Below, in pieces: positions 1 to 64,000 of a stretch of 64,000 nucleotides of DNA. Source of the DNA: Marinomonas colpomeniae (GTDB lineage Bacteria; Pseudomonadota; Gammaproteobacteria; Pseudomonadales; Marinomonadaceae); contig NZ_JACYFC010000002.1 of NCBI RefSeq assembly GCF_014803385.1, positions 558,001 through 622,000 on the forward strand, read 5' to 3'. A model generated the notes under the pieces. That model searched no databases. It had not been told where the DNA came from and saw only the letters and a list, made by a program, of their open reading frames with translations. Position numbers and translations under genes: made by a program. Within the stretch, counting starts at the first letter, position 1, and each line of letters opens with the position of its first letter.

Positions 1-1
1 A

Positions 2-1078
2 ACGTGGGTGAGTGTTGCACTTATTCCTTTTCTGAATATCATGATGGCTTTCATCGTATCTGGTTTGGTTATTCTAGCCATTGGTGAAAACCCTATCGAA
101 GCGGCTGGCTATTTAATATACGGTGCGTTTGGCTACGATGAAGGTGTCGGTTATACGCTTTATTATGCGACTAACCTTATCTTCACCGGTTTGGCTGTAT
201 CGGTCGCGTTTAAAGGCGGTTTGTTCAACATTGGTGGTGAAGGTCAGGCGTACATTGGTGGTTTGGGTGTTGGTTTAGTGTGTTTAGCGCTTGATCATAC
301 TATGCCGTTATATGTGATTGTACCTTTGGCTATTATTGGTGCTGCAGTCTTTGGTGCCGGATGGGCGTATATACCAGCCTATTTGCAAGCTCGTCGCGGT
401 AGCCACATTGTAATTACCACTATTATGTTCAACTTTATTGCCTCGTCTTTAATGGTTTACCTGATTGTAAACTGGTTAAAAGAAGATGGTCGTATGGCTC
501 CAAATAGCCGCACGTTTGAAGAAAACGCTTGGTTGCCTTATTTGCATAAAATTTTATCGCCGCTAGGTATTGAGATTGGTGACTCGCCTCTTAATCTTGC
601 TTTTGTATTGGCCTTGATTTGTTGTGTATTAGTTTGGGCCTTGTTATGGCATACACGTTGGGGTTATCAACTTCGTACGTTAGGCACAAACCCAACCGCC
701 GCTCGTTACGCTGGCATTGATACGGCAAAAGTAACAATCTGGGGGATGCTTATTTCTGGTGGATTAGCCGGTTTTGTCGGTGTTAATGAAATCATGGGTG
801 TTAATCACAGCTTACTGCTGAACTTCACTGCAGGTTATGGTTTTGCTGGTATTGCTGTTTCTTTGATGGGACGAAATCACCCTATCGGAATTATTTTGGC
901 TGCTATTCTTTTTGGTGCTTTATACCAAGGTGGCTCTGAGCTGGCATTTGAAATTCCGACCATCACGCCTGAGATAGTTATTGTTATTCAAGGTTTGGTC
1001 ATTTTGTTCTCTGGTGCGCTTGAACACATGTTTAAAGATCGTATCGAAGGCTTTTTTATTCGCAGAGCAGTGGCGTAG
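2..1078 (+). CDS. Nucleoside ABC transporter permease, NupP-like (5' end outside window)
   Basis: Inner-membrane permease of a BMP-family nucleoside importer, of the YufP/NupP and BPL_transp_2 type. The frame is open from base 2. A GTG at 8 is possible, but the codons before it stay open, so the true start is probably upstream of the window. About ten hydrophobic segments are visible. Family-typical stretches are GLFNIGGEGQAYIGG (near residue 70) and GYQLRTLGTNPTAARYAGI (near residue 220). It is followed after 9 bases by a second permease and then by cytidine deaminase, which supports nucleoside rather than sugar or branched-chain amino acid uptake. The ATPase and binding-protein genes are expected just left of the window. 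The transport class is sure; the substrate is inferred from context. Confidence 0.88.
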   Translation, partial: TWVSVALIPFLNIMMAFIVSGLVILAIGENPIEAAGYLIYGAFGYDEGVGYTLYYATNLIFTGLAVSVAFKGGLFNIGGEGQAYIGGLGVGLVCLALDHTMPLYVIVPLAIIGAAVFGAGWAYIPAYLQARRGSHIVITTIMFNFIASSLMVYLIVNWLKEDGRMAPNSRTFEENAWLPYLHKILSPLGIEIGDSPLNLAFVLALICCVLVWALLWHTRWGYQLRTLGTNPTAARYAGIDTAKVTIWGMLISGGLAGFVGVNEIMGVNHSLLLNFTAGYGFAGIAVSLMGRNHPIGIILAAILFGALYQGGSELAFEIPTITPEIVIVIQGLVILFSGALEHMFKDRIEGFFIRRAVA

Positions 1079-1087
1079 GGGAAAAAT

Positions 1088-2056
1088 ATGTTTGAAACAT
1101 TAATACTTATGCTAGATGCAACCATGCGTGTGTCTACGCCTTTAATCTTCGCCGCTTTGGCTGGTCTATTCTCTGAACGTGCCGGTATTGTTGATATTGG
1201 TTTAGAAGGCAAAATTTTAGGCAGTGCATTTGCTGCTGCTGCGGCTGCGGCTATATTTGGGTCGGCTTGGATCGGCTTAGGTTTTGGAATACTTGCTTCT
1301 GTTGCATTAGCGATGATTCATGGCTTTGCTTGTATTACACACCGAGGAGATCACATCGTTTCTGGTGTTGCGATTAATACTATCGTTGCAGGCTTAACGG
1401 TTACCTTGTCTATGTACTGGTTTAGTATGGGCGGACAAACACCAACATTGTCTGGTGATGCTCGCTTTTTATCCATTACTTTGCCTTTCGCAAACGCTTT
1501 GGCAGATGTTCCTGTCATTGGTCTAATTTATTCAGAATTATTAAGTGGACACAATATATTGGTGTACTTGGCGTTTGCCATGGTTCCAGTAACCTCTTGG
1601 ATAATTTATAAAACACGCTTTGGTTTACGTCTTCGTGCGGTTGGCGAAAATCCTCATGCGGTTGATACCGCAGGTATTTCAGTAGCCTTTCTTCGTTATC
1701 GAGCGCTGATTATTTGTGGCATATTATGTGGTATTGCAGGGGCCTATTTATCGACGGCTCATAACGCTGGCTTCTTGAAGGATATGAGTGCAGGTAAAGG
1801 CTATATGGCCTTGGCGGCGCTTATTTTTGGTAAGTGGCGTCCAGTTCCTGTTTTGCTTGCTTGTTTATTGTTTGGTTTTTTAGACGCAGTGGCGATTCGC
1901 ATGCAAGGCGTTGTGATCCCTGGTATTGGCGAAGTGCCAGTACAAGCGATCGAAGTTTTACCGTACGTGTTAACTGTATTGTTGCTTGCTGGATTCATTG
2001 GCAAGGCGATTGGGCCAAAAGCCGTCGGCCGACCTTATGTGAAAGAGCGAGCCTAG
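1088..2056 (+). CDS. Nucleoside ABC transporter permease, NupQ-like
   Basis: Second permease of the nucleoside importer, 322 residues, usual length for YufQ/NupQ. It carries ERAGIVDIGLEGKILGSAFA near residue 30 and GLRLRAVGENPHAVDTAGI near residue 180, which pair with the matching motifs in the first permease and are typical of the two-permease BMP-type systems. About eight to nine transmembrane segments are visible. A GGGGA ribosome binding site lies just before the ATG. The next gene, cytidine deaminase, begins 6 bases after its stop, so the three genes are almost certainly one transcript that imports and deaminates pyrimidine nucleosides. Confidence 0.88.
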   Translation: MFETLILMLDATMRVSTPLIFAALAGLFSERAGIVDIGLEGKILGSAFAAAAAAAIFGSAWIGLGFGILASVALAMIHGFACITHRGDHIVSGVAINTIVAGLTVTLSMYWFSMGGQTPTLSGDARFLSITLPFANALADVPVIGLIYSELLSGHNILVYLAFAMVPVTSWIIYKTRFGLRLRAVGENPHAVDTAGISVAFLRYRALIICGILCGIAGAYLSTAHNAGFLKDMSAGKGYMALAALIFGKWRPVPVLLACLLFGFLDAVAIRMQGVVIPGIGEVPVQAIEVLPYVLTVLLLAGFIGKAIGPKAVGRPYVKERA

Positions 2057-2062
2057 CCCTAT

Positions 2063-2503
2063 ATGTTAAAACTTAAAGCGTCAGAAGCTAAAACTACAAA
2101 ATCAAAATGTGACGAGCAACTTTTTGAACTCGCAAAAGATGCAATGAGTAAAGCTTATGTGCCTTACTCTCGTTTTAATGTTGGTGCTGCGATCTCGACT
2201 GTAAACGGTCATGTTTATTCAGGTTGTAACGTCGAAAATGCGGCCTATCCAGAAGGCACCTGTGCTGAAGCTGGTGCTATTGCTTCTATGGTGCTTGGTG
2301 GCGATACTGTAATTAAAGACATCTATGTGATTGGCAAAGGTGATGGCCTTGTTACGCCTTGTGGCGGCTGTCGTCAGAAAATTCGTGAGTTTAGTTCTGC
2401 TGATACCATGATTCACATTTGTGGCCCTGAAGGCGTGCGTAAGTCTCTCTCAATGGAAGAGTTATTACCTTTCTCGTTCGGACCCGAAAATCTAAAATTA
2501 TAG
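2063..2503 (+). CDS. cdd: Cytidine deaminase
   Basis: Hydrolytic deamination of cytidine and deoxycytidine to uridine and deoxyuridine in pyrimidine salvage. The 146-residue length matches the short, homotetrameric class. The zinc site is visible: C-A-E within [15 protein letters not shown] supplies the first Cys and the catalytic Glu, and PCGGCRQ supplies the other two Cys ligands. The substrate-binding FNVGAA and NVENAAY segments are present. It is co-transcribed with the two permeases upstream, so imported nucleosides can be processed directly. No strong Shine-Dalgarno is seen, which suggests coupling to the upstream stop 6 bases away. Confidence 0.96.
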
Positions 2504-2518
2504 ATATGTTTTATTAAG

Positions 2519-2541
2519 AAGCCACGTTAATTTGGCTTTTT
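2519..2541 (+). terminator. Probable terminator after cdd
   Basis: Six-bp stem (AAGCCA / TGGCTT, 8-base loop) running into a T-rich tract, 15 bases after the cdd stop. The short stem leaves some doubt. Confidence 0.55.
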
Positions 2542-2597
2542 GTTTATTAGGGGCTAGTCAATATGTCTATATCGAAGCCATCTACAAAGGAATGAGC

Positions 2598-2984
2598 ATG
2601 ATGAAAAAAATAGCAACCTTATGTTGGGTATTGTTATCTCTTACTATTGTTGCTTGTACAAGTGGCCCAATTTCACGAGATGATGCAGCTGGCTTTGAAC
2701 AGAATGGTGAAGCTAGTTATTACGCTGATAAATACCAAGGTCGTAAAACCGCCAACGGAGAGTTCTTCGATCAAAAAGCGATGACAGCAGCGCATAAACG
2801 CTTACCATTTGGCTCAAAAGTCAAAGTGACAAATGTCGAGAATGGAAAAAGCATTGTTGTGCGAATTAATGATCGTGGTCCTTTTATTCGTGGGCGTATT
2901 ATTGATTTAAGTAAGTCTGCTTTTCAACGCATCGGCAACACGAATTTAGGCATTATCGAGGTTGAAATCGAAGTACTTCACTAA
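2598..2984 (+). CDS. RlpA-like septal/rare lipoprotein, double-psi beta-barrel
   Basis: Small outer-membrane lipoprotein of the RlpA family, 128 residues. An N-terminal lipoprotein signal with the lipobox TIVAC places the lipidated Cys near residue 20. The rest is a single double-psi beta-barrel domain with [36 protein letters not shown] and [18 protein letters not shown], all family hallmarks including the RlpA catalytic-type Asp-Arg-Gly segment. Longer RlpA proteins also carry a C-terminal SPOR domain, which is absent here, so septal targeting by SPOR is not expected. I start at the ATG at 2598, seven bases after AAAGG; the longer open frame begins at 2532 without a good ribosome binding site. 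The family can act as lytic transglycosylase on naked glycan; activity here is inferred. Confidence 0.85.
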
Positions 2985-5398
2985 TTTGATTTATTCAACA
3001 CACTAGGCGTAAGCTTTATTGTCGCAACCACTTGTCCAAAATCGTCTGGATCGCGTTGAATGGTGAAACCCAAATGGCGACAGAAATCGATCATGCGTTT
3101 GTTTTCTGCTAGTACTATGCCTTTCATCATTTTGATACCTTTGTCTGCGGCGACTTGAAAAAGTTGTCGCATAAGGTAAGAAGCCAATCCTAAGCCTTGG
3201 AATTCATCCCCTAATACAACGGCAAACTCACAGCTTTGGTCATCAAAATTGTCTATGTATCTAGCGGTGCCAATTAGTAAGTCTTTGCCATCTCGATTGA
3301 TGATCGCCAGCAACGCCATTTCTCTGTCGTAATCAATATGAGACATGCTCGAAAGCATGCGTGGTGTTAGTTCTGAGATATTGGAGATGAACCGGAAGTA
3401 GCGTGTTTCATGAGACATGCTGCGAACGAAATCGGCCATGATTGCGGAATCTCTTGGCAGTACTGGTCTTACGGTTGCTACTTCGTCATTTTTCAAAGTG
3501 AGATCAGATACCCATTGTCTAGGGTAAGGGTGAATGGCTAGGTGCTCGTAACGGCGCTCACTTTTTCGTGTTTGTAGACTGGCGGTGACGTTGGCATATA
3601 CGCTGCCACTTTCATGTACCCTTACATCGGCTAATTCTAAGCCTTCAATTTCCGGCAGTTCACACACCATAGTCGACAAATTACGTAGTAAGCTTTCTAG
3701 CTCGAAAGATTCTTCACCGGGAAACGCTCGTTGAATGAGGTCTTTTGCCAATACGGTGTTCAGTGGTGGTAAGGCGACAGCCTCGACTTGTTTATGCTGA
3801 TGAGCACCTTCTAAAGACAAACCAATCGCAGGGCCAAAAACCGCATCTTGGAAAACACGTAAATGAATCGGCGCAGACAATTGATGGGAAGCTTGTCTAC
3901 GAGAAATTAGGGGGATATGGAACAGCTCAAAAATGCTTCGTAAATCGTCTGCGGTAGCTTTGTTTTGCCCTGTTTTTAACAATTCATTAAGGCTATTTGT
4001 TGCTTCAGAAACATCGATTTTGAAGCGAAAGGCATGGCTGTCTGGTGATTGTTTCGCAAGTAACTGATTGCGTTGGAATTGCACTAAAAACTGGAAGCCT
4101 TCGATGGCCGTTTCTGGTGTACGAAAGGTAGGAATACCCGCTTCGTTGATGCGCGTTCGCATGTTGGTCATGTTGCCGCCACCAAGTAAACACACCATAA
4201 CGAGCTTTTTCTGGTCTCGATGAAGCTTGGTAATGAGAGCGTACAAAGAATCGATGTCGATCAGTGCAGTTGGGCTCAAGGTAAGTAATACGGCACCGCA
4301 TTGAGGGCTGCTTAGGGCATCCGCGGCTAAATCAATAAACAAATCAGTAGCACAACTTGCCCAAACGGTGGTTACTGGGCCAATGCCGCCTCGACCCTTC
4401 ATGGTGGATTCTAATTTTTCGTACAGCTCACCTTCTGGTGTGAGCAAATCAATATTCAATTCCATTGCGCGTTGGGCGGCTAGTTCGCCAGGGCCAGCGC
4501 CGTTACCGATAATTAATAAAGAGCCATCTTTAACGCGACGGGCGTTTGTCATCACAGACGCAGCAGCGATTAAATCATTTAATCGACGGCCACGTACCGC
4601 ACCAGTTCGGCTTAACGCGGCATCGAGTACTCGTTCGTCCGAACCTATAGAATGCTCAGTAACAACCGCGACAGGCTTACTGCGACCTGTTGCCCGAAGA
4701 CTGCTCAAGAAACGAGTTGGGCTGCCTATTTTTTGCAGATACATCAGGATTGCCTGACTGTCGAAATCTGTTGATAAATAATCCAGTACTTGCGACGGCA
4801 TCACATCAACAGGTGATCCCATAGATACGATTTGAGAAAATCCGATGCCTTGCCACGTCGCCCAATCGACCAAGGCGCTGGCGACGGTTCCGGATTGAGA
4901 CATCAAAGCCAATCGACCTGTTAAAGGCTGTGTTAAACCAAGCCAAGCATAGACACCTAGTTTCGGACGACAAATTCCAAAGCTGTTTGGACCGAGTAAG
5001 CGAACATTGTTTTTGCGCAAGATAGGAATCAACTTGGTTTCTGATTCCTCAGTCCAAGACAACATCAACAAAGAGCCAATACCTGCGTTGCCACAAGCCG
5101 TAATAATGTCTTCCATGGATGAATCTGGGTGTACTCCAACCAACACTGCAAGGTCTGGGTTTGGCTTTGCTGCATTTGAAGTAATGAATTCATCCAAAGA
5201 CGTAAACAGGGGAAATGAAAACGGTGTTGCAGGTTCAACGCCAACCAAGCTAACAGGGCAAGATTTTCCGTTATTAGATTTGTCTTTATGAAGTAGGGAT
5301 TTTAGCAGCGCCAGCATGAGTGGGTCTTGCGCATCATCACCGGTCAAAATCACCATGGATTTTGGTGCTAGTAAGGGTTGCAATGCATGTTGGCCCAT
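2981..5398 (-). CDS. Pat-like acyl-CoA-synthetase-homology / GNAT protein lysine acetyltransferase, ATP-grasp core missing
   Basis: Protein of 805 residues in the PatZ/YfiQ architecture: CoA-binding and succinyl-CoA-ligase-like domains (about 10-450), a remnant of the ATP-grasp region (about 480-600) and a C-terminal GNAT acetyltransferase (about 640-795) with the acetyl-CoA loop QGLGLA near 734. Family members acetylate lysines of metabolic enzymes such as acetyl-CoA synthetase. Escherichia PatZ is about 886 residues; the shortfall falls near residues 500-512, where [12 protein letters not shown] runs almost straight into [13 protein letters not shown] and skips the usual nucleotide-binding segment with its Pro-Val-x-Leu-Lys and His-Lys-Ser motifs. 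It is divergent from a histone-deacetylase-family gene. The stop overlaps the rlpA-like gene end by four bases. Confidence 0.85.
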
Positions 5399-5572
5399 TG
5401 GACGTTCTCCTAATGACGGATGCTAAACAAAAGACAGAGTAATTTAATAAATTAGAGATAAAAGTATCATGCTCTTCATCTTTAAAGATTGTAGACCATA
5501 GTAGGGTAGACTGTCTTTGTGGCTTGATGTAAAACAATTAAATTAAAAAAATAAAAATCATTGAGAGATGAG

Positions 5573-6496
5573 ATGACAAGCGCCTACATTACACATACTT
5601 ACTGTGACCGTCACGACATGGGTGAAGACCATCCTGAATCACCGCAGCGTCTTGGTGCGATTCAAAATCGCATGATTACTGGACAGTTAATGGATTTTGT
5701 TCGCCGTTTAGAAGGTGAGCCTGCTACATATGAACAACTTGTTCAAACCCATGAGGCTGCTTATGTTGATTCTATTTTTGCTCGCGCGCCTGAATCGGGG
5801 CATATTGAATTAGAACCAGAAACTTTGATGATGTCCCATACTTTAGACGCAGCTCTTCATGCCGCTGGCTCCGTAGTTAAGGCGGTAGATTTAGTCATGG
5901 CTGGTGAAGTAGATAACGCTTTTTGTGCGATTCGACCGCCCGGCCATCATGCGGAATTTGATAAAGCCATGGGTTTTTGCCTGTTTAACAACATCGCCGT
6001 TGGCACACGCCACGCAATTAATCAGTATGGCTTAGAGCGCGTTGCTATCGTGGACTTTGATGTTCATCATGGTAACGGTACAGAAGATATTTTCAAAGCC
6101 GATGAAAAAATTTTATATGCATCTAGTTACCAACATCCATTTTACCCTTACAGTGATCCAGGCGATTCTCACGGCAATATTTTACACATGCCGCTTGCTG
6201 CTGGGTCAGGTAGCGCTGAATTTCAAACCATCATCACGGAACAACTCTTGCCCGCGCTCGACGCATTTAAACCTCAATTAATTATGATTTCTGCAGGTTT
6301 TGATGCTCACAAAGAAGACCCAATGGGACAGCTAAGGTTAGACGAATCAGACTTTACTTGGATTACGGATGTGTTAATGGATGCGGCAGATCGACATTGC
6401 CAAGGACGAGTGGTGTCTGTATTAGAAGGCGGTTATAACATTGACGCATTAGGCCGAGCAGCGTTTTGCCATATTAAAAGTTTGATGAGGCTTTAG
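5573..6496 (+). CDS. Histone-deacetylase-family protein (class II-like deacylase/amidohydrolase)
   Basis: Zinc-dependent deacetylase fold, 307 residues, cytoplasmic. Visible motifs: RPPGHHAEF with the catalytic His pair (125-126), VDFDVHHGNGTEDIF with zinc ligands Asp163 and His165, SAGFDAHKEDPMG with the third zinc Asp, and LEGGYN with the transition-state Tyr. Bacterial relatives remove acetyl groups from polyamines or from protein lysines (AcuC in Bacillus). I choose the ATG at 5573 because GAGAG sits five bases before it; a TTG four codons upstream is also in frame. It is divergent from the Pat-like acetyltransferase, with about 170 bases between them, which suggests a writer/eraser pair. 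The actual substrate is not shown by the sequence. Confidence 0.92.
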   Translation: MTSAYITHTYCDRHDMGEDHPESPQRLGAIQNRMITGQLMDFVRRLEGEPATYEQLVQTHEAAYVDSIFARAPESGHIELEPETLMMSHTLDAALHAAGSVVKAVDLVMAGEVDNAFCAIRPPGHHAEFDKAMGFCLFNNIAVGTRHAINQYGLERVAIVDFDVHHGNGTEDIFKADEKILYASSYQHPFYPYSDPGDSHGNILHMPLAAGSGSAEFQTIITEQLLPALDAFKPQLIMISAGFDAHKEDPMGQLRLDESDFTWITDVLMDAADRHCQGRVVSVLEGGYNIDALGRAAFCHIKSLMRL

Positions 6497-6504
6497 CTGA
6501 GTAA

Positions 6505-6546
6505 ATTCTTTCATCATCACTTTATGAGTGGCGACGATGAAAGAAT
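6505..6546. terminator. Inverted repeat between convergent genes
   Basis: Perfect 11-bp arms (ATTCTTTCATC / GATGAAAGAAT) around a smaller internal hairpin, just after the deacylase stop and before the stop of the opposing membrane gene. There is no long T tract, so the terminator role is likely but not certain. Confidence 0.45.
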
Positions 6547-6563
6547 AAAAGGTGGGCAGGAAA

Positions 6564-6947
6564 CTACTGTAGATTAAGTGAAATTAATGTGTAGCCATAA
6601 ATACCAACACAGCCAAGCAACATTAATAGTGTTAATTCATTAAAACCTTGCGGCAGTGAGTTTACTTTCGATTGCAACCAACCAAATGTATTTTTGATGA
6701 AAATAGGTGAACCCTTTAACGACACATTAGATAAACTGGTTAGCATCATCAATAAACCAGATATCATCGCTGCCATGCCCCAAAAATCATAAATATGCTG
6801 TGCACCATACCAAAACGCATTCCACGCACCCAATAAAAATGCCACTAAGAAAATACTATATTGAAATTTCTTAAGTGTTCTTTCCACTGGACCAGGCACA
6901 GATAGAAATAAAATGAGTGCCATAAAAACCGTAACAACAATACCCAT
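6564..6947 (-). CDS. Small four-helix membrane protein, unknown function
   Basis: I do not recognise this family. The chosen start, ATG at 6947, has a clean GGAG seven bases upstream; a longer frame to 7022 lacks one. The 127-residue product has four hydrophobic segments (about 1-19, 30-50, 55-75 and 105-125) separated by short basic or polar loops, with KGSPIFIKNTFGWLQSKV as the longest soluble stretch. No signal peptidase site or enzymatic motif is visible. It stands alone, convergent with the deacylase gene, with a 12-bp perfect inverted repeat about 75-105 bases upstream of its start. Integral inner-membrane location is clear; nothing else can be said. Confidence 0.6.
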   Translation of the reverse strand: MGIVVTVFMALILFLSVPGPVERTLKKFQYSIFLVAFLLGAWNAFWYGAQHIYDFWGMAAMISGLLMMLTSLSNVSLKGSPIFIKNTFGWLQSKVNSLPQGFNELTLLMLLGCVGIYGYTLISLNLQ

Positions 6948-7021
6948 GTGCTTGCTCCGTAAATCGACTATATCGGTATTTAAGTAATAGATCTTTGTGT
7001 ATGTTGGACGTGAGAAGTTCA

Positions 7022-7052
7022 ACTTTTTTACACATATGAAGTGTAAAAAAGT
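7022..7052. repeat. 12-bp inverted repeat upstream of the membrane-protein gene
   Basis: ACTTTTTTACAC and GTGTAAAAAAGT are perfect inverted arms separated by 7 bases. The element lies in the 5' region of the gene on the minus strand, so it may be an operator or a leader hairpin. Between it and the nicotinamidase stop at 7236 I see only the terminator at 7168-7207. Confidence 0.5.
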
Positions 7053-7167
7053 AAAAAGCAGTTAAAAAATAAGGTAAGAGGCGCTTAGCTTCTGTTTCTT
7101 GAAGAATTATGATGAGAACTTCAACGTCAGGTTGGGCAAATTTAGTTGCTTCATTGTATTAATAAGT

Positions 7168-7207
7168 AAATACAAGAGCTGAGCAAGGTTACATAGCTCT
7201 TGTATTT
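7168..7207 (-). terminator. Probable terminator of the nicotinamidase gene
   Basis: Perfect 13-bp stem (AAATACAAGAGCT / AGCTCTTGTATTT, 14-base loop) shortly after the nicotinamidase stop. AT-rich outer pairs supply T residues on the minus strand. Confidence 0.6.
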
Positions 7208-7235
7208 ATTTCGTTTAGTTTTAGATTTGAAATGA

Positions 7236-7982
7236 CTAGGACGTAAAGTCTTCAGACTGTAAGCGATCAACACCCGCTTTATCCATTGCTTTCCATGCTG
7301 CAGCAAGGGACCCGTTAAGATCAATAGCACGGCAAGCATCTTCTACCACGGCCGTTTTAAACCCAGCATCAGCAGCATCAATAGCTGTCCACGCTACACA
7401 AAAATCTGTAGCCAAGCCGGCAATATAAACCGTCGTTATGCCACGTTCTTTTAAATAACCCTGTAAGCCTGTTGGTGTTTTACGATCGGCTTCAAAGAAC
7501 GCAGAATAGCTGTCTATTTCTTGATGGTAGCCTTTGCGAACAATAAGCTCTGCATGTGGAACATCTAACTCGTCGACTAACTGAGCATCCTCTGTTCCTT
7601 GTACACAATGTTCTGGCCATAAAACCTGAGTACCATAGTCTAACTCGGTTGTTTCAAATGCGTTTTTACCTTCATAGCTTGAAGCAAAAGAGGCGTGACC
7701 TTCAGTATGCCAATCTTGAGTAATCACTACATTATCAAACGTTTTACTTAGCTTATTAATTACTGGAACAACATCTGAACCATTTTTAACTGGTAATGTG
7801 CCGCCCTCAATAAAGCAATTTTGAACATCAACAACAATTAATGCACTCTTTGAATGCGGAGAAATTCCAGCAGCCATCAACTTCTGACTGATTATAGCAG
7901 TTGACCCTAAACTTAAAGCCGCAGCGCCGCCCATTAAATAACGTAACGAGTCTCTTCTACTTACTTTATTGCCCTTAGACAT
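7236..7982 (-). CDS. pncA: Tat-exported nicotinamidase/isochorismatase-family hydrolase
   Basis: Hydrolyses nicotinamide to nicotinate and ammonia in NAD salvage. All PncA elements are present: catalytic Asp in IVVDVQNCF, metal ligands in QDWHTEGHASF and WPEHC, the catalytic Lys in VRKGYHQEIDSYSAFFE, and the nucleophile Cys in GLATDFCV. Unlike the usual cytoplasmic enzyme of about 210 residues, this one is 248 residues because it begins with a twin-arginine leader (SRRDSLRYL, Arg9-Arg10, then a hydrophobic run AALSLGSTAII). That predicts folded export to the periplasm. It is monocistronic and divergent from trpR. Family assignment is firm; the periplasmic location follows from the leader; other amide substrates are possible. 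Confidence 0.9.
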   Translation of the reverse strand: MSKGNKVSRRDSLRYLMGGAAALSLGSTAIISQKLMAAGISPHSKSALIVVDVQNCFIEGGTLPVKNGSDVVPVINKLSKTFDNVVITQDWHTEGHASFASSYEGKNAFETTELDYGTQVLWPEHCVQGTEDAQLVDELDVPHAELIVRKGYHQEIDSYSAFFEADRKTPTGLQGYLKERGITTVYIAGLATDFCVAWTAIDAADAGFKTAVVEDACRAIDLNGSLAAAWKAMDKAGVDRLQSEDFTS

Positions 7983-8124
7983 ACAAACCTCTTTATTTGA
8001 AATGAATATTTAATAAGAAGTATTGCAGTCTTTATGCCAATAAGATGGAGTGGGGTTAAGTGAAAGTTCTAACTCTGAAGGTCATGTATTTTAGAACAAG
8101 CACTCTTTTTTAGAGCTTTTATAT

Positions 8125-8162
8125 TTGCTTCTCTGAACTGGAATCTGTATTGTACTAGTACA
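8125..8162 (+). promoter_or_regulatory. Candidate trpR promoter with trp operator palindrome
   Basis: TTGCTT at 8125-8130 and TATTGT at 8148-8153 are spaced 17 bases apart as -35 and -10 elements. The perfect palindrome TGTACTAGTACA at 8151-8162 overlaps the -10 and start region. Its CTAG core flanked by GTA/TAC matches the half-site pattern of Escherichia trp operators, so TrpR probably represses its own operon. This is inference from sequence only. Confidence 0.55.
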
Positions 8163-8197
8163 TGAATACATGGCTATTTCATTAAATAGAAGCGCAT

Positions 8198-8428
8198 ATG
8201 AAAGATTTGATCGATTTTTTAAGAGAAGCAAATGACAACACGGTGTTAGAAAAGCGTTTAAAGGCGTTGCTGACACCGAATGAAGTCAAAGAGATGCAGC
8301 ACAGGTTGCAGATATTTTCCCTATTGGAACAAGGCATACCGCAACGGGACATTGCTAAACAATTAGGTGTGGGCATTGCCACTGTGACCCGTGGCTCACG
8401 AGCATTGAAGGAATTAAAAGAATTATGA
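8198..8428 (+). CDS. trpR: Trp operon repressor TrpR, short form
   Basis: A 76-residue Trp repressor-superfamily protein. The core helices match TrpR: LLTPNEVKEMQHRLQI (tryptophan-pocket and dimer region) and the reader helix-turn-helix PQRDIAKQLGVGIATVTRGSR. It lacks the extra N-terminal and C-terminal helices of the 108-residue Escherichia protein. Its TGA overlaps the ATG of trpE by four bases (ATGA), so repressor and target enzyme are translationally coupled. A CTAG-centred palindrome lies in the promoter. The arrangement implies that tryptophan-bound TrpR directly feeds back on synthesis of both itself and anthranilate synthase. Confidence 0.9.
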   Translation: MKDLIDFLREANDNTVLEKRLKALLTPNEVKEMQHRLQIFSLLEQGIPQRDIAKQLGVGIATVTRGSRALKELKEL

Positions 8429-9876
8429 GCAGTCAGTCTTATTACCAAAAAAGGCCGGAGCGCATCACGCTACCGCGTAAACCTAAGTATATTACCATCA
8501 GTTCTGATTGTGATTTTTTTGCCTTGTTTAAAAAGGTAGAAAAGCGTTTCGAGAACTGTTTTATGTTGGAATCCCTTGGTGAAGAGAGTTTCATTTCTCG
8601 CCATTCTATTATCGGGTTTGACCCGGAAAAATTGATCTGGGCAGAAGGCAAAAAACTGTTTATCCAAGAACGTGACGGCAGCACGGAATCTTATGAATCC
8701 GATAACCCTTATTATTTATTGCGTGACATCGTGCCACAAAATATCTTATCCCGTGGTTTTGCTGGTGGATTAACGGGCTATATAGGTTACGACAGCATGA
8801 ACTATTTCGAACCGACTTTGGATTTACAATCTAGTGAGATGTTTGATGCATTTCGTTTTGGCTTGTACAAAGACGGTTTGATTCTCGACAAGATGACAGG
8901 CGAAGTTATCTACTTCTACTACGAAGAAGGCGAAGGAACTGAATGCAATCGTGTGGATTTAGTGAATGCCATGATGGCAGAAGAGACACCGGAAAATGGC
9001 CCGTTTGTGGTTTGTCCTGCTGGTGAATCTATGTCGAAGTCGGATCATGCAGATGCCGTTGCGAAGGTAAAACAAGACATTATCGACGGAAAGATTTTCC
9101 AATGTGAAGTCGGCTTCAAAAAGTGGTTTGATCTGGAAGGAGACACTATTAATTTGTACGAGCAATTGCGTGAAGTGAATCCATCGCCGCAAATGTATTA
9201 CATCAAATTTGGTGAGCAAAAAGTCATTGGGGCGAGCCCTGAATTATTGTTCCGTGTTCGCCAAGGGGAAATGGAAACCTTCCCGCTTGCTGGCACAGCG
9301 AAACGTGGTAAAGATGCAACAGAAGACACTGCTTTGGCGCGTGCTTTGTTGAATGACCCAAAAGAAATCGCTGAACACAATATGATTGTTGACTTGCATC
9401 GTAACGATATCGGTCGTGTAGCTCGCTTTGGTACGGTGAAGGTTCGCTCTTTAATGGACATTAAACGCTTTAGCCACGTTCAACACATTTCCAGTGAAAT
9501 TGTTGGCATTATGGCGGAAGATCACGACATGTTTTCTGCGTTGGCAAGCAACTTCCCAGCGGGTACTTTGACTGGCGCACCAAAAATCGAAGCGATGAAA
9601 GTCATCGATGATTTAGAAAATGACGGTCGTGGCCCTTATGGCGGCGCAGTAGGTCAATTCTCTTTCAATGGTGATTGTATGTTTGCGATTCCGATTCGTA
9701 CCGTTTTTGCGAATGGCAACAAAGCCTACGTTCAAACCTGTGGCGGCAATGTGTATGACTCAAACGCAGAAGACGAATACGAAGAAATTCAGCGTAAATT
9801 CGCGGGCACCAAACGCGTGTTAGACAGCTTCGCACCAGACAGTTGTGCATCAGACAATACAGAAGATAAGGTTTAA
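8425..9876 (+). CDS. trpE: Anthranilate synthase component I
   Basis: Chorismate-utilising enzyme, 483 residues, which with TrpG makes anthranilate from chorismate and glutamine, the first step of tryptophan synthesis. The N-terminal feedback-site motif appears as MLES with a conserved Ser following (near residue 43). The catalytic half has IGASPELLFRV, LAGTAKRGKD, EHNMIVDLHRNDIGRVA, FPAGTLTGAPKIEAMKVID and GPYGGAVG. Two stretches deviate from common TrpE: FQCEVGFKKWF near 223 and TCGGNVYDS near 445, where AGAGIV is usual, so it belongs to a divergent branch. PabB is the alternative, but linkage to trpR and trpG favours TrpE. It overlaps trpR by four bases; trpG starts 11 bases after its stop. 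Confidence 0.88.
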   Translation: MSSQSYYQKRPERITLPRKPKYITISSDCDFFALFKKVEKRFENCFMLESLGEESFISRHSIIGFDPEKLIWAEGKKLFIQERDGSTESYESDNPYYLLRDIVPQNILSRGFAGGLTGYIGYDSMNYFEPTLDLQSSEMFDAFRFGLYKDGLILDKMTGEVIYFYYEEGEGTECNRVDLVNAMMAEETPENGPFVVCPAGESMSKSDHADAVAKVKQDIIDGKIFQCEVGFKKWFDLEGDTINLYEQLREVNPSPQMYYIKFGEQKVIGASPELLFRVRQGEMETFPLAGTAKRGKDATEDTALARALLNDPKEIAEHNMIVDLHRNDIGRVARFGTVKVRSLMDIKRFSHVQHISSEIVGIMAEDHDMFSALASNFPAGTLTGAPKIEAMKVIDDLENDGRGPYGGAVGQFSFNGDCMFAIPIRTVFANGNKAYVQTCGGNVYDSNAEDEYEEIQRKFAGTKRVLDSFAPDSCASDNTEDKV

Positions 9877-9886
9877 GGAAGGCGAC

Positions 9887-10549
9887 ATGAAAGTTTATAT
9901 TATCGACAACTACGATTCCTTCACTTACAACTTGTATCAGTTTATTGGTGAAGTGCTAGAAACCGAAAAAAGCAAAAACGTGATTTCAAACTTTGAAGTC
10001 ATTGTTAAGCGTAATGATGAAGTAACCTTGGATGATATTCGTGAAGCAGTGCCAGATCGCATCATCATTTCCCCAGGGCCAGGTTCACCAGACGATAAAG
10101 CGTATTTCGGCGTCTGTGCTGATGTTATTTTAGAGTTCGGTAAAACTGTCCCGTTAATGGGGGTTTGCCTTGGTATGCAGGGAATTTGTCATGTGTTTGG
10201 CGGTAAAGTTGTGAAAGCGCCATTACCTATGCACGGTAAAACCAGCCCGATCACACACAATGGCGAAGGCATTTTTCATGATATTCCTGACCAACTTGAA
10301 GTCATGCGTTATCACTCACTCATCGCAGAAGCAGAAAGCTTCCCTGATGTTTTGGAAGTGACTGCCTCTGTCGGCAATTTAAAAGAAGCTGAATTCAAAA
10401 ATTTAGTGACAATTAATAAGGGTGGTGACTTTGAATTGATGGGCATTCGTCATAAAAAATACCCGATCCAAGGGATTCAATTTCACCCAGAGTCTTTCGC
10501 AACAGAAGGTGGTAAAGACCTAATCAAGAATTTCTTGTTTCAGGTGTGA
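9887..10549 (+). CDS. trpG: Anthranilate synthase glutamine amidotransferase component
   Basis: Class I glutamine amidotransferase of 220 residues that supplies ammonia to TrpE. The catalytic triad is visible: Cys in GVCLGMQGICHVFGG and the His-Glu pair in GIQFHPESFAT near the C-terminus. The N-terminal IIDNYDSFTYNLYQ and SPGPGSPDD segments are standard. Start chosen at the ATG at 9887 behind AAGGAAGG; a longer frame from 9845 would overlap trpE. No trpD or trpC follows, because a terminator closes the operon, so the rest of the pathway is elsewhere. The same subunit may serve aminodeoxychorismate synthase, as in other bacteria. Confidence 0.93.
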   Translation: MKVYIIDNYDSFTYNLYQFIGEVLETEKSKNVISNFEVIVKRNDEVTLDDIREAVPDRIIISPGPGSPDDKAYFGVCADVILEFGKTVPLMGVCLGMQGICHVFGGKVVKAPLPMHGKTSPITHNGEGIFHDIPDQLEVMRYHSLIAEAESFPDVLEVTASVGNLKEAEFKNLVTINKGGDFELMGIRHKKYPIQGIQFHPESFATEGGKDLIKNFLFQV

Positions 10550-10568
10550 TGCGAAACGGTAAATCTAA

Positions 10569-10600
10569 AGGCTGAGTGATTACTCAGCCTTTTTTATTTT
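10569..10600 (+). terminator. Terminator of the trpREG operon
   Basis: Perfect 9-bp stem (AGGCTGAGT / ACTCAGCCT, 4-base loop) followed by a T-rich tract, 20 bases after the trpG stop. This is a textbook intrinsic terminator. Confidence 0.92.
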
Positions 10601-10841
10601 TGGGCTTCATCGTCTTTTGGTCGGCCTTTTTCTATAAAATCATAACTTATCCTTAAAGCGCACATGTGGAAGGTGCTGGCGGAAAAGTTACACTGGATGT
10701 CGAGTTACCTGATGGTAGTCATTATGGATTTAACTTATAGGAAGTCGATTTGATTTATCGTGATGCACTTAACTCTGTTGTATTATTTCATTCAGACTTT
10801 GTTTTTAATGTTTCCATGTATAAATCTAAACTAGGAATGCC

Positions 10842-11609
10842 ATGTCTCGTAAGAAAGCGCTTCGCCATAAAGCCATTATTGATGAATTAGGGACGAATCC
10901 GTCTATGCGAGTGGGTGAGTTGGCTCTTGTTTTGAAGGTGACGAAAGAGACTATTCGTAGGGATTTAGAGGAATTAGCGGAACAGAATATTATTGATCGT
11001 ACCTATGGTGGCGCGGTACTACGTCAACCTTCGGAGGCGGTGTTATCCGAACGTCATAAAGAAAATCGTGAAGAGCGATCTGCCATTGCTAAAGTCGCTG
11101 TGCCTTTATTGAAAGGCGCAAAAGTGATCATGATAGGTTCTGGCGCGACCACCGTACATGTAGCGAAACGTATCGCTTTCGAAATAAATAATGTAACCGT
11201 TATCACTCATTCTTTTGGAGTGGCAACGGTATTATCTTTGAACCCAACGATTAAAGTAATCATGGCGCCGGGTGAATACTATGCCAGTGAAGGCGCTGTT
11301 CATGGGGCTCAAACCGTACGGTTTCTATCTGAGTTAACAGCCGATTGGGTTGTGCTTGGTGCCAGCGGTATTACGGCGACTGGCCCAAGTGATGCTCTGA
11401 TGGAAGCGGCCGATGTATATCGAACCATGATATCTCGAAGTGAGTTTTGTATGATTACGGCTGATCACACTAAATTCGATCGACAAGCCGTGGCGCAATT
11501 TAGCCATTGGAGTGACATTGATTGTTTGGTCACAAATTGCTTACCTGAAAATGCGCTTAAGCAATCATTGACGGATGAAAGCGTTAAAATCGAACTCGCC
11601 TCTCTCTAA
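10842..11609 (+). CDS. DeoR/GlpR-family transcriptional regulator
   Basis: A 255-residue regulator with the DeoR winged helix at the N-terminus (MRVGELALVLKVTKETIRRDLEELAEQNIIDRTYGGAVL) and a DeoR-C sugar-isomerase-like effector domain (about 80-240). That domain includes IGSGATTVHVA, in the position of the phosphate-binding loop, and TADHTKFDR. Family members sense phosphorylated sugars or related metabolites. It is convergent with, and only 31 bases from, the phospho-lyase/kinase pair, whose products are phosphorylated small molecules, so control of that pair is plausible but unproven. No strong ribosome binding site precedes the chosen ATG. Confidence 0.9.
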   Translation: MSRKKALRHKAIIDELGTNPSMRVGELALVLKVTKETIRRDLEELAEQNIIDRTYGGAVLRQPSEAVLSERHKENREERSAIAKVAVPLLKGAKVIMIGSGATTVHVAKRIAFEINNVTVITHSFGVATVLSLNPTIKVIMAPGEYYASEGAVHGAQTVRFLSELTADWVVLGASGITATGPSDALMEAADVYRTMISRSEFCMITADHTKFDRQAVAQFSHWSDIDCLVTNCLPENALKQSLTDESVKIELASL

Positions 11610-11640
11610 TTTTTTAAAACTCAAAGCAAGCCTCTATGCG

Positions 11641-12960
11641 TTAAGACGCTTTGAGTATTTTGGCAAACGCATCAATAAAACAGTCCGCCTCTGTTTTTGT
11701 CAGACACAATGCAGGTCGAAGTTTCAGTGTTGAGCCATCTGGCCCTGCTGCACCAATCAAAATATGTTCCTCTCGAAATTGATCTATCATATTAACCGTG
11801 AATTCAGGGTCGGGTTTATCGGCAGAATCTGGATGACAAATGTCTATGCCTAAAAATAGCCCAGAGCCTCGCACTTCTGCAATATGGTCTGATTGCTCTG
11901 CGATGCTTTGTAATTGAGCTTTTAAATAATCGCCCATAAGGCGCGCATTTTCTTGTAGGTTTTTATCTTTGATTTCTTTGAGCACTGCGAGTCCTGCGGC
12001 TGCGGCGACTGGGTTTCCACCAAAGGTATTGAAGTAGCCGACATCGGCGCAAAAAGAATCTAAATATTCTGGTTTGGTGACCACGCCAGCCATTGGGAAA
12101 CCATTCCCCATGGGTTTTCCTAAGGTAACGATATCTGGCGATGCATTATGGTTTTGAAATCCCCAAAAAGACGTGCCTGTTCGTGCAAAACCGGGTTGAA
12201 CTTCGTCCGCGATGTACAAGCCACCTGCTTGATGAATGACTTCTATGGCTTTGCTCAAAAAACCTTCCGGTTCACTAAACACGCCGTCTGATGAGAATAT
12301 GCTGTCGAATAATAGGGCGGCGACTTTAATGCCTCGTTGCTTTAATTCTTCTATTGCCAGTTGAACTTGGTCGGCGAAACCTTGTTCGATGTTGTCACCG
12401 TAATATTTTTTTGCAGGCGGTGGAATGGCAATAACATGTTCAGGCAGTGAGGTGTTTTTCAAAGCAGAAGGCGATACTTGCGTCACCAAAGAGGTATTGC
12501 CGTGATAGGCCGATTCCGTGACGATGAAACCTGTTCCATTTGTGTGTTTGCAAGCAAGGCGCATGGCAAGGTCGTTAGCTTCGCTGCCAGAGCAAGTTAA
12601 TACGACGTTAGAGAGCTCTTTTGGAAAGGTGGCTTTTAAGGCTTCTAAATAGTCATCCACAATAGGAACTATATAACGAGTGTTGGTATTCAGTGTGGCA
12701 ATTTGTTTGTTGACGGCGGCGGTCACGGCTGGATGACTATGACCGATGCAAGGCACATTATTATAAAAATCGAGATAGCGAGTGCCGTCTTTTGCAGTCA
12801 TCCAAACGCCTTCAGCCGAGACCATTTCAATAGGCTCTCGATAGAAAAGTACAGAAGATGCGCCCGTGTTGGCAATGCGGCGTGCGACGTTTTCAGTCTG
12901 TGGCGATTGTTTATCAAACGCATTCATTTCGAGAATAGGACGTACTGTTTTATTTGTCAT
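11641..12960 (-). CDS. Class III PLP enzyme, phosphoamine phospho-lyase type (ethanolamine-phosphate / 5-phosphohydroxylysine)
   Basis: PLP-dependent class III aminotransferase fold, 439 residues. The Lys-bearing motif reads LGKPMGNGFPMAGVV. The GKPMGNG form is characteristic of the animal AGXT2L1/AGXT2L2 group, which eliminate phosphate and ammonia from O-phosphoethanolamine or 5-phosphohydroxylysine rather than transaminate. The cofactor-phosphate region CSGSEANDLAMRLA and the catalytic Asp in YIADEVQPGFARTG are intact. The start at 12960 follows GGAGCAAACCT; an upstream in-frame codon at 12999 lies inside the kinase gene. The kinase gene ends inside the first codons here, so the two are coupled. 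Phosphorylation then elimination would yield an aldehyde. Substrate identity is inferred from family and neighbours. Confidence 0.82.
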   Translation of the reverse strand: MTNKTVRPILEMNAFDKQSPQTENVARRIANTGASSVLFYREPIEMVSAEGVWMTAKDGTRYLDFYNNVPCIGHSHPAVTAAVNKQIATLNTNTRYIVPIVDDYLEALKATFPKELSNVVLTCSGSEANDLAMRLACKHTNGTGFIVTESAYHGNTSLVTQVSPSALKNTSLPEHVIAIPPPAKKYYGDNIEQGFADQVQLAIEELKQRGIKVAALLFDSIFSSDGVFSEPEGFLSKAIEVIHQAGGLYIADEVQPGFARTGTSFWGFQNHNASPDIVTLGKPMGNGFPMAGVVTKPEYLDSFCADVGYFNTFGGNPVAAAAGLAVLKEIKDKNLQENARLMGDYLKAQLQSIAEQSDHIAEVRGSGLFLGIDICHPDSADKPDPEFTVNMIDQFREEHILIGAAGPDGSTLKLRPALCLTKTEADCFIDAFAKILKAS

Positions 12961-13984
12961 AGGTTTGCTCCTTAACAGCGTCCGATAAATACCGACCATT
13001 CAAATAAAGCTGCGCAAGCTTAACGGTGCCTTTTGTATAAGTGCCAAGACCTGCCTCAATGGCGGTTTCTGTTTCGGAGTGATTGGTAATCCAAGCGGTT
13101 AGCAGTAAACGTCTAAAGAGGATGAAGGTAGGAATCATGTTTTCGTGCTCTTTCTCCAATGGCCTGACGGTTCGGTAGCCTTTTAGCCAAGCGGTGATTA
13201 AGTCAGGAATTTGTGGTGACTCTTCATAAAATGAAATGGCAGCAGCAAAATCATACATAAACCAACTAAAGCCACAGTCGTCAAAATCGATCACTGAGAG
13301 CTTGTCTTGGTCGACTAAAAGATTGGCTAATCGTAGGTCAGCGTGAACCAAGCCAAACCGATCGGATGATGTTCCGTAAGCAGCCAGCTTGTTTTCTAAT
13401 TGAACGCATAGTTGCTCGAGAACCGTTTGTTCGTCTTTTTCTAAATCAAGAGCTTGTCGCCAATCTCCCCATAATGGGTTGTTGCCGAAGCTGGTTTCAA
13501 ATGTCCAACTTTTACGAATGAAACTGTCTGGAGGCGTCCATTGACTGGCGTGATTGTGCAGACCTGCGGATATTTGCCCTAGCACTTCGAAACCTGCTGT
13601 AAGTGATTTATCTACAGCGGGTTCTTTGCCAGTGATAAATTCAAATGCAACAACATATCGTGTGTGTCCATCATCTTCAAAAGACGCGATATAAGAGCCA
13701 TCATCTAAGGGAAGTGGCGCTGGAATGGTTATGTTCGAATCTCTTCTTAGCGCTTTAATCCAAGCAATCTCAGAAGCGATTTCATCATAGGTGTGATAAT
13801 CAGGGCGATGCACTCTTACAATGATAGTGCTTTCGGGTGTCCGGCCTTCGACCAAAAAAGTAGCGTTCTCTGACAGTGTCAGTAGACGGACATTTGCATC
13901 GAGATCAACGTCCCAACGATGTTTTAAGCGGTCAATATTTTGAGTAAGCCTGTTAACAAAATCTGCATTATATATGTCCGCCAT
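12950..13984 (-). CDS. APH-fold small-molecule kinase (hydroxylysine/amino-alcohol kinase-like)
   Basis: Aminoglycoside-phosphotransferase-fold kinase of 344 residues. The catalytic loop is LVHADLRLANLLVD (Brenner-type His-x-Asp with downstream Asn) and the metal-binding motif is VIDFDDCGFSWFMYDFA. An N-lobe glycine-poor loop (SENATFLVEG) and the EFITGKEP hinge are recognisable. It is the first gene of a two-gene minus-strand unit, starting behind AAGGAG, and its 3' end overlaps the phospho-lyase start by 11 bases. Animal hydroxylysine kinase plus phospho-lyase, and bacterial fusion proteins joining the two activities, support a role in phosphorylating an amino alcohol or hydroxy-amino acid. 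Other APH substrates such as homoserine or choline cannot be excluded. Confidence 0.82.
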   Translation of the reverse strand: MADIYNADFVNRLTQNIDRLKHRWDVDLDANVRLLTLSENATFLVEGRTPESTIIVRVHRPDYHTYDEIASEIAWIKALRRDSNITIPAPLPLDDGSYIASFEDDGHTRYVVAFEFITGKEPAVDKSLTAGFEVLGQISAGLHNHASQWTPPDSFIRKSWTFETSFGNNPLWGDWRQALDLEKDEQTVLEQLCVQLENKLAAYGTSSDRFGLVHADLRLANLLVDQDKLSVIDFDDCGFSWFMYDFAAAISFYEESPQIPDLITAWLKGYRTVRPLEKEHENMIPTFILFRRLLLTAWITNHSETETAIEAGLGTYTKGTVKLAQLYLNGRYLSDAVKEQTYDK

Positions 13985-14129
13985 CGGGCTGCTCCTTGTG
14001 AATCAATACGTCATTATTAATAATATTTTGTTTGACTTGCAACATTTTAATGTTGATTTACACTTTTTATAAGGAGATTATAGAAACAATGACACTATTT
14101 AATTGAGATTCATTGAGAGGAGTTTATTC

Positions 14130-14909
14130 ATGCTAACCCCAATAAAAGATAAGGTAACGATTGTTACTGGTGGTTCCAAAGGCATCGGCAAAGGCATTGC
14201 TAAGGCGTTTGCTAGACAGGGCTCTAAAGTAATAATTGCTGCTCGTGGAGAAGATTCAGCAAAGGCCGCCGTTAGTGAAATTATAAAAGAAGGCGGTATT
14301 GCAGATTACTGTCTTTGTGATGTATCTGACTGGGATTCTGTACAGGCCCTAGTAAATAAGACAATAGAAAAATTTGGCAGTGTAGATATTTTGTGTGCGA
14401 ATGCAGGCATTTTTCCACAAATTAAACTATCAGAAATGAGCCCTGATAATTGGGATCAGGTTATGTCTACTAACTTAAAAAGTACCTTTTTGAGTGTAAA
14501 AGCTTGTATGCCAATCTTTGAAAAACAGAATAAGGGCCGAGTAATAGTCACATCTTCCATTACTGGACCCATTACTGGTTATCCGGGGTGGTCGCATTAT
14601 GGCGCTTCTAAAGCGGGACAACTGGGCTTTATAAAAACCGCCGCTATGGAGTTAGCTGGCTTTAACACAACAATTAATGCCGTTATGCCGGGTAATATCG
14701 CCACCGAAGGATTAGATGATTTAGGAGAGGAGTATCTCGCGTCTATGGCCGCTTCTATACCATTGAAATGTTTAGGCGCTGTAGAAGACATTGCCAACGC
14801 AGCGCTCTTTTTTGCTTCTGACGAAGCCGCCTACATTACAGGCCAACAAATCGTTGTCGACGGTGGTCAGATTCTTCCAGAAAGTATGGATGCCATTGCG
14901 GAGATGTAG
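14130..14909 (+). CDS. Short-chain dehydrogenase/reductase
   Basis: Classical SDR of 259 residues. The cofactor loop TGGSKGIGKGIA, the NAG motif in CANAGIF, the catalytic Ser in TSSITGP, the Tyr-x3-Lys in HYGASKAGQ, and the C-terminal ITGQQIVVDGG are all present. A basic residue after the glycine motif (AARG) suggests NADP preference. The start at 14130 has GAGAGGAG upstream; the frame from 14103 does not. It is divergent from the kinase/phospho-lyase pair, so it could reduce the aldehyde that pair releases, but FabG-like or polyol dehydrogenase roles remain open. Confidence 0.88.
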   Translation: MLTPIKDKVTIVTGGSKGIGKGIAKAFARQGSKVIIAARGEDSAKAAVSEIIKEGGIADYCLCDVSDWDSVQALVNKTIEKFGSVDILCANAGIFPQIKLSEMSPDNWDQVMSTNLKSTFLSVKACMPIFEKQNKGRVIVTSSITGPITGYPGWSHYGASKAGQLGFIKTAAMELAGFNTTINAVMPGNIATEGLDDLGEEYLASMAASIPLKCLGAVEDIANAALFFASDEAAYITGQQIVVDGGQILPESMDAIAEM

Positions 14910-14915
14910 GCTGAA

Positions 14916-14951
14916 AATACAGGTGCTAGTCACCTGTATTATTTATTTTTC
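14916..14951. terminator. Terminator between SDR and DUF1223 genes
   Basis: Perfect 10-bp stem (AATACAGGTG / CACCTGTATT, 5-base loop) followed by a T-rich tract on the plus strand. It lies between convergent genes and may also serve the minus strand. Confidence 0.85.
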
Positions 14952-14965
14952 TTAGCCACTTTTTT

Positions 14966-15697
14966 CTAATCCAAATATCCGCCAATAGCTTGCAGTACTT
15001 CTTTGGTGTTTTTATCTGATACCCAAACTGCCAAGGCTGTTTTTTCTTGGCCCTTTTGTGGTATATCAGGCAATGCGACAGTCCATTGCTGATTACCTGG
15101 TAAAGAAAAATAGTTCAGCGCTACGAAGTCGTGGTTAAGCTGACGGTTTTTGTTTTCGCCTGCTTTGACCTTGGTGGTTAACCCCATTCCAAGATAGGTG
15201 ATGTGTAACTCTGTATTTTGCTTGTCCTTGTCGTTCAGTTTCAAAGTGCCACTGTAATTTACGTTCAATGTATTATTGTCGTTTAGCACAACATCCAATT
15301 CCCCCGATGTCCTGTCTAAAGTGGGCAGGGTTCTTTGTCCACGAAACCATGAACGCCATTCTTTGTTATCAACCACAAATCCTGGCGTATACATTTGGCT
15401 AATGTGTCCGAAACGAGCGTAATCCTGTTGACGTTGAGTGTGAACGGGAGAGGCAAAGGGGTCTTTCCAACCAATGTAGTCCCAGTAATCTACGTGGAAG
15501 GCGACAGGGATAAGACCATCAAATAACGCAGGGTCATCTTTTAATGTAGATAGCCATTTGTCTGCTGGTGGGCAGCTGCTACAACCTTCTGATGTATAAA
15601 GTTCGACAAGTTGCGCTTGCTTAGTTCCACTGTGCCACTCCTGCGCTTGAGCAAAAAGAGGTACTAATAATAAGCTGACGTGAAGTAAGGTTTTCAT
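14966..15697 (-). CDS. Secreted DUF1223 thioredoxin-like protein
   Basis: Protein of 243 residues with a Sec signal (LLHVSLLLVPLFAQAQ, cleavage near residue 19). The DUF1223 core is clear: VELYTSEGCSSCPPADKWLS, with a CSSC redox-like motif near residue 39, then PVAFHVDYWDYIGWKDPFA and YTPGFVVDNKEW. The family has a thioredoxin-like fold and unknown function; the CxxC suggests a periplasmic thiol role. It is monocistronic, convergent with the SDR gene. A GGAGCAACAAG ribosome binding region precedes the ATG. Confidence 0.9.
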   Translation of the reverse strand: MKTLLHVSLLLVPLFAQAQEWHSGTKQAQLVELYTSEGCSSCPPADKWLSTLKDDPALFDGLIPVAFHVDYWDYIGWKDPFASPVHTQRQQDYARFGHISQMYTPGFVVDNKEWRSWFRGQRTLPTLDRTSGELDVVLNDNNTLNVNYSGTLKLNDKDKQNTELHITYLGMGLTTKVKAGENKNRQLNHDFVALNYFSLPGNQQWTVALPDIPQKGQEKTALAVWVSDKNTKEVLQAIGGYLD

Positions 15698-15822
15698 CTT
15701 GTTGCTCCGCTGTGGTTTTATTATCTGAGTGCGAAAAAGAGAATCAGTTCCAGTAAAACCATGTATCTTAATTTTTTCGTATTAAGTACGGTGTTATTTA
15801 TCGAATGAGATATAAAGAGTTA

Positions 15823-15894
15823 ATGAGAGTATGAGAGTATGAGAGTATGAGAGTATGAGAGTATGAGAGTATGAGAGTATGAGAGTATGAGAGT
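15823..15894 (+). repeat. Nine perfect copies of an 8-bp repeat (ATGAGAGT) ending at a start codon
   Basis: Nine head-to-tail ATGAGAGT units with no mismatch, then the ATG of the SGNH hydrolase at 15895 as if beginning a tenth unit. Each unit contains an ATG that reads Met-Arg-Val-stop, and each TGA overlaps the next unit's ATG; the last overlaps the gene's own ATG. GAGAG inside each unit can act as a Shine-Dalgarno for a following ATG. Every frame through the array hits TGA every 24 bases, so the array is not translated through. Confidence 0.97.
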
Positions 15895-16563
15895 ATGAGT
15901 AACATTACTTCAAGTTCCGATTTAGCTGTGACACCGATGCCGCAGGAAACTATTTGGTGGTTACCGCGTCACGAAGAAAGGTTAGCGATCAAAGAGTCTA
16001 TGCCTCGTGTTGATTTGGTGTTTCTAGGTGACTCTATTACTCATGCTTGGGAAAATGAAGGTGCTGAGATTTGGAATGAGTTTTATGAACCGCGTTATGC
16101 GTTAAATTTAGGCTTTGATGGTGACTGTACAGAAAATGTTCTGTGGCGATTGGAACATGGTGAGGTGGATGGTATTCAGCCTAAATTACTTGTGTTGCTG
16201 ATTGGCACGAATAATTCAGGTCATCGACAAGATAAAGCAGAAGATACTGCAAAAGGCATTAAACAAATTTTGTCTGTGTTATCTGATAAATTGCCAGATA
16301 CCAAAATTTTGCTTTTGGCTATTTTTCCTCGTAGTGCAAAGCCAACGCAAAAGCTTCGAGTGTTAAACAATGCCATTAATCAAAAAATACAAAACTATGC
16401 AGACAATGAAGGAGTTTTTTATCTTGATATTAATGACTGCTTTTTGGATGAAGAAGGGCGATTAACTAGTAACGTGATGAATGATTTTTTGCACCCTAAT
16501 AAAAGACAATACAAAGTATGGGCAGAAGCAATAGAGAATCATATTGAAAAATTAATGGTGTAA
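15895..16563 (+). CDS. SGNH/GDSL-family hydrolase (PAF-acetylhydrolase-like)
   Basis: Esterase-fold protein of 222 residues without a signal peptide. Block I FLGDSITHAW carries the nucleophile Ser, LNLGFDGDCTENVLWRL holds the oxyanion Gly, IGTNNSGH is block III with the Asn, and NDFLHPNKRQY has the catalytic Asp-x2-His. The pattern resembles the PAF-acetylhydrolase beta/gamma subunit group, which act on small acyl esters or sugar acetates. The only plausible start is the ATG that directly follows nine 8-bp repeats; in-frame TGA lies at 15880. Repeat number could therefore tune initiation. It is monocistronic; natural substrate unknown. Confidence 0.9.
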   Translation: MSNITSSSDLAVTPMPQETIWWLPRHEERLAIKESMPRVDLVFLGDSITHAWENEGAEIWNEFYEPRYALNLGFDGDCTENVLWRLEHGEVDGIQPKLLVLLIGTNNSGHRQDKAEDTAKGIKQILSVLSDKLPDTKILLLAIFPRSAKPTQKLRVLNNAINQKIQNYADNEGVFYLDINDCFLDEEGRLTSNVMNDFLHPNKRQYKVWAEAIENHIEKLMV

Positions 16564-16631
16564 AGAGGCTGTGCCGTAGTAATTTAGATATTAGCGTTAT
16601 TAAAAATAAACTAAGTATAAATACGTAGTCC

Positions 16632-16752
16632 AATACGTATTTTCCGTTATCCTGTTCGGTATTCGTACGAATTGTTTACACAATCAGTAAGAGAGACTAT
16701 TAGCCTTGCTTGATCTCGTTAAACAATAATAAACAATATACGAACAGGATAA
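16632..16752 (+). promoter_or_regulatory. Palindrome-rich control region of the TakP-type TRAP operon
   Basis: Three elements lie upstream of the binding-protein gene. AATACGTATT (16632-16641) and ATTCGTACGAAT (16661-16672) are perfect palindromes. TTATCCTGTTCG (16647-16658) and CGAACAGGATAA (16741-16752) are a perfect 12-bp inverted pair 82 bases apart; the second arm ends 6 bases before the ATG. These could be sites for the NarL-type regulator encoded downstream. Confidence 0.5.
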
Positions 16753-16758
16753 TAAAAA

Positions 16759-17844
16759 ATGAAATCCTTAAAACTAACGACTTTAGTTGCTGCAGCAGCA
16801 GTAACGATCACTTCTCTTTCTATGCCAGCATTCGCTGCAGACAGAGTTTATAAATTAAAAATGGCCGAAACTTGGTCTTCTAATTTCCCTATCTTTGGTG
16901 ATGCGCCACGTAACATGGCGAGTATTGCTGAAAAAATGTCTAATGGACGTTTAAAAATCACCATTGATTCTGCCAACAAACACAAAGCACCTTTAGGTGT
17001 ATTTGATATGGTTCGTTCTGGTCAGTATGACATGGGACATTCCGCTTCATATTACTGGAAAGGTAAAGTGGCGAACACTTTGTATTTCACTACTATGCCA
17101 TTCGGTATGACTACACCAGAGCAATATGGTTGGTTTTATGAAGGTGATGGTATGGAATTGATGCAAAAGGTTTATCAACCTTTTGGTCTATTGTCTTTTC
17201 CTGGTGGTAACACTGGTAATCAGATGGGCGGTTGGTTTCAAAAAGAAATCAACTCTCTTGATGACCTTCAAGGTCTGAAAATGCGTATTCCGGGTTTCGC
17301 TGGTGAAGTGATGGCGAAATTGGGCGCTAAGCCAACAAACATAGCATCTGGTGAACTTTATACTGCACTTGAACGTCGTACTATCGATGCTCTAGAGTGG
17401 GTAGGACCATCACTTGATCTACGTATGGGCTTCCACAAAATTGCACCTTACTACTACACTGGCTGGCATGAGCCTGCTACAGAGCTTCAATTCCTTGTGA
17501 ACGAACGTACTTGGAAAAAGCTTCCTGATGATCTTCGTGAAATTCTTCGTGTCTCTATGAAGCTTGCTTCTTATGACATGTATATCCAGTCTTACCACGA
17601 AAGTGCTGAAAACTGGGTAACGATGAAAACAGAATTCCCGAATGTTCAAGTGAAAACTTTCCCAAAAGAAGTATTGATGGCAATGAAAAAAGCCAATCAA
17701 GAACTACTTGATGAGAAAGCCGCTGCAGACCCTCTTGCAAAAGAGATTCTTGATTCACAAGCGGAATACATGAAGAAAGCACGTGTTTGGACGAACATCT
17801 CTGACCGAGCTTACCTTGATAGTATTGATGATCTAGCAAATTAA
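16759..17844 (+). CDS. TRAP transporter substrate-binding protein, 2-oxo-monocarboxylate (TakP) type
   Basis: Periplasmic binding protein of 361 residues with a Sec signal ending AFA-AD near residue 26. The DctP/TakP fold is shown by LKMAETWSSNFP, SASYYWKGK, PGGNTGNQMGGWF, LQGLKMRIPGFAG with the carboxylate-binding Arg, and ALEWVGPSLDLRMGFHK. The YYWKGK and EWVGP motifs are those of the TakP subgroup, which binds pyruvate, lactate and other 2-oxo or hydroxy monocarboxylates, often with calcium. The small and large membrane subunits follow. A strong hairpin separates this gene from them, as expected when the binding protein is made in excess. Confidence 0.88.
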   Translation: MKSLKLTTLVAAAAVTITSLSMPAFAADRVYKLKMAETWSSNFPIFGDAPRNMASIAEKMSNGRLKITIDSANKHKAPLGVFDMVRSGQYDMGHSASYYWKGKVANTLYFTTMPFGMTTPEQYGWFYEGDGMELMQKVYQPFGLLSFPGGNTGNQMGGWFQKEINSLDDLQGLKMRIPGFAGEVMAKLGAKPTNIASGELYTALERRTIDALEWVGPSLDLRMGFHKIAPYYYTGWHEPATELQFLVNERTWKKLPDDLREILRVSMKLASYDMYIQSYHESAENWVTMKTEFPNVQVKTFPKEVLMAMKKANQELLDEKAAADPLAKEILDSQAEYMKKARVWTNISDRAYLDSIDDLAN

Positions 17845-17852
17845 GACCTCTT

Positions 17853-17893
17853 AAAGGGTGAGAGTATGCATACATATGCGTCTCTCACCCTTT
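17853..17893 (+). terminator. Intercistronic hairpin after the TRAP binding-protein gene
   Basis: Perfect 12-bp stem (AAAGGGTGAGAG / CTCTCACCCTTT) with a 17-base loop, 8 bases after the stop. Only a short T tract follows, so it likely gives partial termination or protects the upstream mRNA end. Confidence 0.75.
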
Positions 17894-17913
17894 GTCATTT
17901 CTAGGAGTTTTTT

Positions 17914-18453
17914 ATGTTTTTACTGAGCCTAGAACGAGGTATTACTCGTTTCTCAAATCTACTCGGTGTTGTCTCCACAGTGTTATTTATTGGTCTATTG
18001 TTCAACGTGTTTTATGACGTGTTGATGCGCTATGTTTTTAACGATGTCTCTATTGGTATGCAAGAATTAGAATGGCATTTATATGCAGCCATTTTCTTGT
18101 TAGGTATCCCTTATGGAATACAGCATGGCGGACATGTACGTGTGGATTTGATATACGAAAACCTGCCTCTTAAAGGCAAAGCATGGATTGATTTGCTAGG
18201 TTGTGTTTTTCTCTTGATGCCTTTTACCTTGCTAGTTGGTTACTACGGTATTGGTTTTGCCCATGAGGCTTATACGCTAGGTGAAACAAGTGGTGATCCA
18301 GGTGGTTTACCTTATCGTTGGATTATCAAAGCAGTGATTCCGTTTGCCTTCTTCTCTATGGCAATCAGTGGCTTAGGTATGGTAATTCGCTCTATTAATG
18401 CGATTCGTGGTCTGAGTGAAGAAGGTTTTTCTCATCCGCCTATTCAGCATTGA
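17914..18453 (+). CDS. TRAP transporter small permease (DctQ family)
   Basis: Four-helix membrane subunit of 179 residues. The DctQ signature appears as VFYDVLMRYVFNDVSIGMQELEWHLYAAIF and the helix-2/3 segment PYGIQHGGHVRVDLIYENLP. It joins the large subunit to the binding-protein docking site. An AGGAG Shine-Dalgarno sits before the ATG. Position between binding protein and DctM defines one tripartite carboxylate importer. Confidence 0.93.
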   Translation: MFLLSLERGITRFSNLLGVVSTVLFIGLLFNVFYDVLMRYVFNDVSIGMQELEWHLYAAIFLLGIPYGIQHGGHVRVDLIYENLPLKGKAWIDLLGCVFLLMPFTLLVGYYGIGFAHEAYTLGETSGDPGGLPYRWIIKAVIPFAFFSMAISGLGMVIRSINAIRGLSEEGFSHPPIQH

Positions 18454-18501
18454 TTCAGTCAGCATTAATTCAAGTTATTATTTTAAGCTAGTAGGTCATT
18501 T

Positions 18502-19791
18502 ATGATTGGCATTATCATGTTTTTTGTTGCTCTAGTAATGTTATTACTAGGCTTCCCTGTCGCCTTTACCTTTGGCGGTATTGCGTTGATCTTTGGTGTC
18601 TTTGCCGAAGGTTTTGATATGTTTGCTTTTATGCCTTTCCGCATACAAAGCTATATGGAAAACACCGTAATGATGGCGGTGCCTTTGTTTATTTTCATGG
18701 GTATCGTATTACAAAAAACCAAACTGGCAGAGCAGTTGCTCGAAGCTATGGGTAAGTTGTTTGGTGGTGTTCGCGGTGGTTTAGCCATTTCTACTATTCT
18801 AGTTGGTGCGCTATTAGCCGCGTCAACAGGTGTTGTGGGTGCGAGCGTTGTGGCAATGGGTCTTATCTCTTTGCCTGTAATGCTGAAATACAACTACGAT
18901 AAATCTCTAGCCTGCGGCACTATTTGTGCGTCAGGTACATTAGGTCAAATTATCCCTCCGTCAATTATCCTAATCATCTTAGGTGACGTATTGGGTATTC
19001 CAGTTGGTGATCTTTTCCAAGCAGCACTAATGCCGGGTATGGTTCTGATTGGTTGCTACATTGTTTATATCCTGATTATTACTTACATGAATCCTGAGAT
19101 GGCTCCAGCTATGCCTCAGGATGAAAATGGTGAAACTCGCGCTGAGCAAATCCGAAGCGCATTAAAAGCGATTATTCCACCATTGGCGTTGGTTCTAATT
19201 GTATTAGGTTCTATTTTTACGGGAGTTGCTACGCCGACAGAATCTTCTGCTCTAGGTGGTGTTGGTGCGATAGTACTTGCATTGATCTACGGCCAATTTA
19301 GCTGGAAAATGGTATACGATAGTGGCTTGGAAACAGTAAAAGTAACGGCCATGGTATTTGCTATTTTGATGGGGGCGACAGCCTTCTCAATGGCGTTTAG
19401 CTACACCGGTGGTGATTACATTGTAGAAGAAGCTTTATTAAGCTTACCTGGCGAGAAATGGGGCTTCATCATATTGGCTATGGTTGCGATCCTGATTTTA
19501 GGCTTCTTCATCGATTTCGTTGAGATTGCTTTCATCATCGTTCCAATTTTAGCGCCAGTTGCTGAAGCCTTGGGCATTAATATGGTGTGGTTTGCGATCT
19601 TAATTGCAATGAACTTGCAGACATCCTTCCTGACTCCGCCCTTTGGATTTAGTCTATTCTATCTCAAAGGTGTGGCGCCAAAATCTGTTCGTACCACGGA
19701 TATTTATAAAGGGGTTATGCCTTTTATCTTAATCCAAGTTCTTGTACTGGCGACTATTATGATTTTCCCTTCTTGGTATGGAATGGGTTAA
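18502..19791 (+). CDS. TRAP transporter large permease (DctM family)
   Basis: Sodium-coupled transport subunit, 429 residues with about twelve hydrophobic segments. Typical DctM stretches include FAFMPFRIQSYMENTVMMAVPLFIFMG, GLAISTILVGALLAASTGVVGAS, CASGTLGQIIPPSIILIILG and LQTSFLTPPFGFSLFYLKGVAP. The length matches the family, and the gene is intact. It ends the operon ahead of a strong terminator. A sensor kinase and response regulator follow on the same strand. Confidence 0.95.
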   Translation: MIGIIMFFVALVMLLLGFPVAFTFGGIALIFGVFAEGFDMFAFMPFRIQSYMENTVMMAVPLFIFMGIVLQKTKLAEQLLEAMGKLFGGVRGGLAISTILVGALLAASTGVVGASVVAMGLISLPVMLKYNYDKSLACGTICASGTLGQIIPPSIILIILGDVLGIPVGDLFQAALMPGMVLIGCYIVYILIITYMNPEMAPAMPQDENGETRAEQIRSALKAIIPPLALVLIVLGSIFTGVATPTESSALGGVGAIVLALIYGQFSWKMVYDSGLETVKVTAMVFAILMGATAFSMAFSYTGGDYIVEEALLSLPGEKWGFIILAMVAILILGFFIDFVEIAFIIVPILAPVAEALGINMVWFAILIAMNLQTSFLTPPFGFSLFYLKGVAPKSVRTTDIYKGVMPFILIQVLVLATIMIFPSWYGMG

Positions 19792-19875
19792 AACACTGAG
19801 CTGAAATACACGAGCTAAAACAGATCGCTTCCACGGTTGAGTTTGTCTTAATTGTTAGTGTGAAGTGTCAAAAGG

Positions 19876-19907
19876 AAGCGGACTTTTAGTCCGCTTTTTT
19901 TGTTTTT
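19876..19907 (+). terminator. Terminator of the TakP-type TRAP operon
   Basis: Perfect 9-bp stem (AAGCGGACT / AGTCCGCTT, 3-base loop) followed directly by an uninterrupted T tract. It separates the transporter from the two-component genes. Confidence 0.93.
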
Positions 19908-19970
19908 GAACTGTTTCAGGTTAAAGTGACGCAATATCCATCTCATCATCAATAAAGCAGGTTTTTTCTA

Positions 19971-21317
19971 GTGGGCTTAAAAACAAAAATCATCCTTCTT
20001 GCTGTTGCCCCATTGCTCGTTGCAACTGCCATTATTACTTATTTAGGATTTCAGTCAGCACAAGAATTAGCCGCTGAAGAACTGGCTATTTATGAATACA
20101 ATTTAGTCGATGCTAAGAAAAAAGCTCTTAAAAATCATGTTGAAATTGCCTTGTCTGCAGTTGATCCAATATTGAAAAACACTTCACTTAGTGATCAAGA
20201 AGCACAAAGGCAAGTTAAAGCGGTGCTAAGAGAATTACGTTATGACTATGGTGATGAAGGTTACTTTTTTATCTATGACTTGTCTGGCGTTAACATTGTC
20301 CACCCAACCCAACCTGAGTTTGTCGGGAAAAACCTATGGGATTTTCAAGACGATTTAGGAAATTATCTGATTCGTGGGTTAATAAGCGCTGCAAAATCGG
20401 GAGGAGGTTATCATCGTTATATTTGGGGTAAACCACCTGCGTTATTACATGAAGAAAAGCTAAGTTATGCCATTTTGATCGAGCGTTGGAGCTGGATGAT
20501 GGGGACGGGCTTATACCTTGGTGATGTTTATAAAGAGCTAGAAAAAACGAAAGCGGTTATGAATGAAAATATTCAAAATAGCTTTATAACGGTAATAGCT
20601 GTGGTAGTGATTACCGTTATTTTAGTGGTTTTACTTGGTCTCTTTATTAACTTGCATGAGCATAAATTAGCAGATTCACGACTCAACACCGTTGCTCAAC
20701 GTTTCATGCGGTTGCAGGTAAACGAGCGTCGAGGATTCTCCAGAGAACTTCATGATGGCATTAACCAATCTCTCGTTAGTTGTAAATTTCGTATAGAGTT
20801 AGCAAGTAATAAATTACGTCGCGACGACAGCCATGAGGTCGTGCAGGGTGAGTTATTAAAAGCCAGTGATTTGATTAGCCAGACGATCAATGAAGTAAGG
20901 CAAATTTCTCATAATTTGCGTCCTACTTTATTGGATGATTTAGGCTTGGACACAGCGATACGGTCTTTAATTGACCAGTTTTCTGAACGAACAAGCATCA
21001 AAATCGAATACCATTTTGATGCCGATGTTGAGATGGCTGACGAATTTGAAACCAGTATGTATCGTTTGACTCAAGAAGCACTTACTAATATTGAAAAACA
21101 CGCCGAAGCAAGCTTGGTTACTTTAAGTATTATCAAGAAAAACCAAGGCGTCGAGTTCGAATGCAAGGATAATGGCAAAGGAATTTCTGCTAATCCTGAG
21201 CCCGGTATTGGTTTTATCAACATGCGTGAACGACTGGAATTAATTGGTGGTGATTTCTATGTTGAATCTCAAAAAGGCAAAGGTACGCGTATTTATGCTA
21301 CCTTTCCTATTCAATAA
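19971..21317 (+). CDS. Cache-domain sensor histidine kinase, NarL-system type
   Basis: Membrane sensor kinase of 448 residues: TM1 (7-26), a periplasmic single-Cache domain (about 30-190; GDEGYFFIYDLSGVNIVHP and WSWMMGTGLYLGDVY are typical), TM2 (about 197-219), then a HisKA_3 domain with phospho-acceptor His in FSRELHDGINQSLVS and an HATPase with NIEKHAEAS, CKDNGKGI and GIGFINMRER. Single-Cache domains often bind small carboxylates, which fits control of the adjacent TRAP operon. The GTG start is the only reasonable one and has AGG upstream. The cognate regulator gene follows 54 bases later. Confidence 0.9.
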   Translation: MGLKTKIILLAVAPLLVATAIITYLGFQSAQELAAEELAIYEYNLVDAKKKALKNHVEIALSAVDPILKNTSLSDQEAQRQVKAVLRELRYDYGDEGYFFIYDLSGVNIVHPTQPEFVGKNLWDFQDDLGNYLIRGLISAAKSGGGYHRYIWGKPPALLHEEKLSYAILIERWSWMMGTGLYLGDVYKELEKTKAVMNENIQNSFITVIAVVVITVILVVLLGLFINLHEHKLADSRLNTVAQRFMRLQVNERRGFSRELHDGINQSLVSCKFRIELASNKLRRDDSHEVVQGELLKASDLISQTINEVRQISHNLRPTLLDDLGLDTAIRSLIDQFSERTSIKIEYHFDADVEMADEFETSMYRLTQEALTNIEKHAEASLVTLSIIKKNQGVEFECKDNGKGISANPEPGIGFINMRERLELIGGDFYVESQKGKGTRIYATFPIQ

Positions 21318-21371
21318 TGTTTTCTATCGTTTTGAAACAATTATTTAAACAATAATAAAAAGAGCCAAAGT

Positions 21372-22004
21372 ATGACCATATCGCCTTCTTCATTACGTGT
21401 TCTATTAGTAGATGACCACACCTTAGTTTTAGATGGACTGCAGGCTCGCTTAGAGTTAGAAGGAAATATCGACATCATCGGTACTGCGTCAAATGGTTTA
21501 GAAGCACTTGAAAAAGCCAAAGCACTTAAGCCAGATTTGGTTTTAATGGATGTCTCCATGCCTATTCTGAATGGTTTAGAAGCCACCAAACGCTTTAAAA
21601 AAGAACAACCTGACATTAAAATTTTAATGCTAAGCATGCATAACGATAAAGAATACATTTTGTCGTTAATTCAATCTGGCGCGAATGGCTATGTATTAAA
21701 AGATGTATCATCCGAAGAGTTGGTTCAAGCGATAAATACCGTTCACCAAGGTGGAACCTACTTTAGCTCTGGTGCATCTGATACCTTGTTTTCTCAAGCA
21801 AATTTAGTAGAAGAGCTTACAAAGCGTGAAACCTCTGTCCTTAAAGAATTAGCCATGGGGTTCTCTAATAAAGAAATAGCTCTCACATTAGAAATTAGTG
21901 TAAGGACGGTAGAAACTCATCGTCAGAATATTAAGAATAAGCTGGATATTCATAGTTCGGCTGGTTTGGTAAAATACGCTATAGAGCACAAATTGATTCG
22001 ATAG
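21372..22004 (+). CDS. NarL/FixJ-family response regulator
   Basis: Two-domain regulator of 210 residues. The receiver has the acidic pair in LLVDDH, the phospho-acceptor Asp in VLMDVSMP, and the conserved Lys in VLKDVS. The LuxR-type helix-turn-helix is ELTKRETSVLKELAMGFSNK through VRTVETHRQNIKNKLDI. Adjacent to the Cache kinase and downstream of the TRAP operon, it is likely the activator of that operon, with the palindromes at 16632-16752 as candidate sites. Confidence 0.93.
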   Translation: MTISPSSLRVLLVDDHTLVLDGLQARLELEGNIDIIGTASNGLEALEKAKALKPDLVLMDVSMPILNGLEATKRFKKEQPDIKILMLSMHNDKEYILSLIQSGANGYVLKDVSSEELVQAINTVHQGGTYFSSGASDTLFSQANLVEELTKRETSVLKELAMGFSNKEIALTLEISVRTVETHRQNIKNKLDIHSSAGLVKYAIEHKLIR

Positions 22005-22089
22005 ACCGTGCATGAGTATTGCCATTTAAACGCAGATTTTAGGTTGTTGCTTCATTTGTAAGCACTCCTGACAATAAAAGCGTACAGTG

Positions 22090-22122
22090 AAGCCTGCGAC
22101 AATGTTGTCGTGGGCTTTTTTA
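22090..22122 (+). terminator. Terminator of the two-component gene pair
   Basis: A 13-bp stem with two G-U or mismatch positions (AAGCCTGCGACAA / TTGTCGTGGGCTT, 2-base centre) followed by a T run. Confidence 0.8.
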
Positions 22123-22149
22123 TTGGCCCTTTGAAATTTTGGATTCTGT

Positions 22150-22944
22150 ATGCGTTTGTTTGTCGTTTGTTTTGTTGTCTTATTATTTGGTGCTTCGCCT
22201 CTTCTAGCTGCGGATGATTGGTACCGTCCGTCGATTTCTGCGACGTGGCAATGGCAGTTAGATGGCGTGGTGAATGAAGACTACGACGTGGATATATACG
22301 ACATTGATTTATTTGATTCCTCCGCTGAATTGATTCAACGGTTACAAGCATCAGATAAGAAAGTGATTTGTTACTTTTCTGCGGGTTCCTATGAAGATTG
22401 GCGCTCTGATGCAGCTGTATTTATGCCACAAGATTTAGGCAAAACACTCAACGGTTGGGACAACGAGCGATGGTTGGATATTCGATCAAAAAATGTTCGT
22501 GAGATCATGCTCGCGCGGTTAGACATGGCGGTACAAAAAGGCTGCGACGGCGTAGAACCTGACAATGTCGATGGTTACCGAACGAATACCGGTTTTTCCT
22601 TTCGAGCGAACGACCAATTAACCTTCAACCGCTTGCTGGCTGATGAAGCACACAAACGAGGCTTAGCAATCGGTTTGAAAAACAATCTTGATCAAGCGAG
22701 ATCTTTATCTGATCACTTTGACTTCGCAGTGAATGAGCAATGCTTTGAATTCTCAGAATGCCGAACCTTGTCTATTTTTATTAAAAAAGGCAAACCGGTA
22801 TTGAACGCAGAATATCGAACCATATATGTTGATAATACTTCCCAGAGAGAAAGTATGTGTCAGCAATCTCTGGCATTAAAGTTCAGTACATTGGTTTTGC
22901 CTAAAGATTTAAATGACAAGTTTCGAGTGAGCTGTCAGCCTTAG
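22150..22944 (+). CDS. Secreted GH114-like TIM-barrel glycosidase (endo-alpha-1,4-polygalactosaminidase family)
   Basis: Protein of 264 residues with a Sec signal (VVLLFGASPLLA, cleavage near 20). The GH114/DUF297 pattern is present: ATWQWQLDG, YDIDLFDSSAELI, KVICYFSAGSYEDWR, GCDGVEPDNVDGY with candidate acidic catalytic residues, and GLAIGLKNN. The founding family enzyme cleaves polygalactosamine; related barrels accompany exopolysaccharide systems. No polysaccharide genes are nearby and the gene is alone between a terminator and an AraC gene. Family placement is fairly sure, enzymatic substrate is not. Confidence 0.82.
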   Translation: MRLFVVCFVVLLFGASPLLAADDWYRPSISATWQWQLDGVVNEDYDVDIYDIDLFDSSAELIQRLQASDKKVICYFSAGSYEDWRSDAAVFMPQDLGKTLNGWDNERWLDIRSKNVREIMLARLDMAVQKGCDGVEPDNVDGYRTNTGFSFRANDQLTFNRLLADEAHKRGLAIGLKNNLDQARSLSDHFDFAVNEQCFEFSECRTLSIFIKKGKPVLNAEYRTIYVDNTSQRESMCQQSLALKFSTLVLPKDLNDKFRVSCQP

Positions 22945-23002
22945 GCGCTTTATTCTTTATCATGTTTATTTTATTTGGCCTTTTGATTTATAGGACGACA
23001 TC

Positions 23003-23839
23003 ATGATTCCTTCTACTCATCCTTTATTTTGGCGAGATACTACTTTGCCTTTTGTTGAGCTTCGACAAGTATTAGATGGTCGTGATGTCAGCTACGCACC
23101 GCATTCTCATGAGGAGTGGTCGATAGGCGCTATTCTTGATGGTCAGAGCGAGTTTCTGTGTGCAGATCGGTTGCATACAGTGGAACAGGGTACTTTGGTG
23201 ATGATGAACCCAAACGTGGTTCATGCTTGTAATCCCAACCAAGATTCACCTTGGGCGTATTACATGATGCATTTGGATAAAGCGTGGTTGGCGGCTTTAC
23301 TGTATAAAACGAATACAAGAAGCACTTTGGATTGGCAAGACAGCCTGCAAGATACCTTGGTTAATGAAACCTTCTACGACGATTTCATTAACATGTGTGA
23401 ACACCTAATGTCCAAGGCGTTGGAATCTTGTGAGAAAGAGCAATTATTACAAAACTATTTTATTGGTTTGTTCACTCATCTAGATAATGCAACGGAATCC
23501 GTTAGAATACATTTGCCAGCCAATAAGCTTTATGACGTTGCGGATTATTTGAATCAACATTGCCTAGAAGAAACCCCCATCAATCTTGTTAGTTCAGAAT
23601 TTGGTTTCAGTACCGGATATTTAGTACGTGCATTTAAGCGCCATTTCAATATGACGCCGCACGCCTATCGATTAAATCGACGGGTTCAATTAGGCCAACA
23701 GGCACTAAAAGAAGGACAAGCTATCGCCGAAGTTGCGCAAGCCATTGGCTTTAGCGATCAGGCGCATTTTCAGCGAGTTTTCAAAAAACGAGTGGCAGCC
23801 ACGCCAGATCAATATCGTCGCTCTGTGTCACACATGTAG
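23003..23839 (+). CDS. AraC-family transcriptional regulator
   Basis: Regulator of 278 residues with an N-terminal cupin sensing domain (VSYAPHSHEEWSIGAI, VEQGTLVMMNPNVVHACNP) and two C-terminal helix-turn-helix units (INLVSSEFGFSTGYLVRAFKRHFNMTPHAY; IAEVAQAIGFSDQAHFQRVFKKRVAATPDQYRR). It is convergent with a LysE-type exporter gene 19 bases away. AraC regulators of this cupin type are frequently encoded next to LysE/RhtB exporters, so the exporter is the likely target. Confidence 0.93.
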   Translation: MIPSTHPLFWRDTTLPFVELRQVLDGRDVSYAPHSHEEWSIGAILDGQSEFLCADRLHTVEQGTLVMMNPNVVHACNPNQDSPWAYYMMHLDKAWLAALLYKTNTRSTLDWQDSLQDTLVNETFYDDFINMCEHLMSKALESCEKEQLLQNYFIGLFTHLDNATESVRIHLPANKLYDVADYLNQHCLEETPINLVSSEFGFSTGYLVRAFKRHFNMTPHAYRLNRRVQLGQQALKEGQAIAEVAQAIGFSDQAHFQRVFKKRVAATPDQYRRSVSHM

Positions 23840-23858
23840 ACCAAAACGCTTAAATAAA

Positions 23859-24449
23859 TCAGACCAGAATCATCACGCAACTCCCAGCCAGTAAAATGGC
23901 GAGTGTTTTATTCATTGCACGCATTTTCGCTGGGCTCTGAAAATATTGCCCCAATAGAATCCCTATTCCAACCCAGACACCTAATGACAACCAACAGATA
24001 GGCAAATACAAACTGGCAAACAACAAAACTTGATCAGTCGTGGCTTCTGGAATGTAAGCGGCAATACCAGACACGGACGCTAACCATGCTTTTGGGTTGA
24101 GCCATTGCATAATCGCGCCAGTCATAAAAGTTGGTGCAGAGCTTGATGAATCCGCATTAAGATCGCCATTGTCCATAAACAGCTGATAACTTAAATAGAA
24201 AAGAAAGGCGATACCGAGCCACTGCAATACCAGCGTTAGCCAAGGTAATGCGCTGATGATATGTTGCAGACCAAGACCAATCATCAGAAAAAGAAAGATA
24301 AACCCAGTACTGGCACCAGAAACAAAACGTAAGCCTACTTTTGCGCCATAACGTGCACTACCGCTTAAAGAAAGTAGGTTAACTGGGCCGGGTGACAAAG
24401 AAGCCGCCAAGGCAAATAAAGACATAGACGTAATTAAAGACAAAGTCAT
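23859..24449 (-). CDS. LysE/RhtB-family amino acid exporter
   Basis: Inner-membrane exporter of 196 residues with six hydrophobic segments. The family start motif LAASLSPGPVNLLSLSGSARYGAKVGLRF and the WLNPKAWL motif in the middle are clear. RhtB-type proteins export amino acids or their derivatives. The AraC gene faces it. No co-transcribed gene is visible; a different reductase gene lies divergently upstream. Confidence 0.93.
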   Translation of the reverse strand: MTLSLITSMSLFALAASLSPGPVNLLSLSGSARYGAKVGLRFVSGASTGFIFLFLMIGLGLQHIISALPWLTLVLQWLGIAFLFYLSYQLFMDNGDLNADSSSSAPTFMTGAIMQWLNPKAWLASVSGIAAYIPEATTDQVLLFASLYLPICWLSLGVWVGIGILLGQYFQSPAKMRAMNKTLAILLAGSCVMILV

Positions 24450-24551
24450 AATATGTTTCTCAGAAATTCAAACAGGCGCTTACTATCGTCTTTGAGGTAT
24501 CCTGAGTATTGAACAAAATTGACCTTTTAATTATTAATGACAAGGAATCAC

Positions 24552-25085
24552 GTGAATCATTTTCGTCTATTGGCTTTATCTGGCAGCTTGCGGGCAGCAT
24601 CATTTAATACGGCTGCGTTACACGCTCTGGCACAATTAGCACCTGATAATGTCAATGTCTTGATAAGTGGTTTGGGAGATATACCTCTCTTTAATCCAGA
24701 TCTGGAAAACTCAGCACCAAGCTCTGTAATAGCGCTAAAAGAAAAATTGCGAGCTTGTGATGGGTTGATTATTGCCAGTCCAGAATACGCCCATGGAATG
24801 ACTGGGGTATTGAAAAATGCATTGGATTGGCTAGTGAGCGGCGATGAGTTCGTCGATAAACCAATTATGTTGATCAACACATCGCCTAGAGCGACCCACG
24901 CGCAAGCATCATTAAAAGAGGTGCTAATCACTATGTCAGGGAAACTAATCGAGAACGCACAAGTCACAATACCTTTACTCGGTAGCCAACTTGATTGTCA
25001 GGGTATCGTCGCCCATGTGGATATTTCTCAACAATTGAAAACAAGCCTTAACGAATTATGTGAGGCTATTACTCAGCTTAAATAG
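24552..25085 (+). CDS. NADPH-dependent FMN reductase (quinone/chromate reductase family)
   Basis: Flavodoxin-fold reductase of 177 residues. The phosphate-binding LSGSLRAASFNTAAL loop and the SPEYAHGMTGVLKNALDW motif are those of ArsH/ChrR/YieF-type NADPH-FMN reductases. I start at the GTG at 24552, which has AAGGA five bases upstream; an ATG at 24537 in the same frame lacks a ribosome binding site. The Dabb-domain gene begins 8 bases after its stop, so the two probably share a transcript and a role in quinone or oxidative stress handling. Confidence 0.9.
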   Translation: MNHFRLLALSGSLRAASFNTAALHALAQLAPDNVNVLISGLGDIPLFNPDLENSAPSSVIALKEKLRACDGLIIASPEYAHGMTGVLKNALDWLVSGDEFVDKPIMLINTSPRATHAQASLKEVLITMSGKLIENAQVTIPLLGSQLDCQGIVAHVDISQQLKTSLNELCEAITQLK

Positions 25086-25093
25086 GAAGAACT

Positions 25094-25390
25094 ATGATTC
25101 GCCATGTATTGTTTATTCAGTATAAAGATCAAGCTACAAAAGAAGATATAGCCACTTCATTACGTAATTTTGAGGAAATTAAGAACAAAATAAAAGGTAT
25201 TGAATCGGTCGAATGGGGTTTGAACAATAGTCCTGAAGGACGCAATAAAAATTATACACATTGCGTGTTTATGACATTTACCGATGAAATAGCGCGGGAT
25301 AATTACCTTCCACATTCTGAGCACGAAGTGCTTAAAACTCAATTAGGGCCGATACTAGAAGACATTATCGTCTTTGATTACGGCCTTTAA
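25094..25390 (+). CDS. Dabb (stress-responsive alpha/beta-barrel) domain protein
   Basis: Small 98-residue dimeric alpha-beta barrel protein: MIRHVLFIQYKDQATKEDI at the start, IESVEWGLNNSPEGRNKNYTH and YLPHSEHEVL with the conserved His pair. Function of the family in bacteria is poorly known. GGAAG ribosome binding site is clear. It forms a two-gene unit with the FMN reductase. Confidence 0.9.
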   Translation: MIRHVLFIQYKDQATKEDIATSLRNFEEIKNKIKGIESVEWGLNNSPEGRNKNYTHCVFMTFTDEIARDNYLPHSEHEVLKTQLGPILEDIIVFDYGL

Positions 25391-25421
25391 TAGAGAGTGG
25401 AAAATGTCTAGCCCGAGCAAT

Positions 25422-25460
25422 AAAAAGCCCGTATTAGTGTTAGCTAAAACGGGCTTTTTC
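25422..25460. terminator. Bidirectional terminator
   Basis: Perfect 11-bp stem (AAAAAGCCCGT / ACGGGCTTTTT) with A and T flanks on opposite sides. It serves the Dabb gene on plus and the DJ-1 gene on minus. Confidence 0.88.
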
Positions 25461-25476
25461 AGTTTCGCTTTAAAAT

Positions 25477-26166
25477 TTACTTATTAAGTTGAGTGAGTAA
25501 TTTCTCTGCAACGAGTTCTGAGCTTGCTGGGTTTTGTCCTGTAATCATCAGTCCATCTTGAACGGCGAAAGCGGCCCAATCAGCGGTGTTTTTGTAGTCT
25601 GCACCACGTTTTTTCATTTCATCTTCAAGTAAAAAAGGCACGATATCGGTTAATTGTACGGCAGCTTCTTCACTATTCGTAAAGCCAGTAACGGTCTTAC
25701 CTTTGATAAAGTATTCGCCATTCGCATCTTTAATGTTTAAGAAAGCGCTTGGTGCGTGGCAAACAGAAGAAATCGGTTTGTTAGCTTGTATAAAGCTTTC
25801 GATTAAAGCAATAGATTCTGCATTATCCGTAAGGTCCCAAAGTGGACCGTGGCCGCCAGGATAGAAAACAGCATCAAAATCATCGTGCTTCATGTCCGCT
25901 AGTTTATGAGTGTTAGCTATGATGTATTGTGTTGCTTTGTCGTCATAGAATCGAGTCGTTGCGTCTGTTTGTGCATCTGGCGTTTCACTATTTGGGTCTA
26001 TCGGTGCCTGTCCGCCTTTTGGTGTTGCCACGATAACTTCTGCGCCAGCATCAATGAAAGCGTAATAAGGTGCAGCGAATTCTTCTACCCAAAAACCAGT
26101 TTTGTGGCCAGAGTTGCCCAAATCAGAATGTGATGTTAGAACAACTAGAATTTTATTTTTGCTCAT
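25477..26166 (-). CDS. DJ-1/PfpI-superfamily protein (Hsp31/glyoxalase III-like)
   Basis: Class I glutamine-amidotransferase-like fold of 229 residues. The nucleophile elbow SSVCHAPSAFL holds the Cys followed by His, GFWVEEFAAPYYAF supplies the acidic partner, and FYPGGHGPLWDL is the conserved oxyanion-region loop. Proteins of this group act as glutathione-independent glyoxalases or deglycases and chaperones. Start follows AGGAGCTCC. It is divergent from a LysR gene, with a short inverted repeat between them, suggesting that LysR controls it. Confidence 0.9.
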   Translation of the reverse strand: MSKNKILVVLTSHSDLGNSGHKTGFWVEEFAAPYYAFIDAGAEVIVATPKGGQAPIDPNSETPDAQTDATTRFYDDKATQYIIANTHKLADMKHDDFDAVFYPGGHGPLWDLTDNAESIALIESFIQANKPISSVCHAPSAFLNIKDANGEYFIKGKTVTGFTNSEEAAVQLTDIVPFLLEDEMKKRGADYKNTADWAAFAVQDGLMITGQNPASSELVAEKLLTQLNK

Positions 26167-26199
26167 GAGGAGCTCCTAATGAATATGTCGAATGAATTA

Positions 26200-26234
26200 A
26201 TTAACTTGTGATTAGTCTATAGAATTAAGTTAAT
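26200..26234. promoter_or_regulatory. Inverted repeat between DJ-1 and LysR genes
   Basis: ATTAACTT (26200-26207) and AAGTTAAT (26227-26234) form perfect arms in the divergent promoter region, spaced as a possible LysR-type binding site. Assignment is by position only. Confidence 0.4.
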
Positions 26235-26325
26235 AAACGTAATTAGGAGGTATTCGACTTCATTGGTTTAATATTTGATACAATCGAAAAGATAAAAAAT
26301 TTATTAGATACAGTGAGCTGTTGCT

Positions 26326-27222
26326 ATGGAAGTTTCTTTTGAGCAGTTGAAAAGTATGGTTGTGTTCGCTCAAGTAGTGGATCAAGGCAGTTTAACCGCC
26401 GCGGCGAAAGTCATGGGCATTTCTCGTGGTGTAGTGAGCTACCATTTAAAAAAATTAGAAGAACACTTGGGCGTAAAATTACTCAATCGTACGACTCGTT
26501 CTTTGTCTTTAACTGAAACGGGAGACGCCTATTATCAGCGATGTCGCACCATTGCATATCAAGCTCATGAGGCAAACCAACAAATTGAAAAAGCCAAACA
26601 AGAACCTGTCGGAAAATTAAAAATCACCTGTCCGGTGAATTTGGGCCTACAAGTCATAGTGCCTGCACTTAATGAGTTTCGTCGACTTTATCCATTAATA
26701 GAGCTGAATGTTTCTTTGAGTGATGATGTCGTTAATATTATCAAAGAGGGCGTTGATCTTGCTATTCGTGGTGCGCCATTATTAGATTCAGGCCTGCAAG
26801 CCAGTAAACTCAAAACGTTTGAAACCTGTCTATGTGGTTCTCCTGATTATTTTCGTCGCCGTGGTCGTCCAACGCAACCTGAAGAATTGTATGATCATGA
26901 TTGGGTCGTATATACACCAGCGGCGAATACCGTGCATCTTTCTCAGGAATCTCGATCTTTTAGTCTATCGGTACATGGCTCCGTGAGTACGAATAATGCG
27001 GCGGCGAGAACCTTGTTTTTAGAAGGTGGCAATGGCATAGGAAAAATACCCATGTACGATGCGATACCACGCATTAAGAGAGGCAGCTTAGAGCGTATTT
27101 TGGCGGACTACCATTGCACAGGAATTGATGTTTATGCTGTCTTTCCTCCAGGAACTGCAGAGTCAAAAAAACTACGTTTATTATTAGATTTTCTAAAAGA
27201 GTCTTTTACGCGTTTGCATTAA
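26326..27222 (+). CDS. LysR-family transcriptional regulator (CrgA-like)
   Basis: Regulator of 298 residues with the LysR helix-turn-helix FAQVVDQGSLTAAAKVMGISRGVVSYHLKKLEE and the following LLNRTTRSLSLTETG wing, then a periplasmic-binding-like effector domain (about 90-295, with LKITCPVNLGLQVIVPAL). The sequence is of the CrgA/DmlR branch. It is divergent from the DJ-1/PfpI gene and probably regulates it. Confidence 0.93.
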   Translation: MEVSFEQLKSMVVFAQVVDQGSLTAAAKVMGISRGVVSYHLKKLEEHLGVKLLNRTTRSLSLTETGDAYYQRCRTIAYQAHEANQQIEKAKQEPVGKLKITCPVNLGLQVIVPALNEFRRLYPLIELNVSLSDDVVNIIKEGVDLAIRGAPLLDSGLQASKLKTFETCLCGSPDYFRRRGRPTQPEELYDHDWVVYTPAANTVHLSQESRSFSLSVHGSVSTNNAAARTLFLEGGNGIGKIPMYDAIPRIKRGSLERILADYHCTGIDVYAVFPPGTAESKKLRLLLDFLKESFTRLH

Positions 27223-27330
27223 AAACAAGGGCAAGACTTGATAGCATGTCATTGTAAATGGCGTTGCTTTTTTATTCTGTAAATTTTCACGATGAAAATA
27301 GGCAAATCCACTCATTAAAAGGAAAGTAAT

Positions 27331-27678
27331 ATGCTATCTCGTTTGGTATTAGGTTTTAGTTTCTTTATGTCAGCTTTGATGGCGGCACCTGTTACAGCAA
27401 CAGAAGATGAACAACTGACGCAAACTGTTTTTGAGCTAGAGCGTAGTGTTGCCATTTTACAGTTGTCTAAGGCAAATCTAGATGATTATCAAACGATGCA
27501 TAGTAAAGTGGTTTCTCTTGAAAGCAGGGTGAGTTTTCTTGGTAATGTGACTTTTTTGTTATGTGTGGGATTGGTTATAGTATTTTTTCAACTACACCGT
27601 CAAAAAAAGCGTTTTTTGTTTCTAGAAGAAAGACTGGAATCAAGATCACTTGAAAAAACACAACAGAAAATATCATGA
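27331..27678 (+). CDS. Small secreted/membrane-anchored coiled-coil protein, unknown
   Basis: Not recognised. The 115-residue product has a cleavable-looking signal (FFMSALMAAPVTA), a heptad-rich segment (about 28-70; TQTVFELERSVAILQLSKAN), one transmembrane helix (about 71-89; LGNVTFLLCVGLVIVFF) and a basic cytoplasmic tail. AAAGGAAAG precedes the ATG. Its stop overlaps the start of the isochorismatase-like gene by four bases (ATGA), so the two are translationally coupled. Confidence 0.65.
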   Translation: MLSRLVLGFSFFMSALMAAPVTATEDEQLTQTVFELERSVAILQLSKANLDDYQTMHSKVVSLESRVSFLGNVTFLLCVGLVIVFFQLHRQKKRFLFLEERLESRSLEKTQQKIS

Positions 27679-28232
27679 ATACGCCGATAGTATTGATGAT
27701 CATTGATATGCAAAAAGGCATGTCGTGGCCGCAAGCTGGTGTGCGGAATAATCTAAACGCAGAGCGCGATATCACAGAGCTACTTGCTCATTGGCGTGGG
27801 AAAAATCAACCAGTGGTCCATGTTCTTCATCATTCTACAGAGCCTGATTCCTTGTTTTGGCCTGAACAAGAAGGCGCAGAGCCACAAGAGATGTTTCTAC
27901 CATTAGAAAATGAGAAGGTTATCGTGAAATCTGTACCTGATGCGTTTACGTATTCTAACTTGGAGGTTTGGTTGAATACACAAGGCATTCAGAGGCTTGT
28001 GATTGTTGGGGTAAGTACGAATAATTCAGTAGAATCGACGGTGAGAAGTGCGGGCAACTTAGGTTTTAAAACCTATGTAGTCGCCAATGGATGTTTTGCT
28101 TTTGAGAAAAAAGATTTCGATGGAGAAATGCGCAGTGCGCAAGAAGTACACGCCATGTCGTTAGCCAATCTTGATGGTGAATATGCCACCGTGATTACTC
28201 AGGCTGACGCTCTCTTGCTTTGTAAGCAATAA
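27675..28232 (+). CDS. Isochorismatase-family hydrolase with Ser in place of the catalytic Cys
   Basis: Isochorismatase-like fold, 185 residues. The catalytic-triad Asp is in LMIIDMQKGMSWP and the Lys in VIVKSVPDAFTYSNLE. The position normally held by the nucleophile Cys reads GVSTNNSVESTVRSAGNLGF, a Ser, so amidase chemistry by the usual thiol mechanism is not expected unless Ser substitutes. A related subgroup with NNSVE motifs exists, which suggests inheritance rather than a sequencing error. It ends at a perfect palindromic terminator. A decayed copy of its last 37 codons lies at 30514-30633, beyond the TonB receptor gene. Confidence 0.85.
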   Translation: MNTPIVLMIIDMQKGMSWPQAGVRNNLNAERDITELLAHWRGKNQPVVHVLHHSTEPDSLFWPEQEGAEPQEMFLPLENEKVIVKSVPDAFTYSNLEVWLNTQGIQRLVIVGVSTNNSVESTVRSAGNLGFKTYVVANGCFAFEKKDFDGEMRSAQEVHAMSLANLDGEYATVITQADALLLCKQ

Positions 28233-28258
28233 AAAAGCGGGTCAATTGACCCGCTTTT
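28233..28258. terminator. Palindromic bidirectional terminator
   Basis: A continuous 26-bp palindrome centred on CAATTG (AAAAGCGGGTCAA / TTGACCCGCTTTT), between the convergent isochorismatase-like and TonB receptor genes. Confidence 0.88.
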
Positions 28259-28282
28259 AACAATACATTTCTGTTTAGAGCT

Positions 28283-30406
28283 TTAGAAATCGTAAGCCGC
28301 ACTTAAATAAATCCGACGACGCTCACCAACGATAGCTCCTGATACGTCATTAAAGCCTGAAAGTGCGTATTTATTATCAAATAAGTTTTTGATGTTGGCC
28401 TGGAATTTCCAATCCTGCCATCGTGTTTGCCAAGAAATATCATAAATAGTGTATGACGGAATGGTATATGGTCCTCCGTCATCAGCATCTGTACGATCTG
28501 TTCTTTCGCCGACGTATTCAGCACCAAACGCAATAGACGAATCTATGTTAGGAAATTCATAGCGAGTCCATAGACCTATTTGATGATATGGGTTGTTAGC
28601 TAAAATTCGGTCTGCATCTCCTTCGTCTGCGATATCGCTGACTTCTACATCAGTGTATGTGTAACTGATATTGGCAACCCAACGTGGTGTAATGTCCACA
28701 AGAACATCGACTTCGAAGCCTTGGCTTTGAACCTCACCAACAGCCACGGTATTGTCGTCATCATCTTCAGTAATCGTATTGTTACGGACGATATGATAAA
28801 CCGCAGTATTGACGTTCAATCGGTTATTTAGCAAATAGCTGCGTACACCGACTTCAAATTGTTTCGCTTCTTCCGGATCAAACAGACTACCATCTTCCGA
28901 ATCGGCTTGGTCAGAAGCGCTTTGTGGGGTCAGACTTGTGGAAAAGGAAGTGTAAGGTTTAAATTCCTTGTTGAGATCATAAGTCGCACCTAAGCGAGTA
29001 GAGTAGCCAATATCATCATATGAGGCATTTTCTGATGAGTCTGTATTATCTACAAAATCTTCAGAAAAGTAATCAAGACGAGCACTGGCTAAGAGGTTTA
29101 ACTTGTTTGTGGCTTGCCATTGGTCTTGAATATAAGCACCAATTTGATTTAGCTCAGTTACCCTATCTCTATCTACATCCATAACATAAGAGCTGATGTC
29201 GTCATCATAAGTAGGGTCGGTTAAGCTTAAATTAGAGACACCGTCAGCTTCTTTATCAGCATAAATGAACAATTCGTCTTCACTAGCGAAGTGGTAATCT
29301 GCACCGGTTACTAAGGTATGATCGTCTAAATCTGCCACAAAGTAAGAGGCTAGATCGAGTCCTTTATAGATACGAGTTTGATCTTGGTATCGACGAGATA
29401 CTTCATCATAAACTCCGTCAGAATCATTATCGATTAAAGCTCTAGCTTGGTGATATTTAATAGTTTCTTCTGTTTCGTAATAACGTAAAGTGAAGTTACT
29501 GTCTAACCAACTATTAATAGAGTGTTGTAAGTTGGTTTGGAATATATCGGCTTCAAATTCTTGATAATCATCTGGCTCGTTACTGTTCCATGAAATGTCT
29601 GTTAAGAAATTACCATCGGAATCAATTGGTACACCGCGTAAACGTTCACCTAATTGGTAAAAGTGTGTGTATTGCAGTGTTAAGGTTGTGTCATCGTTGA
29701 TATCCCAAGCGTAGCCAAGGTCAATGATTTCATTATCTTCTTCTACATTGTTACGGTAAGAACCTTCGGTGCTGCCATAAATACCCACGCGATAGCGCTG
29801 GGAACCATCTTCATTCGCTGTGCCAGAAGATTCAACACTGCCACTTATAAAATCTTTGTTACCAGCCGTTACTTCAATCGTATTTTTCTGCTCGTAAGTT
29901 GGTTTTTTAGTTACATAATTGATCACACCACCGGCTTCACCTGCACCATAAAGCGCGCCAGAAGGGCCTTTTAAAACTTGGACTTCCTCAATATTGAAAA
30001 GCTGAGGAATAGTAAAGGTTCTGAACGGGTCGCCTTTCACACCATCGTAAAGTACTTGGCTTTCTTGTTCGAAGCCGCGCATTTTAACTATGCCGTAATT
30101 TAAGTAGGAAAGACCAGAAATAGAACGGAAAAGGTCTGGTGCTTCGTTTGCTGCTAGATCCTCAATCAGGTCTTGTGTGATGACTTGAACAGACTGAGGT
30201 GTTTCATCAATCGAAGTGTTAGTTCGTGTGCCGACAGAAGCTTCATCTTCTTTATATAGTGTTAGCGCACGGCCTTCTACCTGAAGTACTTGAAGCTCAA
30301 CCGTGTCGTTAGATGATGTGCTGTTTGCTGATCCTTCGGCAAAAATAGCAGTAGAAAATACAAGCGCTCCGCAAGCTTGCATCATTAAGATAGATGTTTT
30401 TAACAT
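28283..30406 (-). CDS. TonB-dependent siderophore receptor
   Basis: Outer-membrane receptor of 707 residues. After a signal peptide (MMQACGALVFSTAIFA) comes a plug domain (about 60-180: DETPQSVQVITQDLIEDL, MRGFEQESQVLYDGVKGD, EEVQVLKGPSGALYGAGEAGG) and a beta-barrel ending in the C-terminal aromatic YLSAAYDF. No N-terminal signalling (STN) domain is present, unlike FecA, so FecIR-type surface signalling is not expected. I start at ATG 30406; the longer frame to 30469 runs through the Fur-box-like sequence. The adjacent fec-like operon provides inner-membrane uptake. Ligand class, probably a ferric siderophore or citrate chelate, is not decided by sequence. Confidence 0.92.
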   Translation of the reverse strand: MLKTSILMMQACGALVFSTAIFAEGSANSTSSNDTVELQVLQVEGRALTLYKEDEASVGTRTNTSIDETPQSVQVITQDLIEDLAANEAPDLFRSISGLSYLNYGIVKMRGFEQESQVLYDGVKGDPFRTFTIPQLFNIEEVQVLKGPSGALYGAGEAGGVINYVTKKPTYEQKNTIEVTAGNKDFISGSVESSGTANEDGSQRYRVGIYGSTEGSYRNNVEEDNEIIDLGYAWDINDDTTLTLQYTHFYQLGERLRGVPIDSDGNFLTDISWNSNEPDDYQEFEADIFQTNLQHSINSWLDSNFTLRYYETEETIKYHQARALIDNDSDGVYDEVSRRYQDQTRIYKGLDLASYFVADLDDHTLVTGADYHFASEDELFIYADKEADGVSNLSLTDPTYDDDISSYVMDVDRDRVTELNQIGAYIQDQWQATNKLNLLASARLDYFSEDFVDNTDSSENASYDDIGYSTRLGATYDLNKEFKPYTSFSTSLTPQSASDQADSEDGSLFDPEEAKQFEVGVRSYLLNNRLNVNTAVYHIVRNNTITEDDDDNTVAVGEVQSQGFEVDVLVDITPRWVANISYTYTDVEVSDIADEGDADRILANNPYHQIGLWTRYEFPNIDSSIAFGAEYVGERTDRTDADDGGPYTIPSYTIYDISWQTRWQDWKFQANIKNLFDNKYALSGFNDVSGAIVGERRRIYLSAAYDF

Positions 30407-30453
30407 TGTATAGAAACCGTATAGATGAAGAAGGATTGATATGGTAATGCTTT

Positions 30454-30474
30454 CAATAATGATTATCAATTACA
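30454..30474 (-). promoter_or_regulatory. Fur box upstream of the TonB receptor gene
   Basis: CAATAATGATTATCAATTACA matches the core of the Fur consensus (minus strand TTGATAATCATTATTG). It lies about 50 bases before the chosen receptor start, in the promoter position. Confidence 0.75.
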
Positions 30475-30513
30475 TTTGTAGATTAACTATTTGGGAGATG
30501 AATTTGTCGGTAA

Positions 30514-30633
30514 GCCGATTTTGATGGACGAGCGCGCAGTGCCGAAGAAGTGCATGCTATGTCACTCGCCAATCTCCATGATGAATATACGACGGTTATT
30601 TCGCTTGATGAGACTTTAGCCTTCCTTTCCTAG
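30514..30633 (+). pseudogene. Remnant of an isochorismatase-family gene (last ~39 codons)
   Basis: The plus-strand frame reads DFDGRARSAEEVHAMSLANL followed by HDEYTTVISLDETLAFLS and a stop. It aligns without gaps to the C-terminal end of the intact gene at 27675-28232 (DFDGEMRSAQEVHAMSLANL...), with about 23 of 35 residues identical. An in-frame TAA at 30511 precedes it and no start or upstream catalytic half exists. Its tail overlaps the 3' end of the minus-strand fecB-like gene. It looks like debris from a duplicated or displaced gene copy. Confidence 0.8.
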
Positions 30634-31512
30634 TATTCTTACCAATTCCTGAGCGATGACTTCCGCCGCCATGGTTCCTCTGGCCCGTGACCAAACATTG
30701 GGATCATTTGTGTGATAAACCTGTTTATTTTGGACTGCTCGTAATAATCCCCACAAGTATTCATTTTCCCAAATATTCACAATATCTTTGTTGCTGTAAT
30801 GTCCAATAATCAAGTATTGAGGGTTTATAGCGAGCAGTTGTTCAAGCCCTGTATGTACGGAGGCTTTTTGATCTTTTATGAACGCTGGTGTGGCTATTCC
30901 CAAAGACTGAATAACGCTGCCAACATAAGATTTTCCCGGATGCATGGAAATATAGTTTTCTTGAGCGACACCAAATTGTACTTCAATATTTTGAGGGAGC
31001 TGTTTTGCAAATCCAGCCATAATGTCTTTATGTTGGGCTAAACGCGCCTGCATTTCTTTGTCTTTACCGAGCACTTTACCAATCACGGTAGCGGCTTCGA
31101 TGTTTTTTTCATAAACCACACGACGGGATGGCAGAATTAAGGTGGGCGCGATTTTGTTTAAATCTTCGTAAATGACTGCATGGCGATCAAAGTCGGCAAT
31201 GATCAGATCCGGATTCAAAGACGCAATGACTTCTAAGCTTGGTTGTGATCGTGTACCAACCGATTGCCAGTCTCCTATGATGTCTTTTATCTGTTTGATG
31301 ATTCGTGTTTTGTCTTTGTCGTCCGCAATACCGATAGGTCTGGCATTTATAGATGCTAGAGCATCCACAAAAGAGAACTCTAAAACTACGATACGTTTTG
31401 GCACATAATCCAGAGTGAAAGTACCTTGGCTGTCTTGTACTGTCACCGCTTTCGACATTATGGAAAATAAGAAGCAAAGAGCCGTAAATAGAATTTTTGA
31501 GAATAGGTTCAT
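30616..31512 (-). CDS. Fe3+-chelate ABC transporter substrate-binding protein, second FecB paralogue
   Basis: Periplasmic binding protein of 298 residues, cluster A-II type with a signal peptide ending near SKA. The match to FecB is close: VTVQDSQGTFTLDYVPKRIV, ALASINARPIGIADD, WQSVGTRSQPSLEVIASLNP and LEQLLAINPQYLIIGHY. It is the last gene of the operon, 10 bases after the ATPase gene, and a paralogue (start of operon, 34299-35189) shares most of these motifs. The two copies may bind different chelates or redox forms and share one permease. Confidence 0.9.
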   Translation of the reverse strand: MNLFSKILFTALCFLFSIMSKAVTVQDSQGTFTLDYVPKRIVVLEFSFVDALASINARPIGIADDKDKTRIIKQIKDIIGDWQSVGTRSQPSLEVIASLNPDLIIADFDRHAVIYEDLNKIAPTLILPSRRVVYEKNIEAATVIGKVLGKDKEMQARLAQHKDIMAGFAKQLPQNIEVQFGVAQENYISMHPGKSYVGSVIQSLGIATPAFIKDQKASVHTGLEQLLAINPQYLIIGHYSNKDIVNIWENEYLWGLLRAVQNKQVYHTNDPNVWSRARGTMAAEVIAQELVRILGKEG

Positions 31513-31521
31513 GGTTGGCCT

Positions 31522-32289
31522 TTATTCGACAACACACATGGGTGTTTTAGCGATTGGGTCTTGGTGTATTTGGGCGTTTAAAGAAAACACTGATTTCAGC
31601 ATGTCTTTCGTCAGCACGGTTTCTGGTTCGCCTTGTGTGATGATTTCACCGTCTTTCATTACGATTAAATGATCGCAATAACGCGCTGCTTGATTGATGT
31701 CATGAAGTACAGTGACGATGGTTTTCCCTGCATCATTCAATGTTTTAAATAATTCCATAAGCTCAACTTGATGACTTAAATCCATGTAGGTTGTTGGCTC
31801 GTCTAACAACAAATAAGGTGTGTCTTGAGCGAGCGTCATAGCGAGCCAAACACGCTGTCTCTGTCCACCAGATAACTCACTGACCAACTGTTCTGCAAGT
31901 TCCGCCACACCGACTTTATCCATCGCATCTTGAATGACTTTGTTGTCGTCGGTGGTTAGCCTCCCCCAAAAACCTGTATAAGGACTACGGCCATAGGCGA
32001 CTAAGTCCTTCACCTTAATACCTTCTGGGATCGGTTGCGTTTGAGGTAATAAAGCGAGTTGTGTTGCCAAGTAGCGAGACGGTTCTGTAAGCAGGTTTTT
32101 ACCTTGCCAATGAATCTCACCTTCCATAGGCGATAAAATACGTGACATGGCTTTGAGTAGCGTCGATTTACCGCAACCGTTTGGCCCGAGTAGGGCCACA
32201 ATCTTGCCATCTGGAATTATCAGGCTGACATCTTTCACAATGGCTTTATCGTGATAACCAACCGATAAATTATGAGTGCTAAGCGACAT
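31522..32289 (-). CDS. fecE: Ferric-citrate-type ABC transporter ATPase
   Basis: ATPase of 255 residues, exactly the length of Escherichia FecE. Walker A LGPNGCGKSTLLKA, Q-loop LLPQTQPIPEGIKVKDLVAYGR, signature LSGGQRQRVWLAMTLA, Walker B YLLLDEPTTYMDLSHQ and the switch His in TVLHDINQAARYCDHL are all intact. It energises the FecC/FecD permease. Located between fecD and the second fecB-like gene on the same strand. Confidence 0.93.
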   Translation of the reverse strand: MSLSTHNLSVGYHDKAIVKDVSLIIPDGKIVALLGPNGCGKSTLLKAMSRILSPMEGEIHWQGKNLLTEPSRYLATQLALLPQTQPIPEGIKVKDLVAYGRSPYTGFWGRLTTDDNKVIQDAMDKVGVAELAEQLVSELSGGQRQRVWLAMTLAQDTPYLLLDEPTTYMDLSHQVELMELFKTLNDAGKTIVTVLHDINQAARYCDHLIVMKDGEIITQGEPETVLTKDMLKSVFSLNAQIHQDPIAKTPMCVVE

Positions 32290-32330
32290 AAAGCATGTTG
32301 TCCTATGAATGTTGTCTTATGAATACGGTT

Positions 32331-33290
32331 CTATCTGGTTTTAAGCAAAAGCCAAAGAAAATACGGTGCGCCAATAATCGCCGTCATAATGCCAGCGGGC
32401 AGTTCTATTGGTGGGTTAATCGTGCGAGCCAATAAATCTGCCAGCAATAAAATCACCATACCAACCACCATGGAGCAAGGCAGTAAAATTTGATGACGAC
32501 CACCAACCAAACGACGCGCCAAATGGGGCGCAATTAGTCCTAAAAAGCCAATCGGACCACAAATAGCCACGCAAGATGCTGTTAAGCCAACAGCAATTGC
32601 TAAGGCAGATAGGCGTGTAACTGGAATAGAAACGCCTAAGCTGGTGGCGACTTCATCTCCTAGAGAAATAAGGTTCATTCGCTTCGCCAACCAAAAAGCC
32701 AAAGGCAGTAACACCAACCAAGGCAGAATCATAAACACCTGATCCCAACCTCTTCCCCATAAACTGCCCGTTAGCCATAACAAGGCATTATTGATTTCAA
32801 GTGGTCGAGTCAGCATGAGAAAATCCACAGCGCTGCTGTACAGAGCCGCCATAGCAACGCCAGTAATAGCCAACTTAATAGCACTGCTGTGTGCGCCACA
32901 CAATGCCCAAAGCAACAATGCCGCCGATATGCCGCCTGCTAACGCCGCCCAAGGTAGCCAGAAAATAGACACACTGGGAAACAGAGTCATTAGCACAACG
33001 GCAGCCAGACCTGCGCCTTGACTGACACCTAATACATCTGGTGAAGCCAATGGGTTACGAATCACGCCTTGTACTAAAGCACCAGACAGCGCCATCATTG
33101 CGCCAACTAATACAGCAAGAACGGCTCTCGGAAAACGATACTCATGGATCGTAAAATAGAATTCTGAATCCGGTGTAAAGCCACTTAAAATTTCGCTAAT
33201 AGACAAACTGACAGCGCCGAAAGACAAGCTAAGAACAACCAGAAAAGCTAACAGAGAGAATAAAGAGAAAGAAACGAATAAGGTTCTCAT
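32331..33290 (-). CDS. fecD: Ferric-citrate-type ABC transporter permease FecD
   Basis: FecCD-family permease of 319 residues. True start is the ATG at 33290, which overlaps the fecC stop as ATGA; the open frame continues artefactually to 33581. Family motifs: YRFPRAVLAVLVGAMMALSGALVQGVIRNPLASPDVLGVSQGAGLA, GPIGFLGLIAPHLARRLVGGRH and the C-terminal INPPIELPAGIMTAIIGAPYFLWLL. About ten transmembrane helices. Translational coupling to fecC gives equal subunit amounts. Confidence 0.93.
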   Translation of the reverse strand: MRTLFVSFSLFSLLAFLVVLSLSFGAVSLSISEILSGFTPDSEFYFTIHEYRFPRAVLAVLVGAMMALSGALVQGVIRNPLASPDVLGVSQGAGLAAVVLMTLFPSVSIFWLPWAALAGGISAALLLWALCGAHSSAIKLAITGVAMAALYSSAVDFLMLTRPLEINNALLWLTGSLWGRGWDQVFMILPWLVLLPLAFWLAKRMNLISLGDEVATSLGVSIPVTRLSALAIAVGLTASCVAICGPIGFLGLIAPHLARRLVGGRHQILLPCSMVVGMVILLLADLLARTINPPIELPAGIMTAIIGAPYFLWLLLKTR

Positions 33291-34294
33291 GAGGTTCGTG
33301 CCCTCACCATATAGATAAAGAACGGTGCGCCAATAAGCGCCAAAATTGCACCAGCTGGCGTTTCGATGGGATAGATAATAGAGCGACTGACGACATCCGC
33401 AATCATGACTAACAGTGCGCCCATTATCGCCGCGATCGGTAGTACTTTGCGATGATCTTGCCCAACCAATGATTTCGCCATATGAGGCACTAACAAACCA
33501 ATAAAGGCGATGGACCCCGCCACACTCAATGCAGCACCGACGAGAAGTAACACTAATAAACTGCAAATAACCCGAGCCCAACCTAGTTTTACGCCTAAAC
33601 TGCGTGCGTTGTCTTCACCAAGATTGAGTAAATTCAACGTAGGGCTCATTAAAAAAGCGCCAAGCAAACCAACCAACGCCATTGGCCAAAGCTGTTGCCA
33701 ATGACTCCAACGGGCATCAGCAACACTGCCTGCTAACCAGGTTAATACACCAGCGGCTTGATCTTCATGCAAAATTATCATGGCTTTTGTTAGTGCGGCA
33801 CATAAAGCTGAAATGGCTACGCCAGCCAAAACAAGTCGACCATGTTCGTTACCACCACGCCATGCAGCACCCAACAACATGACTAAACTCCAAGTAATCG
33901 CGCCACCAATAATGGCGGCAACAGATGTACCGAATAAACCAAACCAAGGTGCGATGGTTGATACCGTTGCCATACCAAGTGCGGCACCCGCGTTAACGCC
34001 CAATACGGAAGGCGAAGCCAGCGGGTTACGAGTAAGACCTTGCATAATCGCACCGGCGACAGCCAAACAAGCCCCAACAACCGCTGCAACTAGTACGCGT
34101 GGTAAGCGTAAGTCCAGCACAATGCTGTGAGCAATAATGTTTTTGTCTGGATGCAGTAAAGCGGTTAATGCTTGTTGCCCTGTAATCGGCACAATGGACC
34201 AAGAAAACAAAGACAACCAAGCAAATAAGCAAAGTAAAAAGGACAGTATGAAATACTGTCCTAGGTAGGGAAGGTTTTTGAATACATTCAACAT
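33287..34294 (-). CDS. fecC: Ferric-citrate-type ABC transporter permease FecC
   Basis: FecCD-family permease, 335 residues from the ATG at 34294; an in-frame TTG at 34309 would overlap fecB. Motifs LDLRLPRVLVAAVVGACLAVAGAIMQGLTRNPLASPSVLGVNAG, GSIAFIGLLVPHMAKSLVGQDHRKVLP and PIETPAGAILALIGAPFFIYMV match the family. It pairs with FecD as the heterodimeric channel for the imported iron chelate. fecB ends 4 bases before its start. Confidence 0.93.
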   Translation of the reverse strand: MLNVFKNLPYLGQYFILSFLLCLFAWLSLFSWSIVPITGQQALTALLHPDKNIIAHSIVLDLRLPRVLVAAVVGACLAVAGAIMQGLTRNPLASPSVLGVNAGAALGMATVSTIAPWFGLFGTSVAAIIGGAITWSLVMLLGAAWRGGNEHGRLVLAGVAISALCAALTKAMIILHEDQAAGVLTWLAGSVADARWSHWQQLWPMALVGLLGAFLMSPTLNLLNLGEDNARSLGVKLGWARVICSLLVLLLVGAALSVAGSIAFIGLLVPHMAKSLVGQDHRKVLPIAAIMGALLVMIADVVSRSIIYPIETPAGAILALIGAPFFIYMVRARTS

Positions 34295-34298
34295 GGTG

Positions 34299-35189
34299 TT
34301 ATTTTGCAAGCACCGTCACTAAATCTTGAGCCATTCTTTCAGCAGCCATGATTCCACGGCAACGTGCCCAGACGTTACCGTTAACGCGATGAACATGTTT
34401 GTTACGGGCAACTTTTAGTACGGACCACAAAGGTTCGCTCTGCCAATTATCCACTACATTAGGTGACGTATATTCCCCAACGATTAAATATTCAGGGTTA
34501 ATTGCCAGCAGTTGTTCTAAACCAATCTGACGGCTTGCTTGTTTGTCATCACGACTCAATGGCGGATTTTGTAAGCCCAATGCGTGAATCACGCCGCCAG
34601 CATAGGAATTTGCCGTATGAATATAAAGGCTGTCTTTTCGTGCTACGGTGAATTGCACTTCAGCATTTTCTGGGAGTTGCTTCGCGGAGTTTTGCATGCT
34701 GACTCTGTGTTCTTGCAAGCGCTGTTGTATTTGAGCTTCTTTCCCAACCACCTTGCCAATAATGGCTGCCGCTTTGAGGCTATCTTCGTAAGTCTCGCGA
34801 CGTGATGGTAAAATTAAAGTGGGAGCTATTTTCTGCAGATCTTCGTATACGCTTTCATGACGTCCAATGTCTGCAATGATCAAATCAGGCTTCAACGACG
34901 CAATCACTTCTAAACTAGGCTGCGAGCGAGTACCGACAGATTGCCAATCACCGATCACATCTCGAACTTCTTTTAAGACACGAGTCGCGTCTTTGTCATC
35001 CGCAATACCAACAGGGCTGATGCCCACGGAAGCCAAAGCATCAGCAAAGGAAAATTCTAAAACAACAATACGTTGTGGTGTGTAGTCTAGAGTAAAAGTG
35101 CCTTTACTGTCCTCTACAGTTACCGCATGAGAAAAGGCTGAAAAACAGAATAAAAAAACGATAGAGATCGCGGAAAGGAAGCGCAGCAT
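34299..35189 (-). CDS. fecB: Fe3+-citrate-type ABC transporter substrate-binding protein FecB
   Basis: First gene of the operon, 296 residues, with a signal peptide (VFLFCFSAFSHA). FecB hallmarks are dense: VTVEDSKGTFTLDYTPQRIV, FADALASVGISPVGIADD, IGDWQSVGTRSQPSLEVIAS, RHESVYEDLQKIAPTLILPSRR, IGLEQLLAINPEYLIVGEY and NVWARCRGIMAAERMA. The order fecB-C-D-E matches Escherichia, except that a second fecB-like gene closes the operon and no fecIR genes are visible. Fur control is suggested by a box 30-48 bases upstream. Confidence 0.92.
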   Translation of the reverse strand: MLRFLSAISIVFLFCFSAFSHAVTVEDSKGTFTLDYTPQRIVVLEFSFADALASVGISPVGIADDKDATRVLKEVRDVIGDWQSVGTRSQPSLEVIASLKPDLIIADIGRHESVYEDLQKIAPTLILPSRRETYEDSLKAAAIIGKVVGKEAQIQQRLQEHRVSMQNSAKQLPENAEVQFTVARKDSLYIHTANSYAGGVIHALGLQNPPLSRDDKQASRQIGLEQLLAINPEYLIVGEYTSPNVVDNWQSEPLWSVLKVARNKHVHRVNGNVWARCRGIMAAERMAQDLVTVLAK

Positions 35190-35218
35190 TAGTAAAACCT
35201 TTTTGGATAATAGTTGTT

Positions 35219-35237
35219 ACTAATGATAACACTTCTC
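35219..35237 (-). promoter_or_regulatory. Candidate Fur box upstream of the fec operon
   Basis: ACTAATGATAACACTTCTC matches 13 of 19 positions of the Fur consensus GATAATGATAATCATTATC, all nine of the central TAATGATAA included. Confidence 0.6.
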
Positions 35238-35307
35238 AATTCTATTTAAAGTGTTGTTGATTAACTATCAAAACAAAGTTTTCTATCATTATACGTTCAG
35301 GAAGGTG

Positions 35308-36336
35308 CTAAATACTTTCTCCTGGCTCTATTTTGAAGGGTAAATTGATGACTTTTTCAGTGACGGGATTACCTTTCAAACGAGACAATAAATGCTCCGC
35401 CGCCAAGCGACCAATCTCTTCACGAGGCGTAATGACGGTCGCTAATAATGGCACCATGACCCTTGCTATATCGTGTCCATGAAAACCAGCAATGCCCATT
35501 TCTTCTGGAACTTTAATACCTGCCTTCTGACAAGCAAAGAGAGCACCAATCGCTAAATCATCATTGGTACAAAAGATGCCATCTGTGTCAGGTTGTTTTT
35601 CTAAGGCTTCTTTCATGAACTGTTCACCCAATGAAAAAGAGGATGCGCTGTCTGTGCTGATACACATTTCAGTTAAGCCATTGTCATGCATTGCTGCTTT
35701 GTAGCCCTGCAATCTTAATAAAGTTCTTTGGTCCATTCGAGCCGCGAAATAGACAATTTTAGTATGACCTTTTTTGATCATGCATTCTGTCATGGCATAA
35801 GCGGCTGCTTGGTTATCAATACCAATGGCTTGTTCAATTGGTGGCGATGTAGAGTCCATGATTTCAATAACTGGAATGCCAGCCACGCTAAGCATTTTTC
35901 GAACCCGTTCAGTATGATAACTTTCAGAAATGATAAGACCATCAACATTATAAGAAAGTAAGGTGGCAATACGGGATTCTTCGGCTTCTTGACTGTAGCC
36001 ATAATGAGCCAACATAGTTTGGTAGCCTGCAGGCTCTAAGATTGACTCAACTCCGCGTATTACTTCGGCAAAAACGTGATTGGTTAAGGATGGTAGTAAG
36101 ACGCCAATCGCGTGGCTTTTAGATTTGGATAAAATATCAGGTGCGCGATTAGGTATGTAGCCTAAATCGTCTAATGCTTCTTTGATTTTTATTCTTAGCG
36201 GAGGAGAGACTTGATCAGAATTTTTCAGGAAGCGACTCACCGTCATTTTTGTTACGCCAACTAAATTTGCAACATCTTGTAGTGTGGGGCGCTTATTTTT
36301 CATACCTGAGCTTTTCATATCAAGAGATGTGTCCAT
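35308..36336 (-). CDS. gntR: Gluconate-utilisation repressor GntR (LacI family)
   Basis: LacI-family repressor of 342 residues that closely follows Escherichia GntR: RPTLQDVANLVGVTKMTVSRFLKN (helix-turn-helix), DDLGYIPNRAPDILS (hinge), AIGVLLPSLTNHVFAEVIRG, GYQTMLAHYGYS, GIFCTNDDLAIGA and IAGFHGHDIARVMVP. Gluconate binding releases it from DNA in the model organism. It carries about 11 extra N-terminal residues. The ribosome binding AGG lies within a GntR-box-like palindrome 5 bases before the ATG, so the protein probably represses its own gene. It is separated from gntK by a hairpin terminator. Confidence 0.94.
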   Translation of the reverse strand: MDTSLDMKSSGMKNKRPTLQDVANLVGVTKMTVSRFLKNSDQVSPPLRIKIKEALDDLGYIPNRAPDILSKSKSHAIGVLLPSLTNHVFAEVIRGVESILEPAGYQTMLAHYGYSQEAEESRIATLLSYNVDGLIISESYHTERVRKMLSVAGIPVIEIMDSTSPPIEQAIGIDNQAAAYAMTECMIKKGHTKIVYFAARMDQRTLLRLQGYKAAMHDNGLTEMCISTDSASSFSLGEQFMKEALEKQPDTDGIFCTNDDLAIGALFACQKAGIKVPEEMGIAGFHGHDIARVMVPLLATVITPREEIGRLAAEHLLSRLKGNPVTEKVINLPFKIEPGESI

Positions 36337-36340
36337 GAAT

Positions 36341-36354
36341 TGTTACCTGTAACA
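36341..36354 (-). promoter_or_regulatory. GntR operator at gntR
   Basis: TGTTACCTGTAACA differs by one base from the symmetric GntR box TGTTACCGGTAACA. It overlaps the ribosome binding region of gntR, consistent with autoregulation. Confidence 0.8.
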
Positions 36355-36412
36355 TTAGCATAAGCAATTCATGGCTAGAAACAAAAATAGGTAATTTAGT
36401 GTGATTGTCTTT

Positions 36413-36445
36413 AAAAGGCATAACCTAGTTGTTATGCCTTTTTTC
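36413..36445. terminator. Terminator between gntK and gntR
   Basis: Perfect 12-bp stem (AAAAGGCATAAC / GTTATGCCTTTT, 6-base loop) placed just after the gntK stop on the minus strand. It makes gntR a separate transcript from the transporter operon. Confidence 0.8.
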
Positions 36446-36452
36446 TTTGATT

Positions 36453-36938
36453 TTAAGATAAAAACGAAAGTGCTTCGTTCAAAACTGCATCTGCGTCTTG
36501 AGCAATATCAATGACAAATGCTTCTTCTTCTGTAGGTTCAATCAAGGTTGAAAATTGGCTTTCTAGCATCTCACGACCTTTAAAATAATGGTCGTTACGT
36601 TTTTGGTGACGCTCCCAGATTGTATCGATACTGCCTTTCAAATAAATCATAGCCACACCCTCTAAACCTTGACGGAGCATGGTTCGGTATTCTGGCTTTA
36701 ACCCAGAGCAGGCAATAACAGCGGTTGGGTTATCAATTAATAATCTGTTGAGTGCAGCTAACCAATCTTTTCTGTCGTCATCTGTTAGCGGAATACCTTG
36801 ACTCATTTTTGCTACATTGGCTTCACTGTGAAAATCATCACCATCAAAGAAACGATAGCCAAGTTTATCTGCGATGTTTTTACCTATTAGTGACTTGCCT
36901 GAGCCTGACACGCCCAGTACCACAATTTTTTTAATCAT
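36453..36938 (-). CDS. gntK: Gluconokinase
   Basis: ATP-dependent kinase of 161 residues that converts gluconate to 6-phosphogluconate for the Entner-Doudoroff or pentose phosphate routes. P-loop GVSGSGKSLIG, FFDGDDFHSEANVAKMSQGIPLTDDDRKDWL, IACSGLKPEYR and HYFKGREMLESQFSTLIEP are standard GntK features. Length is typical. It follows the TRAP membrane genes on the same strand and acts on the imported sugar acid. Confidence 0.96.
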   Translation of the reverse strand: MIKKIVVLGVSGSGKSLIGKNIADKLGYRFFDGDDFHSEANVAKMSQGIPLTDDDRKDWLAALNRLLIDNPTAVIACSGLKPEYRTMLRQGLEGVAMIYLKGSIDTIWERHQKRNDHYFKGREMLESQFSTLIEPTEEEAFVIDIAQDADAVLNEALSFLS

Positions 36939-36954
36939 ATTGTTAAATCCTTAT

Positions 36955-36976
36955 CCCTTGCTGTTATCAGCAAGGG
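36955..36976 (-). other. Intergenic hairpin between dctM-type gene and gntK
   Basis: Perfect 9-bp stem (CCCTTGCTG / CAGCAAGGG, 4-base loop) without a T run. It probably adjusts expression between transporter and kinase rather than ending transcription. Confidence 0.55.
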
Positions 36977-37028
36977 TGTATCTGTATCGTTCAAAAAATC
37001 GTCTTTAGAGGTATTTTTTCTCCGTTGA

Positions 37029-38345
37029 CTATTTCCACCAAAGGGCCAATTCTGGGAAAAATATAACCAAGGCGAGCACGACAACTTGGATACCAATAAA
37101 AGGAAGTAAAGAGCTGAATATTTCACCTAGACTAATGTCTTTAGGTGCAACAGATTTAAGGTAGAAAGCGGCAGGACCAAAAGGCGGCGACAAGAAAGAT
37201 ACCTGCATATTTAAACAGAACACGACACCAAACCAAATTGGATCTAAGCCTAGACCTGTAATAATGGGCACAAAGATTGGCATGGTTAATAATGCGACTC
37301 CTACCCAATCTAAGAACATACCTAAGACAAATAGAATCAACATCATGATCATGACGGTGCCCATGACGCTGCCACCACTTAGAGCAAGTATGATTTCTTC
37401 AACAAAATCGATACCGCCCATAAGGTTGTAAACACCAACAAGCGCGGTTGCACCGATACCGATCCAGATGATCATGCCACAGGTGCTCATGGTCGCTTTA
37501 GCGCTGTCTTTGATCATGGAAAAATTAAGTTCACCGCGAATAGCGGCACTAATCAAAATACCGACAACACCCAGTGCAGACGCTTCTGTTACCGATGCGA
37601 CACCTAAATAAATACTGCCTAAAACGATCATTACTGTAAGTAGGGGAAAGAAAAGTGCCTTGAAATAGTTGATATCATCGTCAGCGGCAAGCTCTTCTTC
37701 TGTTGGTAACGGCGCATATTCAGGATGGATACGACATAAAATAAGTACGTAAGCCATGTAGGCAAAAGCCAATATAAAAGCAGGTAAAAATGCGGCTTTA
37801 AATAAATCACCAATAGAAACACTGGCGGTTAAACCGTAGATAATCAGTACGATACTTGGCGGTAACATGGTACCTAACGCACCCCCAGCACAAGTTGTTC
37901 CGATGGCGAGCTTACGGTTATAGCCGAGACGTAACATTTGCGGTAACGCTAGAATGCCAAGCAGAACGGTTTCACCACCGATAACGCCAGACATAGAAGC
38001 TAAAACAATTGCGACTAATAATGTTTGTACCGCAACACCGCCACGAAGTTTACGGCCAAATACCTTCATTGCATCAAACAGATCGCGGGCAATGCCAGAC
38101 CTATCCAGCAGTGCCGCCATTAGGACAAACATGGGAACGGCGAGGAAAACATAGCTGCCGACAAAACTGTATAGGCGGCTAGTAATCAGCGGCAATGCAC
38201 CAACACCAAACCAACCGACTGCAAAAACCAACGCAACAAGAGCGGTAACAAACGCCAACTGCATACCCGTTAGCAATAATAGAATCATAGAACCGAGCAT
38301 GAGTAGGCTGCCGTAGCCTATGCCCATAACAGATAAATCAAACAT
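37029..38345 (-). CDS. TRAP transporter large permease, gluconate locus (DctM family)
   Basis: Transport subunit of 438 residues with about twelve membrane segments. DctM motifs: VFLAVPMFVLMAALLDRSGIARDL, GGVAVQTLLVAIVLASMSGVIGGE, CAGGALGTMLPPSIVLIIYG and LNMQVSFLSPPFGPAAFYLKSVAP. Its start overlaps the small permease by eight bases. Encoded with gntK and gntR and under GntR boxes, it most likely carries gluconate or a close sugar acid, replacing the usual GntP/GntT permease. Confidence 0.93.
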   Translation of the reverse strand: MFDLSVMGIGYGSLLMLGSMILLLLTGMQLAFVTALVALVFAVGWFGVGALPLITSRLYSFVGSYVFLAVPMFVLMAALLDRSGIARDLFDAMKVFGRKLRGGVAVQTLLVAIVLASMSGVIGGETVLLGILALPQMLRLGYNRKLAIGTTCAGGALGTMLPPSIVLIIYGLTASVSIGDLFKAAFLPAFILAFAYMAYVLILCRIHPEYAPLPTEEELAADDDINYFKALFFPLLTVMIVLGSIYLGVASVTEASALGVVGILISAAIRGELNFSMIKDSAKATMSTCGMIIWIGIGATALVGVYNLMGGIDFVEEIILALSGGSVMGTVMIMMLILFVLGMFLDWVGVALLTMPIFVPIITGLGLDPIWFGVVFCLNMQVSFLSPPFGPAAFYLKSVAPKDISLGEIFSSLLPFIGIQVVVLALVIFFPELALWWK

Positions 38346-38895
38346 TTTTGCGTTTCCTTAGGCCATTAATCTCTTGGATTAGGTGCAGTAAAAATTGTAT
38401 AAACATGATACTTAAGGTAAGAAAAATCATGCCTTTTACTAGCGCTGGAAACGCAGGATTCCAAGCTGAACCAGATGTTTCTAAACGCATTTCACCGAAT
38501 GGCGAAAACCAGGAATCTTGTACCATTTGATAGGCTGCCCAACTTAATAAGCTCGAAAAAATTAGCCCCATAATATGGTGAAAAATATTTAACCAACGTC
38601 GAGTTGTGTCTGAAACCATATCGTAGATCAGCACGACACGAACGTGTTTGTTAATTGACATCGCATAAATTCCGCCGTAAACAAATAAACAACCACCTAG
38701 AAAGGAAGCTGTTTCGTGTACCCAAATAGTAGGTGCGTTGAATACATAGCGCATGAGTACTTCGTAAAAAGAAATAGCAACGGTGAGGATAAACAATAAA
38801 CTCAAAGCATTACCAAGCTTATAAATAAAACGATCTAAAGCGTTTTTTGGCTCGTCGGAGTTATCTGTAACAGGAGGATGAATGGTGTCTTTCAT
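38338..38895 (-). CDS. TRAP transporter small permease, gluconate locus (DctQ family)
   Basis: Four-helix subunit, 185 residues from the ATG at 38895; an in-frame TTG at 38907 is the only longer start. DctQ motif FYEVLMRYVFNAPTIWVHETASFLGGCLFVYGGIYAMSINKHVRVVLIYD is present. It has a longer soluble N-terminus than the other DctQ in this window. A hairpin lies between it and the binding-protein gene, mirroring the other TRAP operon. Confidence 0.92.
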   Translation of the reverse strand: MKDTIHPPVTDNSDEPKNALDRFIYKLGNALSLLFILTVAISFYEVLMRYVFNAPTIWVHETASFLGGCLFVYGGIYAMSINKHVRVVLIYDMVSDTTRRWLNIFHHIMGLIFSSLLSWAAYQMVQDSWFSPFGEMRLETSGSAWNPAFPALVKGMIFLTLSIMFIQFLLHLIQEINGLRKRKNV

Positions 38896-38910
38896 AATAG
38901 GGTCCAATGA

Positions 38911-38938
38911 AAAGCAGGCGTAAAATTACGCCTGCTTT
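38911..38938 (-). terminator. Intercistronic hairpin after the gluconate TRAP binding-protein gene
   Basis: Stem AAAGCAGGCGTAA / TTACGCCTGCTTT in a continuous palindrome, between the binding-protein stop and the small permease start. Likely partial termination that favours the binding protein. Confidence 0.72.
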
Positions 38939-38977
38939 GCGTGGCTTAATAAATCATCTAAGTTGTGTATTTACAGC

Positions 38978-39994
38978 TTAAAGAAGACCGTTTGTTTCTA
39001 GGTAGGTCGTAATTGAATCGTATACTTTCTGGGCATTTTTTGAACCCTTAGCAAACTCTTCCCATTGCGTACGAGCAATCGCACGGAATTTCTTACGCTC
39101 TTCAGCAGACCAATCATGAATTGTGATATTTGGATCAGCTTGTGCTGCTTTTACCGCGATTTGATCTGCGATATTCAATTGAGTTGTTATATCTTGAGCA
39201 AAGTCACGTACCGATACCGTAAGAATTGCTTGGATATCCGCTGGTAATTTGTCCCATTTCTTTTGATTCATTGAAATATCGATCAATGGTAAAGAATGGA
39301 AACCAGGCTGCACAGGGTGTGTTGCAATGTCATTCATACCGGCTTTTTGGTTTGTGGAAAAAACCGTGTAGTCAGCCGCATCAATAACGCCTTTGCTTAG
39401 GCCAGTGAATACTTCAGAACCAGGTAGATTTACTGGCGCCGCGCCTGCAGCGGCAAATACGCGCTGAACCAAACCTTCTGGAGCGCGAAGTTTTAGACCT
39501 TTAAGATCTTCCACGCCGTTCAATGGAACACGAGAAACAAAAGACTCTACTCCAGTAGTTGAACCGCCGATGAATTTCACGCCGTAAGGTGCGTAAAGTT
39601 CAGTCATTAACTCGTAACCACCACCGTAGTTTACGTATTGTAGAAGTTGCTGAGTACTTGACCATGCGCCAACTGTATTACCAATTAATCCAAATGCTGG
39701 ATCTTTACCGGAGAAAAATTCCGTTGCAGTGATGTGGCCATCTAAGATGCCCAATTTGATGCCATCAAGGGTTTCAGTATGTTTAAAAACACTACCAACA
39801 GGCAGTAAATCGATATGAACACGACCGCCAGTCATGGCTTCAACGCGTTCCGTCCACTCTTTTTGAACTTGGAAGTTTTTGTCGCCCGCTGGATCGGAAG
39901 ACTGGAACTTGAATTTGTAATCTGCAGCAATAGCAGAAGTAGAGAGTGCGCCAGCTAAAGTGGCAGTTAGAAGAACTGTACTAATCTTGCTCAT
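38978..39994 (-). CDS. TRAP transporter substrate-binding protein, gluconate locus (DctP family)
   Basis: Periplasmic protein of 338 residues with a signal cleaved after AIA near residue 23. The DctP core includes FQSSDPAGDKNFQVQKEWTERVEAMTGGRVHIDLLP, LDGIKLGILDGHI, GVEDLKGLKLRAPEGLVQRVFAAAGAAPVNLPGSEVF with the carboxylate-binding Arg, and LSKGVIDAADYTVF. First gene of the operon, directly behind two GntR operators. Gluconate as ligand is inferred from the operon, since DctP sequence alone does not reveal specificity. Confidence 0.92.
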   Translation of the reverse strand: MSKISTVLLTATLAGALSTSAIAADYKFKFQSSDPAGDKNFQVQKEWTERVEAMTGGRVHIDLLPVGSVFKHTETLDGIKLGILDGHITATEFFSGKDPAFGLIGNTVGAWSSTQQLLQYVNYGGGYELMTELYAPYGVKFIGGSTTGVESFVSRVPLNGVEDLKGLKLRAPEGLVQRVFAAAGAAPVNLPGSEVFTGLSKGVIDAADYTVFSTNQKAGMNDIATHPVQPGFHSLPLIDISMNQKKWDKLPADIQAILTVSVRDFAQDITTQLNIADQIAVKAAQADPNITIHDWSAEERKKFRAIARTQWEEFAKGSKNAQKVYDSITTYLETNGLL

Positions 39995-40044
39995 GATTTT
40001 ACTTCCTGATGATTATTTTTTTTAGGAAAAGAGTATTAATTCCG

Positions 40045-40089
40045 ATCATATGTTACCGGTAACTCTAAAGTGAATGTTACCGGTAACTT
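40045..40089 (-). promoter_or_regulatory. Gluconate operon promoter with two GntR operators
   Basis: GTTACCGGTAAC occurs twice, at 40052-40063 and 40076-40087, each inside ATGTTACCGGTAACTY, close to the Escherichia GntR box. On the minus strand TTCACT (40069-40074) and TATGAT (40045-40050) form a -35/-10 pair with an 18-base spacer. The first operator fills the spacer and the second sits just upstream of -35, an arrangement suited to repression. Confidence 0.88.
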
Positions 40090-40273
40090 TTCCTTCTAGT
40101 CAAGCGTTAGATAGTGAATTGAGTGAAAGATTTTATAGTCGATTGATATATAAAAGAAATCTAACTCAGCGAAATCAAAACGTATTGTGCCTAAAAGTAT
40201 GTATGTGGCTTTTCTTAGCTTTAGACATTGGTCTAAGAAACGTTTTGTTATCTATAATAAAAGCGCACACTCT

Positions 40274-40318
40274 CTTACTGATTAGTCGCTTATTGATTAG
40301 TCTCTTATTTATTAGGTT
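40274..40318 (+). repeat. Three tandem imperfect 15-bp repeats
   Basis: CTTACTGATTAGTCG, CTTATTGATTAGTCT and CTTATTTATTAGGTT lie head to tail about 30 bases before the CBS/nucleotidyltransferase gene. In the rest of the 351-base intergenic region (39995-40345) I see only the GntR-controlled promoter. A regulator-binding or slippage origin is possible. Confidence 0.6.
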
Positions 40319-40345
40319 TTTTTTATTGGTTAAGAGAATAATAAT

Positions 40346-42211
40346 ATGGCTGCCATAGATATTCCTGAAGTCCACAAATTCATTACAACTATTCCTCCTT
40401 TTTCGAGCTTAGATTTACCAGAAAGAACCCGCTTATTAACCGGCGTTTCCATGTTGTACGTCCGCCAAGGTCAAGTTTTGTCATTGGAAAACGAAGCGGC
40501 AACGGTACATTTGATTCGTCGAGGGGCGTGTGAAATTCGTACGCCAAAAGGCGGGCTGGTGGATCAAATTGCGGATGGTGAATGCTTTGGTGTGTCGAGC
40601 GCCATGTCGCAAAACCCTGACGGTTTACAAGTTGTCGCCATGGAAGACAGCTTGGTGTATCGATTTGATAAAACTCACTTTTTAGAGGCACTTGAAAAGA
40701 ACGAAGCCTTTGGTCTTTTCTTTGAACACACTCGCCATAATCGCTTGAGAAAATTGTCTCGTAGCCAGAGTAATGAACTGGCTTCGCCAGCATTGCAGCT
40801 TTCTACACCAGTTGCCCACATCATGACACGCCAGCTGATTTTGGCATCGCCCACTGAAACCGTACAAACCATTGCCATGCGCATGACAGAAGCGCGAGTC
40901 AGTTCGATTTTGGTGGTAGATGGTTCGCGCTTATTGGGTATCGTCACAGATCGAGATTTACGTTCACGAATATTGGCGTTGGGAGGTTCGTCAGACTCTC
41001 TAGTGGCCGATGTCATGACGGCCTCGCCGGTGAGTTTGCTTCCGGAATCTCTAGTAATGGAGGCGCAGACCTTAATGAGTGAAAGCAATATTCACCATTT
41101 GCCTATCGTTGATGATAAGCAAAACGCCGTTGGTATGTTAACCGCAGCGGATTTATTACGTCATCAAGAACTTAGCCCACTGTTATTAATTAATCAGATT
41201 CACCGGCAGCAAAATGTAGAGACCTTGGCTCACGTTTGTAAACAATGGCCAACCTTGATCATTAATTTGATCGTAACGGACATGAAGCCAGCTGATATTG
41301 GCAAAGTATTGGCGACAGTCAGCGACAATTTAACGCGGCGCTTGATTGAACTTGGACTGGAAAAGTTTGGCCCCGCGCCGATGGCCTTTCAATTTTTAGT
41401 GTTTGGTTCTCAAGCGCGCAAAGACCAATCGTTAGGCAGTGATCAAGACAACGGTTTGATGTTAGAGCGTGATCCTTCAGAAGAGGAAAGTGTCTATTTC
41501 GCTAACTTGTCTGAATTTGTGTGTCAGGGATTAGGCTTATGCGGTGTTCGACTTTGCCCTGGCAATATTATGGCGAGCAACCCTGAATGGCGAATGACCC
41601 GCGCAGGTTGGCAAAAAGCCTTCTCCAAGTGGATAAAAAGCAGTGCGCCGAGTGCTTTGCTTCATGCGAGTATCTTCTTTGATATTCGTTGCGTGTACGG
41701 AAATGAAGAAGCGGTAGATAGTTTGATTCAATCGATGCAGTTGGAAATCAGTAAAAACAGTCTGTTCCTAGCGACATTGACGCGCAGTGCTTTGGTGACA
41801 AAACCGCCATTAGGATTTTTCCGACACTTCTTATTAGAGTCGTCAGGTGAACACAAAAACCAATTGGACCTGAAGCATCAAGGTTTGGCGCTTATTAATG
41901 ATTTAGCGAGGTTGTATGGCTTGTCCTGCCAAACCTATCGAGTCGGAACCTTAGAGCGTATTGAACAAGCGATTCGTGAAAAGCTGATCAGCGTGGATAC
42001 CGCTCGTAATCTGATGGATGCATGGGATCAGCTTAATGAATTACGCTTGGAAACCCAGAGTGCTCATTGGCAATCAACTGGAAAAGCGAGTGCGTATTTA
42101 GATCCTAAAAGTTTAAGTTCACTAGAACGAAAACATCTGAAAACCACCTTTAGTATTATTAGCGATGTGCAAGACGTGGCTCAGCAACGCTTTTTAAGAG
42201 GTTACAGCTAG
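40346..42211 (+). CDS. cNMP-binding/CBS/DUF294 nucleotidyltransferase protein
   Basis: Cytoplasmic protein of 621 residues with four parts: a cyclic-nucleotide-binding-like fold (about 10-130), two CBS motifs (about 155-275; SSILVVDGSRLLGIVTDRDLRSR and HHLPIVDDKQNAVGMLTAADLL), a GlnD-like nucleotidyltransferase with FGSQARKDQSLGSDQDNGL (about 353-371), and a C-terminal helical substrate domain (DUF294_C). The architecture suggests signal-controlled nucleotidyl transfer onto a protein or small molecule. It is paired with a DEDDh exonuclease gene that begins at the base after its stop, a partnership common in gammaproteobacteria. Substrate unknown. Confidence 0.88.
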   Translation: MAAIDIPEVHKFITTIPPFSSLDLPERTRLLTGVSMLYVRQGQVLSLENEAATVHLIRRGACEIRTPKGGLVDQIADGECFGVSSAMSQNPDGLQVVAMEDSLVYRFDKTHFLEALEKNEAFGLFFEHTRHNRLRKLSRSQSNELASPALQLSTPVAHIMTRQLILASPTETVQTIAMRMTEARVSSILVVDGSRLLGIVTDRDLRSRILALGGSSDSLVADVMTASPVSLLPESLVMEAQTLMSESNIHHLPIVDDKQNAVGMLTAADLLRHQELSPLLLINQIHRQQNVETLAHVCKQWPTLIINLIVTDMKPADIGKVLATVSDNLTRRLIELGLEKFGPAPMAFQFLVFGSQARKDQSLGSDQDNGLMLERDPSEEESVYFANLSEFVCQGLGLCGVRLCPGNIMASNPEWRMTRAGWQKAFSKWIKSSAPSALLHASIFFDIRCVYGNEEAVDSLIQSMQLEISKNSLFLATLTRSALVTKPPLGFFRHFLLESSGEHKNQLDLKHQGLALINDLARLYGLSCQTYRVGTLERIEQAIREKLISVDTARNLMDAWDQLNELRLETQSAHWQSTGKASAYLDPKSLSSLERKHLKTTFSIISDVQDVAQQRFLRGYS

Positions 42212-42886
42212 ATGCTAATAGAACCGATGCAGAAGCTGATACACAAGGCGAAAGCGTGGCATTTGTCTCGTCAATCAACAAAACAAGATTGGGCTAATTG
42301 GAACTATTTGGTGTTGGATATTGAAACGTCTGGGTTGGACGCTAAGCATGATCATATCGTCAGCGTTGGCTGGGTTTGCATTCAAAATGGTGTGATTGAG
42401 TTAGACAGCGCTCGCCATATCTTGCTTGAAAATGCAGAGATTGGCGACAACGTTGGCATTCACATGATTATGGATTCTGATGTGGAGCGCGATGGTAAAA
42501 GGCAAGAAAGTGTTTTGCGTTATCTTCGGCATTTACTCAGAAATCGAATCTTAGTCATGCATCACGCGCCACTGGAATTGAGCTTTTTGAAGCAATCATG
42601 GCAAGCGTTCGCCTTGCCTTCTTTTTCGGTCAATTGGTTAGACACCTTGGCGATTGAGCGAACGAAAAATAACCGCTCCCAGCAACCCATTCAAGACGGT
42701 GGTTTTCGACTTGGAGCTTGTCGAGTACGTTACGGATTGCCTGAATATGAAGGCCACGATGCGTTAACCGATGCCTTAGCAACGGCGGAACTCTTGTTAG
42801 CGCAAATCGCCTACCAAGGTGCGGATTGCCGTCTGCACGACCTAAACCAAATGGGCAGCGGAAAAACCTGTTTTACGCCGCGTTAA
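42212..42886 (+). CDS. DEDDh-type 3'-5' exonuclease
   Basis: DnaQ-like nuclease domain protein of 224 residues. Exo I is VLDIETSGLD with Asp and Glu ligands, Exo III is EGHDALTDALATAELL with the His and Asp. In Exo II the usual Asn-x3-Asp becomes HHAPLELSFL, with Glu where Asp is expected. It follows the CBS/nucleotidyltransferase gene with no gap. The pair may act on the same RNA or nucleotide, but this is not known. Confidence 0.87.
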   Translation: MLIEPMQKLIHKAKAWHLSRQSTKQDWANWNYLVLDIETSGLDAKHDHIVSVGWVCIQNGVIELDSARHILLENAEIGDNVGIHMIMDSDVERDGKRQESVLRYLRHLLRNRILVMHHAPLELSFLKQSWQAFALPSFSVNWLDTLAIERTKNNRSQQPIQDGGFRLGACRVRYGLPEYEGHDALTDALATAELLLAQIAYQGADCRLHDLNQMGSGKTCFTPR

Positions 42887-43284
42887 TGCTAACCTGTTCC
42901 GCATTCTGGATCGCCAAACCAAAACCATTCGCTCGACACTGTCGTTTGACCTCGTTCATCGATTTTGCTTTGCCTCACGGAATTGGCGCTCCTTGTTCTC
43001 ATACTCCTGTGTGGAATGCATAGTGTTCTATTTTTGCGCGTTTGTACTGGTAGATAAATGAAAAGCCTCTTAGTATCAATCAACAAGGTTTTGCAGCATC
43101 GAAATAACGTGTTGTAGATAAAGAGAATAATGCGTGTGCGCGCTTTGCCAGTATTTAGCTTTGTTAATACATTTAGTAATGGCTTTATAATTAGTACGTT
43201 ATAGAGATATTTGAGTGGTTTTGAAATTGTCTAAACGCATGTGCGCACTATTAAAGCTGTTAGGTATAAGGGGTTGAATTTACG
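42887..43284. other. 398-base intergenic region without a supported gene
   Basis: No convincing coding region. Two short overlapping frames follow the exonuclease stop but show no start signal or family match. GCGTGTGCGC near 43132 and GCATGTGCGC near 43238 are similar direct elements, and GTTAGGT occurs near 43259 just before the AT-rich gene patch. No terminator for the exonuclease gene is obvious. Confidence 0.5.
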
Positions 43285-44088
43285 ATGATAGAGAATTTGA
43301 TAGAGCAAAAGCCAAAATTCTATGGGTGGGCATATATTGTTTTCGTAATTGCTTACTTTGTAATTTATCTATCTTTTCAATGTGCTTTAGGATTGCCGGA
43401 GTCTTGGGTAGATAGTGCATATTTAAGTTTGATGACAATTACTACGTTAGGATTTGGAGATATCACACCAACAACAGATATTGGGAAAATCGTCGTATCT
43501 TCTCAGGCATTTTTCGGGGTTATGATTTTAGGGTTATTCTTGAACTCTCTATCTCACGAGAGAAGTAAATCACTATCAGAAACAGAGAAAAAAATCGAGC
43601 AAGATAGAAAGGAGGAGTTGAGAAAGAGCTTGGAAATGCACTCTTGCTTATTGCTGGATGTGTTTAAGTCCGCTAATCCCTTTGCTTGGGATAAGCATGC
43701 TAAATATAGCGCTTCAATGGACGAGCTTGAAGATTTCTGTAGGTCAACTTACTCAACAATTAATACTCTAAAAAATGAAGTCGGCCCATTGCATACAAAA
43801 ATGCTACTTGAGACTGTGCATCAGAACTATGACACCCTTTTAAGTTTAACTCCCGTTGCTGCTGAGATATCGAGTGAGTACCTAGTAGTATGGAGTTCAC
43901 TCCTAAGTAATGTCAGGAACCTCAAGCAGCAGTATGAAAAATCATTGGAAGCAGTTAAAGAGGGTGGATCCATTGATTGGCCTACAAATAACGATATTTC
44001 CCAGCAAGTCCAAGAACTTATACAAGCAAGTTTATTCATAAGTAAGCGAGAGCAAATCCCAAACAAATCAAGCAAGAAGAACGCGTAA
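43285..44088 (+). CDS. Two-TM potassium-channel-like protein with helical cytoplasmic domain
   Basis: Ion channel (Ion_trans_2) of 267 residues: TM1 (about 14-33), a pore helix and filter LMTITTLGFGDITPTTDIGK (near 50-70) in which TLGFGD stands for the canonical TVGYGD, and TM2 (about 72-90). A charged helical cytoplasmic domain (about 95-267) follows, with no RCK/TrkA-N motif. Codon use is richer in ATA and AGA than in flanking genes, which hints at recent acquisition. It starts 40 bases after the GTTAGGT motif. Potassium selectivity is likely; gating signal unknown. Confidence 0.82.
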   Translation: MIENLIEQKPKFYGWAYIVFVIAYFVIYLSFQCALGLPESWVDSAYLSLMTITTLGFGDITPTTDIGKIVVSSQAFFGVMILGLFLNSLSHERSKSLSETEKKIEQDRKEELRKSLEMHSCLLLDVFKSANPFAWDKHAKYSASMDELEDFCRSTYSTINTLKNEVGPLHTKMLLETVHQNYDTLLSLTPVAAEISSEYLVVWSSLLSNVRNLKQQYEKSLEAVKEGGSIDWPTNNDISQQVQELIQASLFISKREQIPNKSSKKNA

Positions 44089-44175
44089 AAGCGCGCCTCT
44101 TCTTGAAGAGTTAGTTGTTTGACATCATAATCTAAAGTATTTGAAAATAAGTAAAATTAGGGAGGAGAGTGAAAA

Positions 44176-44712
44176 ATGAATTTCAGAAGCTACATAATTT
44201 CATCATTAATTCTGGGTGTATTATTTATATCTCAAACGGCGACAGCAGTTGATGGGTATAAAGATCTCAAATTTGGAATGTCTGCAAAACAAATTGTTGC
44301 GAGTAATGTTTGTACCCTGCAAAAATATGAGTCTGGCCAGATTGGAGTAGAGTATTACGGTTGTGATGATTTCATGTTTGGTGGTGAGGCAGTAGAAGCT
44401 GGTGCATTTTTTATTGATGATAAGTTTTTGAGGTTCGCTATTGCACCTTCTGTTGATGTTGCTCTTAGTCTAGCAAACGGACTTTCTGAGAAATATGGTT
44501 CACCTTCTTCATCTTCAACTCAGAAAGAATTTCAGGCTGTTGATGCTTTACCAAACAGGGAGGCATTTTTAGCGTACGACAAAAACACGGTATATTTAAA
44601 GCTAATGTCCGATGAAAACTATACTCAAAGTGCTATCTTGCTTTATACATCACCCAGCTATGATATCTTGTTATTGAAAAAACAAGATAAGTCTATTAGT
44701 AACGATCTGTAA
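44176..44712 (+). CDS. Secreted protein of unknown function
   Basis: Not recognised beyond a secreted-protein pattern. The 178-residue product has a Sec signal (ILGVLFISQTATA, cleavage near 24), then YKDLKFGMSAKQIVASNVC and EKYGSPSSSST, a layout seen in small periplasmic proteins that begin with a FGMS segment. Two Cys (near residues 46 and 61) could form a disulfide. GGAGGAG precedes the ATG. AT-rich like the preceding channel gene and probably acquired with it. Confidence 0.7.
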   Translation: MNFRSYIISSLILGVLFISQTATAVDGYKDLKFGMSAKQIVASNVCTLQKYESGQIGVEYYGCDDFMFGGEAVEAGAFFIDDKFLRFAIAPSVDVALSLANGLSEKYGSPSSSSTQKEFQAVDALPNREAFLAYDKNTVYLKLMSDENYTQSAILLYTSPSYDILLLKKQDKSISNDL

Positions 44713-45253
44713 TCATTTCTATTCACTACGGATAAGTTTATTAAAAATACAACTAACAAAAAAAACAATCGCCAGTAAAAATACACTGGTTGGGACTCGT
44801 AACAACTGCGAGTTCTGGTTGTAGACGTTAAATGGCCATGGATAATATTATGGGTATTTTTAGACGTTGGTGAGACAGGTTCATTTCAAAAGTTATCTAC
44901 CAAAGTAAATTCGGAGAATTTGGTTATATTCTATAACCCATCTATAGAAGTATTACTTGAAAGAGTAAAAGGTGAAGAGCTTGGTTATAGTGAAATTGAA
45001 TGAATACGTAGCAACGCACCAGCAATTGCATGATCTCAAGAAACCCATAAGTCAACTTTTTACAGTCCCAATACATAGCACAGTATTTAACAAGTGCATC
45101 ATAATCACAGACTTCGATTACTGGGGCTGCTTACTCTTCGCTCGTTCCTCATTGCACTTTAAAAAAACCATATACGGACGTTAACTCATTCCCCACAAAC
45201 ACCATTACTCATAATTGAATGAACTTCCTAACACAGTCCACGATTCCAACCAT
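44713..45253. other. 541-base region with degenerate coding traces
   Basis: An uninterrupted plus-strand frame from 44803 to the TGA at 45001-45003 has protein-like composition (DVGETGSFQKLSTKVNSENL and ERVKGEELGYSEIE at its end) but no start codon or ribosome binding site, so it may be the tail of a lost gene. Two small hairpins (CCAGT/ACTGG near 44772 and ACTCG/CGAGT near 44795) lie before it. A 70-codon frame at 44972-45184 shows no support as a gene. Confidence 0.4.
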
Positions 45254-46057
45254 TTAGCTGTTGGAAGGAATCGGCTCATAGCCCCAATCTTCTGCTTTTG
45301 GTTCTGTCGCGAGTATTTTAGGTTGTTCTGACCAATGTAATAAACTCAGTTCGCCAGAAGTGGATTCGGTTAGCGCGGTGCAATGTTCAACCCAGTCTCC
45401 ATCGTTACAGTAAAGGATGTCGTCTTTCATTCTGAATGAGGCAAAGTGAATGTGGCCGCAAATATAGCCGTCTACTTTTTGGTTTTTAGCGGATTTTAAG
45501 GCCGCAGTTTCGAAGCGTTCGATGAATTCTTTGGCTTTGCTGATGTGGCTTTTCAAATAACCAGCGAGTGACCAGTATGGCAAACCAACAAACCGTCTGA
45601 CGCCATTTATCCATTGGTTCAGTGACAACATGACGCCGTGTGCTTTGTCTCCTATGGCCAGCATGAGAGGGCTTATTTTTACCATCTGATCGAATTCATC
45701 ACCGTGGCTAACATGGAAAGTTCGACCATCTGCCGTTTTATGGCGAGCGTGCATTTTAATATCAATGCCTGACAAGGTTTGCCCTACGAATTGACGGAAG
45801 AATGCGTCATGGTTTCCAGGAATGTAAATGACCTTGGTTCCGGATTTCGCCATGCTTAAGACTTGCTCAACCACTTGGTGGTGAGTATCAATAAAATAGG
45901 CTTTATGGCGCATCTCTTGTAAGTCGATAATATCGCCAACTAAATAAAGCGTGTCTGTTTGAATGCTTTTCAAGAAATCCAATAAGTGAACAGCTTGGCA
46001 AGCCTTGGTACCTAAGTGAACGTCGGAAATAAATACGGATCTGAATGTTGTCTGCAT
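45254..46057 (-). CDS. LpxH-like metallophosphoesterase (UDP-2,3-diacylglucosamine diphosphatase family)
   Basis: Calcineurin-like phosphoesterase, 267 residues from ATG 46057 (GGGG seven bases upstream; an in-frame GTG lies at 46063). Metal-site motifs are complete: FISDVHLGT, LVGDIIDLQE, PGNHDAF, HVSHGDEFD and CGHIHFA. The sequence fits the YbbF/LpxH2-type group, which includes UDP-2,3-diacylglucosamine pyrophosphatases of lipid A synthesis; DGDWVEHCTALTE at the end is typical. It could be a paralogue of LpxH with another nucleotide substrate. Monocistronic. Confidence 0.85.
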   Translation of the reverse strand: MQTTFRSVFISDVHLGTKACQAVHLLDFLKSIQTDTLYLVGDIIDLQEMRHKAYFIDTHHQVVEQVLSMAKSGTKVIYIPGNHDAFFRQFVGQTLSGIDIKMHARHKTADGRTFHVSHGDEFDQMVKISPLMLAIGDKAHGVMLSLNQWINGVRRFVGLPYWSLAGYLKSHISKAKEFIERFETAALKSAKNQKVDGYICGHIHFASFRMKDDILYCNDGDWVEHCTALTESTSGELSLLHWSEQPKILATEPKAEDWGYEPIPSNS

Positions 46058-46158
46058 AAACACGCCCCAATGATGAGTGATTAGACTGAGTTATTTCCAG
46101 ACTAATAGGTGTTTATGACAGCCCTGTGTGTTCTTTATGACATTTTAAACACAACAGA

Positions 46159-47931
46159 TTAGATGGCTGATTTATACGGTAAGTCTTTTGAAGATATATG
46201 TAGATAGACGCAATTTCCACCCTTGTCTTTGGCTAGTTTTTTGGCCTTAGCTGCTTTTTCAGCAACTTGATGTTGGTTTTTACATTCTGTAACGTCCGGT
46301 TTAAAGACACCAATAGCTAAGCTTAATATGTCATGAAAAGCCATTTCCCCTTTCCGGTTCTTGGTCCAAACACCATTTTCTTTCAGGTTATCTTCAGAAT
46401 AAAAAATAGTAATTTTCTGAGCGAAAGCAGATAAGATTTGTTCACATTGTTGTTTCCAGTTTTGCTCACCAAAAATAACCACAAAATCATCGCCGCCAAT
46501 ATGACCTATAAAATTATTAACCGGTGAAACTACGTCTTTTATTAATGAGCCAAGCAATTGAATAACAGCATCGCCTTTTGAATAGCCAAAGAAGTCATTA
46601 AAAGGTTTGAAGTCGTTTAAATCAAAGTACGCGACATGGAACTCTTCTTTAGCGGAAAGGCGGCGGCTTACTTCATTGTGGATAGGTACATTTCCAGGCA
46701 ATAAAGTTAATGGGTTTGAATACGTCGCCGTTTGAATTTTCAATTCGGTAATACGTTTTAATAGATCCCTTAAATGACCTGTACCAATAAACTTGCCATC
46801 GCGTACAACAATAATTTCATTGTTAAGAATATCCGTGTCTTGATCTGTCATTAATGTTGAAACATCTGAAAGGCTGGTATTGCTTTCAACAATAAGCATG
46901 TCGTCGCTGAGCATGTGAGTAACGGGTTTATGTTCATAAAGTGCTCGGCCATAAGGTGTGGAAAGTGTTTCATGGAATTGGTTACGACGTACCACTCCAA
47001 TTGGTGCTCCGCTTTGATCAATTACTGGAATAGCAGCAAGATCTTTGTGTGTCTTAAAATACTCAGAAACGTCACCTAGCAAACTTGTTTCATATAGCGC
47101 TGTTGTTGGACGACATAACGTTTGAACGGTTTCAGAGTGATCTACTTGGAACTGTTCGCGCCTCTGTCCTTGTTTTTCTAAGTACGTATTGGTTGAAAAG
47201 TTAGGCGTGTCGGTAGGGCGACCTAAATAATAGCCTTGTCCAAGTTTGACGCCAATTTCGATTAATTGATCGAGTTCTTGCTTAGTCTCGATTCCTTCTG
47301 CAATGAGCTTACAATTTAGACGTTGGGCGATGGTTAAAATAGAGCGAACGAACTCTCGTTTAATCTCATCCGTATCGATATTTTTAATAAAGTGTTTATC
47401 TATTTTGACTATGTCAGGTTGTAACTCTGACCAAAGCTGTAACCCGGAATAACCTACGCCTAGATCGTCAATAGCGACTTGAAATCCCATTTTACGATAA
47501 TGATCAACGCTGCTGCGAGGCAAGCCATTATGGTCGTAAGGGTGTTGCTCTGAAAGTTCAATAACGATGTCTTTTTGGTTTAAACCTAACTCATTAAGAA
47601 TAGACAGAGTCATGCCAGATTGATGGTCAGGAGACCCTAATAGAGAGGCGCTGACGTTAAGAAATAAACGGCCTTTTAATGATAATGTTGAAAATTTAGA
47701 TAAGGCTTTTTCACGACAAAGAAGTTCCAGTTTGTGTAACTTCTCTTCTTGTGTTGCTAGGGAAAACAATGGATCTGGAGAAAATAAAGTGGTGTTTTTA
47801 GGACCACGAGAAAGCGCTTCGTGTCCGTAAATTTTTCCATTACTTAGATTGTAAATAGGTTGGAAATAAGGTGTGATTAATCCGTTTTTAAGGATGTCTT
47901 CCAGTAATGCAGCATCATCAGTTTTACTCAT
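46159..47931 (-). CDS. EAL-CBS-GGDEF cyclic-di-GMP signalling protein
   Basis: Soluble protein of 590 residues in reversed order: EAL domain (about 15-245) with YFQPIYNLSNGKIYGHEALSRG, AIDDLGVGYSG, KIDKHFIKNI and AEGIETKQELDQLIEIGVKLGQGYYLGRP; a CBS pair (about 270-400); then a GGDEF domain (about 420-580) with YFDLNDFKPFNDFFGYSKGDAV and IGGDDFVVIFGE. EAL metal residues and the GGDDF loop are intact, so both hydrolysis and synthesis are possible. No RxxD inhibitory site precedes the GGDDF. The CBS pair suggests control by adenine nucleotides. Monocistronic. Confidence 0.93.
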   Translation of the reverse strand: MSKTDDAALLEDILKNGLITPYFQPIYNLSNGKIYGHEALSRGPKNTTLFSPDPLFSLATQEEKLHKLELLCREKALSKFSTLSLKGRLFLNVSASLLGSPDHQSGMTLSILNELGLNQKDIVIELSEQHPYDHNGLPRSSVDHYRKMGFQVAIDDLGVGYSGLQLWSELQPDIVKIDKHFIKNIDTDEIKREFVRSILTIAQRLNCKLIAEGIETKQELDQLIEIGVKLGQGYYLGRPTDTPNFSTNTYLEKQGQRREQFQVDHSETVQTLCRPTTALYETSLLGDVSEYFKTHKDLAAIPVIDQSGAPIGVVRRNQFHETLSTPYGRALYEHKPVTHMLSDDMLIVESNTSLSDVSTLMTDQDTDILNNEIIVVRDGKFIGTGHLRDLLKRITELKIQTATYSNPLTLLPGNVPIHNEVSRRLSAKEEFHVAYFDLNDFKPFNDFFGYSKGDAVIQLLGSLIKDVVSPVNNFIGHIGGDDFVVIFGEQNWKQQCEQILSAFAQKITIFYSEDNLKENGVWTKNRKGEMAFHDILSLAIGVFKPDVTECKNQHQVAEKAAKAKKLAKDKGGNCVYLHISSKDLPYKSAI

Positions 47932-48234
47932 GTTCTCTCAATGTCATCTAAGTTAGAAAATAACGTAAACAATAGCTTATGTCGTATTTATGACACTCTG
48001 GTTACAGTAATATTTTGATGAGTAATGGATCACTAGAAACAGAAGAAATTGAGCGAAGAGGCGAGAGCGTTTTATTTAGGTTTTAGATTATTTAAATAGG
48101 ATATAGTAAATAATAGAAGCGATTAAGCCCAGTTACCGGATCGATATTTTTATTGTTACCTTTCGATCATCGGGAACATTGAGTTTAACTATATTACTTT
48201 TCTTGTACTGAACTGTTTAGCTTTTTGTTAAATC
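47932..48234. other. 303-base intergenic region
   Basis: AT-rich spacer between two minus-strand genes. It holds the presumed promoter of the EAL-CBS-GGDEF gene near 47950-48010. I see no gene, repeat or strong hairpin in it. Confidence 0.5.
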
Positions 48235-48408
48235 CTATGCTGACTTTAATGGGTGGCTAATAGTATGAGTTGCAAAGAAAGCTTTTACACTTACAATCGC
48301 TTTTTTGATGACAACAGCGTAATAAGCACGACGTAATTCATATGCTTGTTCAACATAGAAATCAGCATCAATATTGCCAAAATTGTCATATTTCAAATTG
48401 TTTTTCAT
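48235..48408 (-). CDS. Small protein, RSP_7527/DUF1127-like
   Basis: Protein of 57 residues starting at ATG 48408 behind AGGAGAATCATC; a longer frame to 48477 has no ribosome binding site. The core DADFYVEQAYELRRAYYAVVIKKAI resembles the short ARxLR helix of RSP_7527 and DUF1127 small proteins, which are cytoplasmic and often stress-induced, some with RNA-linked roles. Resemblance is short, so the family call is tentative. Confidence 0.6.
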   Translation of the reverse strand: MKNNLKYDNFGNIDADFYVEQAYELRRAYYAVVIKKAIVSVKAFFATHTISHPLKSA

Positions 48409-48519
48409 GATGATTCTCCTAAATATTAAGTCATATTTGACTGTTGTTATTGTAGGAGTTGACTTATCGTTCAGCAAACGATCAAATTTCAGCTTATAGG
48501 TTAGAAAAATTCACTCTTT

Positions 48520-49548
48520 CTATTTTAAACGGGTTAACCAAACGAACATAGCTTCAATTGCTTGCAGTGACCAATTTTGAGTGGCGTTGCCTTCAGCTGC
48601 TTGTTTCGTTCTGGCTATCCCTCTGGCACTTACTTCCCATGAGGCAAGACGATCACCCGTTGGGCCGATTAGTTCCAATGTACCGTCCTCAAATACATAA
48701 AAGCGACCTGATTGCGTTTCATTGTGTTGAGTTGTCGTACTTTTTAATGTGAATAATGAGTTACTTTTAGGCGTCAGTCCGTACTGAGATAGAGCGCTAG
48801 ATAGCTCGTTCGATTGTTTTGTTGTTGACGTATCAAAGCCATAGGTGAAGAGAGCTTGCCCAAGTTGTTGTTCTATATCTTGGATATCTTGGTCTGCTGT
48901 ACTAGCCAGTGTTCGCTCTGTGGAGTAAAGGCTTAGCTCATCTTGATAGGATTTTCGTTGTGCAAAATGAGGGATCAACCCCATATACGTTTGCCAGTCT
49001 TGTTGTGCTGGTGGTTGATTACTGTCTGTACTCAAACGCTTCGCTTGGTCTCGAATTTTGCTGTCTAGTTCGGTTAACGCTAGGCGGAGTTTAGCCACAA
49101 TACGAGAGCGATCGATCGATTGAAGTGCGTATACATAGTTTGTGTGAGCAAAGCGTTTTTCATTGACCGCTTGCTCTAGCTCTATAGGCGCTGTTGTGAC
49201 TTGAGTGTACGCTGTGTGTACTTTAGAAACCTGTTCGCTTCCTTGTCCCGATGATGCCACTGTTGTGTCTTGCGTATTAACTTGGCTTACTTGAGTTCGC
49301 AATTGTTGTGCGATTTGAGCATTGCCATTTTGCTCTGCTTGAGTAAACGCTAATGCAATGTTTTCAATACGTGCAGAGCTGCCAACACCATAAAGATAGG
49401 TGCTGTCTTTTGGTGGTGATGTTACCCAGTTTGGCAATGACTCGGCAGACTCTTTTTTGGTATCTGAACCAAGACACCCCGTTAAACTGGCAAGTAGGCC
49501 TAGGGTCAATAGCCAGTTTAACGGTTTAGGAATCAAGGGAGGTATCAT
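48520..49548 (-). CDS. LPP20-family lipoprotein
   Basis: Lipoprotein of 342 residues; lipobox LTGC places the acylated Cys near residue 25. LPNWVTSPPKDSTYLYGVGSS is the LPP20 motif, followed by a helical region and a C-terminal EDGTLELIGPTGD segment. Third main gene of the COG3014 / LpoB-like / LPP20 unit, starting 2 bases after the LpoB-like stop. Such three-gene units recur in gammaproteobacteria; role in the envelope is not established. Confidence 0.82.
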   Translation of the reverse strand: MIPPLIPKPLNWLLTLGLLASLTGCLGSDTKKESAESLPNWVTSPPKDSTYLYGVGSSARIENIALAFTQAEQNGNAQIAQQLRTQVSQVNTQDTTVASSGQGSEQVSKVHTAYTQVTTAPIELEQAVNEKRFAHTNYVYALQSIDRSRIVAKLRLALTELDSKIRDQAKRLSTDSNQPPAQQDWQTYMGLIPHFAQRKSYQDELSLYSTERTLASTADQDIQDIEQQLGQALFTYGFDTSTTKQSNELSSALSQYGLTPKSNSLFTLKSTTTQHNETQSGRFYVFEDGTLELIGPTGDRLASWEVSARGIARTKQAAEGNATQNWSLQAIEAMFVWLTRLK

Positions 49549-49550
49549 GT

Positions 49551-50180
49551 TTAAAAGAAGCCTTTATCAGCCAGTTTTTTGAGTTTCTTTTGGCCATTCC
49601 ATACTTCGCGGTTAGTGGTCATATCGATCAATTTCAAATCTACTTGATAGAAACTAACTCGTTGGTCACCATTAGAATCCACTATTGAGTTGATCGTACC
49701 TGAAAGGGCAAAACCAGCCCCTTGTTCTAAACCAAATTTAGCCACTGTATCTGGCGCAGCGTTAAGTTCTTGCTCTTCACGCTCAGTACGAATTTCATCG
49801 CGCTCTGCTCCTGAAACAACAAAGTCAACTTTTCCTGCTCGTAATAAACTGCGTTTGATGTCATTGACGAAGGTATCAACAGGTATATGTTCAGAGGTTT
49901 TATTGCGAATGGTTTGGACAATAACGGTTGGGTTTCCTTTCTGGCTAAAATTGTAATCTCGGAACCAAGGGAAGGTTAGCATATCCCCCATCATTTCTTC
50001 TGCAACAAGGCGCGAATCTGTATCGTTCCAACGATCTGAAAGCATGATGTCTTCATCAGTACTAACACGTTCTACGCTGCCGCTAGAGCATGCGGTTAAT
50101 ACAACAGCCATAAAGAATATGAAAATACTCTTTAGTGAAAATTGTGTCCATTTTAACTGGGCTAGTTGACTCATATTCAT
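49551..50180 (-). CDS. LpoB-like penicillin-binding-protein activator lipoprotein
   Basis: Outer-membrane lipoprotein of 209 residues; signal and lipobox LTAC lead to the Cys near residue 31. SDRWNDTDSRLVAEEMMGDML, VIVQTIRNKTSEHIPVDTFVNDIKR, FALSGTINSIVD and VDLKLIDMTTNREVWNGQKKLKK define the LpoB/COG3417 family, whose Escherichia member activates PBP1B. This version lacks the long proline-rich linker of Escherichia LpoB. AAGGAAAG precedes the ATG. Partner synthase is not encoded nearby. Confidence 0.85.
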   Translation of the reverse strand: MNMSQLAQLKWTQFSLKSIFIFFMAVVLTACSSGSVERVSTDEDIMLSDRWNDTDSRLVAEEMMGDMLTFPWFRDYNFSQKGNPTVIVQTIRNKTSEHIPVDTFVNDIKRSLLRAGKVDFVVSGAERDEIRTEREEQELNAAPDTVAKFGLEQGAGFALSGTINSIVDSNGDQRVSFYQVDLKLIDMTTNREVWNGQKKLKKLADKGFF

Positions 50181-50241
50181 AATACTTTCCTTATATGTTT
50201 TTTGTCGTGATGTTCAACAATTAATATTGAGTGTAATCAAT

Positions 50242-51909
50242 TTAGTTTGGATTGCGTAGGTTCCAGACCTTAATTTCATTTGTTTCTAAAGCAATTTTTC
50301 CAAGAGAAAAACGCTTTTTATTGGTGTTATAATCCGGTGAGTAGTCCCCTGGAGGAAGAGGTTCTCTAGTGAGCCTAACTTGAGCTGGTAATGTTAGCCA
50401 ATTGCGCGTATCTGCTGACGATGAGGCGAACACGGCTATCTGACCAATAAGACCTAATAAAAGGCTGGCACCTTCATCCTTTACGTTTGCCGACACTTGA
50501 TAAGCAAGCCAACTACGGAACATTTCTCGTATTAACCCTTCGTAAATATCACGCTGTGCGATGGCTAGTTGTTCTTGAAAAGCAATATCGGCAAGTGATG
50601 TCATTCTTAAACTGCCGTTTGTACTTGAATTTCGAGAACCAGGAATATTGAGTTTTGGCTGTTGCTTATCTAACGTGAAACGGTGGTAATAAGGAACCGT
50701 TACTCGAATAGCTTGCCCTTCAAGTAAATTGTCTACATTTAGATCATCAAGCTGTTGCCAAACCGTGCGGCCAAGAATCACTCGTTTAGTAAAGATACCG
50801 GTTAGGCTTCCCCATGCTCCACCGACTTTATAGTTAGCAATTAAATTGAGTGGATTTATGTCGGCATACGCCATAGTGAACCAGCGGAATGCATCGTTCT
50901 CTTCTGCTCTTCCGCCACCGTGAAGTGGTTGAAGTACTAACGAATAAGAGCGTGGATCTGCATGCAGTAAGAGTGTCATTTCACTTTTTGCTGGAATAAA
51001 GCCTTGATGCTCTAAGACAACTAATTCAGCGTCACCATCATGATATTGCTTGAGTGTGTCTTGCATTTTTGCAGACAGCTTTGCTTGGCTTTTTTGTTGT
51101 ATCTCATCTTGACTAAATCCACCTTTTTGCATCATGCGAATAGTATCTAACCAAGCGCGTTCGGCGGTTAAATCAGATAAGTCGTATTGTTTAGCGTAGC
51201 CAGACTCGTAAAGCTCGGCCGATTTCTGATAACTGATTCGTGCATCATCGTATTCGTTGCTGATCTCGTACTGCAATCCTTCCATGTAGCGACCCCAAGC
51301 ATCATCACGATAGAGAAATTGGTCTGTGTCTCTGCCGCCTGTATAAAAACCACCTAACCAGTTAAGTGCCTTTAAATAGAATGCTTGGTTTTTTTTGTCA
51401 TTTAAGTCTTGGTAGCTTGGGGTTTGAGCGCGAATTTCATTGAGTTTGATGTCGATGCGACGGGTTTCAACTAAGGCCGCATCTTTCAGTCTGAGTTTTT
51501 CTTTTGCAGTGTTGGCTTGCTCGGCTAGAGCTAAGTAGTTAAGCGATTTCAAATAGCTAATATAAACTCTTTCTAGACCACTGCCTTCATAGTTGCCTTG
51601 TCTCGGGTTACTGAGTAAAGCCCAAGAGCGGTTAGAAAAGCTATTTTTTAAAAAAGTATCACTAAGTCTGTCCGCTTTTTCTAATAAAGCGTTACTGCGA
51701 ACGAAGTCGCCTTGATTTTGAGCAAGAGTCCCTGTTTCTAAATAATACAGTAACTGGTCTTGAGGGTTATCTAATACATCTTCGAGAACGCTTTCAGCTT
51801 CTTGCCAATCGCCCTCTTTTGCTAGACTTAGGCCTTCGTCAATGTCTTGTTTATAGGTTGCGCAGCCGCTTAGTAGAGCGACGGTAATCCAAAGAATGCC
51901 CCATTTCAC
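50242..51909 (-). CDS. COG3014-family lipoprotein with TPR-like N-terminus
   Basis: Lipoprotein of 555 residues starting with GTG at 51909; lipobox LLSGC gives the Cys near residue 16. The N-terminal half has TPR-like helices (AKEGDWQEAESVLEDVLDNP), with conserved GNYEGSGLERV and AWGRYMEGLQYEISNEYDDARI. The C-terminal half is beta-rich (EHQGFIPAKSEM, TRNWLTLPAQVRLTRE, LPPGDYSPDY). The family co-occurs with LpoB-like and LPP20 genes, as here. Its GTG follows the stop of the CPYC microprotein by one base, so translation is likely coupled. Confidence 0.85.
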   Translation of the reverse strand: MKWGILWITVALLSGCATYKQDIDEGLSLAKEGDWQEAESVLEDVLDNPQDQLLYYLETGTLAQNQGDFVRSNALLEKADRLSDTFLKNSFSNRSWALLSNPRQGNYEGSGLERVYISYLKSLNYLALAEQANTAKEKLRLKDAALVETRRIDIKLNEIRAQTPSYQDLNDKKNQAFYLKALNWLGGFYTGGRDTDQFLYRDDAWGRYMEGLQYEISNEYDDARISYQKSAELYESGYAKQYDLSDLTAERAWLDTIRMMQKGGFSQDEIQQKSQAKLSAKMQDTLKQYHDGDAELVVLEHQGFIPAKSEMTLLLHADPRSYSLVLQPLHGGGRAEENDAFRWFTMAYADINPLNLIANYKVGGAWGSLTGIFTKRVILGRTVWQQLDDLNVDNLLEGQAIRVTVPYYHRFTLDKQQPKLNIPGSRNSSTNGSLRMTSLADIAFQEQLAIAQRDIYEGLIREMFRSWLAYQVSANVKDEGASLLLGLIGQIAVFASSSADTRNWLTLPAQVRLTREPLPPGDYSPDYNTNKKRFSLGKIALETNEIKVWNLRNPN

Positions 51910-51910
51910 G

Positions 51911-52030
51911 CTACATACCCTTTTCTAAAAATTGGTTAGCAAGCAATACGCCAAACAGTGCAAAGCAGCTTAAGTAGAGTATTAACCAACGAGCTTTCAG
52001 GCAATATGGACAAGGCTTTTTCTTTTTCAT
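51911..52030 (-). CDS. 39-residue single-TM protein with CPYC motif
   Basis: Short gene: ATG 52030 with GGAA seven bases upstream, reading KKKKPCPYCLKARWL, then a hydrophobic helix (ILYLSCFALFGVLLANQF) and a short KGM tail before TAG. Basic residues precede the membrane helix, so the CPYC motif should face the cytoplasm. An extra in-frame ATG lies at 52042. The stop is one base from the GTG of the COG3014 gene, making it the first gene of that lipoprotein operon. CPxC may bind metal or be redox active. Family unknown to me. Confidence 0.7.
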   Translation of the reverse strand: MKKKKPCPYCLKARWLILYLSCFALFGVLLANQFLEKGM

Positions 52031-52086
52031 CACACATTCCATTTTAACGGATGATATTTAAAGGCATTAGATAGCTATTATGCTAT

Positions 52087-52117
52087 AAAAAAAAGAGGCT
52101 TGAAGCCTCCTTTTTTT
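52087..52117 (-). terminator. Terminator of the yibN-grxC-secB operon
   Basis: GAGGC / GCCTC stem with A and T tracts on both sides, about 40 bases after the secB stop. The symmetrical A/T flanks would allow termination in either direction. Confidence 0.85.
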
Positions 52118-52157
52118 AGTGTTTTCTAGACGGATTCATTATCAACAAGTGTGTTTC

Positions 52158-52640
52158 TTACTGTGTTGTTTCTGCTTGTTGCTTTTGTAGGCTTTCTAGA
52201 TAAAGAGCATCAAAGTTGATCGGTGCAAGCATTATCGCAGGGAAACTGCCTTTAACCACAACAGCATCGATGTTCTCACGAGCGTATGGGAAAAGTGTTG
52301 CAGGACAAAAAGCGCCTAAAGCATGGTGTAGTTGCTGATCATCAAGACCAGAAATGGTAAATAAACCACCTTGCTGAATCTCTACTAAGTAGCCTGCTTC
52401 GCCATTGTTTTTAACAGTAACCGTAATATGTAATACGATTTCAAAGACATTTTCGCCAACTTGACGGCTTTTAGTGTTTAGTTCTAAGCCAACTTCAGGT
52501 TTCCATTCTTCTTGAAAAACCATTGGAGAGCGAGGTGATTCAAAAGAAATATCTTTTAAGAAAACACGTTGCATAGACAACTGTGGCGTTGACGTTTCTT
52601 GTGTTTCTGCTGCTGTGTTCACTTCTGTAGTATCAGACAT
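52158..52640 (-). CDS. secB: Protein-export chaperone SecB
   Basis: Cytosolic tetrameric chaperone of 160 residues that holds preproteins for SecA. QRVFLKDISFESPRSP, HITVTVKNNGEAGYLVEIQQGGLFTI and LFPYARENIDAVVVKGSFPAIMLAPINFDALY are diagnostic. Last gene of the conserved yibN-grxC-secB set, as in Escherichia, but gpsA does not follow. Confidence 0.97.
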   Translation of the reverse strand: MSDTTEVNTAAETQETSTPQLSMQRVFLKDISFESPRSPMVFQEEWKPEVGLELNTKSRQVGENVFEIVLHITVTVKNNGEAGYLVEIQQGGLFTISGLDDQQLHHALGAFCPATLFPYARENIDAVVVKGSFPAIMLAPINFDALYLESLQKQQAETTQ

Positions 52641-52725
52641 GACTTTTCCTTTTTATATTTTAAATAACGTATTACTACTAATTCGTTTGAATAAACGCAC
52701 TAATATTTCATGAAAAAAACGGCTA

Positions 52726-52977
52726 TTACGCGAGTAAACCGTCGAGTGCGTCTTTGCGTTCAAGATCATAAAGTTCATCGCAGCCGCCAACATGCTTCTC
52801 GCCAATCCAAATTTGAGGAACGGAAGTGCGTCCGCTTTTTTTGGTCATTTCTTGGCGAAGTTTGTTGTTACCGTCAACGTTAATTTCATTAAACGCAACG
52901 TTTTTAGATGATAGAAGCTGTTTTGCTCTTGTGCAAAAAGGGCAATAATTACTTGAATAAATGGTAACCGTGGCCAT
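52726..52977 (-). CDS. grxC: Glutaredoxin 3
   Basis: Glutaredoxin of 83 residues with the active-site CPFC in YSSNYCPFCTRAKQLL, the cis-Pro in RTSVPQIWIG and the glutathione-binding GGCDEL. Reduces disulfides and glutathione adducts in the cytoplasm. Placed between the rhodanese gene and secB with 10 and 85 bases on either side. Confidence 0.97.
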   Translation of the reverse strand: MATVTIYSSNYCPFCTRAKQLLSSKNVAFNEINVDGNNKLRQEMTKKSGRTSVPQIWIGEKHVGGCDELYDLERKDALDGLLA

Positions 52978-52987
52978 GATTTTTTTC

Positions 52988-53407
52988 CTATCCTTTTACT
53001 AACGGCAAGTTAGATGACTGCCATTCAGCAATCCCGCCTTGAAGTTTATACACCTTGGTAAAGCCTTCTTTCTTTAGCTCTTTTGCTGTTGTGCCAGAGG
53101 TGATGCCTGATTTACATACAATAATGATTGGGGCATCTTTGTGTTTCTCAAGGCGATTTAGGTTTTCTTTCATCTTAGCGGCAGGGATATTTAATGCGCC
53201 TGTGATGTAACCTGTACTGAATTCTTTAGCAGGACGAGTGTCAACAATGACAGCGTCTTCTGTATTCATTAGGTTAGTTGCTGCAGAAGGAGATAGACCT
53301 TGCGCACCGTTTTTACTCTCGTAAAAAAGTACGGCTGCTAGGATTGCCAGAAATACAGCAACCATCTCCCAGTTGTTGGTAGCAAATTCAATAAATTGAT
53401 TCATCAT
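52988..53407 (-). CDS. yibN: Membrane-anchored rhodanese-like protein YibN
   Basis: Protein of 139 residues with one N-terminal transmembrane helix (about 13-30) and a rhodanese domain: DAVIVDTRPAKEFSTGYITGALNIP, and an active loop IVCKSGITSGTTAKEL whose Cys could carry persulfide sulfur. Escherichia YibN occupies the same place before grxC and secB. Start set at ATG 53407; a further ATG at 53404 is equally possible, and the open frame extends to 53446. Confidence 0.9.
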   Translation of the reverse strand: MMNQFIEFATNNWEMVAVFLAILAAVLFYESKNGAQGLSPSAATNLMNTEDAVIVDTRPAKEFSTGYITGALNIPAAKMKENLNRLEKHKDAPIIIVCKSGITSGTTAKELKKEGFTKVYKLQGGIAEWQSSNLPLVKG

Positions 53408-53588
53408 AATTTTAACGCCCATATAAAAATTACCAGCATTATACACAGCCAGAAGAGCCGGTACATACTAACAAGTGTTGATACTCTCAGGGAAAGGTGA
53501 CAAAAATAGGATAAGTTGTGATGTTTGGGATTAAGAACTATAAAAAGAGCCACTGTAGCCCTTTTTATAGTGATGTACCGATAGCGAA

Positions 53589-54389
53589 CTAGCTGTTGGT
53601 TGAATCGAAAATCTTGTCAGCGTTACCTTCAATAAAACTATCGAATAAAACGCCATTTGGTTGAATGTGGCGGCGTGCAAACTCATAAAAGCAACTTGGA
53701 ATCGTTTTTTGAGTGTTTCCTGCAAACCGGTAAGAGATTTTGTCTGCCATTGTAGAGGATTGCTCTAGGAAGGATTGAGGCGTGCCTTTTACCAAACCAC
53801 CCACTTCGTTTAGAGCGTAACCTTCTTTAATTAGTAACTGATTAACTTCTTCAATAGTTTGGTAGTTTTTTAAATGATTAATGCTAACGGTGAAGTGGTT
53901 GGCTTGCAGCCCCATAGTAGATAACCAAGCGGCATATTCACTGTGCTCTGCTAGGATTAAATATTCCTCTTCAGTGGGTGTGTTCCATAAAATTCCTGAC
54001 CAAAAAACATCGGGTGTTTGAACGGCATCAGTTGGAATTTGCGCAATGTACTTCCCAATAATATCTTGGCAATGTTGAGGTAATTCTTCTACTAATAACT
54101 CAGATAAAAAGATCTTCGGTGAATCGGCATTGGTTTCGTGCTTATAGCAGCGAGCTTTTAAATGTTTACTCTCAAAAAGAAAGGCGCCATAAGGTTTGTA
54201 GCCAATCGCTTCAAGTTGAGGTTCTAATTTTTCCAAAGAAATTGGCGAGTTATTAAAAGTCCGGAAGGCTACATGGTCATTTAATACGGTTTCACCAAGA
54301 TTTTCAAAAAGCTGATGGATACGTTTAGCTTGAGGTGTGATTTGTGTGTAGTTTTCCCACAAAGCACTAAAAAAATTAGAAGGTGTCAT
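53589..54389 (-). CDS. DUF1338 2-oxoadipate dioxygenase/decarboxylase-like protein (short HglS type)
   Basis: Member of the HglS/YdcJ family, 266 residues from ATG 54389 (AGGAAA upstream). HglS converts 2-oxoadipate to 2-hydroxyglutarate and CO2 in bacterial lysine breakdown. Candidate metal ligands are His39 in NDHVAFRTF, a His in QANHFTVSINHL and Glu in FYEFARRHI. P. putida HglS is about 464 residues, so this is the short form lacking about 200 residues. Neighbouring amaB and amaA genes supply the preceding steps, which supports the role. Confidence 0.83.
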   Translation of the reverse strand: MTPSNFFSALWENYTQITPQAKRIHQLFENLGETVLNDHVAFRTFNNSPISLEKLEPQLEAIGYKPYGAFLFESKHLKARCYKHETNADSPKIFLSELLVEELPQHCQDIIGKYIAQIPTDAVQTPDVFWSGILWNTPTEEEYLILAEHSEYAAWLSTMGLQANHFTVSINHLKNYQTIEEVNQLLIKEGYALNEVGGLVKGTPQSFLEQSSTMADKISYRFAGNTQKTIPSCFYEFARRHIQPNGVLFDSFIEGNADKIFDSTNS

Positions 54390-54502
54390 AGGATTTCCTG
54401 CAATGTAATTAGGTTGTTGAAAGTACTTTAATCCAGTCATTAGCAATAACGCAAAAGGTAAAAATGTATTTCATGATGCATAAAAGTATTGCGAGAGACA
54501 CT

Positions 54503-55357
54503 TTATGTAGGCGTTTTATTAACTAACAGTTGTTGTTTGGCCGCTAAAATAGTGTTGATAAGGAGTGCTGGAAAACTGCGTTCTTTTTTGTGAGCTAAAC
54601 CTACCATGCGCTTTAATTTAACATCATTGAGTGTTCGTAAGCATAAATCACTGCGGCCACGGGCAGAATGCTCAGGTATTAATGAAATTCCTAATCCTGC
54701 CGCAACCAAATCAAGGGCATACTCTTCTGTTTTTACTTGTGCCCGAACATCTGTGGTTAGCTTTTGTTTCTGCATTAAATAGTTCCACGATTCTAAAATG
54801 TCGCAAGGTGTGCGAGATATAAAAGGTTGTTTATCTATCTGCTTGATCGATATAGAAGGAAAGTCAGTAAGCCAATGATCAAGAGGCATTGCAATCACGT
54901 AATCGTCTTCCCAGAGAGGATAAAAAACATCTTCCTCTGTCGTATGGCGACTACAGGTGAAACGTAGGTCGGCACTTTCTGATTCATCGACGAGCTTAAG
55001 TGTAAGTGTAGATACTTCATCTAACATGGTTTTGATGACCTGACTAATGAGCGCGCCAGATAAGAAGGGCGCAAGCGAAATAGATAAAGCAAGTGGAGCC
55101 GGTGAATCTATAAATAGGCTGCGCATTGAACTAAGGTCATTAACCATTTTACATGCATGAGGGTATAGCTGTGCGCCGCTGTCTGTTGGTGACACTCCTT
55201 TTGAATGTCGAACAAATAACTTAGTTCCTAGATCTTCTTCAAGTCGCGCCACAGTCGTTGAGATAGAAGGCTGGGCAACAAAACAGCGTTTAGCGGCAGT
55301 GCTAAGGCTTCGCTCTTCGTAAACAGCAATAAAGTAACGCAGTGATCGGATGTCCAT
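54503..55357 (-). CDS. LysR-family regulator of the lysine/pipecolate genes
   Basis: Regulator of 284 residues: helix-turn-helix FIAVYEERSLSTAAKRCFVAQPSISTTVARLEEDLGTKLFVRHSKG and a short effector domain with DLVAAGLGISLIPEHSA. It is divergent from amaB, and an 18-bp direct repeat and a 9-bp inverted repeat occupy the shared promoter. Probably activates amaB (and perhaps the DUF1338 gene downstream of itself) in response to a lysine-pathway intermediate. Confidence 0.92.
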   Translation of the reverse strand: MDIRSLRYFIAVYEERSLSTAAKRCFVAQPSISTTVARLEEDLGTKLFVRHSKGVSPTDSGAQLYPHACKMVNDLSSMRSLFIDSPAPLALSISLAPFLSGALISQVIKTMLDEVSTLTLKLVDESESADLRFTCSRHTTEEDVFYPLWEDDYVIAMPLDHWLTDFPSISIKQIDKQPFISRTPCDILESWNYLMQKQKLTTDVRAQVKTEEYALDLVAAGLGISLIPEHSARGRSDLCLRTLNDVKLKRMVGLAHKKERSFPALLINTILAAKQQLLVNKTPT

Positions 55358-55382
55358 TTTTTTAATCTTCTTTTTCTAAAAT

Positions 55383-55430
55383 AGTATGTTGTTAAATATA
55401 CCTATAGAAGTATGTCGTTAGCTATAGGTA
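55383..55430. promoter_or_regulatory. Candidate LysR operator between divergent genes
   Basis: Direct repeats AGTATGTTGTTAAATATA (55383-55400) and AGTATGTCGTTAGCTATA (55409-55426) share 15 of 18 bases at a 26-base spacing. TACCTATAG (55399-55407) and CTATAGGTA (55422-55430) are a perfect inverted pair. Confidence 0.7.
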
Positions 55431-55537
55431 AAAACTAGACCACTAGCAGAAAAACGGTATTTCTCATTATTGAATGAGCTGGTTATTGTGGAAGGAGTTA
55501 ATTCTTATTTATAAACACATTTATTAAGAGGTTTCAC

Positions 55538-57082
55538 ATGTCATTAGCTTGCTTAGACGTATTGGGTATTAATACCTTAAAACAAGGCGACACATATTTT
55601 AGCGTTTTAACAGGTAATACAACCGTATTGGGTGAAGGTAGTGCTTTTTCTGCGCACAGCCCTATTGATGGTGCGAAACTGTCTACTTTTAATAACGCGA
55701 CTGCGGCTCAACTTGATAAAGTGAATGCTGAATTAAAAGACGCTTTTAAAGTACTACGCACTATTCCTGCGCCGCGCCGTGGTGAGTTGGTTCGACGTAT
55801 TGGTGATGAAGCACGTAAATACAAAAATGAATTAGCACAAGTTATCTCTTTAGAGGCAGGAAAAATTACGCCTGAAGCACTAGGTGAAGTACAAGAGTGG
55901 ATTGACGTGTGTGACTTCGCTGTTGGTCAATCCCGCATGCTACATGGTTTATCGATTGTGTCTGAGCGTCCAGGACATCGCATGATGGAGCAATGGCAGC
56001 CACTAGGTCCTGTTGCCGTTATTACGGCGTTCAACTTTCCAATGGCGGTTTGGGCTTGGAATACAATGTTAGGTCTTGTTTGTGGCGACCCTGTTTTACT
56101 AAAACCATCTGAAAAAGCGCCTTTATGTGCATTGGCTATGTATCAAATTGCACAAAACGTTATTGCTGATATGCCGGATATTCCAAAAGCTGCTGTTTCT
56201 GTAATGATTGGTGACCGTGATTTAGGCGAAGCTATTGCTGCAAGTGAGACGTTCCCGCTTGTTTCTGCAACAGGCTCTACAGTGATGGGCCGTGCTGTCG
56301 CAAAAACAGTTGCTGGTCGATTAGGCCGTTCTTTGTTAGAACTTGGTGGTAATAATGCAATGATCGTTTCTAAATCTGCTGACCTTGACCTTGCACTACG
56401 TGCAATCGTCTTCTCCGCAGCGGGAACTGCAGGTCAGCGTTGCACTACTTTACGTCGTCTTATTACTCACGAAAGTGTTGTTGATGGTTTGGTTGCAAGT
56501 TTGGCTAAATCCTACGGTTCTCTTCGTGTGGGTAATCCATTGGTAGATGGTAATTTAGTAGGGCCATTAATTGATGAAAGAAGTTTTGACAGCATGCAAG
56601 CCGCATTAGAAACGGCGAAGAAACAAGGTGGTGACGTTATTTGTGGTGGTGAGCGTGTAACGGAAAACGTTCCGACTGGCGGTTTTTATGTGAAACCAGC
56701 TATTGTTCACATTGCTCATGATGCTCCCATTGTTCATGAGGAAACGTTTGCTCCAATTTTATACGTGTTGACGTACAGTACATTTGAAGAAGCCATTGAG
56801 ATTCAAAATGAAGTGCCACAAGGGTTATCTTCTGCTGTGTTTACGGAAAGTATGCGCGAAGCGGAATTATTTATGGCGCCTGCAGGTTCTGATTGTGGTA
56901 TTGCTAATGTTAATATCGGTACGTCAGGTGCAGAAATTGGTGGCGCATTTGGTGGTGAGAAAGAGACTGGTGGCGGTCGCGAGTCTGGTTCAGATGCATG
57001 GAGAAATTACATGCGTCGTACAACAAATACAGTGAATTATGGTGGTGACTTACCATTGGCTCAAGGTATTGTTTTTGAGTAA
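55538..57082 (+). CDS. amaB: Alpha-aminoadipic semialdehyde dehydrogenase (antiquitin type)
   Basis: NAD-dependent aldehyde dehydrogenase of the ALDH7 group, 514 residues, which oxidises 2-aminoadipate 6-semialdehyde (piperideine-6-carboxylate) to 2-aminoadipate. Motifs: AFNFPMAVWAWN, the catalytic Glu in LLELGGNNAM, the catalytic Cys in GTAGQRCTTLRR, and the antiquitin signature EIGGAFGGEKETGGGRESGSDAWRNYMRR. The following amaA and adjacent DUF1338 gene complete a lysine/pipecolate route as in Pseudomonas. Confidence 0.94.
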   Translation: MSLACLDVLGINTLKQGDTYFSVLTGNTTVLGEGSAFSAHSPIDGAKLSTFNNATAAQLDKVNAELKDAFKVLRTIPAPRRGELVRRIGDEARKYKNELAQVISLEAGKITPEALGEVQEWIDVCDFAVGQSRMLHGLSIVSERPGHRMMEQWQPLGPVAVITAFNFPMAVWAWNTMLGLVCGDPVLLKPSEKAPLCALAMYQIAQNVIADMPDIPKAAVSVMIGDRDLGEAIAASETFPLVSATGSTVMGRAVAKTVAGRLGRSLLELGGNNAMIVSKSADLDLALRAIVFSAAGTAGQRCTTLRRLITHESVVDGLVASLAKSYGSLRVGNPLVDGNLVGPLIDERSFDSMQAALETAKKQGGDVICGGERVTENVPTGGFYVKPAIVHIAHDAPIVHEETFAPILYVLTYSTFEEAIEIQNEVPQGLSSAVFTESMREAELFMAPAGSDCGIANVNIGTSGAEIGGAFGGEKETGGGRESGSDAWRNYMRRTTNTVNYGGDLPLAQGIVFE

Positions 57083-57127
57083 ACCGTATTTTTAGTATGT
57101 TGTTTATTTTGGTTAATACCTCCCTTT

Positions 57128-57165
57128 GTACGGCTATTTATAACTATTTAGCCGTACGTTTTTAT
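57128..57165 (+). terminator. Hairpin terminator between amaB and amaA
   Basis: Perfect 9-bp stem (GTACGGCTA / TAGCCGTAC, 12-base AT-rich loop) followed by a T run. It suggests that amaA is partly or wholly separately transcribed. Confidence 0.82.
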
Positions 57166-57215
57166 TCTGTCTCGCTCTAAAGGCGTTAAATGTTTTCGCG
57201 TGAGAGGGTTTTGAT

Positions 57216-58487
57216 ATGCCTACACAGTTATGTGATTCTTTGTGGCGTGCTAGTTCACCTGCAGCACCAGTATTAACAGCGTTAGAAGGCCGTTTAGAGG
57301 TTGACGTAGTCATTGTCGGCGGCGGTTTTACAGGGTTGTCGGCGGCACTGCATATGGCAAAATTAGGCATGTCTGTTGCCGTTGTTGAGGCGCAAGAAGT
57401 TGGTTTTGGCGGATCTGGCCGAAATGTTGGTCTTGCTAATGCAGGGCTATGGTTAGAGCCTAATCAGCTAGATGCGTCGATCGGTGCTGAGGCAGGTAGT
57501 GTACTTTATAATGCATTAGCGGCTGCGCCTGAGTATGTTTATGGCTTGATCGATGAATATGGTATTCAGTGTGAAGCAACACGTAATGGCACTTTGCATG
57601 CTGGTGTCGGTAAAGCTGGATTGGCGCAATTAGAACGACGTTATGAGCAATTGACACTGCGTGGTGCACCAGTTCAGCTCTTGGATGCTGCTGAGGCTCA
57701 ATCACGTATTGGTTCTGATAAATTTAACTCCGCGTTATTTGATCCACGAGCAGGTACGATTCAACCTTTAGCTTACGCTAGAGGGCTAGCTGAGGCGGCA
57801 TTGAAAGAGGGTGCCAAATTATTTGAGTTCTCTCCTGTTGATAAGATTGAACCAACGTCAGGCGGGTGGGCTATTTACACAACTAGTGGTGAAGTGCATG
57901 CCGAAAAAGTGATTTTGGCGACGAATGCTTATAGCGAATATGGTGTTAAAGAGCAGGCACGTAAATTTGTCCCAATCTTTTATTCTCAACTCGCAAGTAA
58001 GCCTTTATCTGATGCTCAATTGGCTAGTATTCTGCCTAATAAGGAAGGTGTTTGGGATACTTGTACTGTAATGAGCTCTTTTCGCCTTGATCAACAAGGT
58101 CGCTTGGTATTTGGCGGCATGGGTGGAGAGGGCAATATCTTGTCAAATTGGGCAAGTCAGCGAGTAACAGAATTATTTCCTATTTTAAGTAAAGTGAAGT
58201 GGGACTATTGCTGGACAGGAAAAATAGCCTACAGTGAAGATCATTTACCTCACTGTCAGCAGCTGCAAAATGGTTTGTTTAGTGTGGCTGGTTATAGTGG
58301 GCGTGGTATTGGGCCTGGTACGGTTGTTGGCGCGGAATTGGCTCAATGGTTCGCAGGACAAAGGGAAAGCCTTTCGATACCAACTACTTTATTGAGAGAT
58401 ATACCTTTTAGAGAGCTGAAACGTATGTTTTATGAAGTAGGGGCGCGCACTTATCATCTTGGGCAGCAGTCACATGCTTTAAGCTAA
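57216..58487 (+). CDS. amaA: FAD-dependent oxidoreductase, L-pipecolate oxidase type
   Basis: DAO-family flavoprotein of 423 residues. The FAD-binding VVIVGGGFTGLSAALHMAKLGMSVAVVEA, the GSGRNVGLANAG loop, DPRAGTIQPLAYARGL and the C-terminal VAGYSGRGIGPGTVVG are present. Placement after amaB fits AmaA, which oxidises L-pipecolate to piperideine-6-carboxylate, the substrate of AmaB. Glycine/sarcosine-type oxidases are related, so activity is inferred from context. A hairpin lies upstream and a terminator downstream. Confidence 0.87.
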   Translation: MPTQLCDSLWRASSPAAPVLTALEGRLEVDVVIVGGGFTGLSAALHMAKLGMSVAVVEAQEVGFGGSGRNVGLANAGLWLEPNQLDASIGAEAGSVLYNALAAAPEYVYGLIDEYGIQCEATRNGTLHAGVGKAGLAQLERRYEQLTLRGAPVQLLDAAEAQSRIGSDKFNSALFDPRAGTIQPLAYARGLAEAALKEGAKLFEFSPVDKIEPTSGGWAIYTTSGEVHAEKVILATNAYSEYGVKEQARKFVPIFYSQLASKPLSDAQLASILPNKEGVWDTCTVMSSFRLDQQGRLVFGGMGGEGNILSNWASQRVTELFPILSKVKWDYCWTGKIAYSEDHLPHCQQLQNGLFSVAGYSGRGIGPGTVVGAELAQWFAGQRESLSIPTTLLRDIPFRELKRMFYEVGARTYHLGQQSHALS

Positions 58488-58515
58488 CTGCTTAAAAAAT
58501 ATAATGTATTTTGCC

Positions 58516-58550
58516 AAAAAACGCATTTTCACAATGCGTTTTTTTGTTTT
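58516..58550 (+). terminator. Terminator of amaA
   Basis: Stem AACGCATT / AATGCGTT with a 5-base loop, A-rich before and a long T run after. Confidence 0.9.
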
Positions 58551-58621
58551 TACTGTTAGGGAATGACGGTTATATAGGGTACAGTTATTATCTTCCTGTT
58601 TTGTTAATGAGTAACGCCTAA

Positions 58622-59524
58622 ATGCGCCGTTATATCCCATCTTCCACTGCTTTAAAGTGTTTTGAAGCTTCTGTTCGGCATCTGAGTTTTACAAAGGCTT
58701 CTGAAGAGTTACATCTTACACAAAGTGCTGTGAGTCGTCAGATCCGTAACCTCGAAGAGTTCTTATCACGAGATTTATTCATTCGATTAAATAAACGTCT
58801 TGTGCTGACAGGTACGGGAGCGGCTTATTATAAAGAGGTTGTGCCATTACTGGATGGTATGGAGAATGCGTGTTTACGTATGTTACATCGTGAAGATGAA
58901 AAAACGACGCTAACCATATCATCTTTACCGACCTTAGCTTCTTATTGGCTAATGCCACGTCTTGCTGAATTTCAAATATCCCATCCTCAGTTTCAAATTA
59001 AAGTTCGCTCTTTAGATGACGCGGCTAAAATTGATCCAGAAAGTATCGATATTATTTTGCATTATGGTGGTGATCATTGGCCGCGAGCTGTTTCTCATCA
59101 ACTGATGAGGGAAAACATGATTGCTGTGTGTTCACCTGATTTGCTGACACGAATTGGTGGGCAGGCACGTAGCGAATGGAAGGTAGAGGATATAACTGAG
59201 TTTCCTTTCTTGCATCTGTCTTCACGAATTAATGCTTGGCCTGATTGGATGGTGGCACAAGGGCTTGAGGGAGGTTCGTTTTCAGGAACGTCGTTTGCAC
59301 ATTTTCATATGGTATTAGAGGCTGCAAAAAATGGTATGGGGATTGCCATTCTACCAAATATTCTTGCGGAACGAAGTCTGCAGACAGGAGAGTTAGTTGC
59401 TCCTTTCGGTCACCAAATCACTACACCGCATGAATATCTTTTATCGTACCCCGCTGATAAAGCTGATTTAGAACAGGTGATCGTTTTTAGAGACTGGTTA
59501 TTGGCTAAAATAAAAGACTCATAA
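58622..59524 (+). CDS. LysR-family regulator (GcvA-like)
   Basis: Regulator of 300 residues with the GcvA-type N-terminus PSSTALKCFEASVRHLSFTKASEELHLTQSAVSRQIRNLEEFL and an effector domain (about 95-295). It lies between amaA and gpmI on the same strand as both, behind the amaA terminator. It probably concerns the lysine block, being within the segment that interrupts the conserved yibN/gpmI neighbourhood, but target genes are unknown. Confidence 0.9.
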   Translation: MRRYIPSSTALKCFEASVRHLSFTKASEELHLTQSAVSRQIRNLEEFLSRDLFIRLNKRLVLTGTGAAYYKEVVPLLDGMENACLRMLHREDEKTTLTISSLPTLASYWLMPRLAEFQISHPQFQIKVRSLDDAAKIDPESIDIILHYGGDHWPRAVSHQLMRENMIAVCSPDLLTRIGGQARSEWKVEDITEFPFLHLSSRINAWPDWMVAQGLEGGSFSGTSFAHFHMVLEAAKNGMGIAILPNILAERSLQTGELVAPFGHQITTPHEYLLSYPADKADLEQVIVFRDWLLAKIKDS

Positions 59525-59625
59525 TTAAAACTAATAGCCTGAATAGAGACTGTGCTCTGTAACAAAATTACAAGCCTGTGGTAGTATCAAGTCATAATCA
59601 TGAGCAATTTATGGGATAGATTAAC

Positions 59626-61155
59626 ATGAACAAAAAGACAACAGCTCTCTTTATCCTTGACGGATGGGGATACAGTGAAACTTCTAAATCTAATGCTATT
59701 GCTGCAGCGAACACACCTAACTGGGATGCTCTGTGGAATAATCAGCCGCACACTTTGCTTAAAACATCTGGTTTAGCTGTCGGTTTGCCAGAAGGGCAAA
59801 TGGGTAATTCTGAAGTGGGTCATATGAATATTGGTGCTGGCCGTGTGGTTTACCAAAACTTTACTCGTATTGGTAAAGCGATCGATGACGGTACTTTTTT
59901 TGAAAATGAAGCCTTGGTTAGTGCAATAGATAAAGCGGTTAAGGCTAACAAAGCCGTTCATATTTTAGGTTTGCTTTCTAGCGGTGGTGTACATAGTCAC
60001 CATGAGCAAATAATGGCAATGTGTGAAATGGCTGCCAAACGTGGCGCGAAAGCGATTTACGTACATGGTTTTACTGATGGCCGTGACACTCCTCCTCGTT
60101 CAGCTAAGACACCAGCAGCTGAGTTAGAAGCCAAATTAGCTGAATTAGGCGTAGGTAGAATCGCGACATTGACTGGTCGTTACTACGCAATGGATCGTGA
60201 TAACCGTTGGGATCGAGTTCAAACTGCATACGATGCAATCGTGTTAGGTAAAGGCCAATTCCAAGCTAAGACGGCAGAAGAGGCGATTCAAGCCGCTTAT
60301 GACCGTGATGAGAATGACGAGTTTGTTAAAGCCAGTGTTATTGGCGAATCTGCGCCACTACAAGAGGGTGATGCGGTTATTTTTGCTAACTTCCGTCCTG
60401 ACCGTGCTCGTCAATTAACGAGAGCATTTACTGACGCTGAATTTGATGGTTTTGAGCGTACAGCGCACCCGAAATTAGCGTCTTTTGTTACTTTCACTGA
60501 ATTTGCTTCTGACATTACCGCGGATGTGGCATTCCCACCTATTGCCTTGAGTAATACCTTGGGTGAAATGTTGGCAAAAGCAGGTAAAAAACAACTTCGT
60601 ATTGCTGAAACTGAAAAATACGCACATGTAACGTTTTTCTTTAACGGTGGTGAAGAAGCTTTGTTTGAAGGTGAAGAGCGTGAGTTGATTCCATCTCCAA
60701 GCGTCGCAACATACGATTTGCAGCCAGAAATGAGCGCGCCAGAAATGACAGATAAACTGGTCGAAGTTATCGAAGCTGGTAAGTACGATACTGTTATTTG
60801 TAATTTTGCTAATGGCGATATGGTTGGTCACAGTGGTGTTTTTGATGCTGCAGTTAAAGCTGTTGAAGCGGTTGATTTATGTTTAGGTCGTATCGTTGAG
60901 GCATTAAAAATTAACGGCGGCCAATGTTTAATTACCGCAGACCACGGTAATGCAGAGCAAATGTTAAGTGACGATGGCTCCCAACCTCTAACGTCACATA
61001 CGATAGGTCCTGTGCCTTTGGTTTTGTTTTCGCCAACTACGGGTTTAAGTCTAAAAGAGGGGGCTTTATGTGACCTTGCACCTACCTTGTTAGATATGAT
61101 GGGAATGGAAAAACCAATTGAAATGACAGGCGTAAGCTTGTTGGCGCGAGTTTAA
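59626..61155 (+). CDS. gpmI: 2,3-bisphosphoglycerate-independent phosphoglycerate mutase
   Basis: Glycolytic mutase of 509 residues interconverting 3- and 2-phosphoglycerate with two metal ions. [19 protein letters not shown] holds the first metal Asp, [19 protein letters not shown] the phosphoserine nucleophile Ser62, [11 protein letters not shown] and [14 protein letters not shown] the substrate site, and [12 protein letters not shown] the second metal set. The order gpmI-envC-ctpA is conserved in gammaproteobacteria. envC starts 3 bases after its stop. Confidence 0.97.
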
Positions 61156-61158
61156 GTA

Positions 61159-62298
61159 GTGACGACCATATCCAGATGTTTCACCTTGTGTTTATTCCTG
61201 CTGTCCAGTGTTGTCTGGTCGGCAGGTGAGCCGCAAACTCCAGCGGAGGCGAAACAGCAAATCCAAGAATTACAGCAAGATTTGAAAAAATTGGATCGTT
61301 GGCTGAAGGATATAAAATCTGAGCGGTCTGGAGTAGAGAAGCAGCTTGAAGCTAAAGAAACAGACATTCAAGAGCTCCTTAAAAAAATACAGACTATTCA
61401 AGAGAGTCTTAAAAAAGGAGAAAAGCAGCTGAGCGAATTAAGAGTTCAGCAGCAGTCTCTCCAATTAAGCATTCAGCAGCAGAACGAACAAATAGCCGCC
61501 CAATTAAGGGCGGTTTATCGTTCAGGCGATGAAGAAAGTGTGAAGCTATTGTTGAACGGTGGTAATGCGGAAGACTCAGAGCGATTGGTGCAATACAATC
61601 GTTATTTTTCAACTGCTAGGCAATCTTTGATTAATGGTTTTATTAATGAAGTAAGTGATCTGAGCTTAGTTGAAAAAAGCATCCGCAGTCATCGTGCACA
61701 GCAAGCTAGGGAAGAAGTTGTATTAAAAGAAGAGCGTAGTCGCCTTGCTGGCCAGCAACAAGATCGTCGCAATTTATTAGCCAAATTAGACGGTGATTTG
61801 GCAAAAGGTGATAAGCGATCTAAACAATTATTAAGTGATCAGAAAGATTTACAAGAAATGCTTCAGCGTTTAGATGAGGCTCTTGCTGATGTTAAAATAC
61901 CTGATTTCGAGGTGCCATTTTCCTCTCAGCGAGGGAAGTTGGTACGTCCTTTACGAACTATTTCTAAATTGCCATCTGATGGTGGCATTAACTTAGGCGG
62001 TGTAACCCTAAGAACCAAGGAGGGAGAGCCGGTCCATGCAGTTTTTCAAGGTCGAGTTGTTTTTTCAGACTGGATGAGAGGTTTCGGTTTTTTACTTATT
62101 TTAGACCATGGCGATGGTTACATGTCGTTGTACGGTTACAATCAAAGTTTATTAAAAGAAGTGGGTGAATGGGTTGGTTCTAACGATGTCGTTGCTATGG
62201 CCGGAAGTTCTGGTGGTCGTCCTGATTCTGCTTTGTTTTTTGCAATTCGCCATAATGGCACGCCATTAAAACCACTTTCTTGGGTTGTTTCGGGTTAA
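61159..62298 (+). CDS. envC: Murein hydrolase activator EnvC
   Basis: Periplasmic protein of 379 residues with a signal peptide, a long coiled coil (about 25-245) and a C-terminal LytM domain (about 265-378). The zinc ligands of active M23 peptidases are gone: YGYN replaces YxH and ALFFAIR replaces the HLH site, so it should activate AmiA/AmiB amidases rather than cut murein. GTG start is coupled to gpmI. Slightly shorter than the 419-residue Escherichia protein. Confidence 0.94.
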   Translation: MTTISRCFTLCLFLLSSVVWSAGEPQTPAEAKQQIQELQQDLKKLDRWLKDIKSERSGVEKQLEAKETDIQELLKKIQTIQESLKKGEKQLSELRVQQQSLQLSIQQQNEQIAAQLRAVYRSGDEESVKLLLNGGNAEDSERLVQYNRYFSTARQSLINGFINEVSDLSLVEKSIRSHRAQQAREEVVLKEERSRLAGQQQDRRNLLAKLDGDLAKGDKRSKQLLSDQKDLQEMLQRLDEALADVKIPDFEVPFSSQRGKLVRPLRTISKLPSDGGINLGGVTLRTKEGEPVHAVFQGRVVFSDWMRGFGFLLILDHGDGYMSLYGYNQSLLKEVGEWVGSNDVVAMAGSSGGRPDSALFFAIRHNGTPLKPLSWVVSG

Positions 62299-62371
62299 TT
62301 ACTCCAAACGATTTTAGAGTAATTGTTGTTAGCTAGAGTATAAAGTGGATACAAAAGTGATAGGAATAATT

Positions 62372-63649
62372 ATGATTAACATATTACGTCAACGAACCTC
62401 CTTTCTATTCATGTCGCTATTAACGCTACCTGTCTTATTTACTGAAGTTCAGGCAAAGGATGTTTTACCGACGACTCAAATACAGTCTTTTGTAGAAACG
62501 TTCGAAACTATTCGTGAAGGTTATGTTGATGTTTTATCAGATGAAGAAATCCTGCATAGAGCGTTAAAGGGTATGGTGTCTCGACTTGATCCACATTCTG
62601 AATATTTTACAAAAAGTGAATTGATAGATTTTGATGAACTGACATCAGGCAATTATGCTGGTGTTGGCGTCGAAGTCGAAATCAAAGATAGTAACCTTAT
62701 TATAGTTACCCCTATTGATGGCTCACCAGCTAAAGAAGCAGGTATTCTTTCAGGTGATATCATTATTCGCATCGACAATACCTTAATAACTGATTTAGGT
62801 ATGCAAGACATTGTTACCTTGATGCGTGGCGAAGTTGGTTCTTCCGTGATGTTAGATATTAGCCGTAACGGTGAAATTAAACAGTACGAGCTGATTCGTC
62901 GTTTAGTTGAAGAGTCTAGTGTATCAAGTAAGTGGGTGGGTGATGGCATTGCCTATTTACGTATTAGTCAATTTCAAGGCGACAGCAGTGTAGAGTTTTC
63001 TGACACTATTGATAAATTAAAGAAAGAGCAGGACATTCAAGGGGTTGTTTTGGATCTACGTAATAACCCAGGGGGGGTTTTACAAAGTGCTGTTGGTGTT
63101 GTGAATGCTTTTGTTGATGACGGTATGATTGTTTACACAAAAGGTAGACACGAATTGTCTCAAAGCCAATTTTTAGCTTCAAAAAGAACGACAAAATTAG
63201 CTAGCGTACCTATTATTGTGCTGATTAATGAAGGTTCAGCTTCCGCGTCTGAAATCGTAGCTGGAGCCATCCAAGATCACAATCGAGGGTTGGTTTTAGG
63301 AACGGAAAGTTTTGGTAAAGGCTCAGTACAAACTGTTATTCCATTATCAAATGGTGATGCAGTAAAGCTAACAACGGCACTTTATTACACACCTAACGGT
63401 CGCTCTATTCAAGCTCAAGGTATTATTCCTGATTTGATTGTTCCACAGGCAACGTTGACCTTAGACGAGGGGCAGTTTTCTGTGAAAGAGTCAGAATTAA
63501 AAGGGCATTTGGAAAATGGAACTGGTGGAAAAGAACATACTAGCGAAGACGTTAAGTTGGAAATCAGTGAATTAGCAAAAACGGATTTCCAGTTGTATCA
63601 AGCGGTCAGCATTCTAAAAACAATACCGAAATTAGTTCAAACGCAGTGA
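62372..63649 (+). CDS. ctpA: C-terminal processing peptidase (S41 family)
   Basis: Periplasmic serine protease of 425 residues from ATG 62372 (AGGA upstream); GTG 62345 is a longer alternative. It has a signal peptide, a PDZ domain (about 80-165; NYAGVGVEVEIKDSNLIIVTPIDGSPAKEAGI) and the S41 core with catalytic Ser in NEGSASASEIVAGA and Lys in ESFGKGSVQT. RLDPHSEYF marks the CtpA group. Cleaves C-termini of envelope proteins. Follows envC as in other gammaproteobacteria. Confidence 0.95.
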   Translation: MINILRQRTSFLFMSLLTLPVLFTEVQAKDVLPTTQIQSFVETFETIREGYVDVLSDEEILHRALKGMVSRLDPHSEYFTKSELIDFDELTSGNYAGVGVEVEIKDSNLIIVTPIDGSPAKEAGILSGDIIIRIDNTLITDLGMQDIVTLMRGEVGSSVMLDISRNGEIKQYELIRRLVEESSVSSKWVGDGIAYLRISQFQGDSSVEFSDTIDKLKKEQDIQGVVLDLRNNPGGVLQSAVGVVNAFVDDGMIVYTKGRHELSQSQFLASKRTTKLASVPIIVLINEGSASASEIVAGAIQDHNRGLVLGTESFGKGSVQTVIPLSNGDAVKLTTALYYTPNGRSIQAQGIIPDLIVPQATLTLDEGQFSVKESELKGHLENGTGGKEHTSEDVKLEISELAKTDFQLYQAVSILKTIPKLVQTQ

Positions 63650-63651
63650 GA

Positions 63652-64000
63652 ATGTTTTTTTTAAGTCGATATATTCAAATGCCAGTTTTAGTAAATTTTA
63701 ATAGAGTTTTATTCAGTTCTTTGTTTTTAGTATCTATGCAACCTGTTAGTGGGTGGGCGAACGAATTAGAAAGCTCTGTAACTTTTCCTTTAGAAGACGC
63801 TGCAGACAGGCTTGTTGAAATGCAGGTGGAAAATAGTGAAGAAATACCACTAGTCGTACCTTTAGAGAGTCTCGGGCCTGTTTTAGATACTAAAAAAGTG
63901 CCAGAATTTATGGGTCTACCTATGCTGGAAAATACTCGGCCTTGGACACCTGCACTCGTTCCTTTTCTAAATTTCCAGCTTGATGGTAAGGCCATTGATA
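63652..64000 (+). CDS. Secreted protein, 3' end outside window (possible divergent polysaccharide deacetylase)
   Basis: A frame opens at ATG 63652, two bases after the ctpA stop, and stays open for 116 codons to the window edge. It begins with a basic and hydrophobic leader (RVLFSSLFLVSMQPVSGWA) and continues with an acidic linker (EDAADRLVEMQVENSEEIP). No domain is reached within the window. The gene after envC-ctpA in related genomes is often yibQ, a divergent polysaccharide deacetylase; that identification rests on position only. Confidence 0.65.
   Translation, partial: MFFLSRYIQMPVLVNFNRVLFSSLFLVSMQPVSGWANELESSVTFPLEDAADRLVEMQVENSEEIPLVVPLESLGPVLDTKKVPEFMGLPMLENTRPWTPALVPFLNFQLDGKAID

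Follow-up and report, generated by a model that had tools for sequence, protein, structure and literature searches.

An octanucleotide array that forms a start-stop ladder into a hydrolase gene of Marinomonas colpomeniae

The closest precedents for short tandem repeats directly before a bacterial start codon are the TAACTGA heptamers and the AGAT repeats of uspA2. TAACTGA direct repeats occur in marine Beggiatoaceae, some Cyanobacteria and Bacteroidetes; in Beggiatoaceae they lie mostly within several nucleotides of start codons with all forward frames closed, some arrays overlap the stop of the upstream gene, an SD sequence is also present in about 10% of the intergenic regions that bear them, and a translational role was proposed by the author (MacGregor 2015, PMC4679880). 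According to that paper, repeats located between promoter and start codon have been studied by experiment in two cases, uspA1 and uspA2 of Moraxella. The uspA2 repeats, in the 5' leader of the Moraxella catarrhalis gene, vary in copy number among strains, and by experiment this alters expression (PMC4679880).

Other repeats act at the level of DNA. Repeats in a leader or promoter that act on transcription have been described and promoter-side repeat rheostats are established (PMC3899988, PMC4081817), and tandem octamers upstream of genes in Geobacter were predicted to be regulator sites (PMC2700814). A further point of comparison is the ATGA overlap between genes, a geometry for re-initiation that has been tested experimentally in bacteria (Huber 2019, PMC6728339; Huber 2023, PMC10666635). 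Re-initiation takes place at overlapping stop-starts in both E. coli and Haloferax and needs no more of the upstream gene than its final 15 nt, and gaps of about 20 nt nearly abolish it in Haloferax, as gaps of about 38 nt nearly or fully do in E. coli (PMC10666635); removal of the SD motif lowered re-initiation in four of five E. coli gene pairs (PMC6728339).

The locus described here lies in a 64,000-nucleotide window (the whole stretch of DNA that was analysed) and carries nine perfect copies of ATGAGAGT that lead into a gene for a GDSL/SGNH hydrolase. It resembles the TAACTGA repeats in that forward tandem units stand directly 5' of a start codon, in the SD position, with stops in all frames; it differs in that TAACTGA holds no ATG and hence makes no mini-ORFs, and in that the one heptamer occurs at 169 sets in one genome, whereas here one octamer, ATGAGAGT instead of TAACTGA, is found at one locus of its genome, G000 (PMC4679880). 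With the uspA2 repeats it shares the tandem, frame-neutral arrangement; the uspA2 unit holds no ATG, and its effect was found by experiment, whereas any effect of the window array would be a prediction from its sequence (PMC4679880). With the ATGA gene overlaps it has in common the 4-nt stop-start overlap at each step; those, however, join two real genes in a single step, and here nine three-codon frames stand in series with no upstream gene (PMC6728339, PMC10666635). Ladders before phage terminase genes (L109, L111, L184, L192; see below) likewise bring tandem ATGA units straight into a gene, terL having ATGACC as its own start; unlike the window, they have a co-oriented upstream gene and both 7- and 8-bp units. 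An earlier sequence-only reading of the window held that no control element of this form had been described, which is too strong given TAACTGA and uspA2 (PMC4679880). The part without precedent is the start codon in every unit, found in no paper of the open-licence literature searched, and those searches returned no described start-stop ladder.

The array and the start of the hydrolase gene

The features of the locus, in window coordinates, are:

14966..15697, minus strand: divergent neighbour, DUF1223 protein (PF06764, E 2.9e-48)
15758..15822, plus strand: leader/intergenic DNA directly 5' of the array, without counterpart in syntenic G068, with TATAAA at 15811-15816
15823..15894, plus strand: tandem array of nine perfect ATGAGAGT copies, each a three-codon frame M-R-V-stop with its TGA overlapping the ATG that follows
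15895..15899, plus strand: partial tenth repeat copy, the gene's own ATGAG including the start codon; the TRF array ends at 15899
15895..16563, plus strand: GDSL/SGNH hydrolase gene, 222 aa (PF13472, E 5e-27)
16759..17844, plus strand: downstream neighbour, DctP-type TRAP solute-binding protein; G068 and G020 have the same gene order

TRF gives period 8, 9.6 copies and 100% matches over 15823-15899, the highest score among the 18 rows for the window; the count is 9.6 because the gene's own ATGAG makes a partial tenth copy. TRF and direct reading of the sequence both bear out that nine perfect units end at the hydrolase ATG, where the array runs straight into ATGAGTAAC, the start of the gene. 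The ladder that had been read from the sequence is likewise present in all nine units: each reads ATG AGA GTA TGA, its TGA falls within the ATGA of the unit after it, and that of the last unit overlaps the gene ATG at 15895. All three frames are closed throughout the array, and a change in copy number leaves the frame of the gene unshifted, as had been proposed, and the near context of the start codon unaltered. The start at 15895 is backed by the closest orthologue, in G002, which is 86% identical, matches from residue 1 and begins ATGAGT at the same place; the DNA upstream of it does not match the upstream DNA of the window.

As a long simple sequence repeat (unit 5-11 nt), the array is longer than chance allows: about 1.4e-36 lag-8 runs like it are expected per 64 kb with independent bases, and a chance origin is ruled out by this expectation. 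A sample of 464 kb from this genome, made up of the window and 20 stretches of 20 kb each, contained a single further perfect tandem array (at least 3 copies and at least 18 nt, periods 2-12), a 7-mer repeated over 21 nt, and a search of the entire genome for a further ATGAGAGT array returned none. A family of such arrays within this genome is ruled out, the array being single there.

The ladder is a matter of arithmetic. With a period of 8 and ATGA in the unit, the frame from an ATG reaches TGA at offset 9, equal to offset 1 in the unit that follows, and therefore any tandem 8-bp unit that holds ATGA makes the same start-stop ladder. ATGA is present in 4.2% of random 8-bp units, and 156 of 282 ATG-start genes sampled from the same genome begin with ATGA; where a repeat grows through a start codon, a ladder is expected in about half of cases.

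GAGAG in each unit had been taken to mimic a ribosome binding site. SD-like pairing does exist, and to that extent the claim stands, but the site is a poor one: with the standard anti-SD ACCUCCUUA the duplex energy is -3.1 kcal/mol, identical for units 3-9 and the gene, and 64% of 307 gene starts (the longest frames, at least 200 codons, with the start picked by a simple rule) are stronger. The medians for comparison are -4.0 kcal/mol for these gene starts and -2.1 for 6,506 internal ATGs. Depletion of a rare tRNA by the mini-ORFs is unlikely with AGA at 12.3% of Arg codons (5.4 per 1000). In folding, the 61- and 108-nt pieces across the start are weaker than shuffles, an 80-nt piece that is almost all array is stronger (-6.6 vs -1.25 kcal/mol), and the array as single-stranded DNA shows no fold.

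The array abuts the start codon, and a scan of 15600-16800 placed no promoter-like site above its threshold (shuffles give 4.4). TATAAA ends 6 nt before the array; by eye, there is no -35-like hexamer at 16-18 nt from it. The upstream neighbour is divergent, and therefore no co-oriented gene feeds ribosomes to the array; of the elements of termination-reinitiation, the locus has the stop/start overlap (ATGA) and lacks a co-oriented translated upstream gene, a part that only the mini-ORFs could play here. Within the same intergenic region, a block at 15722-15752 is conserved in G068 and reads, on the minus strand and towards the DUF1223 gene, TGGAAC, 18 nt, TCAGATA; it resembles the consensus of an ECF-type promoter.

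The array and other ladders among relatives and phages

Some SGNH match is present in 44 of 48 genus genomes, part of them weak matches to a domain of long proteins, and the orthologue set comprises 31 full-length genes including the window's own (G008, with the gene in pieces at a contig start, is excluded from the count). A comparable tandem array was found upstream of none of the other 30 genus orthologues, nor upstream of the gene in G049 outside the genus, which rules out a conserved element of the hydrolase gene. The intergenic DNA of the window matched only itself among the 48 genus genomes (1/48), and no conspecific DNA was found in the genome set, with its one genome per species. DUF1223 is present in four of the 48, and the order DUF1223-SGNH-DctP is retained in G068 and G020. 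In G068 (77% complete) the region is alignable to about 15757 and has a short leader ending TTTATGAAAGAGATGTCT; at this place the window carries the array and, ahead of it, 65 nt that are mostly unaligned. A near-repeat such as ATGAAAGAG-ATG could have been the starting point for ATGAGAGT-ATGAG. All this makes the array look recent and confined to its lineage, unlike a conserved control site.

Three copies of ATGAGAGT occur at seven stretches in the species-genome collection, all from other groups of organisms (the search may omit records close to that of the window), and by eye none of them runs into a gene start as here within the 150-nt flanks. In these unrelated bacteria the triplets sit, by eye, among irregular TGAGAG-like octamers (L001, L005, L006, L007), with complementary octamers downstream in L001 and L005; in L007 the array lies within an inverted repeat ahead of a frame that we take to be parA-like.

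Ladder motifs of 8 bp are no more common than a control. A run of five ATGA spaced 8 nt apart is present in 3 of 48 genomes of the genus and in 7 of 398 of the phylum, and the reversed 8-bp control pattern in 6 of 48 and 11 of 398, G000 being included in all four counts; enrichment of the 8-bp ladder motif is rejected, with no excess over the reversed motif in the genus, phylum or viral counts. Neither of the other two 8-mer ladders of the genus, (ATGATAGG)7 in G028 and (ATGATAGA)8 in G029, lies at a gene start, and two of six further phylum arrays lie near a possible start. In one of these (G142, L065, 1501-1540) (ATGATCGC)5 ends 14-20 nt before a possible GTG/TTG start of a 493-codon frame, with GGAGG between; in the other (G101, L064, 1501-1540) (ATGAAAAC)5 ends 8 nt before a 318-codon frame. 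For 7-bp units, four of the 48 genus genomes have the ladder pattern and two have its control. Of the four arrays read, that of G013 runs into a gene, that of G023 is not before a co-oriented gene, in G067 the last units open a 228-codon frame for which a later start is possible, and in G027 a 104-codon frame begins 55 nt beyond the array. Such arrays are abundant in certain species of the genus; over the whole genome, the reversed control pattern has 60 matches in G063, and 7- and 8-bp arrays have many in G023.

Among viral contigs, distinct arrays were counted as lying at a frame start if the first start of a frame of at least 100 codons fell between the last unit and +15, with a control for 8-mers only. 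On the same strand this held for 5 of 68 8-mer ladders, 10 of 95 7-mer ladders and 12 of 69 8-mer controls, and on the opposite strand for 8 of 68, 17 of 95 and 4 of 69, respectively. The viral count gives ladders no special tie to gene starts and therefore favours a by-product. The chance that a frame of at least 100 codons has its first start at a given ATGA of the array strand is 2.5% (87/3,454); six of 71 array rows open such a frame, three of them near-identical contigs, with about two expected. Frames at L302, L305, L316, L326, L336, L365, L126 and L164, judged by eye, were not counted as genes.

One set of viral ladders precedes the phage terminase large subunit gene, terL (PF17288, E 2.2e-13; PF04466, E 1.8e-12):

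L109/L140/L159: (ATGACCCA)6 before the gene, then ATGACC
L111, 1536-1631: (ATGACCCA)12, then ATGACC
L184, before 1498: (ATGACCA)13, then ATGACC
L192: (ATGACTA)7, then ATGACC
L185: irregular series ATGAACTA-ATGAACCA-GTGAACAA-ATGAGC

Of 549 confirmed terL relatives 80 were kept; 6 rows of the 78 examined have a tandem array of at least 20 nt, the ladders above being among them (L199-L201 equal L109/L140/L159, L202 equals L184 and L258 equals L192; L235 has 20 nt). The frame upstream of terL is homologous between loci (L111 vs L181, 133 of 168 aligned residues; L111 vs L184, 156 of 168), and in L111 it extends into the ladder, where one of the TGAs closes it. The terL frame is open over 404 codons in L109, L140, L159 and L184; it is cut after 116 codons in L111, and the region in L192 has in-frame stops, so that these two array-bearing copies may be decaying. 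As judged by comparing these sequences, the ladder unit and copy number do change, between phages and not within one.

The second ladder at a gene start is in G013, another species of the genus (L281, minus strand), where (ATGAATA)7 stands directly before 1511 and leads into ATGAGTGATGAA, with which a 179-aa frame of the DinB family begins (PF05163, E 2.6e-27). Each unit gives M-N-N-E-TAA, with the TAA overlapping a later ATG as TAATG. The array fills the 55-nt gap between two co-oriented genes and leaves no SD-like site; the stop of the upstream 161-codon frame, which we take to be an acetyltransferase, is 6 nt before it. The end of this frame is alike in G009, G004 and G032, where a short spacer with a AGGAGAGGG- or AAGGGAGGG-like site and without an array follows (11 of 30 fetched loci were read). 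The G013 codon aligned with the ATG of the relatives is a GTG 12 nt into the frame, and the true start of the DinB-family frame could be there.

Slippage, ribosome relay and action on DNA as possible explanations

Combining these data, we suggest that the array is a young octanucleotide repeat in the ribosome-binding position, probably born of slippage, that the ladder is a by-product, and that output is nearly flat in copy number, an explanation in which we have somewhat more confidence than doubt. It would comprise the following steps: (i) replication slippage would probably have made an octamer repeat grow across the ATGAG at which the gene starts; (ii) as the last 72 nt before the hydrolase gene, the array would have replaced its ribosome-binding region in this species; (iii) the start-stop ladder would have come with an 8-bp unit that holds ATGA; (iv) ribosomes would start at the gene ATG or at one of the last few units, followed by one to three AUGA re-initiation steps; and (v) output would be nearly flat above a few units and would drop only if the array shrank to about one copy. 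In favour of this explanation are the perfect array, its being single in the genome and absent at 30 orthologues, the short leader in G068, the commonness of ATGA at gene starts, control motif arrays that are as many or more, and the poor folding across the start. Against it are the recurrence of ladders that run into gene starts (G013 and phage terL), the 7-bp pattern (4 vs 2 of 48) and the 80-nt array piece that folds better than shuffles.

Alternatively, and in our judgement rather unlikely, the array is a functional hypermutable ribosome relay, an idea of the sequence-only reading that is here extended to other loci: ribosomes would enter at the 5' units or arrive from an upstream gene and pass from AUGA to AUGA into the gene, with slippage setting the number of steps and expression graded and reversible. 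The ladder satisfies the distance rule for re-initiation at every step, ATGA overlaps being re-initiation sites in E. coli (PMC10666635); the effect of SD removal in the E. coli pairs is a point against an SD-poor ladder (PMC6728339). The relay would also fit G013, where the array occupies the whole gap between genes, and terL, where the L111 upstream frame ends within the ladder and the copy number of the 8- or 7-bp units is 6, 12, 13 or 7 in related loci; the possible decay of L111 and L192 and the 8-bp motif counts speak against it. In a toy model with loading at the 5' end only, output is r^n, and nine steps at a re-initiation probability of 0.5 would leave 0.2%; if every unit loads, output would climb to a plateau by about 1/(1-r) units, which is not a graded response. 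The neighbour in the window is divergent, so that no ribosomes would come from a gene, and therefore a funnel or plain initiation is likelier than a relay and copy number should matter little. A relay would be more natural for G013 and the phages than for the window.

A quite improbable alternative is that the array acts on DNA, either because promoter or regulator sites are spaced by its length or because the 8-bp direct repeats bind a protein. Transcription-acting repeats in leaders and promoters (PMC3899988, PMC4081817) and the predicted octamer sites of Geobacter (PMC2700814) provide precedents; here, however, there is no second ATGAGAGT array in the genome and so no regulon, the scan of 15600-16800 scored no promoter-like site, and an array that adjoins the start codon is downstream of any usual promoter. 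A leaderless message, with transcription from TATAAA starting at or next to 15823 so that the first ladder AUG is the 5' end and whole ribosomes load, would fit the 6-nt spacing and is very improbable, with no site at the scan threshold and no -35-like hexamer.

Returning to our preferred explanation, a slippage-born repeat whose ladder is a by-product, the array would even so be a natural test bed: it offers identical start modules every 8 nt without an effect on frame, so that the choice of AUG by ribosomes is measurable. A broader proposition, which we put forward tentatively and think unlikely, is that start-stop ladders constitute a recurrent hypermutable class of translation leaders, in which units that hold ATGA (or make TAATG) would take over the ribosome-binding region of unrelated bacterial and phage genes and gather ribosomes, or pass them on, through re-initiation at successive overlaps without an SD, with slippage altering length and unit and the stop-start chain being kept. 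Two findings, the ladders of G013 and of phage terL, keep this proposition in play, and these loci, with relatives that have no array or another copy number, make the question directly testable. If ladders do carry ribosomes, serial re-initiation on three-codon frames would work in bacteria, and slippage could tune translation without switching a gene off.
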